Shown: positions 1-64,000 of the stretch, piece after piece
Layout of the letters: every line of letters starts with the position of its first letter
Numbering within the stretch: position 1 is the stretch's first letter
The notes under the pieces: model-generated
Told to the model about the DNA's origin: nothing
Databases searched by the model: none
What the model saw: the letters and a program-made list of their open reading frames with translations, nothing else
Source: Vitis vinifera
Taxonomy: Eukaryota; Streptophyta; Magnoliopsida; Vitales; Vitaceae
Length of the DNA: 64,000 bases
Reading direction: 5' to 3'
Assembly: GCF_030704535.1 (NCBI RefSeq)
Contig: NC_081819.1
Location: 21,672,001-21,736,000, forward strand
Position numbers and translations under genes: made by a program

Positions 1-73
1 TCGGAACTCCACCATCAAATCCTCCAATCCGAATCCAAAAATTCAGACAAATCAGACTCCGAATTCCACGTAC

Positions 74-330
74 CTTCAAATCTCCTCCTCTCCGCTTCCC
101 AAACCAAAACACCCAAGAAAAAAAGAAAACAAAAAAGGGCAAAACCGTTCCGGAAATTCCAACAAGCTTCCACTCTCTTCAATGGCGAAAAAAAGATCGC
201 ACACGGCACGCCACACACAACACACCACAACCCCTAAATCTAGCCCTAGCTTCTCAGCCTCAGCATTTTCTCTCTCTATGCTTCCACTTTCTCTCTCTAG
301 AAACGGAGGGAAAGAGTTTTTTTTCCTTTT
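74..330 (-). other. possible first (5' leader) exon of a leftward gene lying off the window
   Basis: On the minus strand a pyrimidine/purine-rich stretch, typical of a plant 5' leader, runs to a strong donor (AAG|GTACGTG, exon end at 74). The reading frames through it close quickly and look like no protein I know, so it is read as untranslated leader. Its upstream side (higher coordinates) carries G-box and ACGT motifs. The transcript start near 330 is a guess. It could also be plain promoter sequence. Confidence 0.3.
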
Positions 331-425
331 TTCCCGTTTTTTTTTGTTTTTGCAGAGAGAGAAAGGGGGGAATGAGGAGAAGAGATGGAGAGAGGGGAGG
401 AGGTGGTGCGGTGACGAGGCACCAT

Positions 426-571
426 CCACGTCATCATACACGTGTCGTATATCTGATGAGTGTACAAACATACGATGTACATACGGTGGCCGTGGTGGTT
501 GTTGAGCTGGCTCATCGATATTCGCTCCCAGACCATTTTGTTTATTCCGCGTCACCTCTACCGTACACGTG
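426..571. promoter_or_regulatory. ACGT/G-box motifs upstream of the putative leftward gene
   Basis: CCACGTCA lies at 426-433 and two CACGTG G-boxes at 439-444 and 566-571. These are bZIP/bHLH-type core sites and sit just upstream of the proposed leader exon. Binding is inferred from the motif only. Confidence 0.4.
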
Positions 572-1394
572 TTGCCCAATGAGTCGATCTACGCGTCCCC
601 CCGGCTAGGCTTCTGAGAGGGCCAACTAATTCCACCCGTCATGTGGCTTACGTGGTTGGTTTTTGCCTTCTTCTTTAATAAAAAAAATTTTAAAATATTA
701 AATCCCAGATTTAACTCTATTTGATAGGCCGTTTCGAATCCGGGTTTCGCCAGTTGGTGTGGTCCTTTTCAAATATATATATAATAAGATTAAATTTAAA
801 ATTTTTAAAAATTATTATTATAAAAATCAAATTTTAATGTAGCCCGCCCATACCTATGTTCCAAGAAAATTGGGAAAAAAAATTTAAAAAATTTAAAAAA
901 AAAATTTTAAATTAATAAATTATTTTTATATATTATTTCAAATTCATCTGATTTATTTTTACTTTCTAATGTAAATATTAAATAATTTAAAAATATATAA
1001 ATTTTTAATTAAATTTATTTATATATATATATATATATATCTTATGGTCAATATGTTAAATTTTCATGTTAGAATGTGAGTTAAATTCCAAGTTAGGCTA
1101 AAATAATTGCTATTTTTGGAGCCCGTTTGGTAAGACTCAAAATTTAAAAAAAAATTAAGTACAAATTTTTTTTGTTATTATTATTATCATTATTATAATT
1201 TTTTAATTGATTTTATATTAAATGATAAGATAAGATATACTTGTTATAGATATCATAACATCATATTTTATTTTTATTGAGATATATCGATTATATCACC
1301 CCATGGGTTGAACCTACGGGAAAGAGGAAAAAAGTGAGAAATGGGCAAAAATTTTCCCAAGTCACATTTGCTTTATACCTTTTTCTTATATATA

Positions 1395-1396
<2 letters not shown>

Positions 1397-1446
<50 letters not shown>
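1397..1446. repeat. (AT)n microsatellite
   Basis: An almost pure run of AT dinucleotides, a probable length-polymorphic microsatellite in AT-rich spacer. A shorter AT run lies at 1021-1040. Confidence 0.85.
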
Positions 1447-1879
1447 GTACAACCTTTATACTATGAAAAGCCCCACAATGTTTCTCCTGAGTTACCCCAC
1501 GTTTAAAAAAAAAATCAGTATAAATCTTTTCTGAAGTATATTTTATATTATTTATAGGGAAATTAGAGTTCAACCATTTTCCATGATTGGTACAGTGGCG
1601 GAACAGGACCTAAGGCCCGCATTTTCTTACCAACCCCATTAATTCCCAAAAATAATAATAATAATAATAAAGAAAGGGCACTACAGCCATATCAGGAAAA
1701 GGCTAGGGGCATTAGGATAAGTTCATAGGAGGGACACCTCACTTTCCGACGCGGAGAGCACTCCATCTCTGACGCCTGATCCTTTGACTCGCAGCAGCAC
1801 GCAATCATTAAATCCTGGCCGTCCATTGCCAGATTCTCCCATCTCCTCTACTTTTTCCCCAGTCACCTCATCTATTGCC

Positions 1880-2920
1880 CACGTGTAAGCGCAGGGCTCG
1901 CCACACCTAAAAACACAATAATAAATTAATAATTATCTATTTCACTCCTATGGCCCCCACATCTGACGCCACCGCATCTGACGGCTGCGGTCTCTTTGAT
2001 CTGACGGATGGAATCGTTCCACGACATTCAGAAATAAGAGATTTTTTTATTTATTCACTGCCAACGAGGCCCTAAAAGAAGGCATCTCGTACGCAAGGGA
2101 TGAGTGGGGCCCACGGGGCTTTTCGTTGATGTCGGTGATGCTGGTCCCACTCACCTACGTGTGCCGTCTAGACACGATAGAGCGTGGGGCCCACGGGCAT
2201 CGGAAGGTTGCGTAGCCAGCTCACGCTTCACGACTCTTGGGACTTTCTAGAGATCTTAAATGGCCCACGTGTCACCTCTTTGCTCCACGTGGGAGATCTC
2301 CACGTGCTGCTCCATTATTGGATGGCACGTTGTTATTTTTAATTCTAATTCACCTTTTAATAAAAAAATTAAAATAAAAAATTATTAAAATAGAAAAATA
2401 TTCATATCCTAATACGAAGCGTAAATCTTTTACATAATTTTTCCGATAGAGATAATTAAGTAGATCCAGGGCCGATATTGAAGAGAGCGAGCATGTGACA
2501 GGTGGGCACAATCGTGGGGAATGACGTCAGCGTCAGAAGGTCCACGTCAGAGAAAAACGTGACCCGTCGGATGTGGCTGAAAACGGACGGAGATGCGTGT
2601 TTTGCGGTTAGAGTAAGAAAGTGAGATGTGACTGAAGGTGTCTGACGTGGCGGCCTCTTTTTATGAAATCTCTCCCGACAGGGTGACGTGTCTGGCAGGC
2701 ACATGGTTTACTACGCAACGTATGGTGTGGGGCCCAGTTGACGTGGACTATAAGCAAAGGTTGAGATCCGATCTGAATATCCCTGATTTTTCTGTTTACC
2801 TTTTATAGTCAATATTTAATTTTTTACCGGTGTTACTTTAATGCCCCTGCTTTTCTTTCATATGGACGACAACGCCCTCCTGCCGCCTTGTCAGAAGCGC
2901 GTTCACATTGGTGACGTAAG
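1880..2920. promoter_or_regulatory. dense ACGT-core and GGGCCCA motif cluster
   Basis: Within about 1 kb there are four CACGTG G-boxes (1880, 2266, 2286, 2301), a TGACGTCA palindrome (2522) and several TGACGTG/CACGTC/TACGTG cores (about 2156, 2543, 2558, 2642, 2683, 2739, 2911). GGGCCCA-type sites occur at about 2107, 2183, 2730 and 2938. The stretch is clearly more GC- and CpG-rich than its surroundings and has no convincing open reading frame. It could be a distal promoter or enhancer of the leftward gene. Transcription-factor binding is inferred, not shown. Confidence 0.5.
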
Positions 2921-2960
2921 TATTGGGCTTCATCCTTGGGGCCCAACAATATGGGCCCAG

Positions 2961-5900
2961 GCAAGGGACTCGGACTGCGGCAAACCAGAGTGGTAACGTT
3001 TAAATTTTCATTTTGAATTTTGAAAATATGGACAGAGAGAAAAATAGAAAAATTAAAATGCAAGTTTGATGAAAAATCAAAAACAAAATACGAGAAATAA
3101 AAATCAATTATAAACTCTCATCTATGAGTCTCGCCCTTTCTAAAATAATTTATCTGTTATTTTCTTTAATTAAAATTTTAAAAATAAAAGCATTCTTAAA
3201 TATAGTTCATAAAACAGTTAAATGTCATACCAAACAGGGCCTTAAATAGCAGTAATAGAAGTTAAGGGCTCATTTGAGACTCATTTTGATAACGAGTTTG
3301 TCAATAACATTAAGAAATGTTTTTATGAAGAAACGATTAGGTTTTTGAATATTAAAAAAATGTTTTATAACTATAGTTGGTTTCCAAAAAGTAAAAAAAA
3401 AAAAAAAAAGTTTATGTTTGATTTCATAAAATATTGAAGAAAGAAAAAAATTTTATTTGATTTTATAATAAAAAAAATACGAAATATAATTAAATATAAT
3501 TAAAATTAGTTGAAATTTTAAATATTTTAAATTATTTTATAGTTAAATTAGTTTGTAGTGACTAATAATAATAAATTTTTTATTTTTACTGATCCTTCCC
3601 TCAGGAGTTGGTTTTATGGCATTTTTAAAAAGTGCTTATATTTTATAAGGTATTTTTTTTTAGAAAATTTAAGAGGTTTAGCAAAATTTGAAAAGTTGCA
3701 AAAACCACTTTTATTGTTTTTTTGACAAATGATTGATAAAACATTTTCCTTAAAAGGTATTTAAAGGAAAAACATTATTTTAATTTTTTATAAATTTTTA
3801 ACAACAAAGATAACGAAACATTCTTCTTTCCATATATATCATGATACAACGTGTAAAAGTCAATTACGTAGATAGAAAAATTATATTATATATATAATGT
3901 TGGAAACTTTATCTTCTGGTCTATTGGATACAAGCTCTTAAACACCAATTTGGTGACTTTAAGAGAAATTAAGGGCCCCATTGAATCAAAATTGAGGCAA
4001 TTTGTGGATTTGGTGCGTGAACACCATACGACATGAAAATGTGAAGGAAGAAATACGAGTGTGAGTGGGCCCAACGGGCCTGTTGTTGAGTGGAATGGGC
4101 AGGGCCCAATTCTCCTTAGTCAAAAGTGGGTCTGACATTTGGAATCAGCCTTTTGATTTCCTAAAAATCCTTTTCTTATCATCCTACAAAGCACATTTAT
4201 GGTTTTAAAACTTTGAAAGTTCCTTTGATGGAAGATACTTTTAGTCAAATTACCCATAAGAATATTTTTTAGAATTATTTTTTTATAAATTAATTATAAA
4301 TATTATATTTATTAAAATAGTTTTTTAAACACTAAAACAAGATAAAATTTTGATTCATTTATGATTTGAAAAATAATGGTAGCTATATTTCATTAAAGTG
4401 TTGATTTATATATATATAAATTTTAAATTAGTAAATTTTTTATTTTTAATAAAAAATTATTTTAAACATGAAATTAATTACATAATAAACCTAAAAATAA
4501 AAATTATCTCAACCCCATCCTTAAATTTTTAAAAACATTTGTGTATTACAAAAGTTGGGAAAAATAGATTAGAAAACTAAAATAAAGAAAGACGGATAAA
4601 AAAGTTATTTTTTATGTAAAGAATAAGTTAAAGTACAATAATGCAGCTCTTAAACTTTAAAATAAATTATTGAATTGAGACACTTAGAATATAGTCACAT
4701 ATGTGATATTGTTATATTGAATGTAATAAAATGTTTGATTTATTATTATTAAATTTATTAAATTTTAAATAAAATAATCAAAATCGAATTCAACTGAAAC
4801 GAAAATCGTTAAATGTCATAGATTTTTAATAACATTATATTTGTTTTTGTTTACATCACAATATTTTAGAAGACTTGACTTACTATTTATTTATTTATTT
4901 TTGAAAAATAAATATTTTTTATGGAATGGGAAATGTTGAATGAAAGATATGAAATGTTGGATGGTGGGTGATGAGTCAAAAAATGGGGAGGAGAGAGGAA
5001 AGCTTCACTTTAGAGATTGGATCACAAATGTTGGGGAAATGGAAGTTTAGGGGTAATGGGGTGGAGGGTGAGGTGTTGGTTGGTGCTCTGACTCTAGACC
5101 CCAAATGCCTAGAGGTGAAGTGACTCAAACCTCCATACTCCATACATAAATGTGAGGTAACCCTCTTTTCTTAAATCTTTCCTTCATTTCATTATTACCT
5201 CCTCTCCCATCCTAAGTATCCTTAGGGGCCTATTCATTCAACACCCACTCATATTTACTTTGAAAAATACCCCATTTGTGGGATTTTGTCCTTTTTTTCC
5301 CCCTTTAAATGTTATGTTAGGTACAAGACCAACATAAAATCTACTTCCCAAAGGGAATGATCAAATTTGGACCATTCAATGGAAGCATGAAAAAAAAGAA
5401 ATACAAAAACAAATAAATAAGATTAAAAAAAATAAAGTTGAATAAAAAAATTAGCGAGCGACCCTTTGGATTGGAATTTCCGACTTTCTGATATTAAAAA
5501 ATTAATTTCTTAGTGACATAGAAATATATATTTTTGATAAAATTTCATAAAATATAGAAATTTTGAAAAATAACCCCTCTAAAATTTCAAATATTTAGAG
5601 AAACTCAATTAAAATATTATACTCTATGTTACTCCTTGTTGAATAGAGGGCAACAATGTTTAATCCCATTTGAAGGGTCATCACCAAGAAAAAGAAAGAC
5701 ATGCCAACAAAAGACCTCTTATTTAAATTATTTCTTTTATGATTTTTTTTTCTTAAAAGAAGTATAATTATCAAACAGACTTTAAATTTTTTATGAGTTA
5801 CAAATTATTTCTACAAAACCGAGTTAATCTATTTAGAATATTGAAAAAAAAAAAAAACACTTTATCTTTGTAAAATCAAATCCAAACCTAAACATATGGT

Positions 5901-7560
5901 ATAGGATAAGCTAGTAATTGAATATGGTTGTGGTTTTGTTTGCATGCATTTGGATTTGTCCCACGATTCCCAAATGGTGGCCTTTAAAGGGTTTTATTTT
6001 ATCTTACTTTTTATAATTTATTTTTGGTTATGGATATTTTGCAAGTAATTAAGAATTTAAGAGATAGTGAGTGTGACCCACAAATTCAAATGGAGACAAA
6101 ATGAAATGTGGTTGTCCACCACATGTACTTGAACCATAGGGGTTCATCCATTTGTGTGGCTCATATCATGAACATTGACCCCAAAGCAAATCTTCCATTC
6201 TTTTACTTATTCCTTGTCACACTATTTCTCTCCTTTGGGAATGTTTATCATTTTGTCACCTTCTTATATAAATATTTCCCTTATGTAGGATTGTGAATAG
6301 GTGTCATCTTTTAAGCTAATTTTGTACTTGAAAATGTATTTTTTTTATATTTAAAATAAGATAATTTTGACCTAAATTCAAAATTGCTTTCTTTTTCATT
6401 GAAGAAAAAAAAAAGTAGTAGGAGTTCAATTTAATGTTATTAATATATATATTTTTAAAAAAATTTAAAGATAATTTTTTAGTATTTAGGAGAAATAATA
6501 TATTTTAGCCTTGGAGTCTTCTTTGTTTTTCATTTAAGTTTAAAATCAACTTTTAATTTATTACTCTATTAAAATAATTTTTGACTGAATAAAAAGGATT
6601 AATTCGTGTACTTTTATTAAAAAAAAAGTGCTTATTTGGTTGCCCTTTCTGTTTTTTGTTTTTAAATATGGAAAATAATAATAATTTTATTTATTATTAT
6701 TTTTATATATAAAAAAAGATGAATTTGTCTTATGTTGGTAAACTAGGGTAGATTTTTTTTTTAAATACCTTGAATTTTTAAATAAATTTTTTAAATCATT
6801 ATTTTTTAAGCTAAGTTTCAAAAAATTCTTTAGTTTCATATAAAAATTACTATCATTTTCTTTTTTTTCTTTTTTTTTAAACCACACACAAATTTTTCTT
6901 TTTTCTTTTTTAAGTTGTTCAATACTCCTCCCAAATTTTTGGCATCCACTACCCGAAATCTCCAATCAATAATTTTTTTTTTTTTGCTTTTTTATTATTA
7001 TAATGAATATTATATTATATAATAATTTTCTAATATCATTTCAAGGTTAATAAAAATGAAGTTATTCTTAGACTTTTGTTTTGCAGTGTTTTTGAAAAAC
7101 ATTTTTATTCTAAAAAATATTTTTGAAGGAAAATGAGGTATTTAACATAATTTAAGAAATGCTTTTAAAATTTTCAAAAATCATTCCTAGTGTTTTATGG
7201 AGAAATATTTGATAGGTGATTTTCCTAAAAACTGTTAAGAGAAAACACTTTCACTAAAAACACTTTGAGTAAAATCATTACCAAAAACACTTTTATGTTT
7301 TTAGCTCTCCATTGATGGCTTAATATTGGGCTTTGGAAGCAATTAGTTATCGTGTTTACAAGAATAAAGAGTATTGACTTGGGCCTAAAACTCATATTGG
7401 GCCTAAAAATTTGACTGACGTCATTCAGCTCAAGCCCAAGCAAGCTGTCTGGATTTATTTTGGGCCCAGCCACTGTTTATCAGGAATAAAAAGAATGCAT
7501 GACTTGGGCCCAGGCCCTCCAAGTTAAATCCAATAAGGTGAAAGTGGATAGCGTCTATAC
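2961..7560. other. AT-rich intergenic spacer
   Basis: No gene seen. It consists of AT-rich sequence with degenerate foldback pieces built on TTTTTAAAAA-like and GTGTTTTT-like words (about 3270-3790 and 7070-7290), which look like old MITE remains. Short reading frames here have no recognisable protein character. Confidence 0.6.
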
Positions 7561-7563
7561 GTC

Positions 7564-7570
7564 TATATAG
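7564..7570 (+). promoter_or_regulatory. candidate TATA box of the GDSL gene
   Basis: TATATAG lies 135 bp upstream of the GDSL start codon, which would give a leader of roughly 110 bases. Placement is by consensus only. Confidence 0.4.
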
Positions 7571-7704
7571 AATAATCAAATTTCGGATAAGAATATAGAA
7601 AAATAAAAATAAAAAATTCAAAAGCCATGCGTAAATCAAGTAAATAAGGCTAAAAGCACTTTTGCTCTGTTTTCTCTTCCCAGTCTGCTTCTCCAAGCTG
7701 AAAG

Positions 7705-10700
7705 ATGAAGCTGTCAGCACCAGAAATTTCCACATTCACAGTGATTTTCGTAGTGTTTATGGCAGTCTCAGCACTTTCAACTGAACCCAAGTGTGAATTC
7801 AAGGCTATCTTTAACTTCGGCGACTCAAACTCCGACACCGGCGGCTTCTGGGCAGCTTTTCCGGCACCGTCTCCACCCAATGGCATGACCTTCTTCAAGA
7901 AGCCCTCTGGACGGGCTTGTGATGGGAGGCTCATTCTTGATTTCTTAGGTAATTTTCAAGACACCAAGTCCAAAGTAGTTGGACAATTTGAACTCTTTTA
8001 GTCATATGACCCAGAATCCGTTTCTGCTTCTTTTTCCTGCATTTTTCTTGCTAACCAAACGGAGGATAATGGGTTTGTCAGAGGAGAAGAACGTGGGTGT
8101 CTCTGTTTTTTGTCCTGAAGAACGTGTAATGTAATTTGACACACATTGCATGGTTCTGTAAACTAGAACTGGGATTAGGGGGTGTTTGGTAGGTGGGAAT
8201 GAATGCAGATCCAATGACTCTGTTTTCCTTGACTTTTTCACCTCTGTTTAGGAAAGTTCTGGCCCACTTCAACGGGGAGATGGGCGGTTTCAGCCTGTTA
8301 TACTTCCCAATCCCAACAAAAAGACACAAGGCCTAGCTGGAAAAAGCGAGGCTGTCAATTATTCTCAATGAGGAGGATACATCAATTATTTGTAGATTTT
8401 TGTCTGAAGTTCATGAGGTACGCTTGATATGATTTTGAATTATTGGCTCCTTCAACCCCACAGTTCGGCTTCACTGTCTTCTAGCTTTTTAGTTCACTGA
8501 GAGAAAAATAGATTCTCAGGGAAGGAGAATTAAGGTTGCGTTTGGGAATGATTTATTAAGGGCTAGAAACGCTTTATCGTGTTTAAAAATGCTTTGGGAC
8601 GCTTAGAAATTTCAGAAAAGTTGGACTTGCATTTTATAATGTTTAATGACATTTTCTCACGCTTAGAAACAATTTTTTAAGATATTTAAATGTTTGGAAA
8701 AACTTGACTTTCATGTTTAAGTTATCAAAAAGTCATCATTAATCTGATATCATATGTATATTTTTTTTAATATCGTTATTTGTACCAATCTTATTTACTT
8801 GTATTATTATACTTATGTTCCACTCGTTGGTACTATCATTAAATGACTTGAATCTTATCACACGTCCACCAATTTAGATTTCTTATTTTATAAGTGACTA
8901 AGTGCTACCATAATATCATATTATTTTCCTAATGTTTAAGAATATATTCGACCATTAAAAAAAGCCCTTTTACATTGTTTGAAAAAACTTGGACTTGATT
9001 TATCATTTTTTTTTCACTCATTTTTCTACTAGCACTCAAGACAAAAGATATTTTGAAGAAAAATGTTAACAATAGTAGAGTTCATTTGAAAATGATTTTG
9101 ATTAAAATATTTTTATTTGTAATATTTTTGTTAAAAACATTATCATTAAAAATGCTTTAATAAAAAATATTAAATAATTAGATATAAACTATAAAAAAGT
9201 ATTTTGATTGTGTTTTTAGTAATATATATATAAAATGATTTTTGGAAAAATTACGATCAATTAATTACTTAACAATCATTTTAAATATTTTAAAAATTTT
9301 AGCAAATACCTAAGTTTTTAAGGGAAGCACTTTTTAACCCCATTCAAAATCATTTCCATACTTATGAACAACTTGTTCTAATATATTCCTTCAAATCTTT
9401 TGAATGAAGTAAGACAAATTTATACATGGATTTTCAAAATAAGAGTGGATTTCAAAGTGCTTTTAGTTGATTTTTATTTTTTAAGATATTTTTTTGGGAA
9501 ATCACCTATCAAGTGCTTTTCAATTTTTCAAAATTACTTTCTAAATTTTGCTAAAGGTTTAATTTTGTTTAAAAACGTTTTTTAGGCTAAAAATATTGTA
9601 AAACGGAGTCTAAATGTGTTAAGGTTTAGGAAAATTCGATTAGGGAATTGGGTAATTTGAATGAAATCATGATTCATTCGGATTTCATAATCGCATGCTT
9701 CCGATCTTGGGAATATTGGTAGCCTTCAAAAAGCCAAAACTGCAGAGCCAAGTTAATTGAAATAATCCCTCCTTTTTATTTTTTTCTCTGGCAGCTCAAG
9801 CTCTAGGGCTGCCATTTATAAGCCCATATCTGCAGTCAATTGGGTCTGATTATAGACATGGAGCCAACTATGCAACATTGGCATCCACTGTGCTCCTGCC
9901 AAACACTTCCTTATTTGTCACTGGCATCAGCCCATTTTCCCTGGCCATTCAGCTCAACCAAATGAAGCAATTCAAGGTTCTAGTTGATGAACATCACTTC
10001 TCAGGTACCATCTTTACATCATTGCATAATTCCCACGTCTCGATTCGATCTTTTTCTTCAGAATTTGATCCTTTTAATGGACTTAAACATGTCCCTAAAT
10101 GTTTAGTACTCTTAGTTCAGGATGATAAACTTTGCCTTGATGTTTCTGAAGTTTAGCTATTGTTTCTAGGATCAAGTTATCTTCCTCAACCTGACATTTT
10201 CGCGAAATCCCTCTACACGTTCTATATTGGTCAGAATGATTTCACTTCCAACTTGGCTGCCATTGGCATAGATGGAGTCAAGCAGTATCTTCCTCAAGTC
10301 ATCTCCCAAATTGCAGGCACCATCAAGGTGAGTCTTTCAAGTCTAGTCTTTGATCCATTTGCAGCCTTGAACTAGCCTACTTAGCTGAATGAGCTTGAAC
10401 TTGAAGGAGCTATACGAGCTAGGCGGCCACACGTTTCTGGTTCTTAATCTTGCACCGGTAGGTTGTTATCCAGCACTTCTGGCGCAGCTGAAACACAACA
10501 GTTCAGACATCGATGAATTCGGGTGTCTAGTCTCTTACAACAGGGCAGTGGTGGACTATAACAATATGCTGAAGGAGGCACTGAGCCAAACCAGAAAGCT
10601 TCTCCCAGATGCCTCTGTCATATATGTGAACACTCATGATGTGCTGCTAAAGCTCTTCCAACACCCCACACTTCATGGTATTGCATGTAGCATGAAAAAC

Positions 10701-11034
10701 TGTTACTTTGTCAGGTTTTTGGATCTTTGCCATTGTTGATTTTTTTCTGGCTTGATTTGGGACAGGTCTCAAGTATAGCACCAAAGCATGCTGTGGACAT
10801 GGGGGTGGTGCCTACAACTTTGACCCGAAAATTTTCTGTGGAAGGAAACAGGTGGTGAATGGTAGGAATGTCACAGCAGAAGCTTGTAGTGATCCTCAGA
10901 GCTATGTGAGCTGGGATGGGGTGCATTCAACAGAAGCTGCAAATAAGATTGTGACAGAGGCCATTCTCAAGGGCAATTATTTTGATCCTCCTTTCCCAAT
11001 CAGTAAGCTCTGTGACCTTCAACCTATAGGTTGA
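7705..11034 (+). CDS. GDSL esterase/lipase, At4g01130-like, five exons
   Basis: Predicted secreted GDSL/SGNH hydrolase of 383 residues, a normal length for the plant family. Exons read as 7705-7948, 9795-10004, 10170-10327, 10407-10677 and 10766-11034, all GT-AG with the frame kept across every junction. Residues 1-26 form a signal peptide. Family block I is FNFGDSNSDTGG with the nucleophile Ser at about 41. YIGQND carries the block III Asn, and SWDGVHSTEAAN near the C terminus gives the Asp and His. The central stretch (HGANYATLASTVLLPN, SPFSLAIQLNQMKQF) closely resembles what I recall of Arabidopsis At4g01130. Likely role: ester hydrolysis in the apoplast; the substrate cannot be told. Intron 1 is long (1846 bp) and holds one copy of the ACCAAAC motif described in the findings. 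It converges on the DUF1191 gene, 224 bp away. The fourth acceptor (TTGAAG|GAG, a 79-bp intron) is the least certain junction. Confidence 0.92.
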
Positions 11035-11258
11035 TTTCTTAATGGAGACTCATTATGGTGGGGATTATTACTCTTAGATACATTATTCAGATAACTAGAA
11101 TTCCAATAACTATAAGGGAGACTCTCATCAGAGGTAATAAATTAGACCTTCTTGTCATGAATCTAGAACAAATTTTTCTTTGATTAATCTAATGTGTTGG
11201 AATACAAAAGTATCTGCATTTTTGTGTAAAGATGGTGAAAAGAAAACTGAAGGAGAAT

Positions 11259-12143
11259 TCAAGGAACATATGCATTCTCAAGAACAGGCGGTGTTCTGAT
11301 CATTGTTGCAGAAGGGATTTTGCTTCTCCCTATCCAGATTGTGTTGAGAGCTTCGCTGTTTTCTGATTTTCTCTCCATTTCTTCCAGTTTCTTCTTCTTC
11401 ACTACCTTAACAACAGCCAGCACAGCCACAGCCGCTATAATCAGTCCTGCAAAACCGCCTCCGAATCCAACTGCCCACCACTTCCACCACCTCTGTTTCT
11501 TCACTGGTGAAGCTGGAACAACAACAGAAAAATGGCCTTGGCCTTGTGCAAAACACACATTTGGGGTAGTCATGTTACTGAATTGAACCGATCCATCATC
11601 TCCAAATGTGACACATTTGGTCTTATTTTCATCTTTTGGTACTAAAATGCTGGGAAAATGAATTGAAATGGGGTCCCCCGAGATGCTGAAATTGATCTTG
11701 AGATTGCCTAAGGCGCTCAGATTTGTGGCATCATAGGCCATGAAGCCAACAACAGGGGAAACAAGCGAAAAACCGGGTACTTTGTAGTAATCAGAAGACC
11801 AGTTCCCCAAGTTTTCATAGACTATGGCCAGCCTTTTCACATAAGGCATTGGCAGAGTCCTTCGAGGGATATGAAAGGAGCTGAAATTCACTCCTCTTTG
11901 CCATAAACTCCCACTTCTAAGACGAACAACAGAGACTTCCATGGTGGAAAAATTTGCAGGGAGGTGAACTCTGTACAGTCTGCCTGTATAAGGCCTTACC
12001 AGAGCCTTCCAAGCTTGATGATGAACAAAAACATCTAAGGACTCAGGGTCATAGCCATTCAGACCTTCCACAAACGACAATGCTGATAAACAAAACATCA
12101 CCCAGATGCTGCAACCCCATCTCCTTCTAGACCCCATCACCAT
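11259..12143 (-). CDS. DUF1191 family single-pass membrane protein, At4g01140-like
   Basis: Intronless gene for 294 residues. A signal peptide covers about residues 1-27 (ending SFVEG). A long extracellular part follows with several N-glycosylation sites (NFS, NWS, NLS, NKT, NMT) and the DUF1191-like stretch starting NGYDPESLDVFVHHQAWK. One membrane span lies near residues 220-245 (GFGGGFAGLIIAAVAVLAVV), followed by a basic stop-transfer (KVVKKKK) and a short cytoplasmic tail. The layout fits a type I plasma-membrane protein. The biochemical role of the family is unknown to me. The first Met is used; a second in-frame Met two codons later would give the same signal peptide. Its place beside the GDSL and CURT1A genes matches the order I recall for At4g01130-01150. 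Confidence 0.88.
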   Translation of the reverse strand: MVMGSRRRWGCSIWVMFCLSALSFVEGLNGYDPESLDVFVHHQAWKALVRPYTGRLYRVHLPANFSTMEVSVVRLRSGSLWQRGVNFSSFHIPRRTLPMPYVKRLAIVYENLGNWSSDYYKVPGFSLVSPVVGFMAYDATNLSALGNLKINFSISGDPISIHFPSILVPKDENKTKCVTFGDDGSVQFSNMTTPNVCFAQGQGHFSVVVPASPVKKQRWWKWWAVGFGGGFAGLIIAAVAVLAVVKVVKKKKLEEMERKSENSEALNTIWIGRSKIPSATMIRTPPVLENAYVP

Positions 12144-14077
12144 AATTAGCCAGAAAATTCTTCACAGTTTCATGCCAATTCCTTGAACTGAACTGGCCTA
12201 TAATCATCAAAAACCCTGCAACCCCTCAACCCCACATCCATACTCAAGACCCCCATGAAACAACACGAGGACTTGAAGTGAAATCCCCCAAAATTATCTG
12301 GGAATTTTCTAGGGAACCTGAGGGAATTGGTGGGTGATGATGGGGATTAGAAATTGGGTGGTGAAATGGTTGTCTTTGTTGTTGTTGGATTGTATGGGGG
12401 GAGAAGGCCATTTAGACCGGCACCCAGAAAAGATTGGTTCCTTTTTGAGTTGTTTTTTGGGGTTTGGTCTCTGATTTTCTTTCGTGACAACTCATTCTTC
12501 AAGTCCTTTCTCTTGGAGTAGTTTCTTCATTTTCCTTTATTCTCCTAACTCAGTTTCGGGGCCCCTTTTCCAACTTGCTGGACGGGTTTGTTTCTTCATT
12601 CTTTTTTCTTTTGATATTTGTTGGGTTAGTTGAAATCTTATGATACAAGACGGTGCTGCCAACTATGTCATTGGGTGGAATAAGCCCACAAGAGAGGACA
12701 AGGTTGTGCCCTTCCAAGAATAATATCATTATTCTATGGTTATGCTTGGCCACTCCCCTTCCTTAACTTATTCATACCGATATTTCTCAAAGGCAATAAG
12801 TTAGAATTATTTTTAAAGGATAATATTGGTATTATAAATTTTTTATTAATTACCTTATATATAAATTAAAATAAATTTTTTATGTGAAATAATTTTTTCC
12901 TCTTTTTTAAGTTATGTATTCTTTAAATAAAGTTAGAGTGCAATTCACCGTAATTCTAAAAAGCGGTTTCAAATACCTAATTTTCGTAGGAATTGTGAGA
13001 GGGGTATTATTGTCTTTTTACTAAAATGTGTTCGTCAAAATAAATTTTTGTTTTATGACCTAGACCTACTAATTATGAAATTAATAATTCAATTAATTTT
13101 CTTTAATGAGTGTATTAATTGCGAGTTTAGCAGATAGGAAGTAGGTGATTGTCTGGCCGGCACCAATCTCTGGATGACACGTGGAGGATCGATCTTATGG
13201 TGCTGGGTCAATATAGAAGGAATCATATGGGCTGTAATGTAGCTCATTTCGGCCCGATGGTGACTTGGTGAGAAGGAAGGGGTGGGTCCAGTTGGGAACC
13301 CAAACTTTGCCACATGGGCTGAAAATTTCAGATGTGAGCCCATTCTTGTTAAGAAGTCCATAACCCAAAACAATCCCACTTGCGGTCCTTATTCATTCTT
13401 GTTTACAAAGCCATTAAATTAAAGTTATAAAGCTTGAGAAATTTATTAAAAAAAAAAAATTATTAAAGACATGTTTCAAAATTATAGTAGAATCATAATT
13501 ATTTTATGAATTTAAAAATAATAAAATAATTATAAAAGATAATAATTATTTTACTTTTCCCCGACCATAGGTCAAAAACATTGACGTTCATCTGGTTTAA
13601 GAGTAGTATGGTTGTACTCGAATAATCTCTCCAATATGACACTCTCGTGGTTCAAATCTAAGACCTTATCTTCGATAGACTATTTTATCTGAAAATCAAT
13701 TGATGTTTATTAGTGATAGATCATTTGATTACTATCATTTAGGTAACTTGTTCACTAAACTTAAAAGTAGCATTGTTGTAGCCTACCAAAATTAGCTTGT
13801 TTGAGCCTATATTTTTATAGGTTGGGTTTAGATATTTGAATTCAGATTGGGTTTGGAAAACATAACATGGTGTTGTGTATGGAGTGTGACCAAGGGAGGA
13901 GGATTTGGAGATAGGCCAATCAACCAATGAAAATACTCCATTTCTCCACGTGTCACTCTACAGGCTCAAAAGGAAAAATCTAGGTATGAAAGGACTGAAG
14001 ACCAAACGAATGGACTCGAAGAAGATATAGCAAAGCAAACAACACTACGCTGCCAAGAGTTGATTGATTCCTAATCC
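12144..14077. other. divergent intergenic region between the DUF1191 and CURT1A genes
   Basis: Holds the promoters of two divergent genes. 12144-12550 should contain the DUF1191 leader and promoter. The middle is AT-rich, with a short GC-richer patch near 13130-13330 that has no convincing frame. Confidence 0.5.
13947..13952 (+). promoter_or_regulatory. G-box in the CURT1A promoter
   Basis: CACGTG lies 126 bp upstream of the CURT1A start codon, with a CCAAT just before it (about 13924). G-boxes are common in light-regulated photosynthesis genes, so light control is a reasonable inference. Confidence 0.45.
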
Positions 14078-16708
14078 ATGGCAATGCCTTACGTTGCTGT
14101 AGCTTCCTCTTCCATGGCGGCCACGCCGGTCCTAATGCCTCGCCTCCCGGCCACTGCCGCCGCCAACGCCGCCACCCGCTGTTCCGCCTTGCCTTATCTC
14201 CCACCTCGTTTGTCATCCTCTTCCAACCACTTTTCAGGTACACTGTTTCAACTCAATCAGGCGCTAATCTTAATTATATGGGATGCGTTACTCAGCTCCA
14301 TATACAGTGTGGGTGGTGTACAAAATGCTGCGTTTTTATCAGGGTGTGTCGTTTTATTCTCTGTATGCATTTTTTTTTCCCCTGATTGGGGGATTTTGTC
14401 GAGCAAGTGGTGGAAATATCCTTGCTAAGTGTTTTCTAAAGGGGCAGAGTTTTTTTCTTTCCTTTTTTCTTTGTTTTTAAAGAAATTTAGTTTGATTTTT
14501 GAGTTGGGTGGATTCCATTTGAGGGGTGATAATTTGATCTTTCTGGGTCCTGCATTTTCTCGGGAACCAAACAGGGAAAATAACTATGAGGTATATTTCT
14601 TTATATGTATCCTGATGGAAGAATTGTTAATTGGGAAAAGATAATTTAGAATGAATATGATGGAATGCATGAAAAAAGGTACAGGAAATTGAGAAAAAAA
14701 TTATAGCAATAATGGAATTTAGATCCTTCACTGCAAGGGGTGTTGCTGAGGAAGTATTCATTTCTAAATGCCTTATATTTGAAACTTTAGAACTCTCATA
14801 GCATTTTTTCAGTGGGGTTCATGTGGTCATTACTAAAAACCATCAAAGGAGTCCAGCCCCAACATGTTTTTATGTTGAATTCACCTTTCCATATATTCTT
14901 AAAGATCAACTCTACACTCCTTTTGTGCCACTGATGGGATATCCAGAAATTGGATGAGCGGCAAATGGCAATCATCTGAAAAGCAGTATATCCCCTCCCA
15001 TCTCTTGTGCTCCTTTTTCAGGTTCTTTGCATAGATTTGGGCCTTGGACCGGCTTGGTCATGTGGACTTGTGTAATGAAACTCGGTGGGTTGAAGTGGAT
15101 GGTAATGGGAGTGATGGTGTCTATGTGCAAAATGTAAATATGCCTTTGATGAGAATTAGGCTCACTGGTACAGGCTGCTGTGCACTGTGTGGCGCTGAGT
15201 AATGATGATGAAGGATGATAAAATGCAACATTCAATGTGTAGCTGGAACTAGAATTGGCTTGTAAACTGGAGATGAGAACAGTATATGATAGTCATCATC
15301 TCCCCTGATGAAATAAAAGAGAAAATCTATATGAGCACAAAGGTCCCATGTTGCTTATTGAGCATATATCCCTTTCTGGAGCAGCAAACAAGCAAACTTT
15401 GAGAATTATACAGAAAAGGAAAATTTGGGCACAATCCCAGAAGTTATATTTTCCCTTTGCCCGTCATTTCATGAAAAAACCAAATTGTTTAGTCTAAAAG
15501 GCCCTTTGGAAAAAGAAATTAGGGTAAGAGTTGCACTTGTCCATAAAACATTGCCCTGTAGTTTGCAATGAACCAGCAAGTTTCTCTAAGCGAGTAACCT
15601 TGTCCTTTCACATGAATGTTATAATCAACCTTCTTTCATGATCTATTTGATAACTATACATCTATCTTTTTGTTTTTGTTTGGAATAGGGTCTCGCAGGT
15701 TCTCTTCGCTCCAGGTTAGAGCCTCTTCTTCAGAAGAAACATCTTTAAATACTGAAGAGCTATTCACTGACTTGAAGGCGAAGGTGAGAGCATCAAACCT
15801 GGCACTGTTGTGAGGCAAATCGCCTTTTTTTTGGCCTCTCAATTTCTAAGCGACTAGTTCTAGATTAAGCCTTTTGTTACTAATAGAGCTTCTTTCCATC
15901 AAGTAAAATCGTCATTTAGCTCAAAGAATTTCCTTCTGTTATCAACAGTGGGATGCGCTTGAGAACAAATCCACTGTATTTCTCTATGGAGGCGGTGCAA
16001 TAGTTGCAGTTTGGCTGTCCTCAGTTGTTGTTGGTGCCGTCAACTCCGTTCCATTGGTGGGTGGTTTGATTAAGGAAAAAATCCAAGCTTCCCTTTCTTC
16101 AATTTGACTAAATAAAAAACGATGAATGTTGACTCCTTGATTAACCTAGCAGGATAGGTTTTCTTTGGCAACATATGATATTGTTTTCTTTTGATATTCC
16201 CCTGAACCAATCTGAAGTATTCCTCTCCCTTTATCCTTTTCCTGAATATTACCAGCTTCCGAAGATCATGGAGTTGGTAGGACTTGGATATACAGCATGG
16301 TTCGTGTACCGATACATTCTCTTCAAGGTAAAAACTAAAACATTGGCATGCTTCAGATCGAATTTACTTTCTCTACCAAATATTTTCCAGGTGATCTGAT
16401 AATAGGAGAGATGTAATGGCCTAATGAAGACTGTAATCAAAGGAGTTTGAACTAACACTGATTAGAGATCATAAGAGCCGATTAAAATATATCTGAACCT
16501 GAGATTATCATGATATCAATCTTGATTTTGGTTGAACTAAAAAACCTTTTTGAGTCTTCTCCAAAGTATACTTCTACTTGCAAATTATACTTTGTTGGCT
16601 AACATGTTCACACTTGGTGGGGTTTTTGTTGTCACTTTTCAGTCAAACAGAAAAGAGCTGGCCACGGACATTGAAGCACTGAAGAAGAAGGTGACGGGAG
16701 CTGAATAG
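14078..16708 (+). CDS. CURT1A: CURVATURE THYLAKOID 1A-like chloroplast protein, five exons
   Basis: Small thylakoid membrane protein that bends membranes at grana margins in the characterised family. Exons 14078-14237, 15689-15783, 15949-16056, 16256-16327 and 16643-16708 join in frame to 166 residues, close to Arabidopsis CURT1A. Residues 1 to about 65 are Ala/Ser-rich and low in acidic residues, a chloroplast transit peptide. The mature part has the CAAD layout: an N-terminal acidic helix (EELFTDLKAKWDALENK), a first span (STVFLYGGGAIVAVWLSSVVVG), a second span (LPKIMELVGLGYTAWFVYRYILF) and a C-terminal amphipathic helix (KELATDIEALKKKVTGAE). Intron 1 is long (about 1.45 kb) and holds one ACCAAACAGGG motif near 14555-14575. 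Its position between the DUF1191 and LRB genes matches At4g01150. The call is firm because every domain and splice site is visible. Confidence 0.95.
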
Positions 16709-17093
16709 ATCAATATGATCAAATGCTGAGTTTATCCTTACATTTAGTCTCAACCCATTGGTTTAAATTGGTTCTTTTCTGTATCTTATGTAAAAGGGCC
16801 ATCCAAGCTCTCCTCTCCTCTGCAATGTAGACTAGTTTTGCTGCTTTTGCATGCTTTCTTGTCACTCCTGGATCTCCCCGGGCTCATCCTTGCAATAAAA
16901 TTTGCCAATTTTCTTGTTTGCTTTTGTGATTGTTATCGATGAGAAAGTGTTCGATGCCTCATCACCTCTGTTTTATCGCAGTCGATGGTTGATCCGGTAC
17001 AATTTTTCGTTTGTTACCCTTATGATATCGTGTATATAAAAGCATACTTTTCTCTATAATTTTTTGTCACCTTTGCATGACGTGTCATGTCAA

Positions 17094-18024
17094 GGATTTT
17101 TTTTTTTTACAAGAGTACGACAATTTTAAAAAATAATTCATAAATTATCGTAGTAGGAAAAATAATTATAATTTTGTCGAGATAGGGAAGAGAGAATAAT
17201 TTAGAAGTGAAAAATCGACGATTTATGAACTTTTAAAAAAATTATAAAAAAATTGTTTTTTGAAGACACGATTTTTAAAATTTCATTTTTTATATGAGAA
17301 ATCGTCTTTTTAAAAGACAATTTTCATAAAAAATAAAATAAATTAAGAAGTGAGAAATCATCTCTTGAAGAGACGATTTCAAAAAAAAAAAAGTTGAGTG
17401 AAAAATCGTCTTTTAAAGAGATGATTTTCACAAATATATATATATATATATATATAAAATTCTTACTTTAAACAAAAAAACCAAGAAGGAAATCGTATTT
17501 CAAAAGAGACAATTTTCTACATCACAAAAGTGAGAAATTCTTACTTAAAATAAAATAATAATAAAAAAAAAGAAAAAAATCCAAGTGGGAAATCATCAAA
17601 TTATAAGTGAAAAATAATTCCTCACTTGGGTTTTATTTATTTATTTATTTTTATTTTTATTTTATTTTAAGTGAGAATTTCTCACTTTTGTAGTGTGGAA
17701 ATCGTTTCTTGAACTTGATTTTTTTTTTTTGTGAAAATCGTTTCTTCAAGAGATGATTTCTCATTTTTTAATTTTTGAAATAATCCTTTTAAGAACGATT
17801 TCTCATATAAGAAAAATGAAATTTTAGAAATCGTGTCTTGAAAATATGATTTTTTATAATTTTTTCAAAAGTTCATAAATCGTTTTTTAAAGATATGTTT
17901 TTTCATTTACAATTTCTTTTCTCTTTTTTATATGGATAAAACTAAAATATATTTGAAATTATTTTTCTTATTGCGATAATTTAAAAATTATTTTTTAAAA
18001 TTATTGTACTCTTATAAAAAATCC
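17094..18024. mobile_element. large foldback MITE, possibly Mutator-like
   Basis: A 931-bp element whose two halves are reverse complements. It begins GGATTTTTT..ACAAGAGTACGA and ends with the inverse (AGAGTAC..GGATTTTTT read on the minus strand). The interior is built of many short palindromes around GAAATCGTCT and AGACGATTTC. It has no coding capacity. I could not find a convincing target-site duplication, so the superfamily is a guess from the long terminal inverted repeats. A transcript would fold into a long double strand. Confidence 0.7.
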
Positions 18025-18422
18025 ATACCATCAACATGGTAAAATTTGAAAGTAGTAGAAGTTTTATTCCAAAATAAAATTTATATAAAAATGAATTGAT
18101 ATTAAATTATAATTAAATATATTTAAGTTTTAAGTTTAAATAAAAATATATGCCAAGGCCCACTCGAATAGAGCTCTTTCTTATGCTCTATGTATCAAGA
18201 TGATTCAAATTTAAAAATTTTACTAATTTTATTTTAATTATTGTAATTTTTCAAAAATGCTTTTTAGTCAATTATTTAGAAATAATTATCATAAAATGAT
18301 TTTTAGAGTAAGGAATAAGGATTATTTTTACTGTGGCTGAAAATATATATATAAATATGAAAAAGTGAAAATAGGGGGAGAGGGAAACCCTAGACTGTTG
18401 TTCAGCTGCTGTCACTACTCCG

Positions 18423-18914
18423 GTAACTCTCGATTTTCTTCTCTTTGCAGTAGATTGTTTGGTTGCCGAGAAAATGAGGAAAAGTGAAAAAGAAGCGGGA
18501 TTCTTATTCTTATTCTTCGTTTTCTGAATTATACCCCAATGAGGGGTTTTATCCCATGTTAAAAAACGTCTGTTTCTCAGCAACCAAGCAGATTCTTACT
18601 AGTTTGATTTTTGTCTTTCGGATTTACCCAGTCAAGGGTTTCGGTTTTCTTCGTTCCCAAGTAATGCGAAAATTCAGATTCAAAACTTTTCTCTTCCAAT
18701 TTCTCGAATTTCTCAGCAGCCAAACAAGAACGTTGCTTGTTTTGATTTTCTTTTCTGAATTCCTCAACGCTACCCAGCAAGGGTATTTTTTTTCGCCGTT
18801 CCGAAGTATTGCAAAACCCCATAATCATTCCTGCAGTCTCTTTAATTTTTCCGCACTTCCTCAGCAGCCAAAGCAGACTGTTAAGATTTTGATTTTTTTT
18901 TTCATTTTTTTCAG
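18423..18914 (+). other. putative 5'-UTR intron of the mL40-like gene
   Basis: Just downstream of an AAACCCTAG telo-box-like leader motif (18386-18394) there is a CCG|GTAACT donor (intron start 18423). A TTTTTTTCAG acceptor ends at 18914, 39 bp before the start codon. The 492-bp stretch between is T-rich and carries the repeated motif annotated separately. The long reading frame across it is T-rich repeat, not protein. Leader introns are usual in plant genes of the translation machinery. Confidence 0.55.
18453..18880 (+). repeat. degenerate tandem array of the GTTTGGTTGC-type motif in a first intron
   Basis: The first copy reads GTTTGGTTGCCGAGAAA (18457-18473). Three further copies run in the opposite sense (TCTCAGCAACCAAGCAG near 18575, TCTCAGCAGCCAAACAAG near 18711, CCTCAGCAGCCAAAGCAG near 18859). 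Spacing of about 120-150 bp and similar words between copies (TTTGATTTT, GTTCCCAAGTAATGC against GTTCCGAAGTATTGC) indicate tandem duplication. Confidence 0.65.
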
Positions 18915-18953
18915 TAATTGCACACTTTAAGAGGCAAGATAGTGGTGTAAAAG

Positions 18954-19688
18954 ATGATCCGAATCAGTGGCATTGCGAAATCGAAATCTTGCTTATCCCA
19001 TCAATTCATACAAAAATGCTTTGTAAGTCGAACTGCAAAAGGTAAAGGCAAAATGAAAGATGGGCAGCCGTTGAAGCGATCGAAAATAACAAAGAAGAAA
19101 GGCCCTGTTGATGCTGCTGCGGCTGACCGAGGTCCCAGGAATGAAGCCAAGGTGAAAATGGAGCAACTGGAGAATGCTTGCCTGACTGCTCCAACGCCAA
19201 TCCGATATCTGACTCCGAAACAGAAGAAGAGGGAGGAGGAGAGAGAGAAAATGGGACTTACTAGCAATGCAAGAAGAGTGGAGCTCGAGATGTTGAAGAA
19301 AAATAAGTCCAAGAAAAGTGAACTCGACTCCCCGATGATAATTGGGACTCCGGGTTTGGATTTGATATCCCTAGGGCTGGTAGATGCAGAGAGTATTCCT
19401 AAATATGAATTGACTGTTGAAGATGGTCGTCGGCTAGCTAAAGAGTACAGTAGGGTTTTAATGAGGCGGCACCGGGCTAGGCAGGCAGCAGAGAGTACAA
19501 TATTGAGGTTGAAGAAGGAAGCCATCGAGGCATTGCCCGAGAATCTGAAGGCTGCAGCATTGGTACCAGATTTGACTCCATTTCCAGCAAACAGGTTTAT
19601 GGCTACTTTGACACCTCCAATTGAAGGGTACATCGAGAAGGTTATGGAGGCCGCAAAGAGAAGCATTACCAAGGAGAAGCTCAGATGA
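18954..19688 (+). CDS. mitochondrial large ribosomal subunit protein mL40-like
   Basis: Intronless coding region of 244 residues. The N terminus (MIRISGIAKSKSCLSHQFIQKCFVSR) is basic, Ser-rich and lacks acids, a good mitochondrial presequence, followed by a Lys-rich tract. The C-terminal half aligns with what I recall of human MRPL40: ELT.E..RR at the start, a charged helix (about residues 150-195), then PDL.PFP and T.TPPIEGY against PNLFPFEKEG..YTPPI in the human protein. The Arabidopsis counterparts are, as I remember, At4g05400 and At4g21140, older annotated only as copper ion binding. Role: structural protein of the mitoribosome. The AAACCCTAG box and leader intron fit a ribosomal-protein gene. 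The family call comes from pattern comparison by eye. In the At4g01130-01160 order I recall, this gene is an insertion. Confidence 0.72.
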   Translation: MIRISGIAKSKSCLSHQFIQKCFVSRTAKGKGKMKDGQPLKRSKITKKKGPVDAAAADRGPRNEAKVKMEQLENACLTAPTPIRYLTPKQKKREEEREKMGLTSNARRVELEMLKKNKSKKSELDSPMIIGTPGLDLISLGLVDAESIPKYELTVEDGRRLAKEYSRVLMRRHRARQAAESTILRLKKEAIEALPENLKAAALVPDLTPFPANRFMATLTPPIEGYIEKVMEAAKRSITKEKLR

Positions 19689-20747
19689 TCAGAGGTTAGT
19701 GTTCATTTTCCTTATTGTTTTTTACTTCCTGCATTGATATTTTGAGTTTTTTGAGCGATTAATTGGTTTTCCGATGTTGTATGGATGATTAAGAGCTTTG
19801 TCTCCAATGGAGAAACTCACATTGAATCTAATTGCTCACTGGACAGTGGACACCACTGATCCTAAAAAGACACCACTTATTTTAACACTCAAAATGATAT
19901 TTATGCAAAAAATTTATGCTGTGGTTCCCTCATGCTGGTCTAATAAAAGTTTTCAAAATTTGATGTTATGCTCCATATGGGTTTTAAGAATAATGGAGGA
20001 AGAAACAAAACTTTTTCTCTTATCAAAAGCACCCCATTTCAAATGTCAAACGTATTCTAATGAACAAAAAATTGTTTTAAAAAATGTTTCCAAAAAAGGG
20101 CCTAAAATTTTAGACCATTTTTTCATAATTAAACTGTGCTTGGGTCAGATACTTTTTATGTAACTGTTTAGGCTAAATCATTTTTCAGTGAGGCAGTGAA
20201 GAATTTGTGATTCCTATATTAGTTAAACATGGTTAACAGTGATTGAGTGTTTTACTCGTTCCATGGATTTATTGCTATTTGCCCATGCTTAGTCAGGTTT
20301 GATTTTGTAATTGCAAGGACCGTAAAGGGTTTGTAGCTGTGATCACTAAATTTCTTTACATACATTTTTGAGTTGCATCCTAACCCTATGCTCTAGGATA
20401 AATAAGCTGTGATATTTTACCAAATGATTGCTTGGATGGTTGCTCTCATTTCTTATTCAAATTCTTCAAGTTCAATATTACAGCTACATAAAACTTGTGT
20501 TTGATTCTCATAGAGATTTTGCTCGTAGGCTTCAGAAAAGGTCTCTCTGAGTAATTCTCATCTTGTCAATCTGATTAAACATAATATCTTGATGAGGTCC
20601 AGCCCGCTTATTCTTCATTTTATTTATTTTTTGTTTTGTCAAAAGGAATTCACTCTGCCAGTGAGAAAGGGGGTTCATTGTCAGAGGGCACTGCCATTGA
20701 TTATTCTCAAAATGCAAATTCTTGTAAATATAATTAGTACATCATAT

Positions 20748-20919
20748 ACCTGCCAGGGTAGCCAAGTTGGTCAAGGTGAATACTAGGAAGTGTGGTCCTA
20801 GTAAATGGCACATGGTCCTGGGTTCGAATCCTGTCACTGATAATTCTCCGAATTTACCTTGTACTGGTTGTTGTGGGGCAGTCAGCACCCTGAGGTTTGG
20901 GTCCCCATGGAGAGTCTTA
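20748..20919 (+). mobile_element. tRNA-derived SINE with a perfect 12-bp target-site duplication
   Basis: A 172-bp insert flanked by identical AGTACATCATAT copies (20736-20747 and 20920-20931). It contains a pol III A box (TAGCCAAGTTGG, about 20759-20770) and a B box (GGTTCGAATCC, about 20820-20830) at tRNA-like spacing, followed by a tRNA-unrelated 3' part. The intact duplication suggests a fairly recent insertion. It is not a functional tRNA: the segment between the boxes is not a regular cloverleaf and there is extra sequence 3' of the B box. Confidence 0.82.
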
Positions 20920-22419
20920 AGTACATCATATCTTAGTTGATCTTCCATTAACCTCCCTCTGTTATGACCAATTCCTTATTCTTATCCAGTTCTGAGTACA
21001 CTCGACTGCCTTCTTATGTTCTCATCTTCTCTTGCAAATTTTTTACGGCTCCATGTCTTCATAGGTTGCTTGTGCTTTTTTTGAACACAAAATTGAGGCT
21101 AGAGAAACAAATACTCTTCCTGCACATCCCACATCATCCAAGGAAAATAGGATCTGTAGAATAATTTTTTTTTGATAGGCATCTATGAACAGTGCCTAGA
21201 AATTGGGCAGAGACCAATGTCTGATGTATCTAATAGGTGCAAAAAGGAACCAATGTCTGTAATTGATTTTGTTGATTGGTTGAGTTCTCATTGAGGAAGA
21301 GAGTAGTATTTTGTAGTTCCCTCTTATTTTGGTTGTGCCTTTTGGCAATTGCTATACATGTCTTCTGTACTTTGGTGTGCTCTTTTATGATGCTTTTTAT
21401 ATATTATACTCACTTTATTTACCTATCAAGAAAAGGAAAAATTGGAGAAGATTGTTTTAGATTATTAAAAAATAGAGTTGGATGATGATACTGTGATGTG
21501 GGATCTTAAAAAATTCAAGCATTATAGAAGTTATTTCTTTGTTCTATAATGCTATGATAGGTCAAAGAAAGCAAAAGAAAAGAAAAAAAAGAAAAAGAAA
21601 AGATAGATCCTTTAGCAATCACACCAAGGTTCTAGGTAATCACATCCTCAAAGATGCTAAAAACTTTTATTAGAAATTTGATTTTTTTCAACTTTGAAAG
21701 ACTATATAGGTGTATATTATAGTAGACCATTGTGATTCTTTTCCCTAAAACTTCTCTAATTCCTTATCTTTTCTTGCAAGAATGAGAAAAGATATAGGAA
21801 TGAGTATTCTTTAGAAGCTAAAAGACAATCTTAATATAAAAAGAAGACTAAACGAATTAGAGACTTGATAAAAAAGTAAATCACTAATTAAAATAAAATC
21901 TTAATAAACTAAAGTAGAAACTTAACAAAAGACTCAAGCTTAACCTAAACCAACTATGGTAAGTCTTAAGAGGAACTTAAATCATCATTGGCATCCCAAA
22001 TTAAGGGCTGGGCATTGGAACTAGCTTTTCTCTTTCTCTTCTTGTTAGTTGAAAATTTTCAAAGTATATTTATTTTTTGATTGGCAAATCTTCAAGGTGT
22101 ATTTTCAATGTTGGTCCCTTTCTCAGGAGGTCCTTGAAGAATATATTTGAGCTTAGTTTCTTATCAGTTTCAAACAAAAAACGTGTGTGCATTCACGATG
22201 TAGGATTTATTGGTAGATCATGTGAAAGATAATTTTGTAAGAGGAATCATGTCTTACCAAAGCTTGAGAAATTGAACTTGAAGAGAAACTTAAAACCCAT
22301 CTATATAATTCGAATTGTTTTTCTTGATCACTACAACAAATATGATGTAGATACTTGCATCAACATCCCATCCATTACAATTAGTAAAAATAAACTAAAA
22401 GTATATTACAAAAATCACA

Positions 22420-22722
22420 TTATACTTTAATCTGCATCTCAATTTAATCCATGAACTTTTTGCAATAACGTCTATCTCAAATTATACCCAAATGTCAAAT
22501 AGGCTCTTTTGTTAAGATTTTCTGTCAATAAATAGATGGAGAAATCCTTGTAACAAGAATATACATGTTGGCATGAGTTTTTATATAATATATTTAAATA
22601 TATCAAATTTGTTAATGAGTTTGTTCATCTATTTTGATTGAAAATCTTAATAAAAGGACCTATTTGACATTTGGTTATAATTTGGAATTGACGTTATTGC
22701 AAAAAGTTCATGGGTTAAAGTA
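22420..22722. mobile_element. foldback MITE of about 300 bp
   Basis: The two ends are long inverted repeats. The left side reads TTATACTTTAA..CCATGAACTTTTTGC..ACGTC and the right side reads the same on the other strand, with further pairing inward (AAATGTCAAATAGG and its inverse). It has no coding capacity. Superfamily and target-site duplication were not resolved. Confidence 0.65.
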
Positions 22723-23589
22723 TAAGGTTTTAGTTGGAGAAAATGCTTGAGGCAGCATAAAACTTAAAGAAGAAGAATTGCGATTTTTTATTTTTGATAG
22801 GTAAAGAAAGCTCCTTACTAAGTATATGGATGAAAAAGAATTTGTCCATCGAAAAAAAAGATGAAAAAGATTTTGATAGGGGAGGAAAAATTGTAATGCA
22901 TGAAATTGTGATTAAATTATTTGAAGATGCAACCGCTGCTCCAAGCACATGGGTGAAAAGAATTTTGACAGTGTAGGGAAAGATTGTGGTTCATGTGGTG
23001 ATTAAATTTTGAATACTGTCACATGCAATGAGAAAAAAAACTGAGACTTGGACTTGGTGTTCTGAGATTATAGTCTCTAACAGAAAAGCTATCTGAGAAG
23101 TAGGCTTCTTTATTGGTAACATGTATTATGCTATGGAATCCTTCATCGCCAACAGCTGATGTGGGGTAATTTTGAGAACCCAAAACTTGTTTGATACTGT
23201 TATTTCCACTGAGAGAACATTCAAGTTTGTGTATACTTTTAATCCTTTTTGGTTTCATTTTGATGTGGTCTCTTATGTTGTGGTGCAGATGTGGCTATTT
23301 TACTCTGAGTTGTTGGGAGTGACCATGGTGGATGCAGAAGTTGGAAGTCCCTCATATTTATGGGGTTGAGGGAAAGCAGTGAAGCATCCAGCAGCTCTTG
23401 AAATGCAATGCAATAAATTGTTTCGGGGTTCTAAATTGGAACTGTTAGCGTTGGTTTTTATTTTTTTAGATATTTGAACTTCAACTGAACCCATAAATAC
23501 ATGACAAAACATGCTTTGGTTTTTTCAGGCCACACTCTCTCTCCTTTTGATGTGTCAATGGTCTAAAAATTTCAATTTTCTTTGTTTCC

Positions 23590-23622
23590 CTTGGCTTTCG
23601 TAGCAGCCAAACAGAGGGATAA
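23590..23622 (+). repeat. isolated copy of the GCAGCCAAACAGAGG motif
   Basis: Between the mL40-like and eIF1A genes there is one good copy of the motif that otherwise marks the first introns of the neighbours. No intron is evident here. It may belong to an unrecognised transcript or be a stray copy. Confidence 0.4.
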
Positions 23623-23968
23623 CTAATTCGTCTTTCACGCTACTGTAAACCAAAAAAATGCAATTCGTCATCAAATTCTTGATGATATGAGAAAAAGAGG
23701 AGATAGAATTGAAACAACACAAACAGGAACATCAAAATCATGAAAGGTTAATTTTAAAGGAAGTTCACTATTATTGCATAGAAGTCACCATATTAATATA
23801 TAAAGCCGAAATTACCCACACCGTAACCCTAACATTCAGTATTACAAGCAATCCTCAAGACCGCAATATTCCGTCCATCAGGTATCCAAAAAGTGAAAAA
23901 AGAAAGAGAAAAAAAACCCTCGCCGATATACGGAGAGAGTGAGCGAATAAAAAACCCTAGATCGGCAT

Positions 23969-24406
23969 CTAGATTTTGTCGATGTCCTCGTCCTCGAACT
24001 CGATGTAATCGTCGCCCGCGCCTTCGTCCTCCTCGTCGAGGCCGCCGGCGATACCCTCGTTGAGCCTGGTGTTCTCCGGAAGCTCACCATACGCCTTCAG
24101 AAGACGAGCCTCGTCGGGCATGTACTTGAGGATGACGTCAGCCTTGTCGTCCTGGTAATCACGAAGACCGACTAGGATGATGTCGCCGGCGGCGATCCAG
24201 ACCTTCTTGTGCATCTTGCCTCGGATGTGGCAGAGGCGCTTGGTGCCATCGATGCACATGGCCTCACAGCGGCCGTTGCCGAGCATACGGAGCACCTGAG
24301 CGTACTCCTGGCCGTCTTCCTTGAAGACAAGCTCCCGTTTCTCATCGTCGGCCTCGTTCTTTCCTCTCTTCCTGTTCTTACCTCCCTTTCCCTTGTTCTT
24401 CGGCAT
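23969..24406 (-). CDS. EIF1A: translation initiation factor eIF1A
   Basis: Intronless gene for 145 residues, the normal plant length. eIF1A binds the 40S A site, promotes scanning and helps select the start codon. Visible parts are the basic N-terminal tail ([17 protein letters not shown]), the OB fold (about residues 25-95, with [35 protein letters not shown] and [22 protein letters not shown]), the helical extension ([14 protein letters not shown]) and an acidic C-terminal tail ending DIDKI. The coding region is much more GC-rich than its surroundings, as usual for highly expressed plant translation genes. The leader contains TAGGGTTAGGG-type telo-box sequence, shared with ribosomal-protein genes. 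Confidence 0.97.
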
Positions 24407-24531
24407 CCTTCTCTCCCGGAAACCCTAACCCTAGATTTCTTTCGATTTCTGTTTTCGCAGACCCTAAGCTCTCGATCTTCAAAATCTTTGGGTAACGTTT
24501 TGAAACGAGTCAAAGAGCGGATCTCTGGGTC

Positions 24532-24544
24532 TTATATATATAGG
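24532..24544 (-). promoter_or_regulatory. TATA box of the eIF1A gene
   Basis: On the minus strand CCTATATATATAAG lies about 125 bp upstream of the eIF1A start codon. With the usual spacing transcription would start near 24505, giving a leader of about 100 bases. Confidence 0.6.
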
Positions 24545-24619
24545 ATGGCGTTGGGCTCACGCATTTGTGGATTTAGGATGGGTTTACTTGTGGCGGTGCG
24601 GCTGACAACAGAACTCTTA

Positions 24620-24633
24620 AAACGGTGTCGTTT
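24620..24633. promoter_or_regulatory. AAACGGTGTCGTTT near-palindrome upstream of eIF1A
   Basis: A near-palindromic 14-mer about 80 bp upstream of the TATA box. The perfect palindrome of the same family occurs by the LRB start (31041-31054). A shared promoter element is inferred. Confidence 0.4.
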
Positions 24634-24649
24634 CATGATGTAGAAATAA

Positions 24650-26050
24650 CCTACTTTTTTTGATGCCTTGCCAGGCAAGTTTTTGGATTTAATGTAAATT
24701 TTTTTGAACATATTCCATTTTTTTAAAGGAGAAAAAAAAAAAAAAGAAAAGGAAAGAAAGGGAAAGCACACCTTAGTTTCTCAATCCAATATGATGTAAA
24801 AACTTTCAAAATATTTTTTTATATTTTTAATTATTATTTAAATATTCTATAAAAATATAATTATTAATATTAAAAAAAAACAACTTATTTTTAGAATAAA
24901 TTTCAACAATTTTGTTATTTTTTTTCTTTAAATTAGAAGATTTTTTTTTCTCTCTCTAAAAAGTAATTAAAAAAAATGTCTTACCTTTTTTAAAGATAAT
25001 TAAAACCCCAAAAGTCTTAATCTCAAAGCTCATTTTTGGTTAAAAACTTTTAATAGTTTAGAGACTGCCTTTATCTAATAAAGATATTATTAACGTATTT
25101 TATTTAATTGAAATTTTTTACTAATTAGATGCAATATATTTCATCGGGTCTTATTAGTTTCAAAACGACTTTGGACTTTAACAAATTCAAATTCACATCA
25201 AATTCAAATTCGGGTTATTTGAAACTTTAAAATTTAAGGTAGATATTTATTTATGATTGATAAAACTTTAAAAATGATTAATACAAGAAATTACAAAGAT
25301 AATGCTTTATATTTCATAATTTGATTTCTATTATATTTCTAATTCAAAAAATTGGCTTCGATAAGTTTTAGAATTGTGTTTATTTGCTCTTTTGTTTTTA
25401 TAAAAATTTTGCAATATGTTTTAAAACTAAGTTGATCTCTAAATTTGCATTTGATTCTAAAATAAAATAAAATTTTTTAAATAGAGATATTTTATTTAAT
25501 AAAAAAGATAAGACTTTTATGAATCCAAAGACAACATAATGTGGAGTAGGAAAAGGATTAGTAGATTATTAGACCATTCACGGTTTTTAACACCAAATAC
25601 GATGTTCATTACTACGTTTAATTTTACTTATATTAAAATTTATAATAAAGTATTAATTTGAGAATTAATTTAAAGACCACTTATTCAACCCTTCATACTT
25701 TCATTATATTAAGATTAACCACAAAATTTCTTTTAGATATTTTTAAGAAAAAAAATTGTAATATTTGAAAAAAAAAATGTATTTTGATATACATATATTT
25801 GAAAGAAAAAAATTAAATTTATCAAAATCTAATAAATTTATTTACTAAGAGAGAGATTATTTTTAATCACTTGAATTAATTTTACGCGGTTCTACCATTC
25901 TTTTTATCTAATTTTTTTCAAATGTCTGCAGCAAAACACAATCTTCCCATTTTAAAAATAGGTTATCTAAAGTAAAATCCAATGGAAAGTTCGAACTACA
26001 ATCCAAGCCAAAAACTGGCTAAGAATAGACGCAAGAGAGAGCAGTAGATT
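24650..26050. other. AT-rich intergenic spacer
   Basis: No gene seen between the eIF1A promoter and the 3' end of the LRB gene. The sequence is AT-rich, with poly(A)/poly(T) runs and no long frame of protein character. Confidence 0.6.
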
Positions 26051-26389
26051 GACTTGTATAATTTTCAAATTAAGTTCTTTTTTAACTGAACCAGTTCAGA
26101 AGAACAGAAACAACCACCACCACCCAACAACAAAACACAAAACCATCACTCACCCCTAAGTCCCTAACACAACCCCAACTCCTCCCCCTCCGGCACTCCA
26201 CTACTCTCCCTCTCTCCTCTCCTCTCCCATTTACACTTTCCTCCATTTCCATCCTGGACCTCAGTTTAGGCCTGGAACAGAAGCAACATCTTATATGATA
26301 CATCCACTACCACTTCAATCAAGCCAAGGGCAGAAAAGGGGAGATCAGCCTGAAATGCTTTGAGGGCAGAGATTCAGGGGGGATGTGTA

Positions 26390-29300
26390 TTAGTGTCTGA
26401 TGGTAAGCTCGGCCCTGAGATGGAGGATACCGTTGATGAAGTATAGACTGTCTTCAGCCACAAAGGAGGTCCATGGTATGGCAAATAAGTTTCGGTACCC
26501 AACTGCCTTGCCTCCTGTGAATGTGTAGTTTCCTTTGTATTTGCTGATGTACTCCTCTGTTGGTTTTGACCTTGCTGCAAACTCGTAGTCTACGGCGAAA
26601 GTCACTGAACCCTTTTCTTGCATTCCCAGAAACAGGCCAAAGCAATGGATAGAGCTCTGCTGGTCCATGTTGCAGTGTGCTGAGAGGAAGAAGCCTTGTC
26701 CCCCCAAGTGGAATGCCTGAGAATATACCCGTCCGGATGGGAATAGATTTATGCACTCCTCCCGCTTTAGATCCAGGTAAACAACACATTGCTGTCGAGG
26801 AAGTTCAAACTCCACAACCTTGACTGGACGATACTTGTAGGCCCGCTCCACGAAGCGACGGTTGGTGAGGGCGGAGTCCTCTGCAGCCAGGCTTCGCTGC
26901 CGATGAGGGGCCTCAGCCTTGAAAAATAGAGCCTCCAGCACAGCCTTGGATGCAAGGTCGTGATCAAAGTCATTGCAGGTTAGAACCTTCTTAAGCTTCC
27001 TGCAGGTCATATAGGGGAAGCGGATGAAGCGGCCCAGGCGTGTACCAAGGATTTCACGCCGCTCCTCCAATTTTGGGTACTGAGCCCTGGCCCACTTCAA
27101 CACAAAATCATACACTGCATCCTCTGATGCAACCTGGAGATCATCACTGGACAAAACTGCCTCAATCCCAGCAAGGGGCAAGGCCATCACCTCTTCTTGA
27201 AACCTGGTTTTAAATGAAAAAAGAAAACGAAATCATGAATCAGCCTCCAAACACTATCATCCCCACGGATGTTAAGGACTGTTTTCCAGATGAATTTTGC
27301 TTCTTTTTTCACACTTTGTTCTTCTAAATGCATATCAATTCACCATATTTTGGTCCTCCTGACTTTTTAGTTTTTAGTGCAACAACCAACTCAGGCAATG
27401 AAGATGCCCATTCATTAAGAGGGTAAGGAAAAGGAAACGTTGTGAAAGGGTTTCCAAATATCAAGTCAGTGAATAGACTATACTATGTGTGAAAGAAGCT
27501 TACTTGGTTATGTCCTTGTAACGACCAGCAAGGTACTGCTTGGCTGCATCTGTTAAAGGCTGAACTGCCTCGGCCATTAAGACACTAGAAGGAAGCTCTA
27601 GATAGAGCAATGCAGATTCAGGCGTCATGGATAAGTTCCTTAAGAGTCTGCTGCAGTGCCTCATACATGAAGCAACCTCAAATTTATCAGCAGCCATCAG
27701 CACATCCAGCAAACCAGGAGCTGTACTTGTGGATAGGGTATTGCTATACATGAAATTCAAGAGCTCCATGAGAGCAGCTTCCTCTGTATCAATGAGTAAA
27801 AATGATAAACGGTTGGAAAGGTGGGTTTAAACCCAAACTGAAAAATTGCTGAAACAAAACACATATTTCAATGGAACAATTGGAATACATGAATGAAATT
27901 TACTACCAAAAAAAAAAAAAAAAAAAACCACAACTTGCATGCAGACAAATCTAAACCAATTTCATATGGCAATACAACTACAACTGACTAGTGATGGTTA
28001 AAAATGAGCACCCATCATTGAGCAAAAGATCACCAAACCAATAATTTACAATTTCCATAAAGTGAACCGACTCAGAAAGTAGAAAGAGGTGATAACTGTG
28101 CATACCAGAGGCGTTAATTCGTAAAGTTACATGCCTCTGCTCTGACTCCCTCATCCCATTTGAGAAGAGCTGAAGATGGAAAGGAAGAAAAGTAAACATC
28201 ATCCAGCAATTTAAGCAAGTAATAGAATGAGATCAACTTCCATTATAATAGCGATCTTTACCTTATAGAAAAATGGACTTTTTGCAGCTAAAATAGGAGA
28301 GCTAATGTGTAGAGTTTTAATTCTCACAACTGTAGAACAATCCATGTTCCAGGCTGAATTATTGCCAACTTCAGCTTCATCACCTACAAAAGTAGAGCAG
28401 GCTTGAAAATTTTCTAGTAACAGATGGAAATATGGAGCCCGAGAGTTAACAGTTGCAGCCCTTAGATTGAAAAAAAGTCACCCTTGTTACAAGAGCCAAG
28501 AGTTACAACTTTACTGTGCACCTTAAATTATTCCAATACCTGATGCAGATTCTTCAATCATCGCAACTGCTTCCTCGTCTTCATTTTCACAGGCCACAAC
28601 ATCATCCACGTCAGGCTGGTTACAATTTAAAATCTGTTCCTCAGGACAAGCAACAATATCTGCACCTAAAACAGATAGTAAATATTGATTAACATCAATT
28701 TAAATACATATATAAGCATATAAGGTAATTAACTTCTGAAATATGCATGATAGAAGCATATTATTATAAAGCATTAAACTTATTATGCAACGAAACAATA
28801 ACAGAGTGAGGCACTGCCACCCAGGATCCATTGTTAGCTCTCTACCCTCTATATAATGCTCTACAAGAGTTTATGGGAAACACATGCATCAACATGCAGC
28901 ATCACATCACTGCCTATTCTGCTATTAACCATGATTATATTTAATTTAAGGGGTCAAATAACACGAACTGATCCCGTCTGTAAGCACACACAACGATCAT
29001 GCTAAGAGAGAGAGAAGGAGAGAGATCTGTTATTTCAGACTCACACAATTTGAATTTGCTTCTCTCTACATTGATTCATTCCAAATTGTCCATTATGAGG
29101 ACAAGCCAACATGACACCCATTACTTCCACAAAAATAACATCATGACAGCCTGACAGTGAGCTATACAATGGGAGAAACTAACTTGGGACATCCTCAAAT
29201 CCGAATGAAAAGAGGTAATGACAAAGCCACAAGAAAAATGAAAGGAAAACCAGGGATTCTTAATGCTGTTTTAGGAAAAAACAATATAGAACTCATAGGG

Positions 29301-30932
29301 CATGGAACTTTCTCCTCCAAAGTCAAGACACTCATTCTATGAGAAAAAGTTTCTCCTCAAGCAAGATCTTTAATATGTACCTCAACCCGTGACAAAATTT
29401 GGGCTTGCATAATATTTTACCATCTCATAGATATTAATTTTTGACATGCAAATTGATATGTAAAACCCAAGTCAAAATTATGTAACAAGCACTATATGAA
29501 GAGAATTTACACTCCATCTAGTTGTTATACACAAGAAACCGTTTGAAACCTCACTCTACAAATTAATATCCAAAGCAATATTTTAAGTCTAAGGAAGGAA
29601 CATGTACAGTAAAGTTTTTCCTGTTAAAACAAAGGATTGAATATTGAACTTGAAAAAAAATAAATTCAAATAACACTAAAATACTCTGTTTGGTATCTGA
29701 GAAACTAAAAGAAGAGAAAAGTGAAATAGAAACTCTCTTAATCATAATTTGTGTTGCTTTGGGGCCAAAAATGTATAAGTCAATTCCTTGTGCAACTGTT
29801 CATTTTGTTAGGCACCATCTAAAAGAAAGATTTGCCACAAGTACAACTCAAATTATTTTCCTTTTTGACTATAACACAGCTTAATTTCATTTTCCAAGAT
29901 ACCTACCAGTCAAGTTTTCAAGTTTTTCTTCTTTTCCTCAGCTATGTCAACAGCCAAAGAGAGGGCATACAATTCCATTGAAGGCTATTTTTCGGTTGAA
30001 TTGAGATGATTATTTTTTGCCATCCAAAAAAGGTCCTAAATTCATTTTCTTTTCCCTCCTGTGCTTTCCCAACAACCTAACGGAGGCGATGGAAAATAAA
30101 GAGAAAAACGCAAATCGATCTAAGATCAAGAATGAAATTTGATAATTAGATGGCTTGGTCTCATTTCCCAAAATACCGAAAAAGTCAAAATTTCAGTCCT
30201 CTTTTCTTTTCCCAACCTTTTCGGCAGCCAAATAGTGGGCATACAAACCCAACCAACGACTAGTTAGCTTGATAGAAAAAAAGGAAAAAAAAAAAAAAAA
30301 ACCTAGAAAAACAAACTAATTATCCTCTAAAATTTATTTTCTTCCCCGTTTCTCTCTGCTCTTCCAGCAACCGAAGAGGGGGTACGAAAATTATTTTGAA
30401 AAGAAACCACATACCATATCTCAGAAAATCCATGAAATTGGAGATTACTTAGCTTAGTTTCAGTTTCCAAAAGACCTAATAAGTCAAAATTTCAGTTTTC
30501 TTTTCTTTTCCCCAGATTTCCCGGCAGCCAAAAAGAAATTATCGACCTAATTTTCATTTTCCCCCACTAAACCAAAAGAAAAGAAATTCACCGAAATTAA
30601 TTTTTCTTTCCCCCTGTCCTCTGCTTTCCGGGAAACCAAACAGAGGCAAAAAGAAAAAAAGAAAAAACACACAAACCGTTCTCCTTCTTGATATCTTCTC
30701 TCCTCCTCTTACGGTGCCTAGCCCAATCAGCGATGCTCGTGCATCCCTCACCTTCAGACCTCGAATCCTGCGACCCCGCCATGATCTCGATCCGCAGAAC
30801 CCGATCGGAGAAGTTACTGTCATTGAAGGCGAATCCGAAATCGCAAGACGAAACCGTGGGTGTGGATCCCGGTGAGGAATCGGAGTCCATGGCCGTTCTC
30901 GGGTCGAACAGATCCGTGTTGGAATCTCTCAT
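26390..30932 (-). CDS. BTB-BACK substrate adaptor of the LRB/POB1 family, six exons
   Basis: Adaptor for cullin-3 ubiquitin ligases. In Arabidopsis LRB1/LRB2 (POB1) act on phytochrome signalling. Exons, in transcript order: 30932-30677, 28665-28540, 28383-28262, 28169-28106, 27783-27504 and 27203-26390. They join in frame to 553 residues (POB1 is about 560). The N terminus holds [14 protein letters not shown] and a basic nuclear signal (RHRKRRRED, about 72-80). An acidic linker leads to the BTB domain (about 140-250, with [24 protein letters not shown] and [11 protein letters not shown]). The BACK domain follows (about 255-350, with [15 protein letters not shown] and [14 protein letters not shown]). 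The C-terminal part includes [20 protein letters not shown] and [17 protein letters not shown]. The position fits At4g01160 (LRB3 as I recall), but orthology to one LRB member cannot be fixed by eye. Intron 1 is 2.0 kb and carries a motif array. Confidence 0.95.
29937..30660 (-). repeat. degenerate tandem array of the GTTTGGTTGC-type motif in LRB intron 1
   Basis: About six copies, read on the plus strand: CAACAGCCAAAGAGAGGG (29951), CAACAACCTAACGGAGG (30069), CGGCAGCCAAATAGTGGG (30223), CCAGCAACCGAAGAGGGG (30365), CCGGCAGCCAAAAAG (30521) and CGGGAAACCAAACAGAGG (30628). Spacing is about 105-155 bp, and each is preceded by a T/C-rich CTTTTCTTTTCCC-like run. The block sits right after the first donor. 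A related TGTTTGGTATCTGAGAAA lies at 29686 in the opposite sense. Confidence 0.65.
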
Positions 30933-31040
30933 CTGGGGTGTCTTCTCTCTCTTCTCTTCTATCCTCTTCCCTCTCCTCCACAGAGTCGAAGATGGAAGAT
31001 GGAAGATTGAAGATGGAGGAGAAAAACCCTAGTGTCGATG

Positions 31041-31054
31041 AAACGACGTCGTTT
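31041..31054. promoter_or_regulatory. perfect palindrome AAACGACGTCGTTT at the LRB transcription start
   Basis: A perfect 14-bp palindrome centred on GACGTC, about 110 bp upstream of the LRB start codon. A TATA-like TATAAAT lies just upstream on the minus strand (31102-31108). The palindrome would therefore fall at or just after the transcription start. A related near-palindrome precedes eIF1A. Confidence 0.5.
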
Positions 31055-33665
31055 AGCTGGAGATGAATCGGGTTCGAATTCCAACGACTGACAAAATATA
31101 TATTTATATTGAAATCGACACGGAAAAGTCCTCTCCTGTGAGCGGCCTACCTTCCGTGTAAATGAACTTGTTATTCTTACAAATTTTAGCACGTGGCATC
31201 ATTTTATTGGTCCATCACTGGCAAAAATTTTTAATTTTTTTTATATAAATATGTAGTAAATCAAATATTAAGAGAATTTCTTTATCTTTATTTGTTCATT
31301 ATTTATTATATTACATTTTCTAATTAAATTTTCCATTTTTGGAAAGATGAGTTTACAAAAATGAAAAAAGTGAACACTAATTTGGTATTTTCAAAATTTT
31401 CTTTAATAAAATGATATATTTAATATTAGAATAATTTATTTAATTAATCACAAATATATTAGAGTTTGATCGTATGATTTAAAAATGGTTTTTTTTATTT
31501 ATTTTTAAAATTTTTAATGTTGTTTAGTCATCATTCTCTAAAAATAATTTTTAAAAGCAAAGTGAAATAGAAATAATTTTTTAAAAATAAGAATAAATTG
31601 TTTTCACCAATTCTTTAAAATAAAAGGAAAATATATACCTCTTTGATCATGACTTTTAAATCTTATTTTTGAAAAACTATTTTTAACTTAAAAAATAAAA
31701 AACAGTTACTAAAAACAAGTTTTCCAAGTCATCATTATTTTGAATTAACATGATATTGACTTTTTAGACTTGACCTATTCAAATTTAGTTAATATTAGGA
31801 TTATCAAAAGACAATGACCTAAAAACTTAATAAATAAAAGTGAAAGAACCCGAATTTAAAAATTAATTTCAAAAAATATTTTCTAAAAACTAATTATTTT
31901 TAATAAATTCTAGAATTGCCGTGACTTAGGGATTAAAAGAGATGTCAATAGCCCATGTAAGGGTTTTGACATTTAAATTACTACTTTGACAATTGAAATT
32001 AAAATTTTATTACCCAAGTTTAAATTTATTTCTAGAAATAAAATATTTTTATACAATTTTGTTTTTAAAAAATATAAATGCTTTATTTTCATGGTCAAAA
32101 CTGAAATCATTTTGGTTTTTATTATTACATAAATCCTAAGAATTGCCGGTCAATTCGGGAGTCAACAAAAGTCAATAGCCCATGTTAGGGTTTTGAAATA
32201 TAAACTGATACTTCGATTAAAAAAAATAAAAAAAAATCCTATATATATAGGATGAAAATAGAAAAATAAAGGAAAAAAAATATAAGGAAAGAAAAAGTGA
32301 AAAAATAAATTCAAAAGGAATTAATTATTTTTATAAAATACATAAAATTTTAATTATATTTATTTAATAGTAATGAAATTAAACAGAAACCATTTTTCTT
32401 ATTATTTTTTTAAATTAATTGATTAAAACAGATGGAAATAGCCAAAATTTGTAAAATTAATATCCCATATTTTTTAACTTATTTTTTTTTTATGTAAATA
32501 CCCTTTAATATTTAGATTATTTACATGTGTTTTAAAAGAAAAAATATATATATATATTTTTACAAGAAAAAAGAGAGGACAATTTTGTCCAAATGGGTCT
32601 TTTTTAAGGTGAAAACAATTGGAGGGTTAAGATTTCCAAACGAGGATGATTTCATTTCTTTTAATCAAATAACTTTTTTTGTTTTTTAGCACTTTCCGAG
32701 AACCAAACATGGCAATTACAAAAATCAAGCTAGACATTATTATTGGAACTTTGTTTCTAATGGGTTATGTGATCAAATTACATATGACGAAGTCAATAGT
32801 GAATAAATTATTAAATTTAAATATGATATTCACCATGGCCAAATGCATACTACCATAAGAAAGCATAAAGAAAGAAACAAACTTTTGGATTCTAATTAGA
32901 CCAATTTGAATGATAGCCTAAGCCTACCTTTGTATGCGATAAAAAGCCACCATGTTTGGTAACCATGAATTGAAAATTTTGGATTTGAGTCGTGTTGACC
33001 TAAAAGGCAAGAATATTAAATTTACAATTTAGCTTGAAAATTATTAAATAATATTTGATTCAAAGAAATAGAATTGGAAGTCACCAACCCACCATATTGG
33101 ATTTTTAATTTTATTTATTATTTTAGAAAATAAATAGTATGAAAATGTTTTTCACCTGCATAAACAAAGTTGTAGATGGATAAAGTCTAGGCCAAATTTC
33201 TTTCTCCTTCTTAAAAATTTGAATAAGAAATAACTATATCAAATTATTTTAATAAAAATATTTCTTATTTTATAAAGGATCAATATAATATAAAGGAAAA
33301 GTTAAAGTTACTTTATACGAATCATATTTTATTTATCATTTAGGTAAGACGTAATTTCATATTTAAATCTATTTGGATTGGAAAGTTACAAATTCTTTTG
33401 TAAGTTCAATAAAAAGTTTTTATACTTGTTTTGTTAATTTTGTTTGAATAGCTTATAATTTTAAAAGAAAACTTAGCATGAAAGTTATGAAGATGTTACT
33501 TTTTGTTGAAAGTTCTTATTGACTTGTGTAAGAAGTTACTTGTAACTTTTTGTTGAAAGTTATTTTTTTAATATTAATACTTTTAATTGAAGTACATAAT
33601 AAAAAGTTATTCCAGACAAGGAAAGAAAGTAGAAGGAAAAAAAGGGAAAAAAAAATAGTTTTAGG

Positions 33666-33960
33666 CTATATTTGGTTCTTGAAAAGTTCTAAGAAAGAAA
33701 AAAAAAGTTAAAAAAATATTTTTCTCATATTTGATTGTTTAATAAAAAAAAAAATAATTAAAACTAATTATGAATTTATATATTTTAAAATTATTTAATC
33801 TTTATATCGAAGAGTTAAATATAATTGAAATAAATTTAAAATAGTAAATATAAATAATTAATTGATTTTAAATTGATTTTTTATTTTTTTTTCATTTTTT
33901 ATTTTTTCCTATACTTTTCCTTTTATTTTTCTTTAAATTTCCTAGGAATCAAATATAGCC
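33666..33960. mobile_element. foldback MITE, ends GGCTATATTTGGTTC / GAATCAAATATAGCC
   Basis: A 295-bp element with inverted ends (GGCTATATTTGGTTC against GGCTATATTTGATTC read from the other end). The interior is AT-rich and self-complementary, without coding capacity. No clear target-site duplication. Related ends occur near 44990 and 48100. Confidence 0.6.
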
Positions 33961-34007
33961 CTAGAATTAATAAATTATTTTTATATTCTATTTCAAATTC
34001 AAAGATT

Positions 34008-34241
34008 AAGAGTGTGTTGGATGGTATTTTTATTTGAAATGTTTTTAATAAAAGCGTTTCCTATAAAGTGTTTTTAGAAGAATTACCAATGAAGTGTTTT
34101 TTTTAAATTATTGGTGATTTTTAACACTATACATTAATTTTCAAATTTTTTAAAAGCACTTCCTAAATTTTATCTTATTTTTTGTTAAGAACACTTTTAA
34201 GACTAATAGTGTTTTTAAAAAATACTGTCAAATGGACTTTA
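34008..34241. mobile_element. foldback MITE of the GTGTTTTTAAAA type
   Basis: An AT-rich element of about 230 bp. The left part (GTATTTTTATTTGAAATG, AAGTGTTTTTAG) mirrors the right part (AACACTTTTAAG, ATACTGTCAAATGGAC). A second copy lies at about 51977-52222, and weaker ones in the first 10 kb. Non-coding. Confidence 0.55.
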
Positions 34242-35589
34242 ATCATTTATAAATGTACGAGTTTAACACTAATTTTAATTATACTTAATCTTTTTCCATA
34301 TTTTTCATAATATAATCCAACATAGAAAATCATCTTTCTAAATAATTTTTTTTCCTTTTTTCGATAATTTCAGATAACCAAACTTAACCAAAAAGTTGGA
34401 ACCTTCTATAACTATAGAAAAACCATTTAGGAGTTCATTGTCAATGATTTAACCAGTTGGTGACTTGCTTTAAAGAAGAGTGCCAAATCAATGTGGGATT
34501 TCTTTCTTCTTGGTCAAGTTCCATATCTCTTTGATTGTTTACTTTAGATATGATTTTTGACTTTAAGTGAGCTAGTAATCAATGGCACCATGCCCCATTA
34601 CAAAATGGAAAAGAGGGTAGCGTTATAATTCCAAATTTCCCTACACATTGATGATGCTCAATTTGATTAATTTGCAAGTGAGGAACCATCAAGAAAGGAT
34701 AGAAATTGATGTGAATTGTAAGCTTCCTCAACATGGCCCTATTCATTCTTCATGCTTTCACTTTATAATCCTGCACTCATCATCAAAGTTTAGATTCACA
34801 TACAACAACAATGCATACATTTGACGAGAGTGAAATATAAATTCAATTAATATTTATGTTTATATTATAATAAAGAATTAAGAAAAAAGTTTAAGTTCCA
34901 TTTGGTTACTATTTTCGAAAATAATTTTAGAGAACGGTTTTTGAAAATTGTTCTCTAATGTTTTGTAAAACAAAAGTTTGTTTTAAAACATAAAATATTT
35001 TTAACCTATTTTTAATGTTTTTAAAATAATTTTTATTTCTAATGTTTTGTTTCTTAATCATTCTACATGTTTATATAGTTATTTTTTAAAATAATTATTA
35101 TAAAACAAGTAAAAATAATAGAAAAAAATCAAAATATGTTATCTGAAAACATCTTGTTTTCTATTCTTAAGAATAAAAAATAGTTTTTAATTGCCAAACA
35201 TGTTTTCTTGGGTTTTTATTTTGGAGAATAACAATCTTTTCTAAAAAATAATTGTCAAACAAACTTTTAAATAATAATAATCTTTTTTAATAATATATTA
35301 ATGATCTATCATCACATTCTCTCTAAAAAAAGACTATTAGAATAAAATTATAAACTATTTATAAATAAAATATGTTTAATTATTAATTTATAGTGATATA
35401 ATCACTAACAAAAAATCCCTTACTTTTATTTATTTATAAATAATTACTTTTTTAACGACAAACATTTGCAATGGATTAAATCCATTCAAACAACACTCTT
35501 TTGCGATCGAAATTCATTATTATAATAGTTGCCAGAGTGTTATAACTTCTTGCATGTGCTTGTTGATTGTTTGGTGAGAATATTAAAAG

Positions 35590-35860
35590 AGAAAATTCAA
35601 GGGGAAAAAAACATGGGGTGGATAGCCCTTCTTTTAAAAACCTTATCCAATCATCTCAGGTGGCGTATTCAACCTCTACTAACCTCATAAATCATAGAGA
35701 GTTGTTCATCACTTACTAATAATTCAAGCTACCATTGGGCTTTATAAAAGATGAAGTTAATAGTAGAGACATAAATAAGATGGTAAGAAAAAGATATGAT
35801 GGAGGATTTCTTTACAAAATTCTTTTAAGAAAATAAATTATTAATTGTATATTTAATATT
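35590..35860 (-). pseudogene. decayed MIR159-type unit (promoter side and arm remnant)
   Basis: Weak but colinear similarity to hairpin units A-C: ATTCAACCTCTACTAACCTC against TTCAACCCCCACTAAACCTC, then ATCATAGAG, then GGGCTTTATAAAAGATGA where the intact units have GGGTTTATATAGAGATA, then the downstream AGAGACATAAAT block. No mature-miRNA-like sequence remains. Confidence 0.45.
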
Positions 35861-36429
35861 TTTTTAATAGATTTATAATATTGCTATCCTTATTCAATCA
35901 ATGGTAGCTCAACTAATTGATGAACAACTAATTAGACATTGGAATTTTTTATTAATTGTTTATTAAAAATATATATGTGATAAAAATAATCATTATCTTA
36001 ATCATTTATTTAAAAAAAATAAAACATTGCCATTGATTGTTATTTTCAAAAACAATTTTTTTTTCTTAAAAATATAAAATATGATATCTCCTAGAACATA
36101 TTTTGTTGTTTTTATAAAAGTCGTTTAAAATAATTATATAAATATGGAAATGATTGAAAATAAAGTATCATATATGAAAGTTATTTTTAAATACAAAAAA
36201 AGTAAAAACATTTTTCGTCCTAAATTAGATTTTTGTTATGTTAAATATTATAAAATAGTTTTCAAAAAAACATTTTAAAAATTATTTTTAAAAACACTTC
36301 CCGAATAGAACTAAGGTTAATAGAATTGAAAAAAGTAATATTGTGATTGTTAAAATTGATGTAGCAAAAAAATATTTGTTGTTATGAATTCTTCAATTAA
36401 TAATGTTCATTTGCATGCCTATTAAAAGC

Positions 36430-36900
36430 ACCATTTCTTTTTTCTTCATCTAGTTTCTATAGGAGCAACATTTCATTTGTATAAAATGCATCTCAAATAG
36501 GCTGGTTTATGCACTATGTATCCATGAACTAGTAACACCTTTTTCCATTTCAACTTTGGGAGGAAACCTCACAAACCATAGTCAACTTGTAATAATTATT
36601 ACCGATGATTTTCAAATGGTATGATATTATTAGTTTGAGAATTTAAGCCACTTTCATCAAATACCAATCGTGAGATGTGAAGGCTGGCCATACAAGGCTC
36701 CATGTTGAAATAGATGGGAATGGGAATGGTAATGATACTAATGTGATAATCAAATAAAATTTGGGGTAAGATTTTGAGAGAGAGACAAAAGAGAGAAGAA
36801 AGTGTATGATATTTGATAACTACGGGTGTAACAATGATACATCGATAATAGTTGAATATGCTCTAGTTTCATTTTTTTTCTATAAAAATGTATAAAATAT
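36430..36900 (-). pseudogene. decayed MIR159-type unit
   Basis: Keeps GTATCCATGAACTAGTAACACC and AAACCTCACAAACCATAG in the order seen in units A-C. Further on it keeps AATTTGGGGTAAGATTTTGAGAGAG, matching the region beyond the TATA box of the intact units. The arm that would carry the miRNA is not recognisable. Confidence 0.5.
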
Positions 36901-37559
36901 ATGAAATTCGATAAAGCGATAATAGCGGGATATGATTTCTTTCCATCTTTTTTTTTTTTTTTTAAGAAAATCCTAAGATTGAATTCGATACATAATTTTT
37001 TTTGTCCATATTAAAAAAAAAAAGTGCTAATAATCGAGTTTGCTGGTTTCATCAATCTATTGAACTCATAGAGCTTAATTTTTTCAATATTTACCTTTTT
37101 CTCTTTTTGATATTTCTTCAACAAAATAAAATTATAAAATATTTTATAAATTTATTATATTCCGGTCTTAACTAAGGTAGTGTTTGTTTTTTTGGTTTTT
37201 TGTTGAAAGTAATTTAGTTTTAAAATTTAGGTTGTTTGTTTTTCTATTTTTTTCATGACTTATTATAAAATTTTTGTTAAATAGAAAAAATCAAAATATG
37301 TAACTTTTTCTAAATAGAAAAAATAATATATTGATTTTTTATACTTTTTAATACTTAATAGAAATAAAATACTACAAAAATAACAACCTAATATTTAACA
37401 CTATTAAGTATTAAAGTTCTATTTAGAATTAAGTAAAAAAACAAACACCACCTTAATCTAATCATGACTTAACTAGTTCTATATTTTTTCTATATATAGA
37501 AAAAGCTTAATTTTCTATACCATCTAAACCATCTCAATTTCTTTCAATCTATATATATA

Positions 37560-37790
37560 TATGTTCTCCCTCTCTCATCTTGGATCAAGGTAGCTTGACC
37601 CCCACAAATCTCATAAACCCTAGAGCTACTCTTGAGACCATTCATGAGATGAAGGTGGGTGAAGTGGGTTTAATATAGAGATTGGAGAGAGAAGTGATTA
37701 GTAGAGGCATTAATTAAGAGAATCTGAAAAAATCTGAGAGTGAAAGGAGGGGTGTAGTCTGTGACAAATTGACAATTGATGAGGTTGTGA
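37560..37790 (-). pseudogene. partial MIR159-type unit (passenger arm and promoter only)
   Basis: CTTGGATCAAGGTAGCTTGACCCCC aligns with the passenger arm of hairpins A-C. After it come CACAAATCTCATAAACC, GGGTTTAATATAGAGATTGG in place of the TATA block, and AATCTGAGAGTGA. The mature-strand arm is missing; an AT run takes its place. Probably an early or truncated duplicate. Confidence 0.55.
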
Positions 37791-38321
37791 AGTTGACCTT
37801 GTAGTGACAGGCAATAATGGGTGAGATGATATCTTTTTATCATTTTTCCTTCTTATTAATCTATAAGTTATGTTTTACATAACTGATTGAAGACACTTCA
37901 TTTAGATCTCACTATTGATTTAGTTTAAGAAAAATATTGTTACAAGCATTAAACCCTATTGATGTATATTCCACTTAAGGCTTCATTGCGAAGAAATGTG
38001 ATAAAACCCATAATTTATTTTAATTATGAACAAAAAATAGAATTTTGTTAGTGATCGTTATATTAATTAATTATCGTTATTATTGTCATATAAACCGCTA
38101 CATTAGTTGTTATAATATCGTTATAATGATAAAAGACACCATAATAATGTCATGAATTTATGTATTGTTATGTAATAGTCACTAATAATATAAAAATATT
38201 TTTAATTATTGTTTTAAGGATATTACAATTGTCATTAACGAAAACAATAAATTTGATTGTATTTACCAGATAATTAATATCAAAAATTAAAAATAAAATA
38301 AAATAAAATAGATGAGGTAGA

Positions 38322-38507
38322 AGGGTCATCAGAGCTCCCTTCAAACCAAATTACAAGTCAAGAAGGAAACCTCATCTCCCCATTCATGCAAACCCTTAAA
38401 GGGGACATTGGATATATTAATCTGTACACTACAAAGGTATCCATGAACCAGCAGATGTAACACCTTCTACTCTTTTGAATTTGGAATGAGGGCAGCTTGT
38501 TCAACCC
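38322..38507 (-). ncRNA. MIR159-like precursor A
   Basis: A hairpin of about 186 nt on the minus strand. The 3' arm (38350-38330) reads as a 21-nt miR159-like RNA with the family core GAAGGGAGCTCT. It differs from canonical miR159 at position 6 (A to U) and position 21 (A to G). The 5' arm (about 38500-38480) gives a passenger AGCTGCCCTCATTCCAAA that pairs with it over most of its length. A second paired block nearer the loop (CATCT..TTCATG..ACC on both arms) is the conserved upper duplex typical of miR159/319 precursors. A TATA box lies 94 bp upstream. Targets would be GAMYB-type genes if the position-6 change is tolerated, which is inference. Confidence 0.8.
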
Positions 38508-38600
38508 CCACTAAACCTCACAAACTATGGAGCTATGAGCTTATGGAGAGATCTTGCTGCACTCCTGGAGATATACGAAGAAGGATAGGTACACTTGGGT

Positions 38601-38607
38601 TTATATA
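38601..38607 (-). promoter_or_regulatory. TATA box of MIR unit A
   Basis: CTATATAAACCC on the minus strand, 94 bp before the hairpin base. Transcription would start near 38572, about 65 bases before the hairpin. Confidence 0.6.
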
Positions 38608-39941
38608 GAGATAGGTGAGGATGGTAATTAATACAGACCATTAATGAGGTAATCCATGAAAATCTGAGGGTGATATTTTGGGAGAGCATAGAGAAGAGAG
38701 AGGTAAATGTATGAAATCTATAAAGGTTGGTGTAATAATCACAAAGCGATAGTGGTGGGATATCATCCCTTTTCTTTTCCTTTTCTTGCAAGAAATGTCA
38801 AAAATTCAATAATATATATATTAATAAATTTAAGGAAAACCATGTGCAATGGTCAGATATGCTGTGGTTTATTTGGGGTTGGGAAATTTTGAAACTCATG
38901 GAGCTTAATTTTTTAATATTTGTTTTTCCTTTTTCAATAATTTTATATAATATATATACACACATATGCGGGAGAAAAGACATGACAAAACTCAAAAGTT
39001 ATTTTAATTATATATAAAACAAGAAAATAGAACTTTATAAGTAATCATTAATAATTATTATTATCGTCTTATAATATCGTTATAAGGATAAGAAATACCG
39101 TAATAATGTCATGACGTACTATTATGTATCGTTATCGAACGATCGTTGATATTGTTCTAATATATTTTATTCTTTTAACGGTATTACAACGGTCATTAAC
39201 TAAAACAATAAATTGGCCATATAGAGATGATATTTTTTAAGATTCATTTAATATATTATAATTTTAAAAGTCAACAATGGGATTTGTTCTAATAAAATTA
39301 ACTATAATTATAAGTTAATTATATATATATTGAAGAAAAAAAATATTTGTTCACAAAACCAAACTTTTTCTACTGATATAAAAATTATATCCTTGTCCAA
39401 AAGACTCTTTATCCTTTTGGTTTTCACATATTTTTTTCATTCTAATTAATATCTTCTTCCCATCAAAGAAGATAAAAAGAGTTGAATAGATGGTTATCTT
39501 CTCCTCTAATATATACCCACAATATAGGGAAAAAACCATTAGTGGAAAGTTATTAAAATTTAAATTCTTTGATTATGGACCACACTTACATAGACATACC
39601 GATACGAAGTATATATAATCATTCACAATGTCATTTCACATCTTTAGAACACTCAATGTGCATTTAATTTTCTCATTGTGATACAACATTTACTTTTGCT
39701 TTCAACCTATGTGATCTTCTTCTTCCTTCTTTAAAAGTAGGCTAGCTGTTGAGTTTCTTCCTCCCTCCATTTGTTAAAACATGCTTCCTTCCTTTTGTAC
39801 TCTTAATCTTGCACCCATCTTCAAAATTCACTGTTTCATAACAAAAAACATCAAAACCAGCTATGAAAAATGTAATTAATTTCTAGAGGCATTAATGAAG
39901 TAATTAATATAAAAAATAATTAAAAAAAAAAAGAGGATCAG

Positions 39942-40128
39942 AAGGGCTATCAGAGCACCCTTCAAACCAAATTACAAGTGAAGAAGGCAACCTCATCTCC
40001 CCATTCATGCAAACCCTTAAAGTTGACATTAGATATATTAATATGTACACTACAAAGGTATCCATGAACCAGCAGATGTAACACCCTCTACTCTTTTGAA
40101 TTTGGAATGAAGGCAGCTCGTTCAATCC
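39942..40128 (-). ncRNA. MIR159-like precursor B
   Basis: Same layout as A, nearly identical along the whole hairpin. The mature-strand position (39971-39951) carries the A-type position-6 change plus one more at position 15 (A to U, so the core reads GAAGGGTGCTCT). In the fold this turns a paired base into a mismatch next to an existing one, so processing or target recognition may be altered. The upper duplex and the TATA box at 94 bp are intact. Confidence 0.72.
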
Positions 40129-40221
40129 CCCATAAACCTCACAAACTATGGAGCCATCAGCTTATGGAGAGATCTTGCTGCACTCTTGGTGATATGTGAA
40201 GAAGACTAGCTAAACTAGGGT

Positions 40222-40228
40222 TTATATA
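40222..40228 (-). promoter_or_regulatory. TATA box of MIR unit B
   Basis: CTATATAAACCC on the minus strand at the same 94-bp distance from the hairpin base as in unit A. Confidence 0.6.
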
Positions 40229-41179
40229 GAGATAGGTGAGAATGGTGATTAACACAGGCCATTAATGAGGTAATCGAAAAAAATCTGGGGGTGATATTTT
40301 GAGAGAGCATGGAGAAGAGAGAAGTCAATTTATGAATCTATAAAGGTTTATGTATTAATAACAAAGCAACAATGGTGGGATATCATACCTTCTCTTTTCC
40401 TTTTCTTGCAAGAACAATCCAAAATTCAATGAAATATATATTTATTTATTTTTATGCATTTAGGGAAACCATGTGCTATTACAATGGTTAAATTTGTTGG
40501 CTTGCTTAGGGCTAGGAACTTTTGAAACTCATGGAGTTTGATTTTTTTAATATTTGTATTTTCAATAGTTTTTAACAAAAAATAGTTTCAATTTTTTTTT
40601 GTTAATTTACTTAACTAGGGTTTCTATTATAGATTAAAGACAATTTATTTGGTTACATTTTATTATACACAAGGAATATTAATTGTTATTAGATTAACTA
40701 AATGACATTGACAATTTATTTTTTCTCTTATTAATTTATTCTAAAAATTTTGAATTATACAATTAATTAGGAGTGTTTAGTGATGCATGCCAAATCTAAA
40801 CATGCAAATCTTGTGGGACATAATTGCACTTATTTATATGAAAGAAATTATCTGGATTTTGCACATCCGAGCCATCAATCAGTTACGTGCTAATAAAAAA
40901 AACATGTACTTGAGGTTTTTTTATGCCTCAATCCAAGATTCCTATCCTTTTGTTTTAATATTGAAAATATTTAAAAAAAATAGTTATTTCCCGAGATACT
41001 TTTTGATAAATGAAATATATGTGTATGCATATGTATTATTAAAATTCGAATATTTTGACATTGATGGTAAATCTTCTTTGACATTAATGATTTAAACTAC
41101 CAATTGGTATTTTATTACTTATCAAAAAAAAAATGATGCAAAACACCAAAAAATATACAAATACAAATTCATGGAGATA

Positions 41180-41275
41180 AAGGGAAAGAGGAAGAAGGCT
41201 TTTACAGCACCTTTTAGACCAAATAGGGAATGAAGGAGGCAGATAGTTTTGCCTCCAAGATCATGTTACTTTTAA
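41180..41275 (-). pseudogene. decayed MIR159-type unit between B and C
   Basis: CAGCACCTTTTAGACCAAAT stands where B has CAGAGCACCCTTCAAACCAAAT. It is followed by GAATGAAGGAGGCAGA and GCCTCCAAGATCATG, matching GTGAAGAAGGCAACC and the CATTCATG block. The opposite arm and promoter are absent. Confidence 0.5.
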
Positions 41276-43170
41276 AATATGCATTAAACCCTCTTAGTGT
41301 TATGGTTTTTAATTCTTTAATGGTTATTTATATATAGTTTTATTGAGCCTTTGTTTAAAAGCGTGTGATAAAAATCAAAAGTTATTTTAATTATTCGACA
41401 AAAAGTAAAATTTTGTTAATAACCTTTATTTTAATTGTCATTATTGTCATCATATGAACCGTTATACTAACTGTCATAATATCGTTATAAGGATAGAAGA
41501 TACCATAATAACGTCAAGACTATTTATCGTTATAGAACCGCCATTATTGTTACTTTATTCTTTTAGCCGTATACAACTGTCACAACTAAAACAATAAATT
41601 GGTAGTATAAAAATGATATTTTGTAGTATTAATTCAATGTATCATAATTTTAAAAGTCAACAATATGACAAATTATAATAAAACTAACTACAAGTTAATT
41701 AGAGGGTTTATCTTTTTCATATATATTGAAGAAAGAAATATTAGTTCACAATTTTGATGGACAAATCAAACTTTTCTACTAATATAAAAATTAGGGTTTC
41801 AATAAACTATCAAAGACAAATTATGTAATCATATTGAATTAATTTCATAAAAAAAAATTGTTGTCAATATTTGTTTTCTTAAATTCCAAATCAATAAAAT
41901 AGAGGGATCGTCAATTTATTTTCAAACTTATAATGGATAATCATAAAATTAAAAATAATTTCTTATTTTAAAATAATACTACTCCCATCAATGGAAAAGT
42001 TGAACCTTGATGAAGCTAGACTAGTTGTAGCTATTTCAATTAAAAAAAAACTTTTTATTTCAATTAGACTTTTCCATTGAGGAGGAAATTAGGGCTCCAA
42101 CAATTGATTGCTTTAAATTGATGTGAAAAAAAAAATATTGTTTTGAATAATCTAATTAATGGTGTCCTATTGTAAGAATTTCAAAAACATCATTTTTTGT
42201 TTTCCTTTTTCATTTTCTAGGAGATAACAATTGATCAATGATTTCATTCATCCTTATCCAAAAAGCCATGATCGTTATTTTTTCTTACTTTGCAGCTCTT
42301 TTATTTAAGGTTTTATATTTTCTTTTTTTTTTTCTTTTTGTGGTTTCTTTATGTTATATTTTAGCTTTCTCCACTTAGTAAAGTGATATTTTCTTTGCAT
42401 TAGTTATAGTGTTAGTAGTTTTTCATAAACACAAATGTATAAAACCAAAACCTTGGATCATACCTTCCATCATAGCAATTAGATTCAATGAAAACCTTTG
42501 ATAGAAAATAACCCACAAAATGCAATTTATATTATCTAGGACAATTTTTACTAGTCCATTCAAAATCTAATATTCGTGTTGAAATGGATAAAGCTAAAGA
42601 CTCTCTTATAAACTAGAGACCCTTTATCATTTTTAAGTTTTTTTGTATCATTTTTCACCCTAATATCTTCTTCCCATCAAAGAAGATAAAGAGAGTTCGA
42701 TGAATGGTTATCTTCTCCTCCGGCATGTCCCCTCCAATATCAAGGAAAATAATTGTTAGTGAGAAGTTATTAAAATTTAAATTCTTTGATAATGGGCAAC
42801 ACAAACAGACACATGCGTAACATGTAACAAATAATCATTCACAATGTCATTTCATATCTTTGGATCACTCGATTTACATTTATTTTCTCAATTTGATACA
42901 ACAATTAGTACTTTTGCTTTCAACTTATATTATTTTCTTCTTCCTTCTTCAAAAGTAGGCTGCTAAGTTTCATCATTTCTTCCTCCCTATCCTCTATTTG
43001 TTAAAACGAATTGCGGTCCTCCTTCAATTCTTCTATCCCAATGGCAAACCCATCTTCAAAATTCACTACTTCATAACAAAAAAACATCAATGTCAGCTCA
43101 GAAAAATATAATTAATTTCTAGAGGCATTAATAAGGTAGTTAATATATATAAAAAAAATGAGAATGAGAA

Positions 43171-43357
43171 GGGCTATCAGAGCTCCCTTCAAACCAAATT
43201 ATAAGTGAAGAAGGCAACCTCATCTCCCCATTCATGCAAACCCTTAAAGTGGACATTAGATATATTAATCTGTACACTACAAAGGTATCCATGAACCAGC
43301 AGATGTAACACCTTCTACTCTTTTGATTTTGGGATGAAGGCAGCTTGTTCAATCCCC
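43171..43357 (-). ncRNA. MIR159-like precursor C
   Basis: A hairpin almost identical to A and B. The mature-strand arm (43198-43178) is the same 21-mer as in A. The passenger arm (about 43347-43327) has drifted slightly (GGGATGAAGG against GGAATGAGGG on the plus strand) but still pairs. The upper duplex is conserved. The TATA box is 92 bp upstream. Confidence 0.8.
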
Positions 43358-43448
43358 CATAAACCTCACAAACTATAGAGCCATCAACTTATGGAGAGAT
43401 CTTGCTGCACTGTTGGTAATATGTGAAGAAGGCTAGGCAAACTAGGGT

Positions 43449-43455
43449 TTATATA
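43449..43455 (-). promoter_or_regulatory. TATA box of MIR unit C
   Basis: CTATATAAACCC on the minus strand, 92 bp from the hairpin base. Confidence 0.6.
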
Positions 43456-43809
43456 GAGATAAGAAAGAATGGTAATTAATATAGGCCATTAATGAGGTAA
43501 TCAAAGAAAATCTGGGGGTGATATTTTCAGCAGAGAATGGAGAAGAGGGAGGCAAATATATGAAATCCATAAAGGTTGGTGTAATAATCACAAAGGGACA
43601 GTGGTGGGACATCATCCCTTTTCTTTTCCTTTTCTTACAAGAACAATTCAAAATTCAATGAAATATATATATATTTTTTTATGCATTTATGGAAAACTGT
43701 GTGCTAATACAGTGGTCAGATATGCTGGTTTGTTTGGGGCTAGAAACTTTTGAAACTCATGGAGCTTGATTTTTCAATTTTTTATTTTCTTTTTCAATAG
43801 TTTTCATAG

Positions 43810-44600
43810 GCTATTGAGTATCAAATTATTCATCATTATCTTTAGCTTGTGATGGATAACATTTCCTAGTTGTGCATGACACAAATTTGTAGTCTCGCTT
43901 TTCAACATCTTATCTATATATGATGACTTTGCTAACATCGATCATGTAGATAGATACCAACATTTTTCCTATACCTAGAATATACTTTGACATCTTCTAG
44001 TCCAAATGAGGCATAATTGCATGAGACTATTAGTTATGACTTACGATACAAACGATAATTTTTTTTTTAATTTCTAGAATATGGAAAACATTTTGGAACT
44101 CTATTTTATGAGGACCAAGGCAAGAAATAATCATTGTCTTGACTTAGAGTCGTTAATGATCACCATTATTTGATTCCCTTCATAGTTTGATACGTTAAAT
44201 TATTTTTCTTTATCATTTGTCATATGATTAGAAAAATCGAAATTAATTACCCAATCATCATCGATGTAGTTGATGGCTTCAATTATGGATATTGCTGTAA
44301 ATCAAGCTCTACTAAAATCTTTCTTATAATTGTATTCTATAGCTATGAGCATCCTTTTTGAGTTAGCTCTTACATTGACTTGATATGTTCATTATCTTTG
44401 ACATTTTCTTGGTGACTAGTAGATGTCACCAAGTTTTCTTCCTCTTTGACCAAGAAGTATTCCCATAATATACAACTCCTGTTAAAGTTGACTATTACAA
44501 GTTTTTTCCTTGTTACCTCCTTAGCTTAGCATGTTTTTCATCCTTTGCTACACTCGGAACATTTCAAAAGGCACATCAAAGATCACTTTTTTATTTTATT
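43810..44600 (-). mobile_element. fossil Copia (Ty1) LTR retrotransposon fragment
   Basis: On the minus strand the middle of this stretch resembles the Copia segment from late gag to the pre-integrase region (the LGHV..HKLK-like signature). No LTRs are seen at its ends. It is heavily broken, with many breaks, and clearly old. It lies between MIR unit C and the AT microsatellite. Confidence 0.55.
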
Positions 44601-44892
44601 TTATTTTTCATTAATTAAGCAATTGCAAATATCTAAGGAGATTTAAAAAAAAAAAGAAGAGATCTCTTTTCTTTCTTCTTTTCATTTTTTTTGAAAGAAT
44701 AATCCAAAATCAAATTAAATGCATATTTTTTAAACTTATCAAATAAATACATCCCTTCTATCACAGGGTTTGAATATGTTGGTTTGTGTAGGGTTGGGGA
44801 TTCCTTGTAACCTTGAACTTAATTTTATATTTTTTTTCTTTATCAATATTTTAACAAATTAAATTTGTAAAATTTTAGAAATGTCTCTCTCT

Positions 44893-44895
<3 letters not shown>

Positions 44896-44939
<44 letters not shown>

Positions 44940-44950
44940 TAGATAGATGT
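44896..44950. repeat. (AT)n microsatellite with (GATA)n end
   Basis: A long pure AT run followed by a few ATAG units. A smaller AT run lies at about 49726-49751. Confidence 0.85.
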
Positions 44951-44999
44951 ATTTGGACTTATCGAAAAACAAGTTAAATTAATTAAGGTTATGTTTGGC

Positions 45000-46040
45000 T
45001 TTTGAAAGGTCAAGTAAAAAAAATATAAAAGAAAATAAAATAAATTAAAATTATTTATAAACTTATATATTTTCAATTATTTAATCTTCATATCAAATAA
45101 TTAAAATAAGTGAAATAAGTTAGAAGTAGTACACATGAATAATTTGATTTTAAGTCATATTGTTTTATTTTTCATAACATTTTCATTGGTTGAATATGAT
45201 GGATTATAATTTCGTAGGATTATTGCAATATTTTAGTATTCAAAAGTAGAAAATATAATTTGTTATTGATAAAATTAACTACAAGTATCAATTAATTAAT
45301 TAGGTCACTGTTTTAGGATTTATGTGAAATAATAATTGTTAGAGCATTTTAATTACTTGGTGCATGTATATTGAAGATCATGAATTTATGATAAAAACAT
45401 TTACATTTATGCCAAGAAAATGAACTATACAAAATTTAAACCTTATCATTTTAATTAATTTAGATGAATTACAATCTTGGGTCCCTGGTGTATACAGTCC
45501 ACAGACCTTACAATAAAAGGCTAGAATTTTTTCTCCTCTGCGCGCAGCATCATCAGGACTGTGTACTGCAACGCCCTTGTGCATGGCCTAGTCTCTGTTT
45601 GGCTGGCTAGAAAACCACATCGACCTAGAAAAAGGCAGGAAAGGAAAATGACCATTATGTAAGGAGAAAAATAATTTGGCGAAAAATCATAAATGATAAT
45701 AATATTTTCTTTGATTGAAAATGGTAATTGTGGCCTGTAGTGCTTTATCTACCATGACTCAAACTGTAGTTGCGTGGCCTGCACTACTTTATCTAATCAA
45801 ACCCATTATTCTTCATCCTCACAATATTTCTTTGTTTCGGTTTTGATCATCTTATTTAAAAACTAATTGATATTAATCAGTGCAGAAAGCTAAATCTTTT
45901 TCCGGACACTACAACATTACATGAACATGTTTCTAGAGACCATATTATTAGGATAAGCAACATTATTATCATCCAAACACCCATCCAACCATGTTCAAAT
46001 CATTGAAGGAAACTAACAAAAAAAAAAAAAATCAAGAACA
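45000..46040. other. spacer between MIR units C and D, part of the D/E duplication
   Basis: About 45400-45480 matches 48280-48350 (both contain ACTATACAAAAT..CAT..TCAGATGA-like words), so the duplication that made D and E includes their downstream flank. A GC-richer patch near 45480-45600 has an imperfect inverted repeat (GTATACAGTCC / GGACTGTGTAC). No gene seen. Confidence 0.45.
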
Positions 46041-46045
46041 TTAGA

Positions 46046-46238
46046 AGGGTTATGAGAGCTCCCTTCACTCCAAGGCCAGAAAGATCAAGGCAACCACTTC
46101 TCCGAGGTCATGCACACCCATAGTTTGCACACAACATTGCTATATATATTGTGCAGCCATAGGTACTCATGAACCAGCAGCTGTGGATACCATCATCTCC
46201 TTTCAGAACTGGAGCGTAAAGGAGCTCCCATAAACCCC
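46046..46238 (-). ncRNA. MIR159: MIR159 precursor D, mature strand equal to vvi-miR159a/b
   Basis: A hairpin of about 193 nt. The mature arm (46074-46054) has the core GGAGTGAAGGGAGCTCTC and agrees at all 21 positions with grapevine miR159a/b as I remember it. The passenger arm (about 46230-46210, GAGCTCCTTTACGCTCCAG) pairs along its whole length. The loop-proximal duplex (CCAC..CT.C..TCATG..ACC.AT.G on both arms) is well kept. A TATA box lies 85 bp upstream. Expected role: control of GAMYB-type MYB mRNAs, as for the miR159 family. Whether this locus is miRBase a or b cannot be told from sequence. Confidence 0.93.
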
Positions 46239-46322
46239 CCCAAAACCTTAAAAAGGATCAAATGTGTGGTGGAAAAGATGAAGCCAAGAGAGATGGTAGT
46301 GAATCAAGGTGAAGAGGGGTCC

Positions 46323-46329
46323 TTTTATA
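46323..46329 (-). promoter_or_regulatory. TATA box of MIR unit D
   Basis: CCTTATAAAAGG on the minus strand, 85 bp from the hairpin base. Confidence 0.6.
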
Positions 46330-46339
46330 AGGTTAGACA

Positions 46340-48740
46340 TGGTTGGTTTGGAAGACCTTTTGTATTATTTCAAAATCCGGGTGGGATTTTCTTGCTTCAT
46401 TTTGAAGATATGTTGCATCTTTTCTAGAGGCTTTGCATTTATGGAGGATTTGCTTCTGGCTAAATATGGCTAATTACAAGTAGACAAAGTGATTACGCAT
46501 TTCTTAGAAGATGACTCTTGAATGGAAAACCCTTTTGGATTCTGCCTTGGATTGAGGATTTGTACATCATGTGCTTTGTTTGGAAAGGTAGACTTGCAAT
46601 ATTAATTGCTCCTACTTGGGTGTTCTTCCAAAGAAAAGTTGAAAGAAAATGAAAATAAATAAATAAATTTAAGCTAAATAAAATATTTCTCATGAGCTTT
46701 TTAAAGTGGGTAATTTGAAAATATATAAAATTTTAATTAATTTTCATTAAATATTTAACATTTCTTCATGTTTTTAATTGCACATTAGTTAAAGAAGATT
46801 TTAGATTTTTTTTCTTAATTAAATACTTGTCTTGATTCAAATAAAAGTTAGAGTATATATATGTCGTGAAAATCTAAGTCTAAAATATAAATTTCAACTG
46901 TCAATGACTATTACCTTAATTATTATACTTAATCATTTTATTATTTGTTATAATAAAATACATGATATGTTGATTGGATTGGCTAGTTTCCAAAACTTGA
47001 ATGCTAACCCAAGCCATTAAAGTTTTGGGTTGATCAAAGGTTTTCCACACCAAGAGAATAATGCAAAGATCCAACACGTCATGAGTGATTTGCATCCCAT
47101 CTTACAGAGTTTAGTTATACATTTGCTTGAAAAAACTCTACGACAATCTCATGATCCTTTGCGATATGTGGGCGACAATCTCATGAAAAAAAATGTTGTT
47201 ATAGTTTAATATGAGTTGCATTTTATAAGTCTATCAAATATTTTTGAAAAAAGGGTTCGTAAATTGTTTTGCTTTCCACCTCAAACCGCACATTGGAGAC
47301 AATATCTTTCTTCCTAGATTTTCATTTTTTGTTTTGACTTCATTTAGTTTTATTCTCTCGTTCCCTTTCTCTAAAATGGCTGTTTCTAGGTAGTTGTGTA
47401 TCTACCAATGAAGAAAAACAATTTCATTGTTGTGATGCTTTGATTCTTAAATTTTGTGGTGTGGGTGGTGAAATGCGCTTGTAGGAATTTTTTTTTCTTT
47501 GGGGTTGGGTTGGTGTCTTCAATTTGGTTTTTATGAGACACATTTTCATTTGTTTTCTTTCTGTTTTTACTTATATTATACTCTTTTATTTTCCATGGGT
47601 GGGTAGAGAGTATTGATATCTCTTAGATATCCTCAACCAGTAAAAAAATTATCTCTTGAAATCATTATGGAAATGCCATTGTTTTTATTTTAGCTATTTT
47701 CTAACCTCAAATAAAACCCTAGTTTTTAAGTGTTCTTGTAAGAAAAACACAGTAGGTGTATGTTTCTTCTTATGTATTTTCCAAATTTCAAAAGCATGTT
47801 GCTAAAAACAAGCATGTCAAGTGACTATTTGATTGAGTTTTCATTTTTCATGATTTTTCTTTCACAAATCTTGATGATTTTTTTTTTTTGTTCCCAAAAA
47901 TTTGAAGGAAAAATGTAAAGAAAAGAAAATAGAGAGAAAAAAATTAAAGAAAAAAAAATTAAAGTTAATAATTTTAAAATATATAAACTTCTATTTAATT
48001 TTTATTATATTTAATTTTCTTTTATATTTTTGTGGTGAAATTAAATATAAGAAAACCATTTTTTTAATTATTTTATTTTATTTTCTTTGTGTTTTCAGAT
48101 AACCAAACATACCTTTGTTTCCATAAATTAAATATCTTGAGTAAGATTCTCTCCAAGGTGAATTTGAAGTTAATTGCCATGCCAATATCAATTTTTAGAG
48201 TATTTCAAGTACTCATTGCATAGAGCATGAACCCATGATAAAATAAATAAATAAATAAAAAGACTTTTTATTTATATTTTTTCCAAAGAAAATGTACTAT
48301 ACAAAATGTAGTCTTCCTCATTCTCATCAATTCAGATGAGATTAGAGTCTTAGTTTTATGATCTTCAATCATGCAGCTCCTCTAAGGCATCATCCCCATG
48401 TTGCATACCCCATCAACCTTGCAAAAAGAGCACAAAGGGACATGATCATATAATAAGACCAAATGAATTTGGATATCAATTAATCATAAATCATAATACC
48501 ATATTCCTTTTCAAAGTTCTGAAATAATTCACAAAATGCCTTCTTTTCAATGAAAATCTTTCTTTTAAGAAACAATTCTACGATAATTTGTTATTGGGTT
48601 TGGGTCATCTCATCTAAAAAATAAATTGGTGTTTAGTTTACAAAAGCGGCATTGTTGCCATTCCAACACTCATCTTAACATATTCGAATTATTATTATTT
48701 TTATTTAAAAGGAAAAAAATAAAATATAAAAAAGCAAAAA
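46340..48740. other. spacer between MIR units D and E
   Basis: 46340-46500 is the upstream region of D, repeated at about 49040-49210 upstream of E (GGTTAGACATGGT, GGAAGACCTTTTGTATT, ATTTATGGAGGATTTG). The rest is AT-rich. 47820-48115 looks like a degenerate MITE ending ATAACCAAACATACC. No gene seen. Confidence 0.5.
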
Positions 48741-48749
48741 GATTAGATC

Positions 48750-48930
48750 GGTTATGAGAGCTCCCTTCACTCCAAGGCCAGAAAAGATAAAAGCAAACAC
48801 TTCTCCAAGTTCATGCAAACCCATAGTTTGTATACAAAATTTCAGTATAGAGAATGCAGCCATAGGTTTTCATGAACCAGCAGTAGTATCTCCTTTCAGT
48901 TCTGGAGTGTAAAGAAGCTCCCACAAGCCC
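48750..48930 (-). ncRNA. MIR159: MIR159 precursor E, mature strand equal to vvi-miR159a/b
   Basis: A close duplicate of D. The mature arm (48776-48756) is the same 21-mer as in D. The passenger arm is GAGCTTCTTTACACTCCAG and the upper duplex is conserved (TTCTCC..TTCATG against its partner). Upstream sequence is shared with D for over 150 bp, but the TATA position reads CCTATAGAGG, about 100 bp from the hairpin base, a weaker box. D and E may therefore differ in expression. Confidence 0.9.
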
Positions 48931-50159
48931 CTCAAAAACCCTATTTAGGAAAATGATATCTGCAATGTGACCAAAAAGATAAATTTTTGTGGAGAAATGG
49001 CTGTGATAACAAAATGATCAAGAGGTGTTCCTCTATAGGGTTAGACATGGTGGATATGGAAGACCTTTTGTATTGTTAATCTGGGTCAGATTTTCTTGCT
49101 TCATATTGAGGATATGTTGCATCTTTTTCTAGAGACTTTGCATTTATGGAGGATTTGGTTATAGCTAAAAATGGCTAAGCACAAGTGGGCAAAAAGGCTA
49201 ACACATCTTTCTAGATCATGGCCTCTTGAATGGAAAATCCTTTCGGATTCTGACTTGATTTGAATAGAGATTTGTATATGTGATTACATGGAAATCTGAC
49301 TGGGAGGCTTTCAAAAAGTACATTTCTTCACATTTTTCTTCTCAAAAAAAAAATAAAAATTGAAAGTTGAATTTGTCTTAGATATTGTTGATTTTAGATA
49401 TTAAAATATATATTGTGTTGTATTCATCTTCTTCTCTTGTAATATAAAATATATTAAAGTGCGTTTAACAATGATTTTAGAAAATATTTTGAAAGATAAA
49501 TTTTTTAAGTATTAAGAAATATTAGAAACGTGTAGGAAATTGATTTTCCAATTGAGATTAATGTAAAAATATAAATTAAGAAAATTAAAAATAATAACAT
49601 AATACAATTATAATGGGTTATTCAAAATGTATAAATCAAGTAGCTGAAGATTCTATGAATTTTCCATAAATTTGGATGTTGTACATAATACCAACTTGTG
49701 CTAATATTGATAACCTATAATTTTCCATATATATATATATATATATATATACTCATTCACTGTTTGAGTGGTGCAAGCCTTCAAAATCTCTACAAATGAT
49801 TCGTCAATGGCTATCCTTTTCTGGTTTCTGGATTCACCGTAAAAGTAACCTGCATGAGCCATTTATACACACAAATAAAAATAATAATAATAACAATAAT
49901 AATAATAATAAAAACCCTTCTATTCTATCATTTGATTTTAGAAGGAAAATCCAAATACCAATACACTAAAAACTTAGAATACATATTGAGTGTGAAGAAT
50001 AGACACAAAGAGAAAGACGAAAGATATGAACATGAATGTTATTTCTTTCAATAAACGTATAGAAAAAATTTACTTTCTTTTTTTGAAGAAAAAAACCCAT
50101 AGTTCATAAAATAAAAATCAAGAAATGAATCAAAACATTTTCTGAAGGATGTTAGAAGT

Positions 50160-50350
50160 AAGAACCATAGAGCTCCCTTCACTCCAATACCAGAAAGATC
50201 AAAGTACCCTCATCTCCCAAGTCATGCTCACCCATAGCTTGCTCTCACCATATGCTAGAACTTGAGCATCCATGGGCATTCATGAACTGGCAGCTGTGGC
50301 ATACCCTCATCTCCTTCTAGCTAGGAGCAAAGAGAGCTCCATTGAACCCC
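50160..50350 (-). ncRNA. MIR159: MIR159 precursor F, variant mature strand
   Basis: A hairpin of about 190 nt. The mature arm (50188-50168) has the D/E-type position-7 G, but position 1 is A and position 21 is A. The passenger arm (about 50342-50322) reads GAGCTCTCTTTGCTCCTAG on the minus strand and pairs well. The upper block keeps TCATG and CCCAT. A TATA box lies 94 bp upstream. The flanks differ from D and E, so it split off earlier. Confidence 0.85.
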
Positions 50351-50443
50351 ACCAAAACCCTAGGGAGAAACTATAACATAGATTATATACTCAAGAAGAG
50401 TAGCTCAAATGGTTGTGAGCAAAGATGAAGGCGAATGGGTCCT

Positions 50444-50450
50444 TTATATA
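50444..50450 (-). promoter_or_regulatory. TATA box of MIR unit F
   Basis: GCCTATATAAAGG on the minus strand, 94 bp from the hairpin base, the same distance as in units A and B. Confidence 0.6.
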
Positions 50451-50759
50451 GGCCTAGAGATTCCATATGCACCATTGGATTTGAAAATACTTCCTATTGG
50501 GAGCATCTCATAATGGGATTTTTTTATTTTTTTTTATTTTTGCCAAAAACCGAAGAAAATTAAAGATTGAAATATTGGATAGAGATTATAGTGCTTATGA
50601 GCATCTTTGCTTTACATTTAGGGATTATTGGTTGAAGCATATAATAATTTTTTGTAACCATATATGTATAGCCAAAGTGGGTATATGTGAATATTTTTTA
50701 CACTATGAATATAGAGTTTGTGGGTCCATTTCATGATTCCATTTGGTGGCCTTGACCAA

Positions 50760-51970
50760 TTATTTTTTTGTGGGTTTTTTTATAGGCATGGTTGCCAGCA
50801 TATCTTGCAATTATTTGTAAAGTTAAGAATATTTACATCATAATTTTATAGTTTTTATTCAAATAATTCATTCAAAAGTTTAAGGAAAATACAAAAGAAA
50901 ATATGAGCTATTAGTAAATGATAAAAATTCAAACTTTTCAAATGAATTGCTTAAAGATAATTTCTTAATATTACCATAAATATTACAATTTTCCATTTCC
51001 CTTCCCATTCCCTTTTATGTCACAAAATAATAATAATAAACCCATTTATTCAATAGAATATTAAATCCTTAGAAATTAAATATCATGATGAGGTGGATTT
51101 TATCCATTTCAAATCCATTTCTAGTCATGGCTTTAAGATGGGTCCCTATGTACCCAATACATTACCATTTAAAAGTAGTAGAAACTTCTTTTCAAGATGG
51201 CGTGAGATATCAATCCAAATAGGGTCTTCCACTATCAACACATACATGGCCTCATCTAATTTGTTGGGTAAAAAAAATCAAAAGAATTCAAATAGTGATA
51301 ACATTTATACAAAATTTAATGGGAAAAAAATTGGAAAATTGGGAAATTGAGTACATTTTTTAATGAAATTCTTTTTCAAAACCTAAATGAAGAAAGTAGC
51401 AAATGCATGGGCACAAATATGAGAATCCATAGGTACAAAACACTATTTTTCAAATTCATTTGTGGGTGGTGGGTGGTGGGACACGTTCACTATGCAGTGT
51501 TAGTTATTCTATGGACTTGGACAGCATCAATCTATGTACCAAGTTTGAATTTTGGTCTGCTTTTGTACTTTTATATACATTAAATAAATCTGCATTTGGT
51601 GGATCATATAATTTTATAATATAGTCAAAAGTTATTGGAACACACCAATATGTGTTGCACTTATCGATAATTAGGGTATGGTCCATCACGGGTCATAGAT
51701 TGTTTTATGACTCAATGCCTTACGGCTTTGGCTTTCATGATGGTGTCACCAAAGTCTTTTATTTAATTTTTTATCATCCCCCAAGTCATCAAAAGGTGAT
51801 TAGGGTTCAAGTTTTCTATTTTGATTTTTTTTTCTTTATCTTTGCTTTATCAAATCTTAATTGGAATCAAGAATCAAAATGGGTTGAGACACCCTTAAAT
51901 GTAGAATAAAATTGAATCTAATTTACTCGTATTTTTTATTGTCTAAATCAGTTTTTGATTCTTAGAAAAC
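50760..51970. other. intergenic spacer upstream of MIR unit F
   Basis: No recognisable gene. Frames near 51093-51583 and 51652-51909 have no protein character I can name. Confidence 0.5.
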
Positions 51971-51976
51971 TTATTT

Positions 51977-52222
51977 TGAATGTGTTTGATTGTATTTTTA
52001 TTTGAAATACTTTTGATAGAAATGTTTTCTAAAAGTGTTTTTGAAAAAAAAAAAAAAAAAACATATCAAGTGTTTCTCAAAAAAGCACTGTAAATGATTT
52101 TTAAAATTTTTTAAAAATATCTTTTAAATTTTGTCAAAAACTTAAATTTTTTTTTAAAAAATATTTTTTAAGCTAGAAATGTATTTAAAAAAAAAAAAAA
52201 AAGAACTGCCAAAGGGCCACTT
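51977..52222. mobile_element. foldback MITE, same family as 34008-34241
   Basis: Starts TGTGTTTGATTGTATTTTT and ends AACTGCCAAAGGGCCAC, with inverted interior words (AAGTGTTTTTGA, AGTGTTTCTC). Internal poly(A) runs have grown. Non-coding. Confidence 0.55.
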
Positions 52223-52739
52223 ACATGTTTTAAAAGGTGAAGATCATTTTTGTAAAATAGTTTTCCAAAAGATAGTTTAGAATTTAATATTTTAATATTA
52301 ATTAATTTTTTTTTCCAATTTATCCTTTCCCCTTAAAGTTTTAAAGTGTCCAAAGGGGTTCCTTATTGAATGAAAACACACACAAATTATATAAAGAAAA
52401 AAAATGAAAATATTAGTGCATTTTGAAGGGGAAACAAAATAGTGTGTTTTGGTCAATTAAATGAAAAAAGTTATGAGATAGAGATGAGTTGACTATCTGA
52501 CATGGATAGATATTTGAGGAATAATGGGGGACACCCAATGGAACGAAGAGTTTATAGTTCAAAGTATGTATACAAAGAGTAAGAAATATGAAATATTTCG
52601 ATAACTCAATAATTATATCTAATTTTGTCTTTTGTAATATTTTTTTATAGTATAGTAGAATGATTCTTTCTCATTTGTGAATGAAGGAAATTAAGCCGAA
52701 TTCTCAACCTATGAGAAACAAAAAAATAGAGAAAACACA

Positions 52740-52990
52740 CGTCAAAGAAAAACAATCACACGCACAAGACAGTATTTACGTGGTTCGGTAATTTGGCTAC
52801 ATCCACGGAGTTGCAGGGATATCACTATTATCATGGAAGAATACAGAGTATAGGCCCAAGCCTTCGCTCCATGGACTAAGCCTCAGTAAATCTCCCATTA
52901 AAAAACCATGCAATATTATTCGAGTCGGGTCGTCAAACCGGATCAAACAAGACTAGGCTCCACAAAACCCTATAGTGAATACGGACATAA
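52740..52990 (+). mobile_element. retroelement-like repeat fragment (TTTACGTGGTTCGG type)
   Basis: Contains TTTACGTGGTTCGGTAATTT and CTACATCCACGGAG, words I have seen repeatedly in dispersed plant repeats. The class cannot be fixed by eye and no ends are resolved. It is a fossil fragment without coding capacity. Confidence 0.4.
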
Positions 52991-53116
52991 TTAGTTGAAC
53001 CATGATACTCTTTTATGTTGATTGTTTTATCTTTATGTTTTTAAATTAATAGCATTTGCATTATAGTTTCTACAGACATAACACAAGTAAAGGGTGTGAA
53101 AAGGTGAAAGGAGTTG

Positions 53117-53651
53117 TGTGACATCCCACACCGATATGGACTCCTTGTAATCTTGTAGACGCGTTTTAAAGTCGTGAGGGTCCCTTTAGGTCCAAAGCAG
53201 ACAATATCTACATGATCGGGAGTGGATCGTTACAAATGGTGTCAGAGACGATCCCCGACCTTGGTGTAGGTGGGGTTTGTTTGGCCCCGTAAGGGTGTTT
53301 GTCTGGCACAATATATACTATATAAGTATGAACTTTTCGTAACTTGTAGACACGTTTTAACGACTTGCTCCCAACCGTGTAGATATTGTCATCCGATGTG
53401 AGATGTTACAAACACCCTCCCCTCCATGCAGACATAATGTCTGCGTTGTGTCTTACAGGATTGTGAAGCCAAATAGACAAACACCCTTATGGGACCAAAC
53501 AGACGAACACCCCTTACCCAACCATGTAGATATTACTCGCTTTGGACCCAAAGAGACCCTTACGGCTTTAAAACGTGTCTACAGGGTTATGAGGAGTCTA
53601 TACTTATATAGCGTCAATAACTTTCCCCCCTATCCGATGTGGGATGTCACA
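53117..53651. mobile_element. fossil TRIM-type (terminal-repeat retrotransposon in miniature) LTR element complex
   Basis: The left end TGTGACATCCCACACCG and the right end, read on the other strand, TGTGACATCCCACATCGG are LTR termini of a small plant TRIM-like family. After the left LTR there is a primer-binding-site-like TGGTGTCAGAGAC, complementary to initiator tRNA-Met as in this family. The LTR-like parts lie in opposite orientations, which suggests two insertions or a rearranged copy. It has no coding capacity. It is a broken fossil of moderate age. Confidence 0.6.
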
Positions 53652-54099
53652 AGTTGGATGTTGTAAGATGCACTTACAAACATGTCAAAACATGATTAGC
53701 TCAAATTTAGACGAGATTAAGCTTACGTGTAAAAAGCATTTTCAAAAATAGTTTTTAAAAATTATTTGATGATGTTTTGTAGAATACAAGTCAGTTTTGG
53801 AAACCTAAAATATTCTTAACATGTTTTTTATATTTTTAAATATGTTTTAGAAATAACTTTTATATGTAATATTTTATTTTTAATCGTTTTTCATATTTAT
53901 ATAATTATTTTTTTTTAATACAACACTTAGAAAATAGGTGAAAATAACAAAAAACAACTAAAAAAATATTTTTTGAAAATACCATTTTTAAAAAAAAATA
54001 ATTTTGTGGTTTCTAATTGTTAAATATGTTTTTCCTTTTGTTTTGTTCTAGAAAATAAATAAAAAACCATTTAAAAAACAGTTGCTAAATGTAAACCTA

Positions 54100-55690
54100 A
54101 GAGTTGGTTTGAGATAGTTTCCTATTTTTAGCTTAAGTTAGAATATGAGACCAAAGCTAAAGTCATAATTTTTAAGATATAATATTAGGATGTAAAAGTT
54201 TTATCAAATAAGAAAGAACTTTTTGTATAAGTTAAAATAAATTTCTATAATTAATATTAAGGCTATTTTTTAAGTTATAAGCTTTTTGAACAAAATTATT
54301 CAAACAAATATGAAAAATTTTATTGAATTTAAGAAATAACTTTCACTTCTAGAAGTTAATCAGAGGGCTAAAATAATACTTTTAATATTCTCTTTTTCAC
54401 AGAGATGACATGAGTTGGGCCGAATCATCACATCTCACCATCATGTTAGGCTTTCAATATGACCACATGAATTATATGGAAAGGCCCAATGTCCAAACAA
54501 AATGGAGGCCCAATTTTAAGCCAATTTAAAGTTATACCATCAAATCCTTTGAGCTTAGTCATTGAGAGAAAAATAAAGGGCTATGTGATTAAAAGGGGTG
54601 AAATCATCCCCATTTTGTTGATCTAATTCTTCTTTTTTTTTCTTTAACCCTAAAAAATATTCATTTTGGATAAAAATGTCATCTTTTTCTTTTTCTTGTA
54701 AAAATAATATTTTCTTTTAAAACGCACGTATAAATAATCAATATATTGAAGGACATTTATATATATATACTTTTTTAGACAAAAAAAAAAGGGAAATATT
54801 ATATTTACAAATACGAGATGTTTTCATCCCTTTTAATCTATTATTTCAAAAATAAAAACCCTGGTCCAAATGCCTAATAAGTCAAAATAATAATAATAAT
54901 AAATAAATAAATAAATAAATAAATAAAAGACAGAATAAAAAGTTGATTTTGGCATCAACAAAGTAAATTCAGTATCACGTTTGTGTTGTTTTCCACTCTC
55001 ATGTCAGTCACAAGTTGGCCATCTCACCTAAAGGGTCATTATATGGTGGCCAAAAAAGTAGCTTTTCCAAACCATATGGGAAAATGATTGCCAATTAAAA
55101 AAATGGTCTTACCTAAAAAATCGTCTCATTTACTTATTCCTTCACCTACTCCCCTTTTATTTGTGATAAAATCCCATTTACTTTCACCTATATTTCTTTA
55201 TATTTTCCCTTTTTAACCTTGAAAAAAAGTTAATTCACGATAAAACTATCTATCAATATGTCCAACTCATATCAAATTTAACTTGAGATAGAGACCATAC
55301 CAACTCAATTCCCATGATTCTCTTGAATTATTAAACAAAATAATTATTTTAAAATCCATGTCATATAAATCATATTATAAAAGTGATCAATTCTATCATA
55401 ATTTAAAAAAAAAATGTTAAAATTTATTCCTTATATTTTAAATAAAATTATATATATATATATTTTTTAAATTTCAAGTTTTCAATCCTAAGGAGGGAAT
55501 GTTAATCCAATTGAACTTCATCTATACCAATCAAAACTTAGGCTTAGAAGTGGGATCCACCCACATTGCAATCCTACTTTATTCCATGGTTTGAATTTAG
55601 CTATACACATCAATTCAAAGTTTGATTGGCACTATACCTCTTCGATACCTCAACATTTTCCCACTTAAAGTAATTGGTGTTTAGTTAGAA
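54100..55690. other. AT-rich intergenic spacer
   Basis: No gene seen. It includes the AAAT microsatellite and degenerate AT-rich MITE-like sequence. Confidence 0.55.
54897..54929. repeat. (AAAT)n microsatellite
   Basis: About seven clean AAAT units following a short AAT run. Confidence 0.85.
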
Positions 55691-55699
55691 GTGTCAAAC

Positions 55700-56010
55700 T
55701 CATGACATCACGCCATCGAGCTGTCATGGCACCCATGATTGACAATCATGAAAAGAAAAACCGAAAGCTCGACCCCTCCGGCCCTCCCTCTCTATTGAGG
55801 AAGGCAGAGGCCTTTAGTGTCCCCCCACCAGTTGAGAAGTGGGGCCTCACAATCACTAGCGAATATGCTCCTTCTCTTTGTCTTTCCTTGATCATGGTTT
55901 TCTAGTATCCTATGTGTAGAGGACATCAGGCCACCCATCCCTAGCGTGGAGAGCGGCATCGGTTCTCTCCAACAATCACCTTGAAGGGCATCATCCATCG
56001 CTCTAAAAAT
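55700..56010. other. GC-richer island of unknown origin downstream of the coiled-coil gene
   Basis: A 300-bp stretch with balanced base composition inside AT-rich spacer. The plus frame 55702-55905 (67 residues, with PSGPPSLLRKAEAFSVPPPVEKWG) is open but matches no protein I know. It could be an organelle-DNA insertion, a gene fragment or old repeat. Not called as a gene. Confidence 0.35.
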
Positions 56011-56350
56011 TATTGTCGGTTCTGTTTATAACAATATCTTCAAACAGAGAAATTCAACTGTAAACTGACATGAAAATGATAGTGTAAGAAGAAAGAAAAA
56101 CACAATGAAGCCGAGGTAGAGTTCATCAAAATCTTCAAGATGGACTTCAACTCTAGTTGTGATTTTTGTAACCATGTAAGCAACAATACATTTTCATGTA
56201 CAGATGTGATCCAGAAACTACAGAAGAAAATATAGATATACCCATCATTTTTGAACTTGAAGACAAGGATCTTGGAACTTATTCACAAGCCAGTAGTTGT
56301 AGATTGTGAGTGTGTTACCTCAGGCAGGCAAGTGTACAAGCTTCATGAAC

Positions 56351-59300
56351 CTAAAAGGAACCTTTGGAAGCTTTGGCCCTGAAATGCTGACCTTCTAACC
56401 TTGCTTCAAGTAGTTTTGCTTTCAAGCTATTCTCCCTTGAGCCTCGAGGCCATTTTGAAGAAGATTCGGAGATTTCAAGATCTGGGGATGTCAATTTTGA
56501 CATCCATTGTTGTATGGGACTAGCATGGCCCATAAGTACAGATTGATTGCCAGCATCTTCCCTGCAGTTATTCTCAGGATGTACTTTCTCACCTTCCAAT
56601 GGGGAGGAGTGATTTCTGATTAGGTTATCAAGCACATGATTCAAGTTCACTCCACGGGCTCCTGCCCGTTTATTCTTTTTTTCTGGCATACTCTCCTGTG
56701 TAGCCTCGTTTGGTTCAAACTTCTGGGAATTGTTTATTTCAACTGAGTCATCCCCTCCCATTTCCCCCTGCTCACTGTCCACAAGCTGGGTCTTGTTTCC
56801 ATTACAAGACATGGTTCGGGCCATGTATTCTTCAAACTGCGTCCGCAAGCCGGAAGGTTTGCGTCCCTTGGTGATTTCTTGTGATCCAGACTTTTTCTTT
56901 GTAGGATACGATTTCACTGTGTCTTCAGCATGACCTTCTGCGGAGTTGCCAATGTGTTTTTTACAGCTGCCATTGCTTTGCTTTGCACCTGAACCCTTGT
57001 TTAGCTCAAAACAGTGTGAATCACTATCTGAAGAATCTTCTTCATCCTCTGCATTTTGAGGGGCACTTACAGCCTCATTCAAGTGGAAGGACTCTAAAGA
57101 ATGCCGACGTAAGCGACTTTCCTTCTGCTCACTTGGGGATGAGTAATCATCTCTTCTAGAAGTGACAGATTGTTTAGCTCGAAGGAAGGTTTCTATTTCA
57201 AAGCTCAACTTGTCCACAATTGTGTTCTTTTCTGCAACATCGCACCGAGCTTCAGCCAGCTTCATTTGCATCCGCTCATCAAGCCATGCTTCAGAAATAT
57301 GAAGAACTAACCGATCAGAGTTTTCCCTAGCAACCCTGTCCTTTTCAGGCTTGTGTTTGAGGGACCGCACCTCTTGTTCATACTCCCTTATTCCCTTAGC
57401 AAACTCATCACATAGGTCTTCCAATAGAATCCGTGCCTTTTTCTCCCTTTCAAGTTCTCTCAAAGCATTAGAAAAAGAAGATTTCACCTCAGAAAGCTCT
57501 CGAGCTAGCTTTCGATGCAGGGTTTCTGAACGTTTTCTTAACTTCCTCTCATCTTCTAGCTCATCTCTCACAGACTGAACTGCAGCTTTGATTCGATCTT
57601 GCTCCTTGGTCTTTCTAATTAGTTTGTCTTCTGCAACTTGCTTCATCAAGTCATCCATCTCCTGCCGTTCTGTTTGCTTCTCTTGTAATAACTCTTTGAT
57701 TCTTGCCCGAGAATGATCCAGTTCCATTTTCAGGGCTTTCACCAATGATATGGTAGATGCATGCTGTTCTTCAAGACTCCATATCCGATTGAGTACTTTG
57801 AGTAATTCAGTGGAAGTTTTAAGGTTATAACTTGATTCACCAATCCTACCCTTAAAGTCTAAAGAACTAGTTGGAGTGACTGCAGGATTGTAATGTGCCA
57901 CCTGTGAAGAACAAAAGAACATCTGGATCAATTTAACTAGCATAATCATAGCGAAATAACCTTTAGAAGAATGAGCCATTTGACAGAAAGCATTATAAAT
58001 ATGAAAGACGGCAGTATGTTAAGGAATCCATGGTAAAGATTAAGATAAGCAGTGTCCTTGCAGCTGTAACCATAATCGCATCATGAGTTTTTCTAGCTCT
58101 CACTTTTCTGATGGAACTAGAAACCTAAAAACAGCATTTCTTGAAATATTAAATTTTCTTCAACCGTTCTTCAAAACAGTTGAACTGCCCTTTTCGAGGC
58201 ACTTTTGTTGTGAACCTCTTCTGTGACAGACCTTCCTCATTATATTTTCAGAATCCTGCTTGTACGTCTCTAGAACCTAAATCTTACTGGACAATATGCT
58301 GTGTTTGACAGTCATTTTCATGTTAATTAAAATACAAAATGAGAGCATCACGAACACAATTTCTAATGGAATAGCCTACTTGTGCTCCAACAGCAGTGAA
58401 TCTATGAGCGAGCTACATAGAGAGGACTTTGTGAAAACTTGCCATATTCAATTCAAAGGATACATCCCCTTCCCCTTTTTTAGTCTGAGAAAAGCAAAAT
58501 GGGTTTTAAAGAAATATCGGCAGGAAAATGGAGAGGAAGGGAAGAGAATCATTGTTTACCTCCATTGAACTACTATAACTTGCAGGAGATACAGGCTGCA
58601 GAGCACGGCCATTTCTTTCAACTGATCGATGGTGTTGCATCAGTGATGCAGCAACATGCCGCCTCAAGCTACTTGCACTCTCTGGCTGGAATGAGAAACA
58701 GGGGAAGATCAGTTAATAAAGAGAAAAGAAGAAATCTACATGATCAGCTAAAAATTTCCAGAGCTGTAAAATGGTTAAACCATAGATTCATAACTCTCAT
58801 ATTAAATCAATACTAAAATCTACTCTGAAATAGGGGTACCAAGCATATAATCTTTTCAAATTAAAACTCATTATTTGTAGAGCAATTGCCACTTTTTCAA
58901 TGTAAAAAAAGAAATAAGAAATTTCTTCTTTCAGGGCAAAAGGGTATCCAGATTTCAACTCAGAAATTCATGGTAATACAAAGCAAGACCAGTTCATGGT
59001 AAGATTCTTCCCTTCATTTATTCTTATCAAACCAGGAACTCACTGATCACTATCGCCAAAATCAAAGAACAAGGAAATATAAAAAGAAACAAAGTATAAA
59101 GATGTGGCAAACAGTTGAATTTCAGGAGGAAAGAAAATGAATTCAGTTGAACAAGATGGTAGAAATCTAAATGAAGACTAAAACCCAATAAGGGAAAAGA
59201 GAGACATTTTTTTTCCTTTTCAAATATCCCAAGAAAAACAACATAAACATGCTAACAAATAAAATGATAAGGCTGAGAGCTAGCAACCCAAAGGACATCT

Positions 59301-60276
59301 CAAACATGATTTGATGAAATGTAGACCACATGATGATGACCAAGGAAGAAAGTTTTCAATTGAAACTGAAACTCCCAAAATAGAAGAGATACTGGTACAT
59401 CACAGAAATCAATGGAGTGCCAGAATCAGAATTGCAATAGGAATGAGATAATTGAAAAGAAAAAAATATAAATCAAACACCTGCATTTCTCTTTGCCAAA
59501 CCATATATGTGAAAATCATCAACGTCACCGACAAAGACACAGGACAGGCAATAAACAATCAAGTAAGTATAATCCAAGAAAAAGGCAAAAAAACCTTATG
59601 TTGAGAGAACATAACCGATTGATCCCATCACAAAAAATCTCAAGAAAAGAAAACGAAAATCTAAACCAACACAGACCAACAAGGACCCAAGACAAGCAAG
59701 TAAAAACACAAACCAACATCATACAAATATTCAAAAACAAAAAACAAAAAAGGGCCAAGATCTTCCAAATGAGAAAACCTAATTGATCAAACCCATCAAC
59801 CCAAAGCCCTAACAAATCACAGGAAAGAAACAAACAAACAATTATATAAATAAATAAAACACCATATCATAAAAAACCTAGAAAACCCAAAACCAAGCAA
59901 TGGAGGAGTGGACTATGGTTACCTGATCAGGAGGGCTGTGAGGAGGGTCAACCAAGTGGGTGGGAAGCTCAAAACCCTTGTCCTTGTGGTGGTGATGGCG
60001 AAGTCTACCACCTCCCCTGTTCATATTAGCAACTGGGAGGTGTGACTGAATCTCCCAGAGGTTGGCACCTAGTTTTCTAGCAGAGACAGAGGTGGAGCAG
60101 TCGAGATCTTTATCAATGGAACTGGTAGCATCATTCAGAGAAAACCCAAGTCTCCATGTGGGTGATGGAGTACAAGGCCCCCCTCTTTTCCCCACCAAGA
60201 CACCGCGTTTCAACTTTTTCCCCATGAATTCCTGCTTTTGTCTCTCTCTCACTCTTCCTTTTTCTCCACCCTCCAT
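56351..60276 (-). CDS. coiled-coil protein of the At5g41620 family, three exons
   Basis: Exons in transcript order: 60276-59923, 58685-58560 and 57901-56351, all GT-AG and each ending on a codon boundary, giving 676 residues. Order of parts: a basic start (MGKKLKRGVLVGKRGGPCTPSPTWRL); a conserved box ESASSLRRHVAASLMQHHRSVERN..ALQPVSPASYSSSME (exon 2); VAHYNPAVTP; then a long coiled coil (about residues 188-410, with TELLKVLNRIWSLEEQHA and LEREKKARILLEDLCDEFAKGIREYEQEVRSLK). A poorly conserved acidic/Ser-rich tail ends with a short WMSKL..PDLEISESSS box and KAKLLEARLEGQ. Arabidopsis relatives are annotated only as intracellular-transport or USO1-like coiled-coil proteins; the molecular role is unknown to me. 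The first Met is used; Met18 starts the better conserved part and is an alternative start. Confidence 0.9.
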
Positions 60277-60299
60277 CTCCCCGCTCTCTCTCTCTCTCT

Positions 60300-61260
60300 A
60301 GACTTTCTCACTCCTAAAATTTCAAACTCCGAGTGCTTCACTCATGCATGGTTCAGCCAAAAAGCAAGCTGGAAACTATTAGAAAAGTGGAGATGTTGTA
60401 ATGATGGCTATGTTTGTTTATTTTGGGAAGATAAAAAAAAAAAATTGGTCCTTAAAACCAAGGGCCATGCGCCCCATAGAAGGATGCAATACGCAGCTCT
60501 ACCAATGGAGTCAAGAAAAGACCACCACACCTGCCGGTTTCTACATTTTGGCTAGGGGTCGAAGCCCAGTTATAAAGGGCAAAGACAGTGAAGATGGTCC
60601 TATAAGGTTTGTCAGAAAAATAGACCAAAACTTGTGGTCCTTAGATTTCATTACTTGCTGCCTTTAAATACAATCTACAGTACAGTACAACAGAAATGAG
60701 GGCATTGAAAGAAAGAAACAGCTAAAAGAGAGAGAAACATGGGCTGAATGATTGAACTATGATCCATGTAACAAGTTGTGTCTACAATAACTAAATTAAA
60801 CTTCTCATTTCAAAGTAATGCAAGATCACATGAATAGATTCTCCCATTAACTTTTCAATAAATTATTTATCAAAAAAAAAAAGTTAGCTTTTCAATAAAC
60901 ATACCATGATTTTTCAAAAATTATATTTATGTTATTGTGTCTATTGGAATGAAAGTAAATTGATTCTGCAACTTAATCATACTACCAGATAAAAGCCTTT
61001 TTACTAATGAATCCTAAAGGGTATGTTATCCTTTTTATAATTGATATTTTGGAATTGAGTAAAGCCATTAGGGTGGATGGTCCAGTTAATGGTTGAATCT
61101 TCAATCAAATGTGGTCCATTGCTGCACTTTGGTAAAATAATATTCGACTCGTCGTATAATTGTACCTAACATAGCAAATGATGAATCGTTTAAGCATATT
61201 GGGTGTGGTCCATATTCATGATCATAATCTTGATGTCTCAGCCTCACCAGTCACCAGTCT
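60300..61260. other. promoter region of the coiled-coil gene and spacer
   Basis: A (GA/CT)-rich leader-like run lies at about 60275-60305 (GAGAGAGAGA on the minus strand), common in plant 5' leaders. Beyond it no gene or clear TATA box is seen. Confidence 0.45.
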
Positions 61261-61267
61261 ACCTCAC

Positions 61268-63250
61268 TCATTTTTTCGGGTGGTTTGGTTTTTCTAGAGA
61301 CACAGACTGATCGATATCAAAAATGGTCATTGGTTCAATGCCGAGTCTAGAGGGACATTCCTTCAAAGGAAGACTTTGGATGCCATATGCTGAACTTCCA
61401 TCCTGATTTTTGAAAGTACCGGAACACACTCTCAACTCAAATGGGACAAGTGGGGTGGGTGTGGGCACAGCCTGTTTGAGTAATTTGAGACCAAGGGCAA
61501 CCCACAATTGCCTTCCTTGAGGAATATTTTTTTCTAAACTTAGGTCCAAAGTCCTCAACACTTAAAATAAGGTCACATGAAGATATCATTGATTATCCTA
61601 TTATCATATTCTATTACCATCACCTTGAAGATTATCAACAAGTTGATGATTATTACAAATGAAGAAAATGCATGTAAATCATAGATTTATAATGAGATGA
61701 TCATAATTTCCCATACCGTAATATCCCAGCTGAGTGATAATCATTAATCACAGTTGTCAACATGGCTCAGCCACAGGGCATATCAGTGCCTCTAGTTCCA
61801 CCACTGCATCACCATCCAATTGCCCCATATCTATCCACATCCCAGTCACAAATGCATTTGATTTCAATAGAGGTGGAACAAGCTGAATGAGATGGTTGCT
61901 TTCATAGTTATAATGGGGTGTGGCCCTTTGATTGAGGCCCTTCATTGCTGTCCAATGCCCTGAGACACACGCAACAGGGTTGTGCAGCAAAAGGAAATAC
62001 TAGTATTGTTGACCTACAATGCCAACAAAACATATAGGACTTGGGCTTGGACTTTGGCTTGACTAGGCTTGGGCTTGGGCTTGGGCCTCAACGATACCCG
62101 TCTAGGGCTGAACATTCGGGCTTGGGCTTGACCACTTCCATGAGGCTCAGCAATAGTTTCCTGGGATCCAAAAAATTGAGCTAGAGATACATAAACTTAC
62201 AGGGAATGGTCCCTTTAGAAGCTTAGGAATCTGAGTCTTCAGCTTGGAACACTGTGCAGAGAAAAATCCTGGAAAAAAAAAAAAAAGAGCAGATTATACT
62301 TTGGGATCATGACTTCATTAACTTACTAACTTCAGGAAGAAATGCCCCTCTTCCAACCATGCATTCTCTAATCGGATTTACCGAAAAACAAGTGAAATGT
62401 TTTAAAAACTATTTAAAGACTAATGCTAAATTTTCAGGCTAGAATCATAGAAATATATGTTCAAAATACAATATAAATACCCTAATTTAGCATTTCAAAC
62501 TTACCAACCATTTTAACAGTCAAAACATCGCCCAGCAAACTAAGATACTAGCCACAGGGCATTGCCATTGTTCAATAAGAAAGGTATAGCTACCGTCTTC
62601 TTTTGATAACCATTTTGTCAAACAGTTCATGTGCATTGTTAGACTTTTTTTCTCATGTGAATAATGAATCAACACATTGCTCCATCTAGGTTTCTACATC
62701 AGATAGAAATTTAGAAAAATCTACAAACAAATTAATCAAGTGGGAATATAGAAATCTTAAGGCAAATAATCATAGAACAAATTTTTTTAAAAGAAAACCC
62801 TAGTTTTATTTCGAGTGGGATATCTCTGGATCTGGCATTATTAACTACAACATATATTTCACAGCCAAGCTAGATTCTAGAGAGAGATGGGTTGCAACAA
62901 AATCCAGCAATAATGAACAAAATCCAATTTGGTATCAGAAAATTCAGGAACCCAAACCCACTTGACAGCTTAAAAAAAAAAAAAAAAAAATAGGGCTTTA
63001 AATTGAAGATAGAATAAAAAACCTTCAAATTTAAAGCAACTTTAAATCTCTGAAAAAGTATCAAAAAATAGGAAAAATATATAAATAAATAATAAAAACA
63101 CCATCAAAAGAAGAAAATATATATATATATTGAAAATAACCTGTCAGAGTAGGTTTTGTGTTAGAATTTCGAGAATTTTAGGCACCAAAAGGAGAAATAA
63201 ACAAAAGGGTCTTTTCATTTTCACTTTCTCTTTTCATTTTTGTGTGTAAG
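61268..63250 (-). ncRNA. possible spliced non-coding transcript
   Basis: Three good splice patterns line up on the minus strand. A leader-like exon ends CTCTGACAG|GTTATT (63141). A 51-bp exon sits between TTTCTCTGCACAG and CCCT|GTAAGT (62251-62201). A third exon starts after GGCATTGTAG (62013) and runs into GC-richer sequence to about 61760 or 61270. No continuous protein frame spans the exons, and the first exon has only a short frame that stops just before the donor. It could be a lncRNA, a miRNA primary transcript I fail to recognise, or a decayed gene. Confidence 0.3.
62038..62135. repeat. GGGCTT short tandem repeat
   Basis: Repeated GGGCTT/GGACTT units, interrupted by a short unique stretch. 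In the minus sense it is AAGCCC. It lies in the proposed intron of the non-coding transcript. Confidence 0.7.
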
Positions 63251-63259
63251 AGCTGATGG

Positions 63260-64000
63260 GTCTGACTTTCAATTGGCCGTTGCCGCTGACACTGAACCTT
63301 TCGCGCCTTGTGTAGTTGGTGGGTTTTAGGAAGGTTTTCTTAACAAACATTTCGTTTTTGGAAAAGGGGCATTAAGGCAATTCTATTTTTGGATTGATTT
63401 TTAAACATGAATTACTAAAGAGAATTCTATTTCAATAACTCATAATTTATATATATATGGGCATGTGAATTATGACGTGTAAATTTATTTAGACAATTTT
63501 GCCTTTTTCACATGTTCTATGGTTTTCATGGTATAAAAATAAGCTCTTGATAAGCAATTTGGTGAAACATTGGAAGATTCATTTTTTGTACCCTTTATTT
63601 GTAAAAATAAAAGGAGTTCAGAACATATAATGTTCTAATTTTAACCATACTTTTTTCCAAACAAAGCCTTGTTCCTTCTCATCATGCTCCAATGGACTCT
63701 TAAAAAAATATAGAGGAAGGCAATCATTTTTCTATAACAATTCCAATGAAGATAGTCTAACATATCAATTGATGGTCCTACCTTTTTTACACCTTTGGGA
63801 AAAACAAAAATGAAAAAGTAGAGAGAGATGTTGGAGCTCTGTTTGTGTAATGCAAGTCATTTCAAGAATTTGTTTGGGTTCAGTGAGAAAGAAAACAAAT
63901 TTTGCAGGAAATTTGGCTTTCTGTTTAGTGAAGAAAACAAATCTTCACATAGTGTGGAGCCTCTCTGTGAGCTGTTAGTTTAACTTTGAATCATTCAAAG
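63260..64000. other. spacer at the right edge
   Basis: No gene seen. It may include the promoter of the proposed non-coding transcript. Confidence 0.4.

Follow-up and report, generated by a model that had tools for sequence, protein, structure and literature searches.

A tandem array of six MIR159 precursors in Vitis vinifera with a predicted division of targets between GAMYB and NOZZLE-like genes

Overview

The stretch of Vitis vinifera DNA analyzed here (64 kb, hereafter the window) contains six MIR159 hairpins, designated A to F, arranged in tandem and head-to-tail on the minus strand within 12 kb. The array probably consists of separate, duplicated MIR159 genes that are split, according to predicted targeting, into GAMYB and NOZZLE-like specialists. 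In the miR159 family, precursors are transcribed by pol II and cut by DCL1, and the resulting 21-nt miRNA acts in AGO1. Under the proposed explanation, repeated duplication of a unit comprising the hairpin and its core promoter would have produced a tandem array of six separate genes, each copy transcribed by pol II into its own precursor, from which DCL1 would release a 21-nt 3'-arm miRNA for AGO1. The array would have divided into two target specialists that differ in their bases at miRNA positions 6-7. Repression of two R2R3 GAMYB genes would fall to D, E, and F (A6 G7); the targets of A, B, and C (U6 U7) would be two NOZZLE-like genes and, on contig 19, a GAMYB-like MYB, with both GAMYBs largely lost to these three copies. 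Tandem MIR159 arrays are themselves already known; the predicted target split between the halves is new here.

Six MIR159 hairpins on one strand

All six hairpins matched the Rfam MIR159 family (RF00638) over its full length (1-196) with 99.7 to 119.3 bits (E 1.6e-20 to 1.5e-25), above the gathering score of 74 bits. On the minus strand, hairpin A lies at 38318..38510 (99.7 bits; RNAfold minimum free energy -70.0, z -4.2), B at 39939..40131 (106.1 bits; z -6.3), C at 43166..43358 (110.6 bits; z -6.3), D at 46042..46239 (119.3 bits; z -7.4), E at 48744..48932 (106.3 bits; z -7.9), and F at 50156..50351 (118.2 bits; z -6.7), D and E being of the vvi-miR159a type. RNAfold energies of the six lay between -70.0 and -95.4 kcal/mol, with z-scores from -4.2 to -7.9, and each was below the lowest of that hairpin's own 100 dinucleotide shuffles. 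Chance hairpins are ruled out by the family scores and shuffle z-scores, and the observation of six MIR159 precursors at these places, made in an initial annotation together with a call for folding of the paired arms, is confirmed. Folds and alignment gave a common architecture, namely a long stem with the miRNA at its base on the 3' arm and, at a distance of 21 nt, another duplex proximal to the loop. Hairpin E is asymmetric, its 5' arm being shorter than that of D by about 10 nt in the segment that separates miR* and loop-proximal duplex.

A permissive scan of positions 31000-56000, down to E=1, gave no seventh MIR159 copy. Its remaining rows were six sub-cut-off plus-strand mirror images and five low-complexity matches at 44881-44960; the latter scored below threshold against animal mir-297, mir-1277, and mir-3688 and were discarded as noise. 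The window holds 127 open reading frames of at least 70 amino acids, 36 of which were run against Pfam (10 plus the 26 between 36602 and 56025); none of those 26 had a Pfam match. A search for plant-like loci among viral contigs returned no matches.

Duplication blocks and genomic context

Self-BLAST (matches longer than 60 nt) showed that homology within the array falls into three blocks, A-B-C, D-E, and F. The unit around A (38271..38944) matched 39901-40561 and 43149-43804, around B and C, at 84-86% over approximately 660 nt; that around B (39402..40572) matched 42617-43804 at 83% over 1207 nt (B-C, 1.2 kb); and that around D (46006..46567) matched 48709-49279 around E at 76% over 587 nt. 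F was homologous in its hairpin alone, where it matched D at 79% over 200 nt. The gradient of divergence described in the initial annotation should thus be read as a divergence among three blocks, which differ in age. In a tree of the hairpins the A-B-C group received support of 92/100, and the branching of D, E, and F was not resolved. Dating of the duplications was dropped, the distances being rough and the rates assumed.

The distribution of changes was uneven within blocks. D and E had no differences across the 21 mature positions, versus 76/285 upstream. Among A, B, and C, with hairpin columns counted in the gap-free 193-nt hairpins only, variable columns numbered 1/21 in the mature strand, 4/21 in the miR*, 0/42 in the loop-proximal duplex, and 22/120 just upstream. 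The difference between miR and miR* was not significant (Fisher p 0.34), and that between the loop-proximal duplex and miR* gave Fisher p 0.010. Covariation over seven hairpins, with two-sided change in 9/49 pairs (term +0.47), was not informative.

A whole-genome search for the family yielded 22 matches representing 11 MIR159/319 loci, each matched on both strands. The array accounts for six of the 11 detected loci and for six of the seven of miR159 type, and with the family scores, folds, and self-BLAST this count bears out the earlier description of tandem, same-strand MIR159 precursors with local family growth. Reading of the mature strands assigned the five loci outside the array to four miR319-type loci carrying TTGGACTGAAGGGAGCTCCC and one miR159c. 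The latter, at C17:3048158, carries the canonical miR159 sequence and is taken as miR159c on that basis.

Promoters and transcription units

A TATA box was present 91-100 nt upstream of five of the six hairpins, all on the minus strand. The motif CTATATAAA stands 98 nt upstream of A (38600..38608), B (40221..40229), and C (43448..43456) and 100 nt upstream of F (50443..50451); D has a TATA-like TTATAAAAG 91 nt upstream (46322..46330). At the aligned position of E (49030..49038) the box is degenerate, with CTATAGAGG in place of the TTATAAAAG of D, and E is therefore probably weakly transcribed. Across the 64-kb window CTATATAAA occurs five times, always on the minus strand, and four of these occurrences are the ones just listed for A, B, C, and F. 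Neither TATA[AT]A[AT][AG] nor CTATATAA was found in approximately 240 nt upstream of any of the five family loci outside the array.

Since five of the six hairpins are each preceded, at nearly the same distance, by a TATA box, the six look like separate MIR159 genes rather than a polycistron. The initial annotation had described neither these promoter elements nor a split in targets. A single precursor spanning the array would suit six hairpins on one strand within 12 kb, and compact MIR clusters can be polycistronic according to the available text of PMC2773440; it is nevertheless most unlikely given the individual TATA boxes and the start-to-start spacing of 1.4-3.2 kb, unlike the confirmed polycistronic maize clusters of 142 nt and 198 nt described there.

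Mature miRNAs and duplexes

Direct reading together with the folds placed the predicted mature miRNAs of A and C, both TTTGGTTTGAAGGGAGCTCTG, at 38330..38350 and 43178..43198, and that of B, the U15 variant TTTGGTTTGAAGGGTGCTCTG, at 39951..39971. By direct reading, D (46054..46074) and E (48756..48776) share CTTGGAGTGAAGGGAGCTCTC, and the predicted mature miRNA of F (50168..50188) is ATTGGAGTGAAGGGAGCTCTA; all are on the minus strand. Positions 6-7 are U6 U7 in A-C and A6 G7 in D-F. The core GAAGGGAGCUC is exact in five of the six, B having the single change A15 to U. A mature miR159, as distinct from miR319, has a base other than C at position 7 and an end other than CUCCC. All six strands end in CUCUA, CUCUC, or CUCUG and none has C at position 7, which rules out a miR319 identity for the array members. 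The initial annotation had assigned the vvi-miR159a/b strand to D and E, and their 21-mers do equal the vvi-miR159a sequence printed, as a mature miRNA reported in grape, in the accessible part of PMC3145640. A literature string search did not find the exact mature strings of B and F, and among the text available to the search the exact A/C string was found in one paper only, on wheat.

In plant miRNA loci, under the Meyers/Axtell criteria, mismatches in the duplex are few and bulges small. Judged by unpaired bases, D-F are clear cases (1-3 of 21 miRNA bases unpaired in RNAfold) and A-C are borderline (6 of 21, overhang included), a difference that the initial annotation had not foreseen. Energies of the miRNA/miRNA* duplex were -19.0 to -22.6 kcal/mol in A-C and -27.4 to -29.7 kcal/mol in D-F; for the loop-proximal duplex they were -21.3 and -14.1 to -18.4 kcal/mol, respectively. 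The weaker A-C duplexes, together with the variable miR* columns, could mean decay.

The loop-proximal duplex, whose 5' arm in A lies at 38436..38456 on the minus strand and is identical in A, B, and C by alignment, invites a different reading, in which the main product of A-C is a loop-proximal small RNA and not the one at the miR159 position. Its invariance next to the changing miR* fits this reading, as does its stability, which is about that of the miR duplex in A-C and weaker than the miR duplex in D-F. Loop-to-base processing is established for the miR159 family, however, and may instead be what holds the upper stem. Allowing at most three mismatches, the complement of the loop-proximal strand matched nine places genome-wide, four of them inside the array (control, 0), and outside the array it matched no place with at most two. 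Grape MIR159c does yield a second phased duplex (PMC4434875) and its loop-proximal 5p has been sequenced (PMC7278995), as far as the available text of these papers goes. With no good targets found for the loop-proximal strand genome-wide, this product was rejected as the main output of A-C and is considered very unlikely to be so.

Predicted targets and positions 6-7

In the preferred reading, separate genes with divided targets, the halves of the array differ at positions 6-7. GAMYB sites were located with a lily site as query and not with the complement of D-F. This search gave 77 places, versus six for a reversed control; 10 loci were viewed in context and six scored, and the two GAMYB genes considered are among these. 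At C13:19808621 the penalties were 0.5 for F, 2.5 for D/E, 3 for miR319, 3.5 for miR159c, 6 for A/C, and 7 for B; at C6:18038977 they were 2.5, 4.5, 5, 5.5, 8, and 9 in the same order, the 4.5 of D/E being a poor score. Predicted fit to the two GAMYBs is thus 0.5-4.5 for D-F and 6-9 for A-C. At both sites miR319 fits slightly better than miR159c, so miR159c is not the sole other regulator to reckon with.

The NOZZLE-like sites were located by searching the A/C complement, and their fit to A-C is partly due to this selection: penalties at C10:7199198 were 0.5 for B, 1.5 for A/C, 3 for miR159c, 6 for F, and 7 for both D/E and miR319, and at C19:1855531 they were 1.5 for A/C and B, 3 for miR159c, 6 for F, and 7 for both D/E and miR319. 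The GAMYB-like MYB site at C19:6701520 scored 2.0 for A/C, 3 for B, 4 for miR159c, 5 for F, and 6 for both D/E and miR319. The predicted MYB target genes carry MYB domains (R2R3 GAMYB for the D-F pair). The Pfam NOZZLE domain was found in the C19 gene at 25.8 bits against a cut-off of 21.3, and the C10 gene, at 20.4, fell just below. For CAAACCAAA on C10 and on C19, an assignment to MYB101-type genes was ruled out, both sites lying in NOZZLE-like genes, and with it the possibility that A-C target MYB genes only. With at most three mismatches, the A/C complement matched 28 places versus four for the reversed pattern; four of the 28 are MIR loci, and five of the other 24 were read (all four with two mismatches and one of the 20 with three). 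One of these, C18:24592431 (A/C penalty 2, two mismatches), lies in no recognisable gene.

When all 16 base combinations at positions 6-7 were compared, AG was best at both GAMYB sites and UU at both NOZZLE-like sites; at the C19 MYB site UU was second best. The halves A-C and D-F would therefore fit different target sets through these two positions, as a prediction only. The C10 and C19 genes agree at 20/21 bases of the NOZZLE-like site, which is their most conserved 21-nt stretch: in an alignment of 1.3 kb per gene, windows of at least 19/21 occurred only on the miR site. This conservation, together with earlier reports of NOZZLE-like targets in the partly available literature, supports the link between A-C and NOZZLE-like genes independently of how the sites were selected. 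At positions 6-7 the dispersed, canonical miR159c (A6 U7) mismatches both kinds of site, GAMYB and NOZZLE-like, at one base each. More tentatively, and at somewhat less than an even chance, the array may have resolved a target conflict of this single-copy gene, with A-C (UU) matched to NOZZLE-like repressor genes, D-F (AG) to GAMYB, and the U15 of B matched further to one NOZZLE-like gene.

Other candidate targets were set aside. The F complement gave 22 matches, including C8:13167954 (two mismatches), versus 15 for its reversed control, and matches with three mismatches are therefore mostly noise. A near-perfect miR159c match at C11:6527412 lies outside all reading frames of at least 50 amino acids. 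A tandem auxin-responsive (SAUR) cluster on C3 reached a best penalty of 4.5-5.0 (two scored) and was dropped as a target class because its encoded KHPSFQ motif may explain the near-miR159 likeness.

Redundant expansion is the chief competitor of divided targeting: all six miR159 genes would act on GAMYB to add dosage, A-C would be drifting or dying, and their fit to NOZZLE-like sites would be coincidental. The greater mismatch of A-C to both GAMYB sites, their weaker duplexes and variable miR* columns, and the real decay of E (degenerate TATA box, arm deletion) are consistent with it, as is the abundance of vvi-miR159c among grape members in the available part of PMC4434875. Against it, A-C retain an intact TATA box at the same place, their mature strand and loop-proximal duplex are nearly invariant next to a variable upstream region, none of the 16 combinations at positions 6-7 fits either NOZZLE-like site better than UU, and no other stretch is as well conserved between the two NOZZLE-like genes as their site. 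On balance we regard redundant expansion as unlikely, but as a serious possibility.

Comparison with known systems

In tomato, the NOZZLE-like, non-MYB gene SGN-U567133 was reportedly described as a target of canonical miR159 (Buxdorf, 2010). This gene resembles the predicted targets of A-C; in tomato, canonical miR159 is said to act, whereas in grape a separate U6 U7 group is predicted to do so. In the accessible text, miR159 is co-mentioned with "NOZZLE-like" in PMC6724108, and with both SGN-U567133 and "NOZZLE-like" in PMC10625627 and PMC13162426.

Maize and soybean contradict the view in the initial annotation that MIR159 genes usually occur singly. Maize chromosome 8 carries a cluster of six MIR159 paralogues (miR159a/b/h/i/j/k; PMC2773440), which resembles the grape array in having six genes in one local cluster. 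Unlike the grape array, it belongs to a monocot and is reported as expanded relative to sorghum; the available text of that paper mentions no comparable target split, and the available part of its Table 2 of compact clusters (<2 kb apart) does not list the MIR159 cluster. Soybean, like grape, shows local MIR159 duplication in a eudicot, with tandem and head-to-head loci in the part of PMC3481472 available, whereas all six grape copies face the same way; a AUUGGAGUGAAGGGAGCUC mature is present in excerpts of soybean papers. Within grape, vvi-MIR159a, b, and c are known (PMC3145640, PMC4434875), D and E sharing the vvi-miR159a mature, and the available portions of PMC2831844, PMC3118147, and PMC3446319 name no MIR159 cluster. 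Conifer miR159, given as UUUGGUUUGAAGGGAGCUCUA in the excerpts of PMC6683148 and PMC12027079, has U6 U7 as in grape A-C and differs from A/C at base 21 only; the likeness is one of sequence, and these excerpts describe no array. They do give a MYB101 homologue as a predicted target of miR159 isoforms in pine.

Implications

As an array, the locus adds one more example to the known tandem MIR159 clusters, and the split is what could matter. One 12-kb stretch holds two blocks of the same family with alternative bases at positions 6-7 and two predicted target classes, with the single-copy member standing between them, and raises the question of whether microRNA duplicates share targets out among themselves or simply increase dosage. 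GAMYB has been tied to gibberellin-induced seedless grape fruit in the available text of PMC12058866 and PMC8480016, and the identity of the copies that hit GAMYB would therefore be of practical use. If the predicted split is true, tandem microRNA genes divide labour by two seed positions.

Structure of the MIR159 array

Six miR159/319-family hairpins, placed by the initial annotation on the minus strand at 38322-50350, were confirmed by 21-mer scanning, Rfam and RNAfold. All six 21-mers were located by direct scan where that annotation had put them, and an Rfam search of the whole window yielded six matches above the gathering score and no more, all full-length, minus-strand matches to the MIR159 model RF00638 (99.7-119.3 bits, cut-off 74). 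The hairpins, termed A to F (38318-38510, 39939-40131, 43166-43358, 46042-46239, 48744-48932 and 50156-50351), fold at -70.0 to -95.4 kcal/mol (z -4.2 to -7.9), each lower than 100 of 100 of its own dinucleotide shuffles. A permissive Rfam scan of 31000-56000 detected no seventh MIR159 copy. D and E carry, as had been proposed, the exact vvi-miR159a mature printed in a passage of PMC3145640. The array is a real, well-formed tandem MIR159 array. The low-complexity stretch 44881-44960 gave sub-threshold Rfam hits on either strand to animal mir-297 and mir-1277, which were taken as noise.

The surprise initially expressed at MIR159 clustering was unjustified, since clusters are known from maize and soybean. 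Maize chromosome 8 likewise holds a six-gene cluster, miR159a/b/h/i/j/k (section of PMC2773440), soybean loci occur in tandem and also head-to-head (section of PMC3481472), and the phrase 'tandem miR159' appears in part of a maize endosperm study (PMC4584948). No description of this grape array was found in the open-licence papers searched, and the array adds one case to the tandem MIR159 clusters already known.

Duplication and promoters

Self-comparison revealed three homology blocks, A-B-C, D-E and F. A matches B and C at 84-86% over ~660 nt, B matches C at 83% over 1.2 kb, and a further repeated element adjoins each of the three (37997-38253, 38983-39387 and 41364-41793); each unit of the head-to-tail repeat therefore comprises the element and a MIR gene. 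D and E match at 76% over 587 nt, while homology of F to other copies is limited to the hairpin. The surrounding DNA is AT-rich, and none of 26 ORFs of at least 70 aa between 36602 and 56025 matched Pfam. The array is flanked by a BTB/BACK gene (Pfam, ~26.4-27.8 kb) and, on the other side, by a 555-codon open frame without Pfam match (56.4-58.0 kb). MITE-like inverted repeats were also observed, one with ~300-nt arms 74% alike (17103-17392 and 17719-18021) and three 68-70% alike (32407-32684/54569-54852, 36127-36290/53730-53911 and 34894-35188/36048-36312), two of these three straddling the array with one arm per side.

The window contains five copies of CTATATAAA, all of them minus-strand, four of which sit 98, 98, 98 and 100 nt upstream of hairpins A, B, C and F, respectively. 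D has TTATAAAAG at -91 and E has CTATAGAGG, a degenerate TATA box. Because TATA boxes recur at a near-fixed distance upstream of five of the six hairpins, A-F are read as six putative separately transcribed genes, one of which (E) would have a damaged promoter. Neither TATA[AT]A[AT][AG] nor CTATATAA was found in ~240 nt upstream of any of the five non-array family loci. E lacks ~10 nt of its 5' arm, yet D and E have identical mature strands, against 76 differences across 285 upstream sites.

The family in the genome

The window spans 21672001-21736000 of contig C15. Across 495.6 Mb in 21 contigs, RF00638 gave at least 22 matches, equal to at least 11 loci each detected from both strands, these counts being lower bounds. 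Six of the 11 detected MIR159/319 loci form the array; the other five, whose matures were read, comprise four miR319-type loci and one canonical miR159 on contig C17, taken as miR159c, so that the array holds 6 of 7 detected miR159-type loci. The loop-proximal 5p arm of the C17 hairpin equals grape read 17_2431 from chr17 (excerpt of PMC7278995); this identity and the vvi-miR159a mature of D and E both indicate Vitis vinifera. At miR319-type loci C2:676368-676551 and C6:9150550-9150744 antisense hairpins are possible, as the opposite strand scores 87.7 and 100.2 bits, respectively, also above the cut-off for MIR159.

Constraint and duplexes in A-C

Alignment of A, B and C gave 193 gap-free columns, 18 of them variable, compared with 22 in the 120 nt upstream. 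Variable columns numbered 1/21 in the mature, 4/21 in miR* and 0/42 in the loop-proximal duplex; the latter differed significantly from miR* (Fisher p 0.010), and miR and miR* did not differ significantly (p 0.34). The miR/miR* duplexes are weaker in A-C (-19.0 to -22.6) than in D-F (-27.4 to -29.7), and the loop-proximal duplex is stronger (-21.3 versus -14.1 to -18.4). It is possible that the main output of A-C is the loop-proximal product, but its complement had no genomic place with two or fewer mismatches outside the array.

Predicted targets of the mature miRNAs

The mature miRNAs themselves differ at bases 6 and 7, which are UU in A-C, AG in D-F and AU in miR159c. U6 U7 is also found in a conifer miR159, and the AUUGGAGUGAAGGGAGCUC type occurs in soybean, cassava and peony papers. 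A lily GAMYB site (from part of PMC8495421) matched 77 genomic places against 6 for its reversed control, and the A/C complement 28 against 4. Pairing was scored with our own script (mismatch 1, G:U 0.5, doubled at positions 2-13).

R2R3 MYB domains were present in the two genes bearing sites C13:19808621 and C6:18038977, whose C-termini are presumably GAMYB-type. Predicted penalties at C13 were 0.5 for F, 2.5 for D/E, 3 for miR319, 3.5 for miR159c, 6 for A/C and 7 for B, and at C6 were 2.5, 4.5, 5, 5.5, 8 and 9 in the same order. With up to two mismatches, the F complement found, outside MIR loci, both GAMYBs, a broken C10 GAMYB copy and one C8 place; with up to three it found 22 places, the control being nearly as rich (15). 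The broken copy (C10:18847098) keeps a miR159 site (F penalty 1.5) amid stops in all three forward frames. Site C11:6527412 would pair near-perfectly with miR159c (predicted penalty 0.5) and lies outside every reading frame of at least 50 aa; it may belong to an untranslated region or a short exon, or act as a target mimic. Seven near-miR159 sites (L027, L046-L051) lie within 33 kb at C3:884801-917148; the three read (L027, L046, L047) fall on an encoded KHPSFQ motif in similar short frames, of which the one searched against Pfam matched the auxin-responsive SAUR family, and the best miR159 penalty was 4.5-5.0 among two sites scored.

The A/C complement led to C10:7199198 and C19:1855531, both in genes that carry a PQRGLGVA-LEKI-type motif and score 20.4 and 25.8 bits, respectively, against Pfam NOZZLE (cut-off 21.3). 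Both are named NOZZLE-like rather than NOZZLE orthologue because the single genome-wide hit that satisfies the NOZZLE model is a different gene, C19:4176627. Predicted penalties were 0.5 for B and 1.5 for A/C at C10, 1.5 for each at C19, and 3 for miR159c, 6 for F and 7 for D/E at both. The site is identical at 20 of 21 bases between the two genes, and windows of at least 19/21 identity in their alignment occur only there; this conservation points to constraint on the RNA. Tomato SGN-U567133 was reportedly described by Buxdorf in 2010 as a NOZZLE-like miR159 target. Targets of this kind are already published. The third gene from the A/C complement, C19:6701520, is an R2R3 MYB of GAMYB-like type with predicted penalties of 2.0 for A/C, 3 for B, 4 for miR159c, 5 for F and 6 for D/E. 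A fourth place, C18:24592431 (two mismatches, A/C penalty 2), had no recognisable gene at the site.

Among the 16 possible combinations at positions 6-7, AG ranks first for both GAMYB sites, a fit obtained with the lily-site query and free of selection by the array's own sequence. UU ranks first for both NOZZLE-like sites and second for the C19:6701520 MYB site, the NOZZLE-like fit being partly selected for because the A/C complement was the search query. Canonical AU mismatches the GAMYB sites at one of these two positions, and likewise the NOZZLE-like sites at one. These comparisons fit an array that divides at two bases matching two predicted target sets, a feature that the initial annotation had missed.
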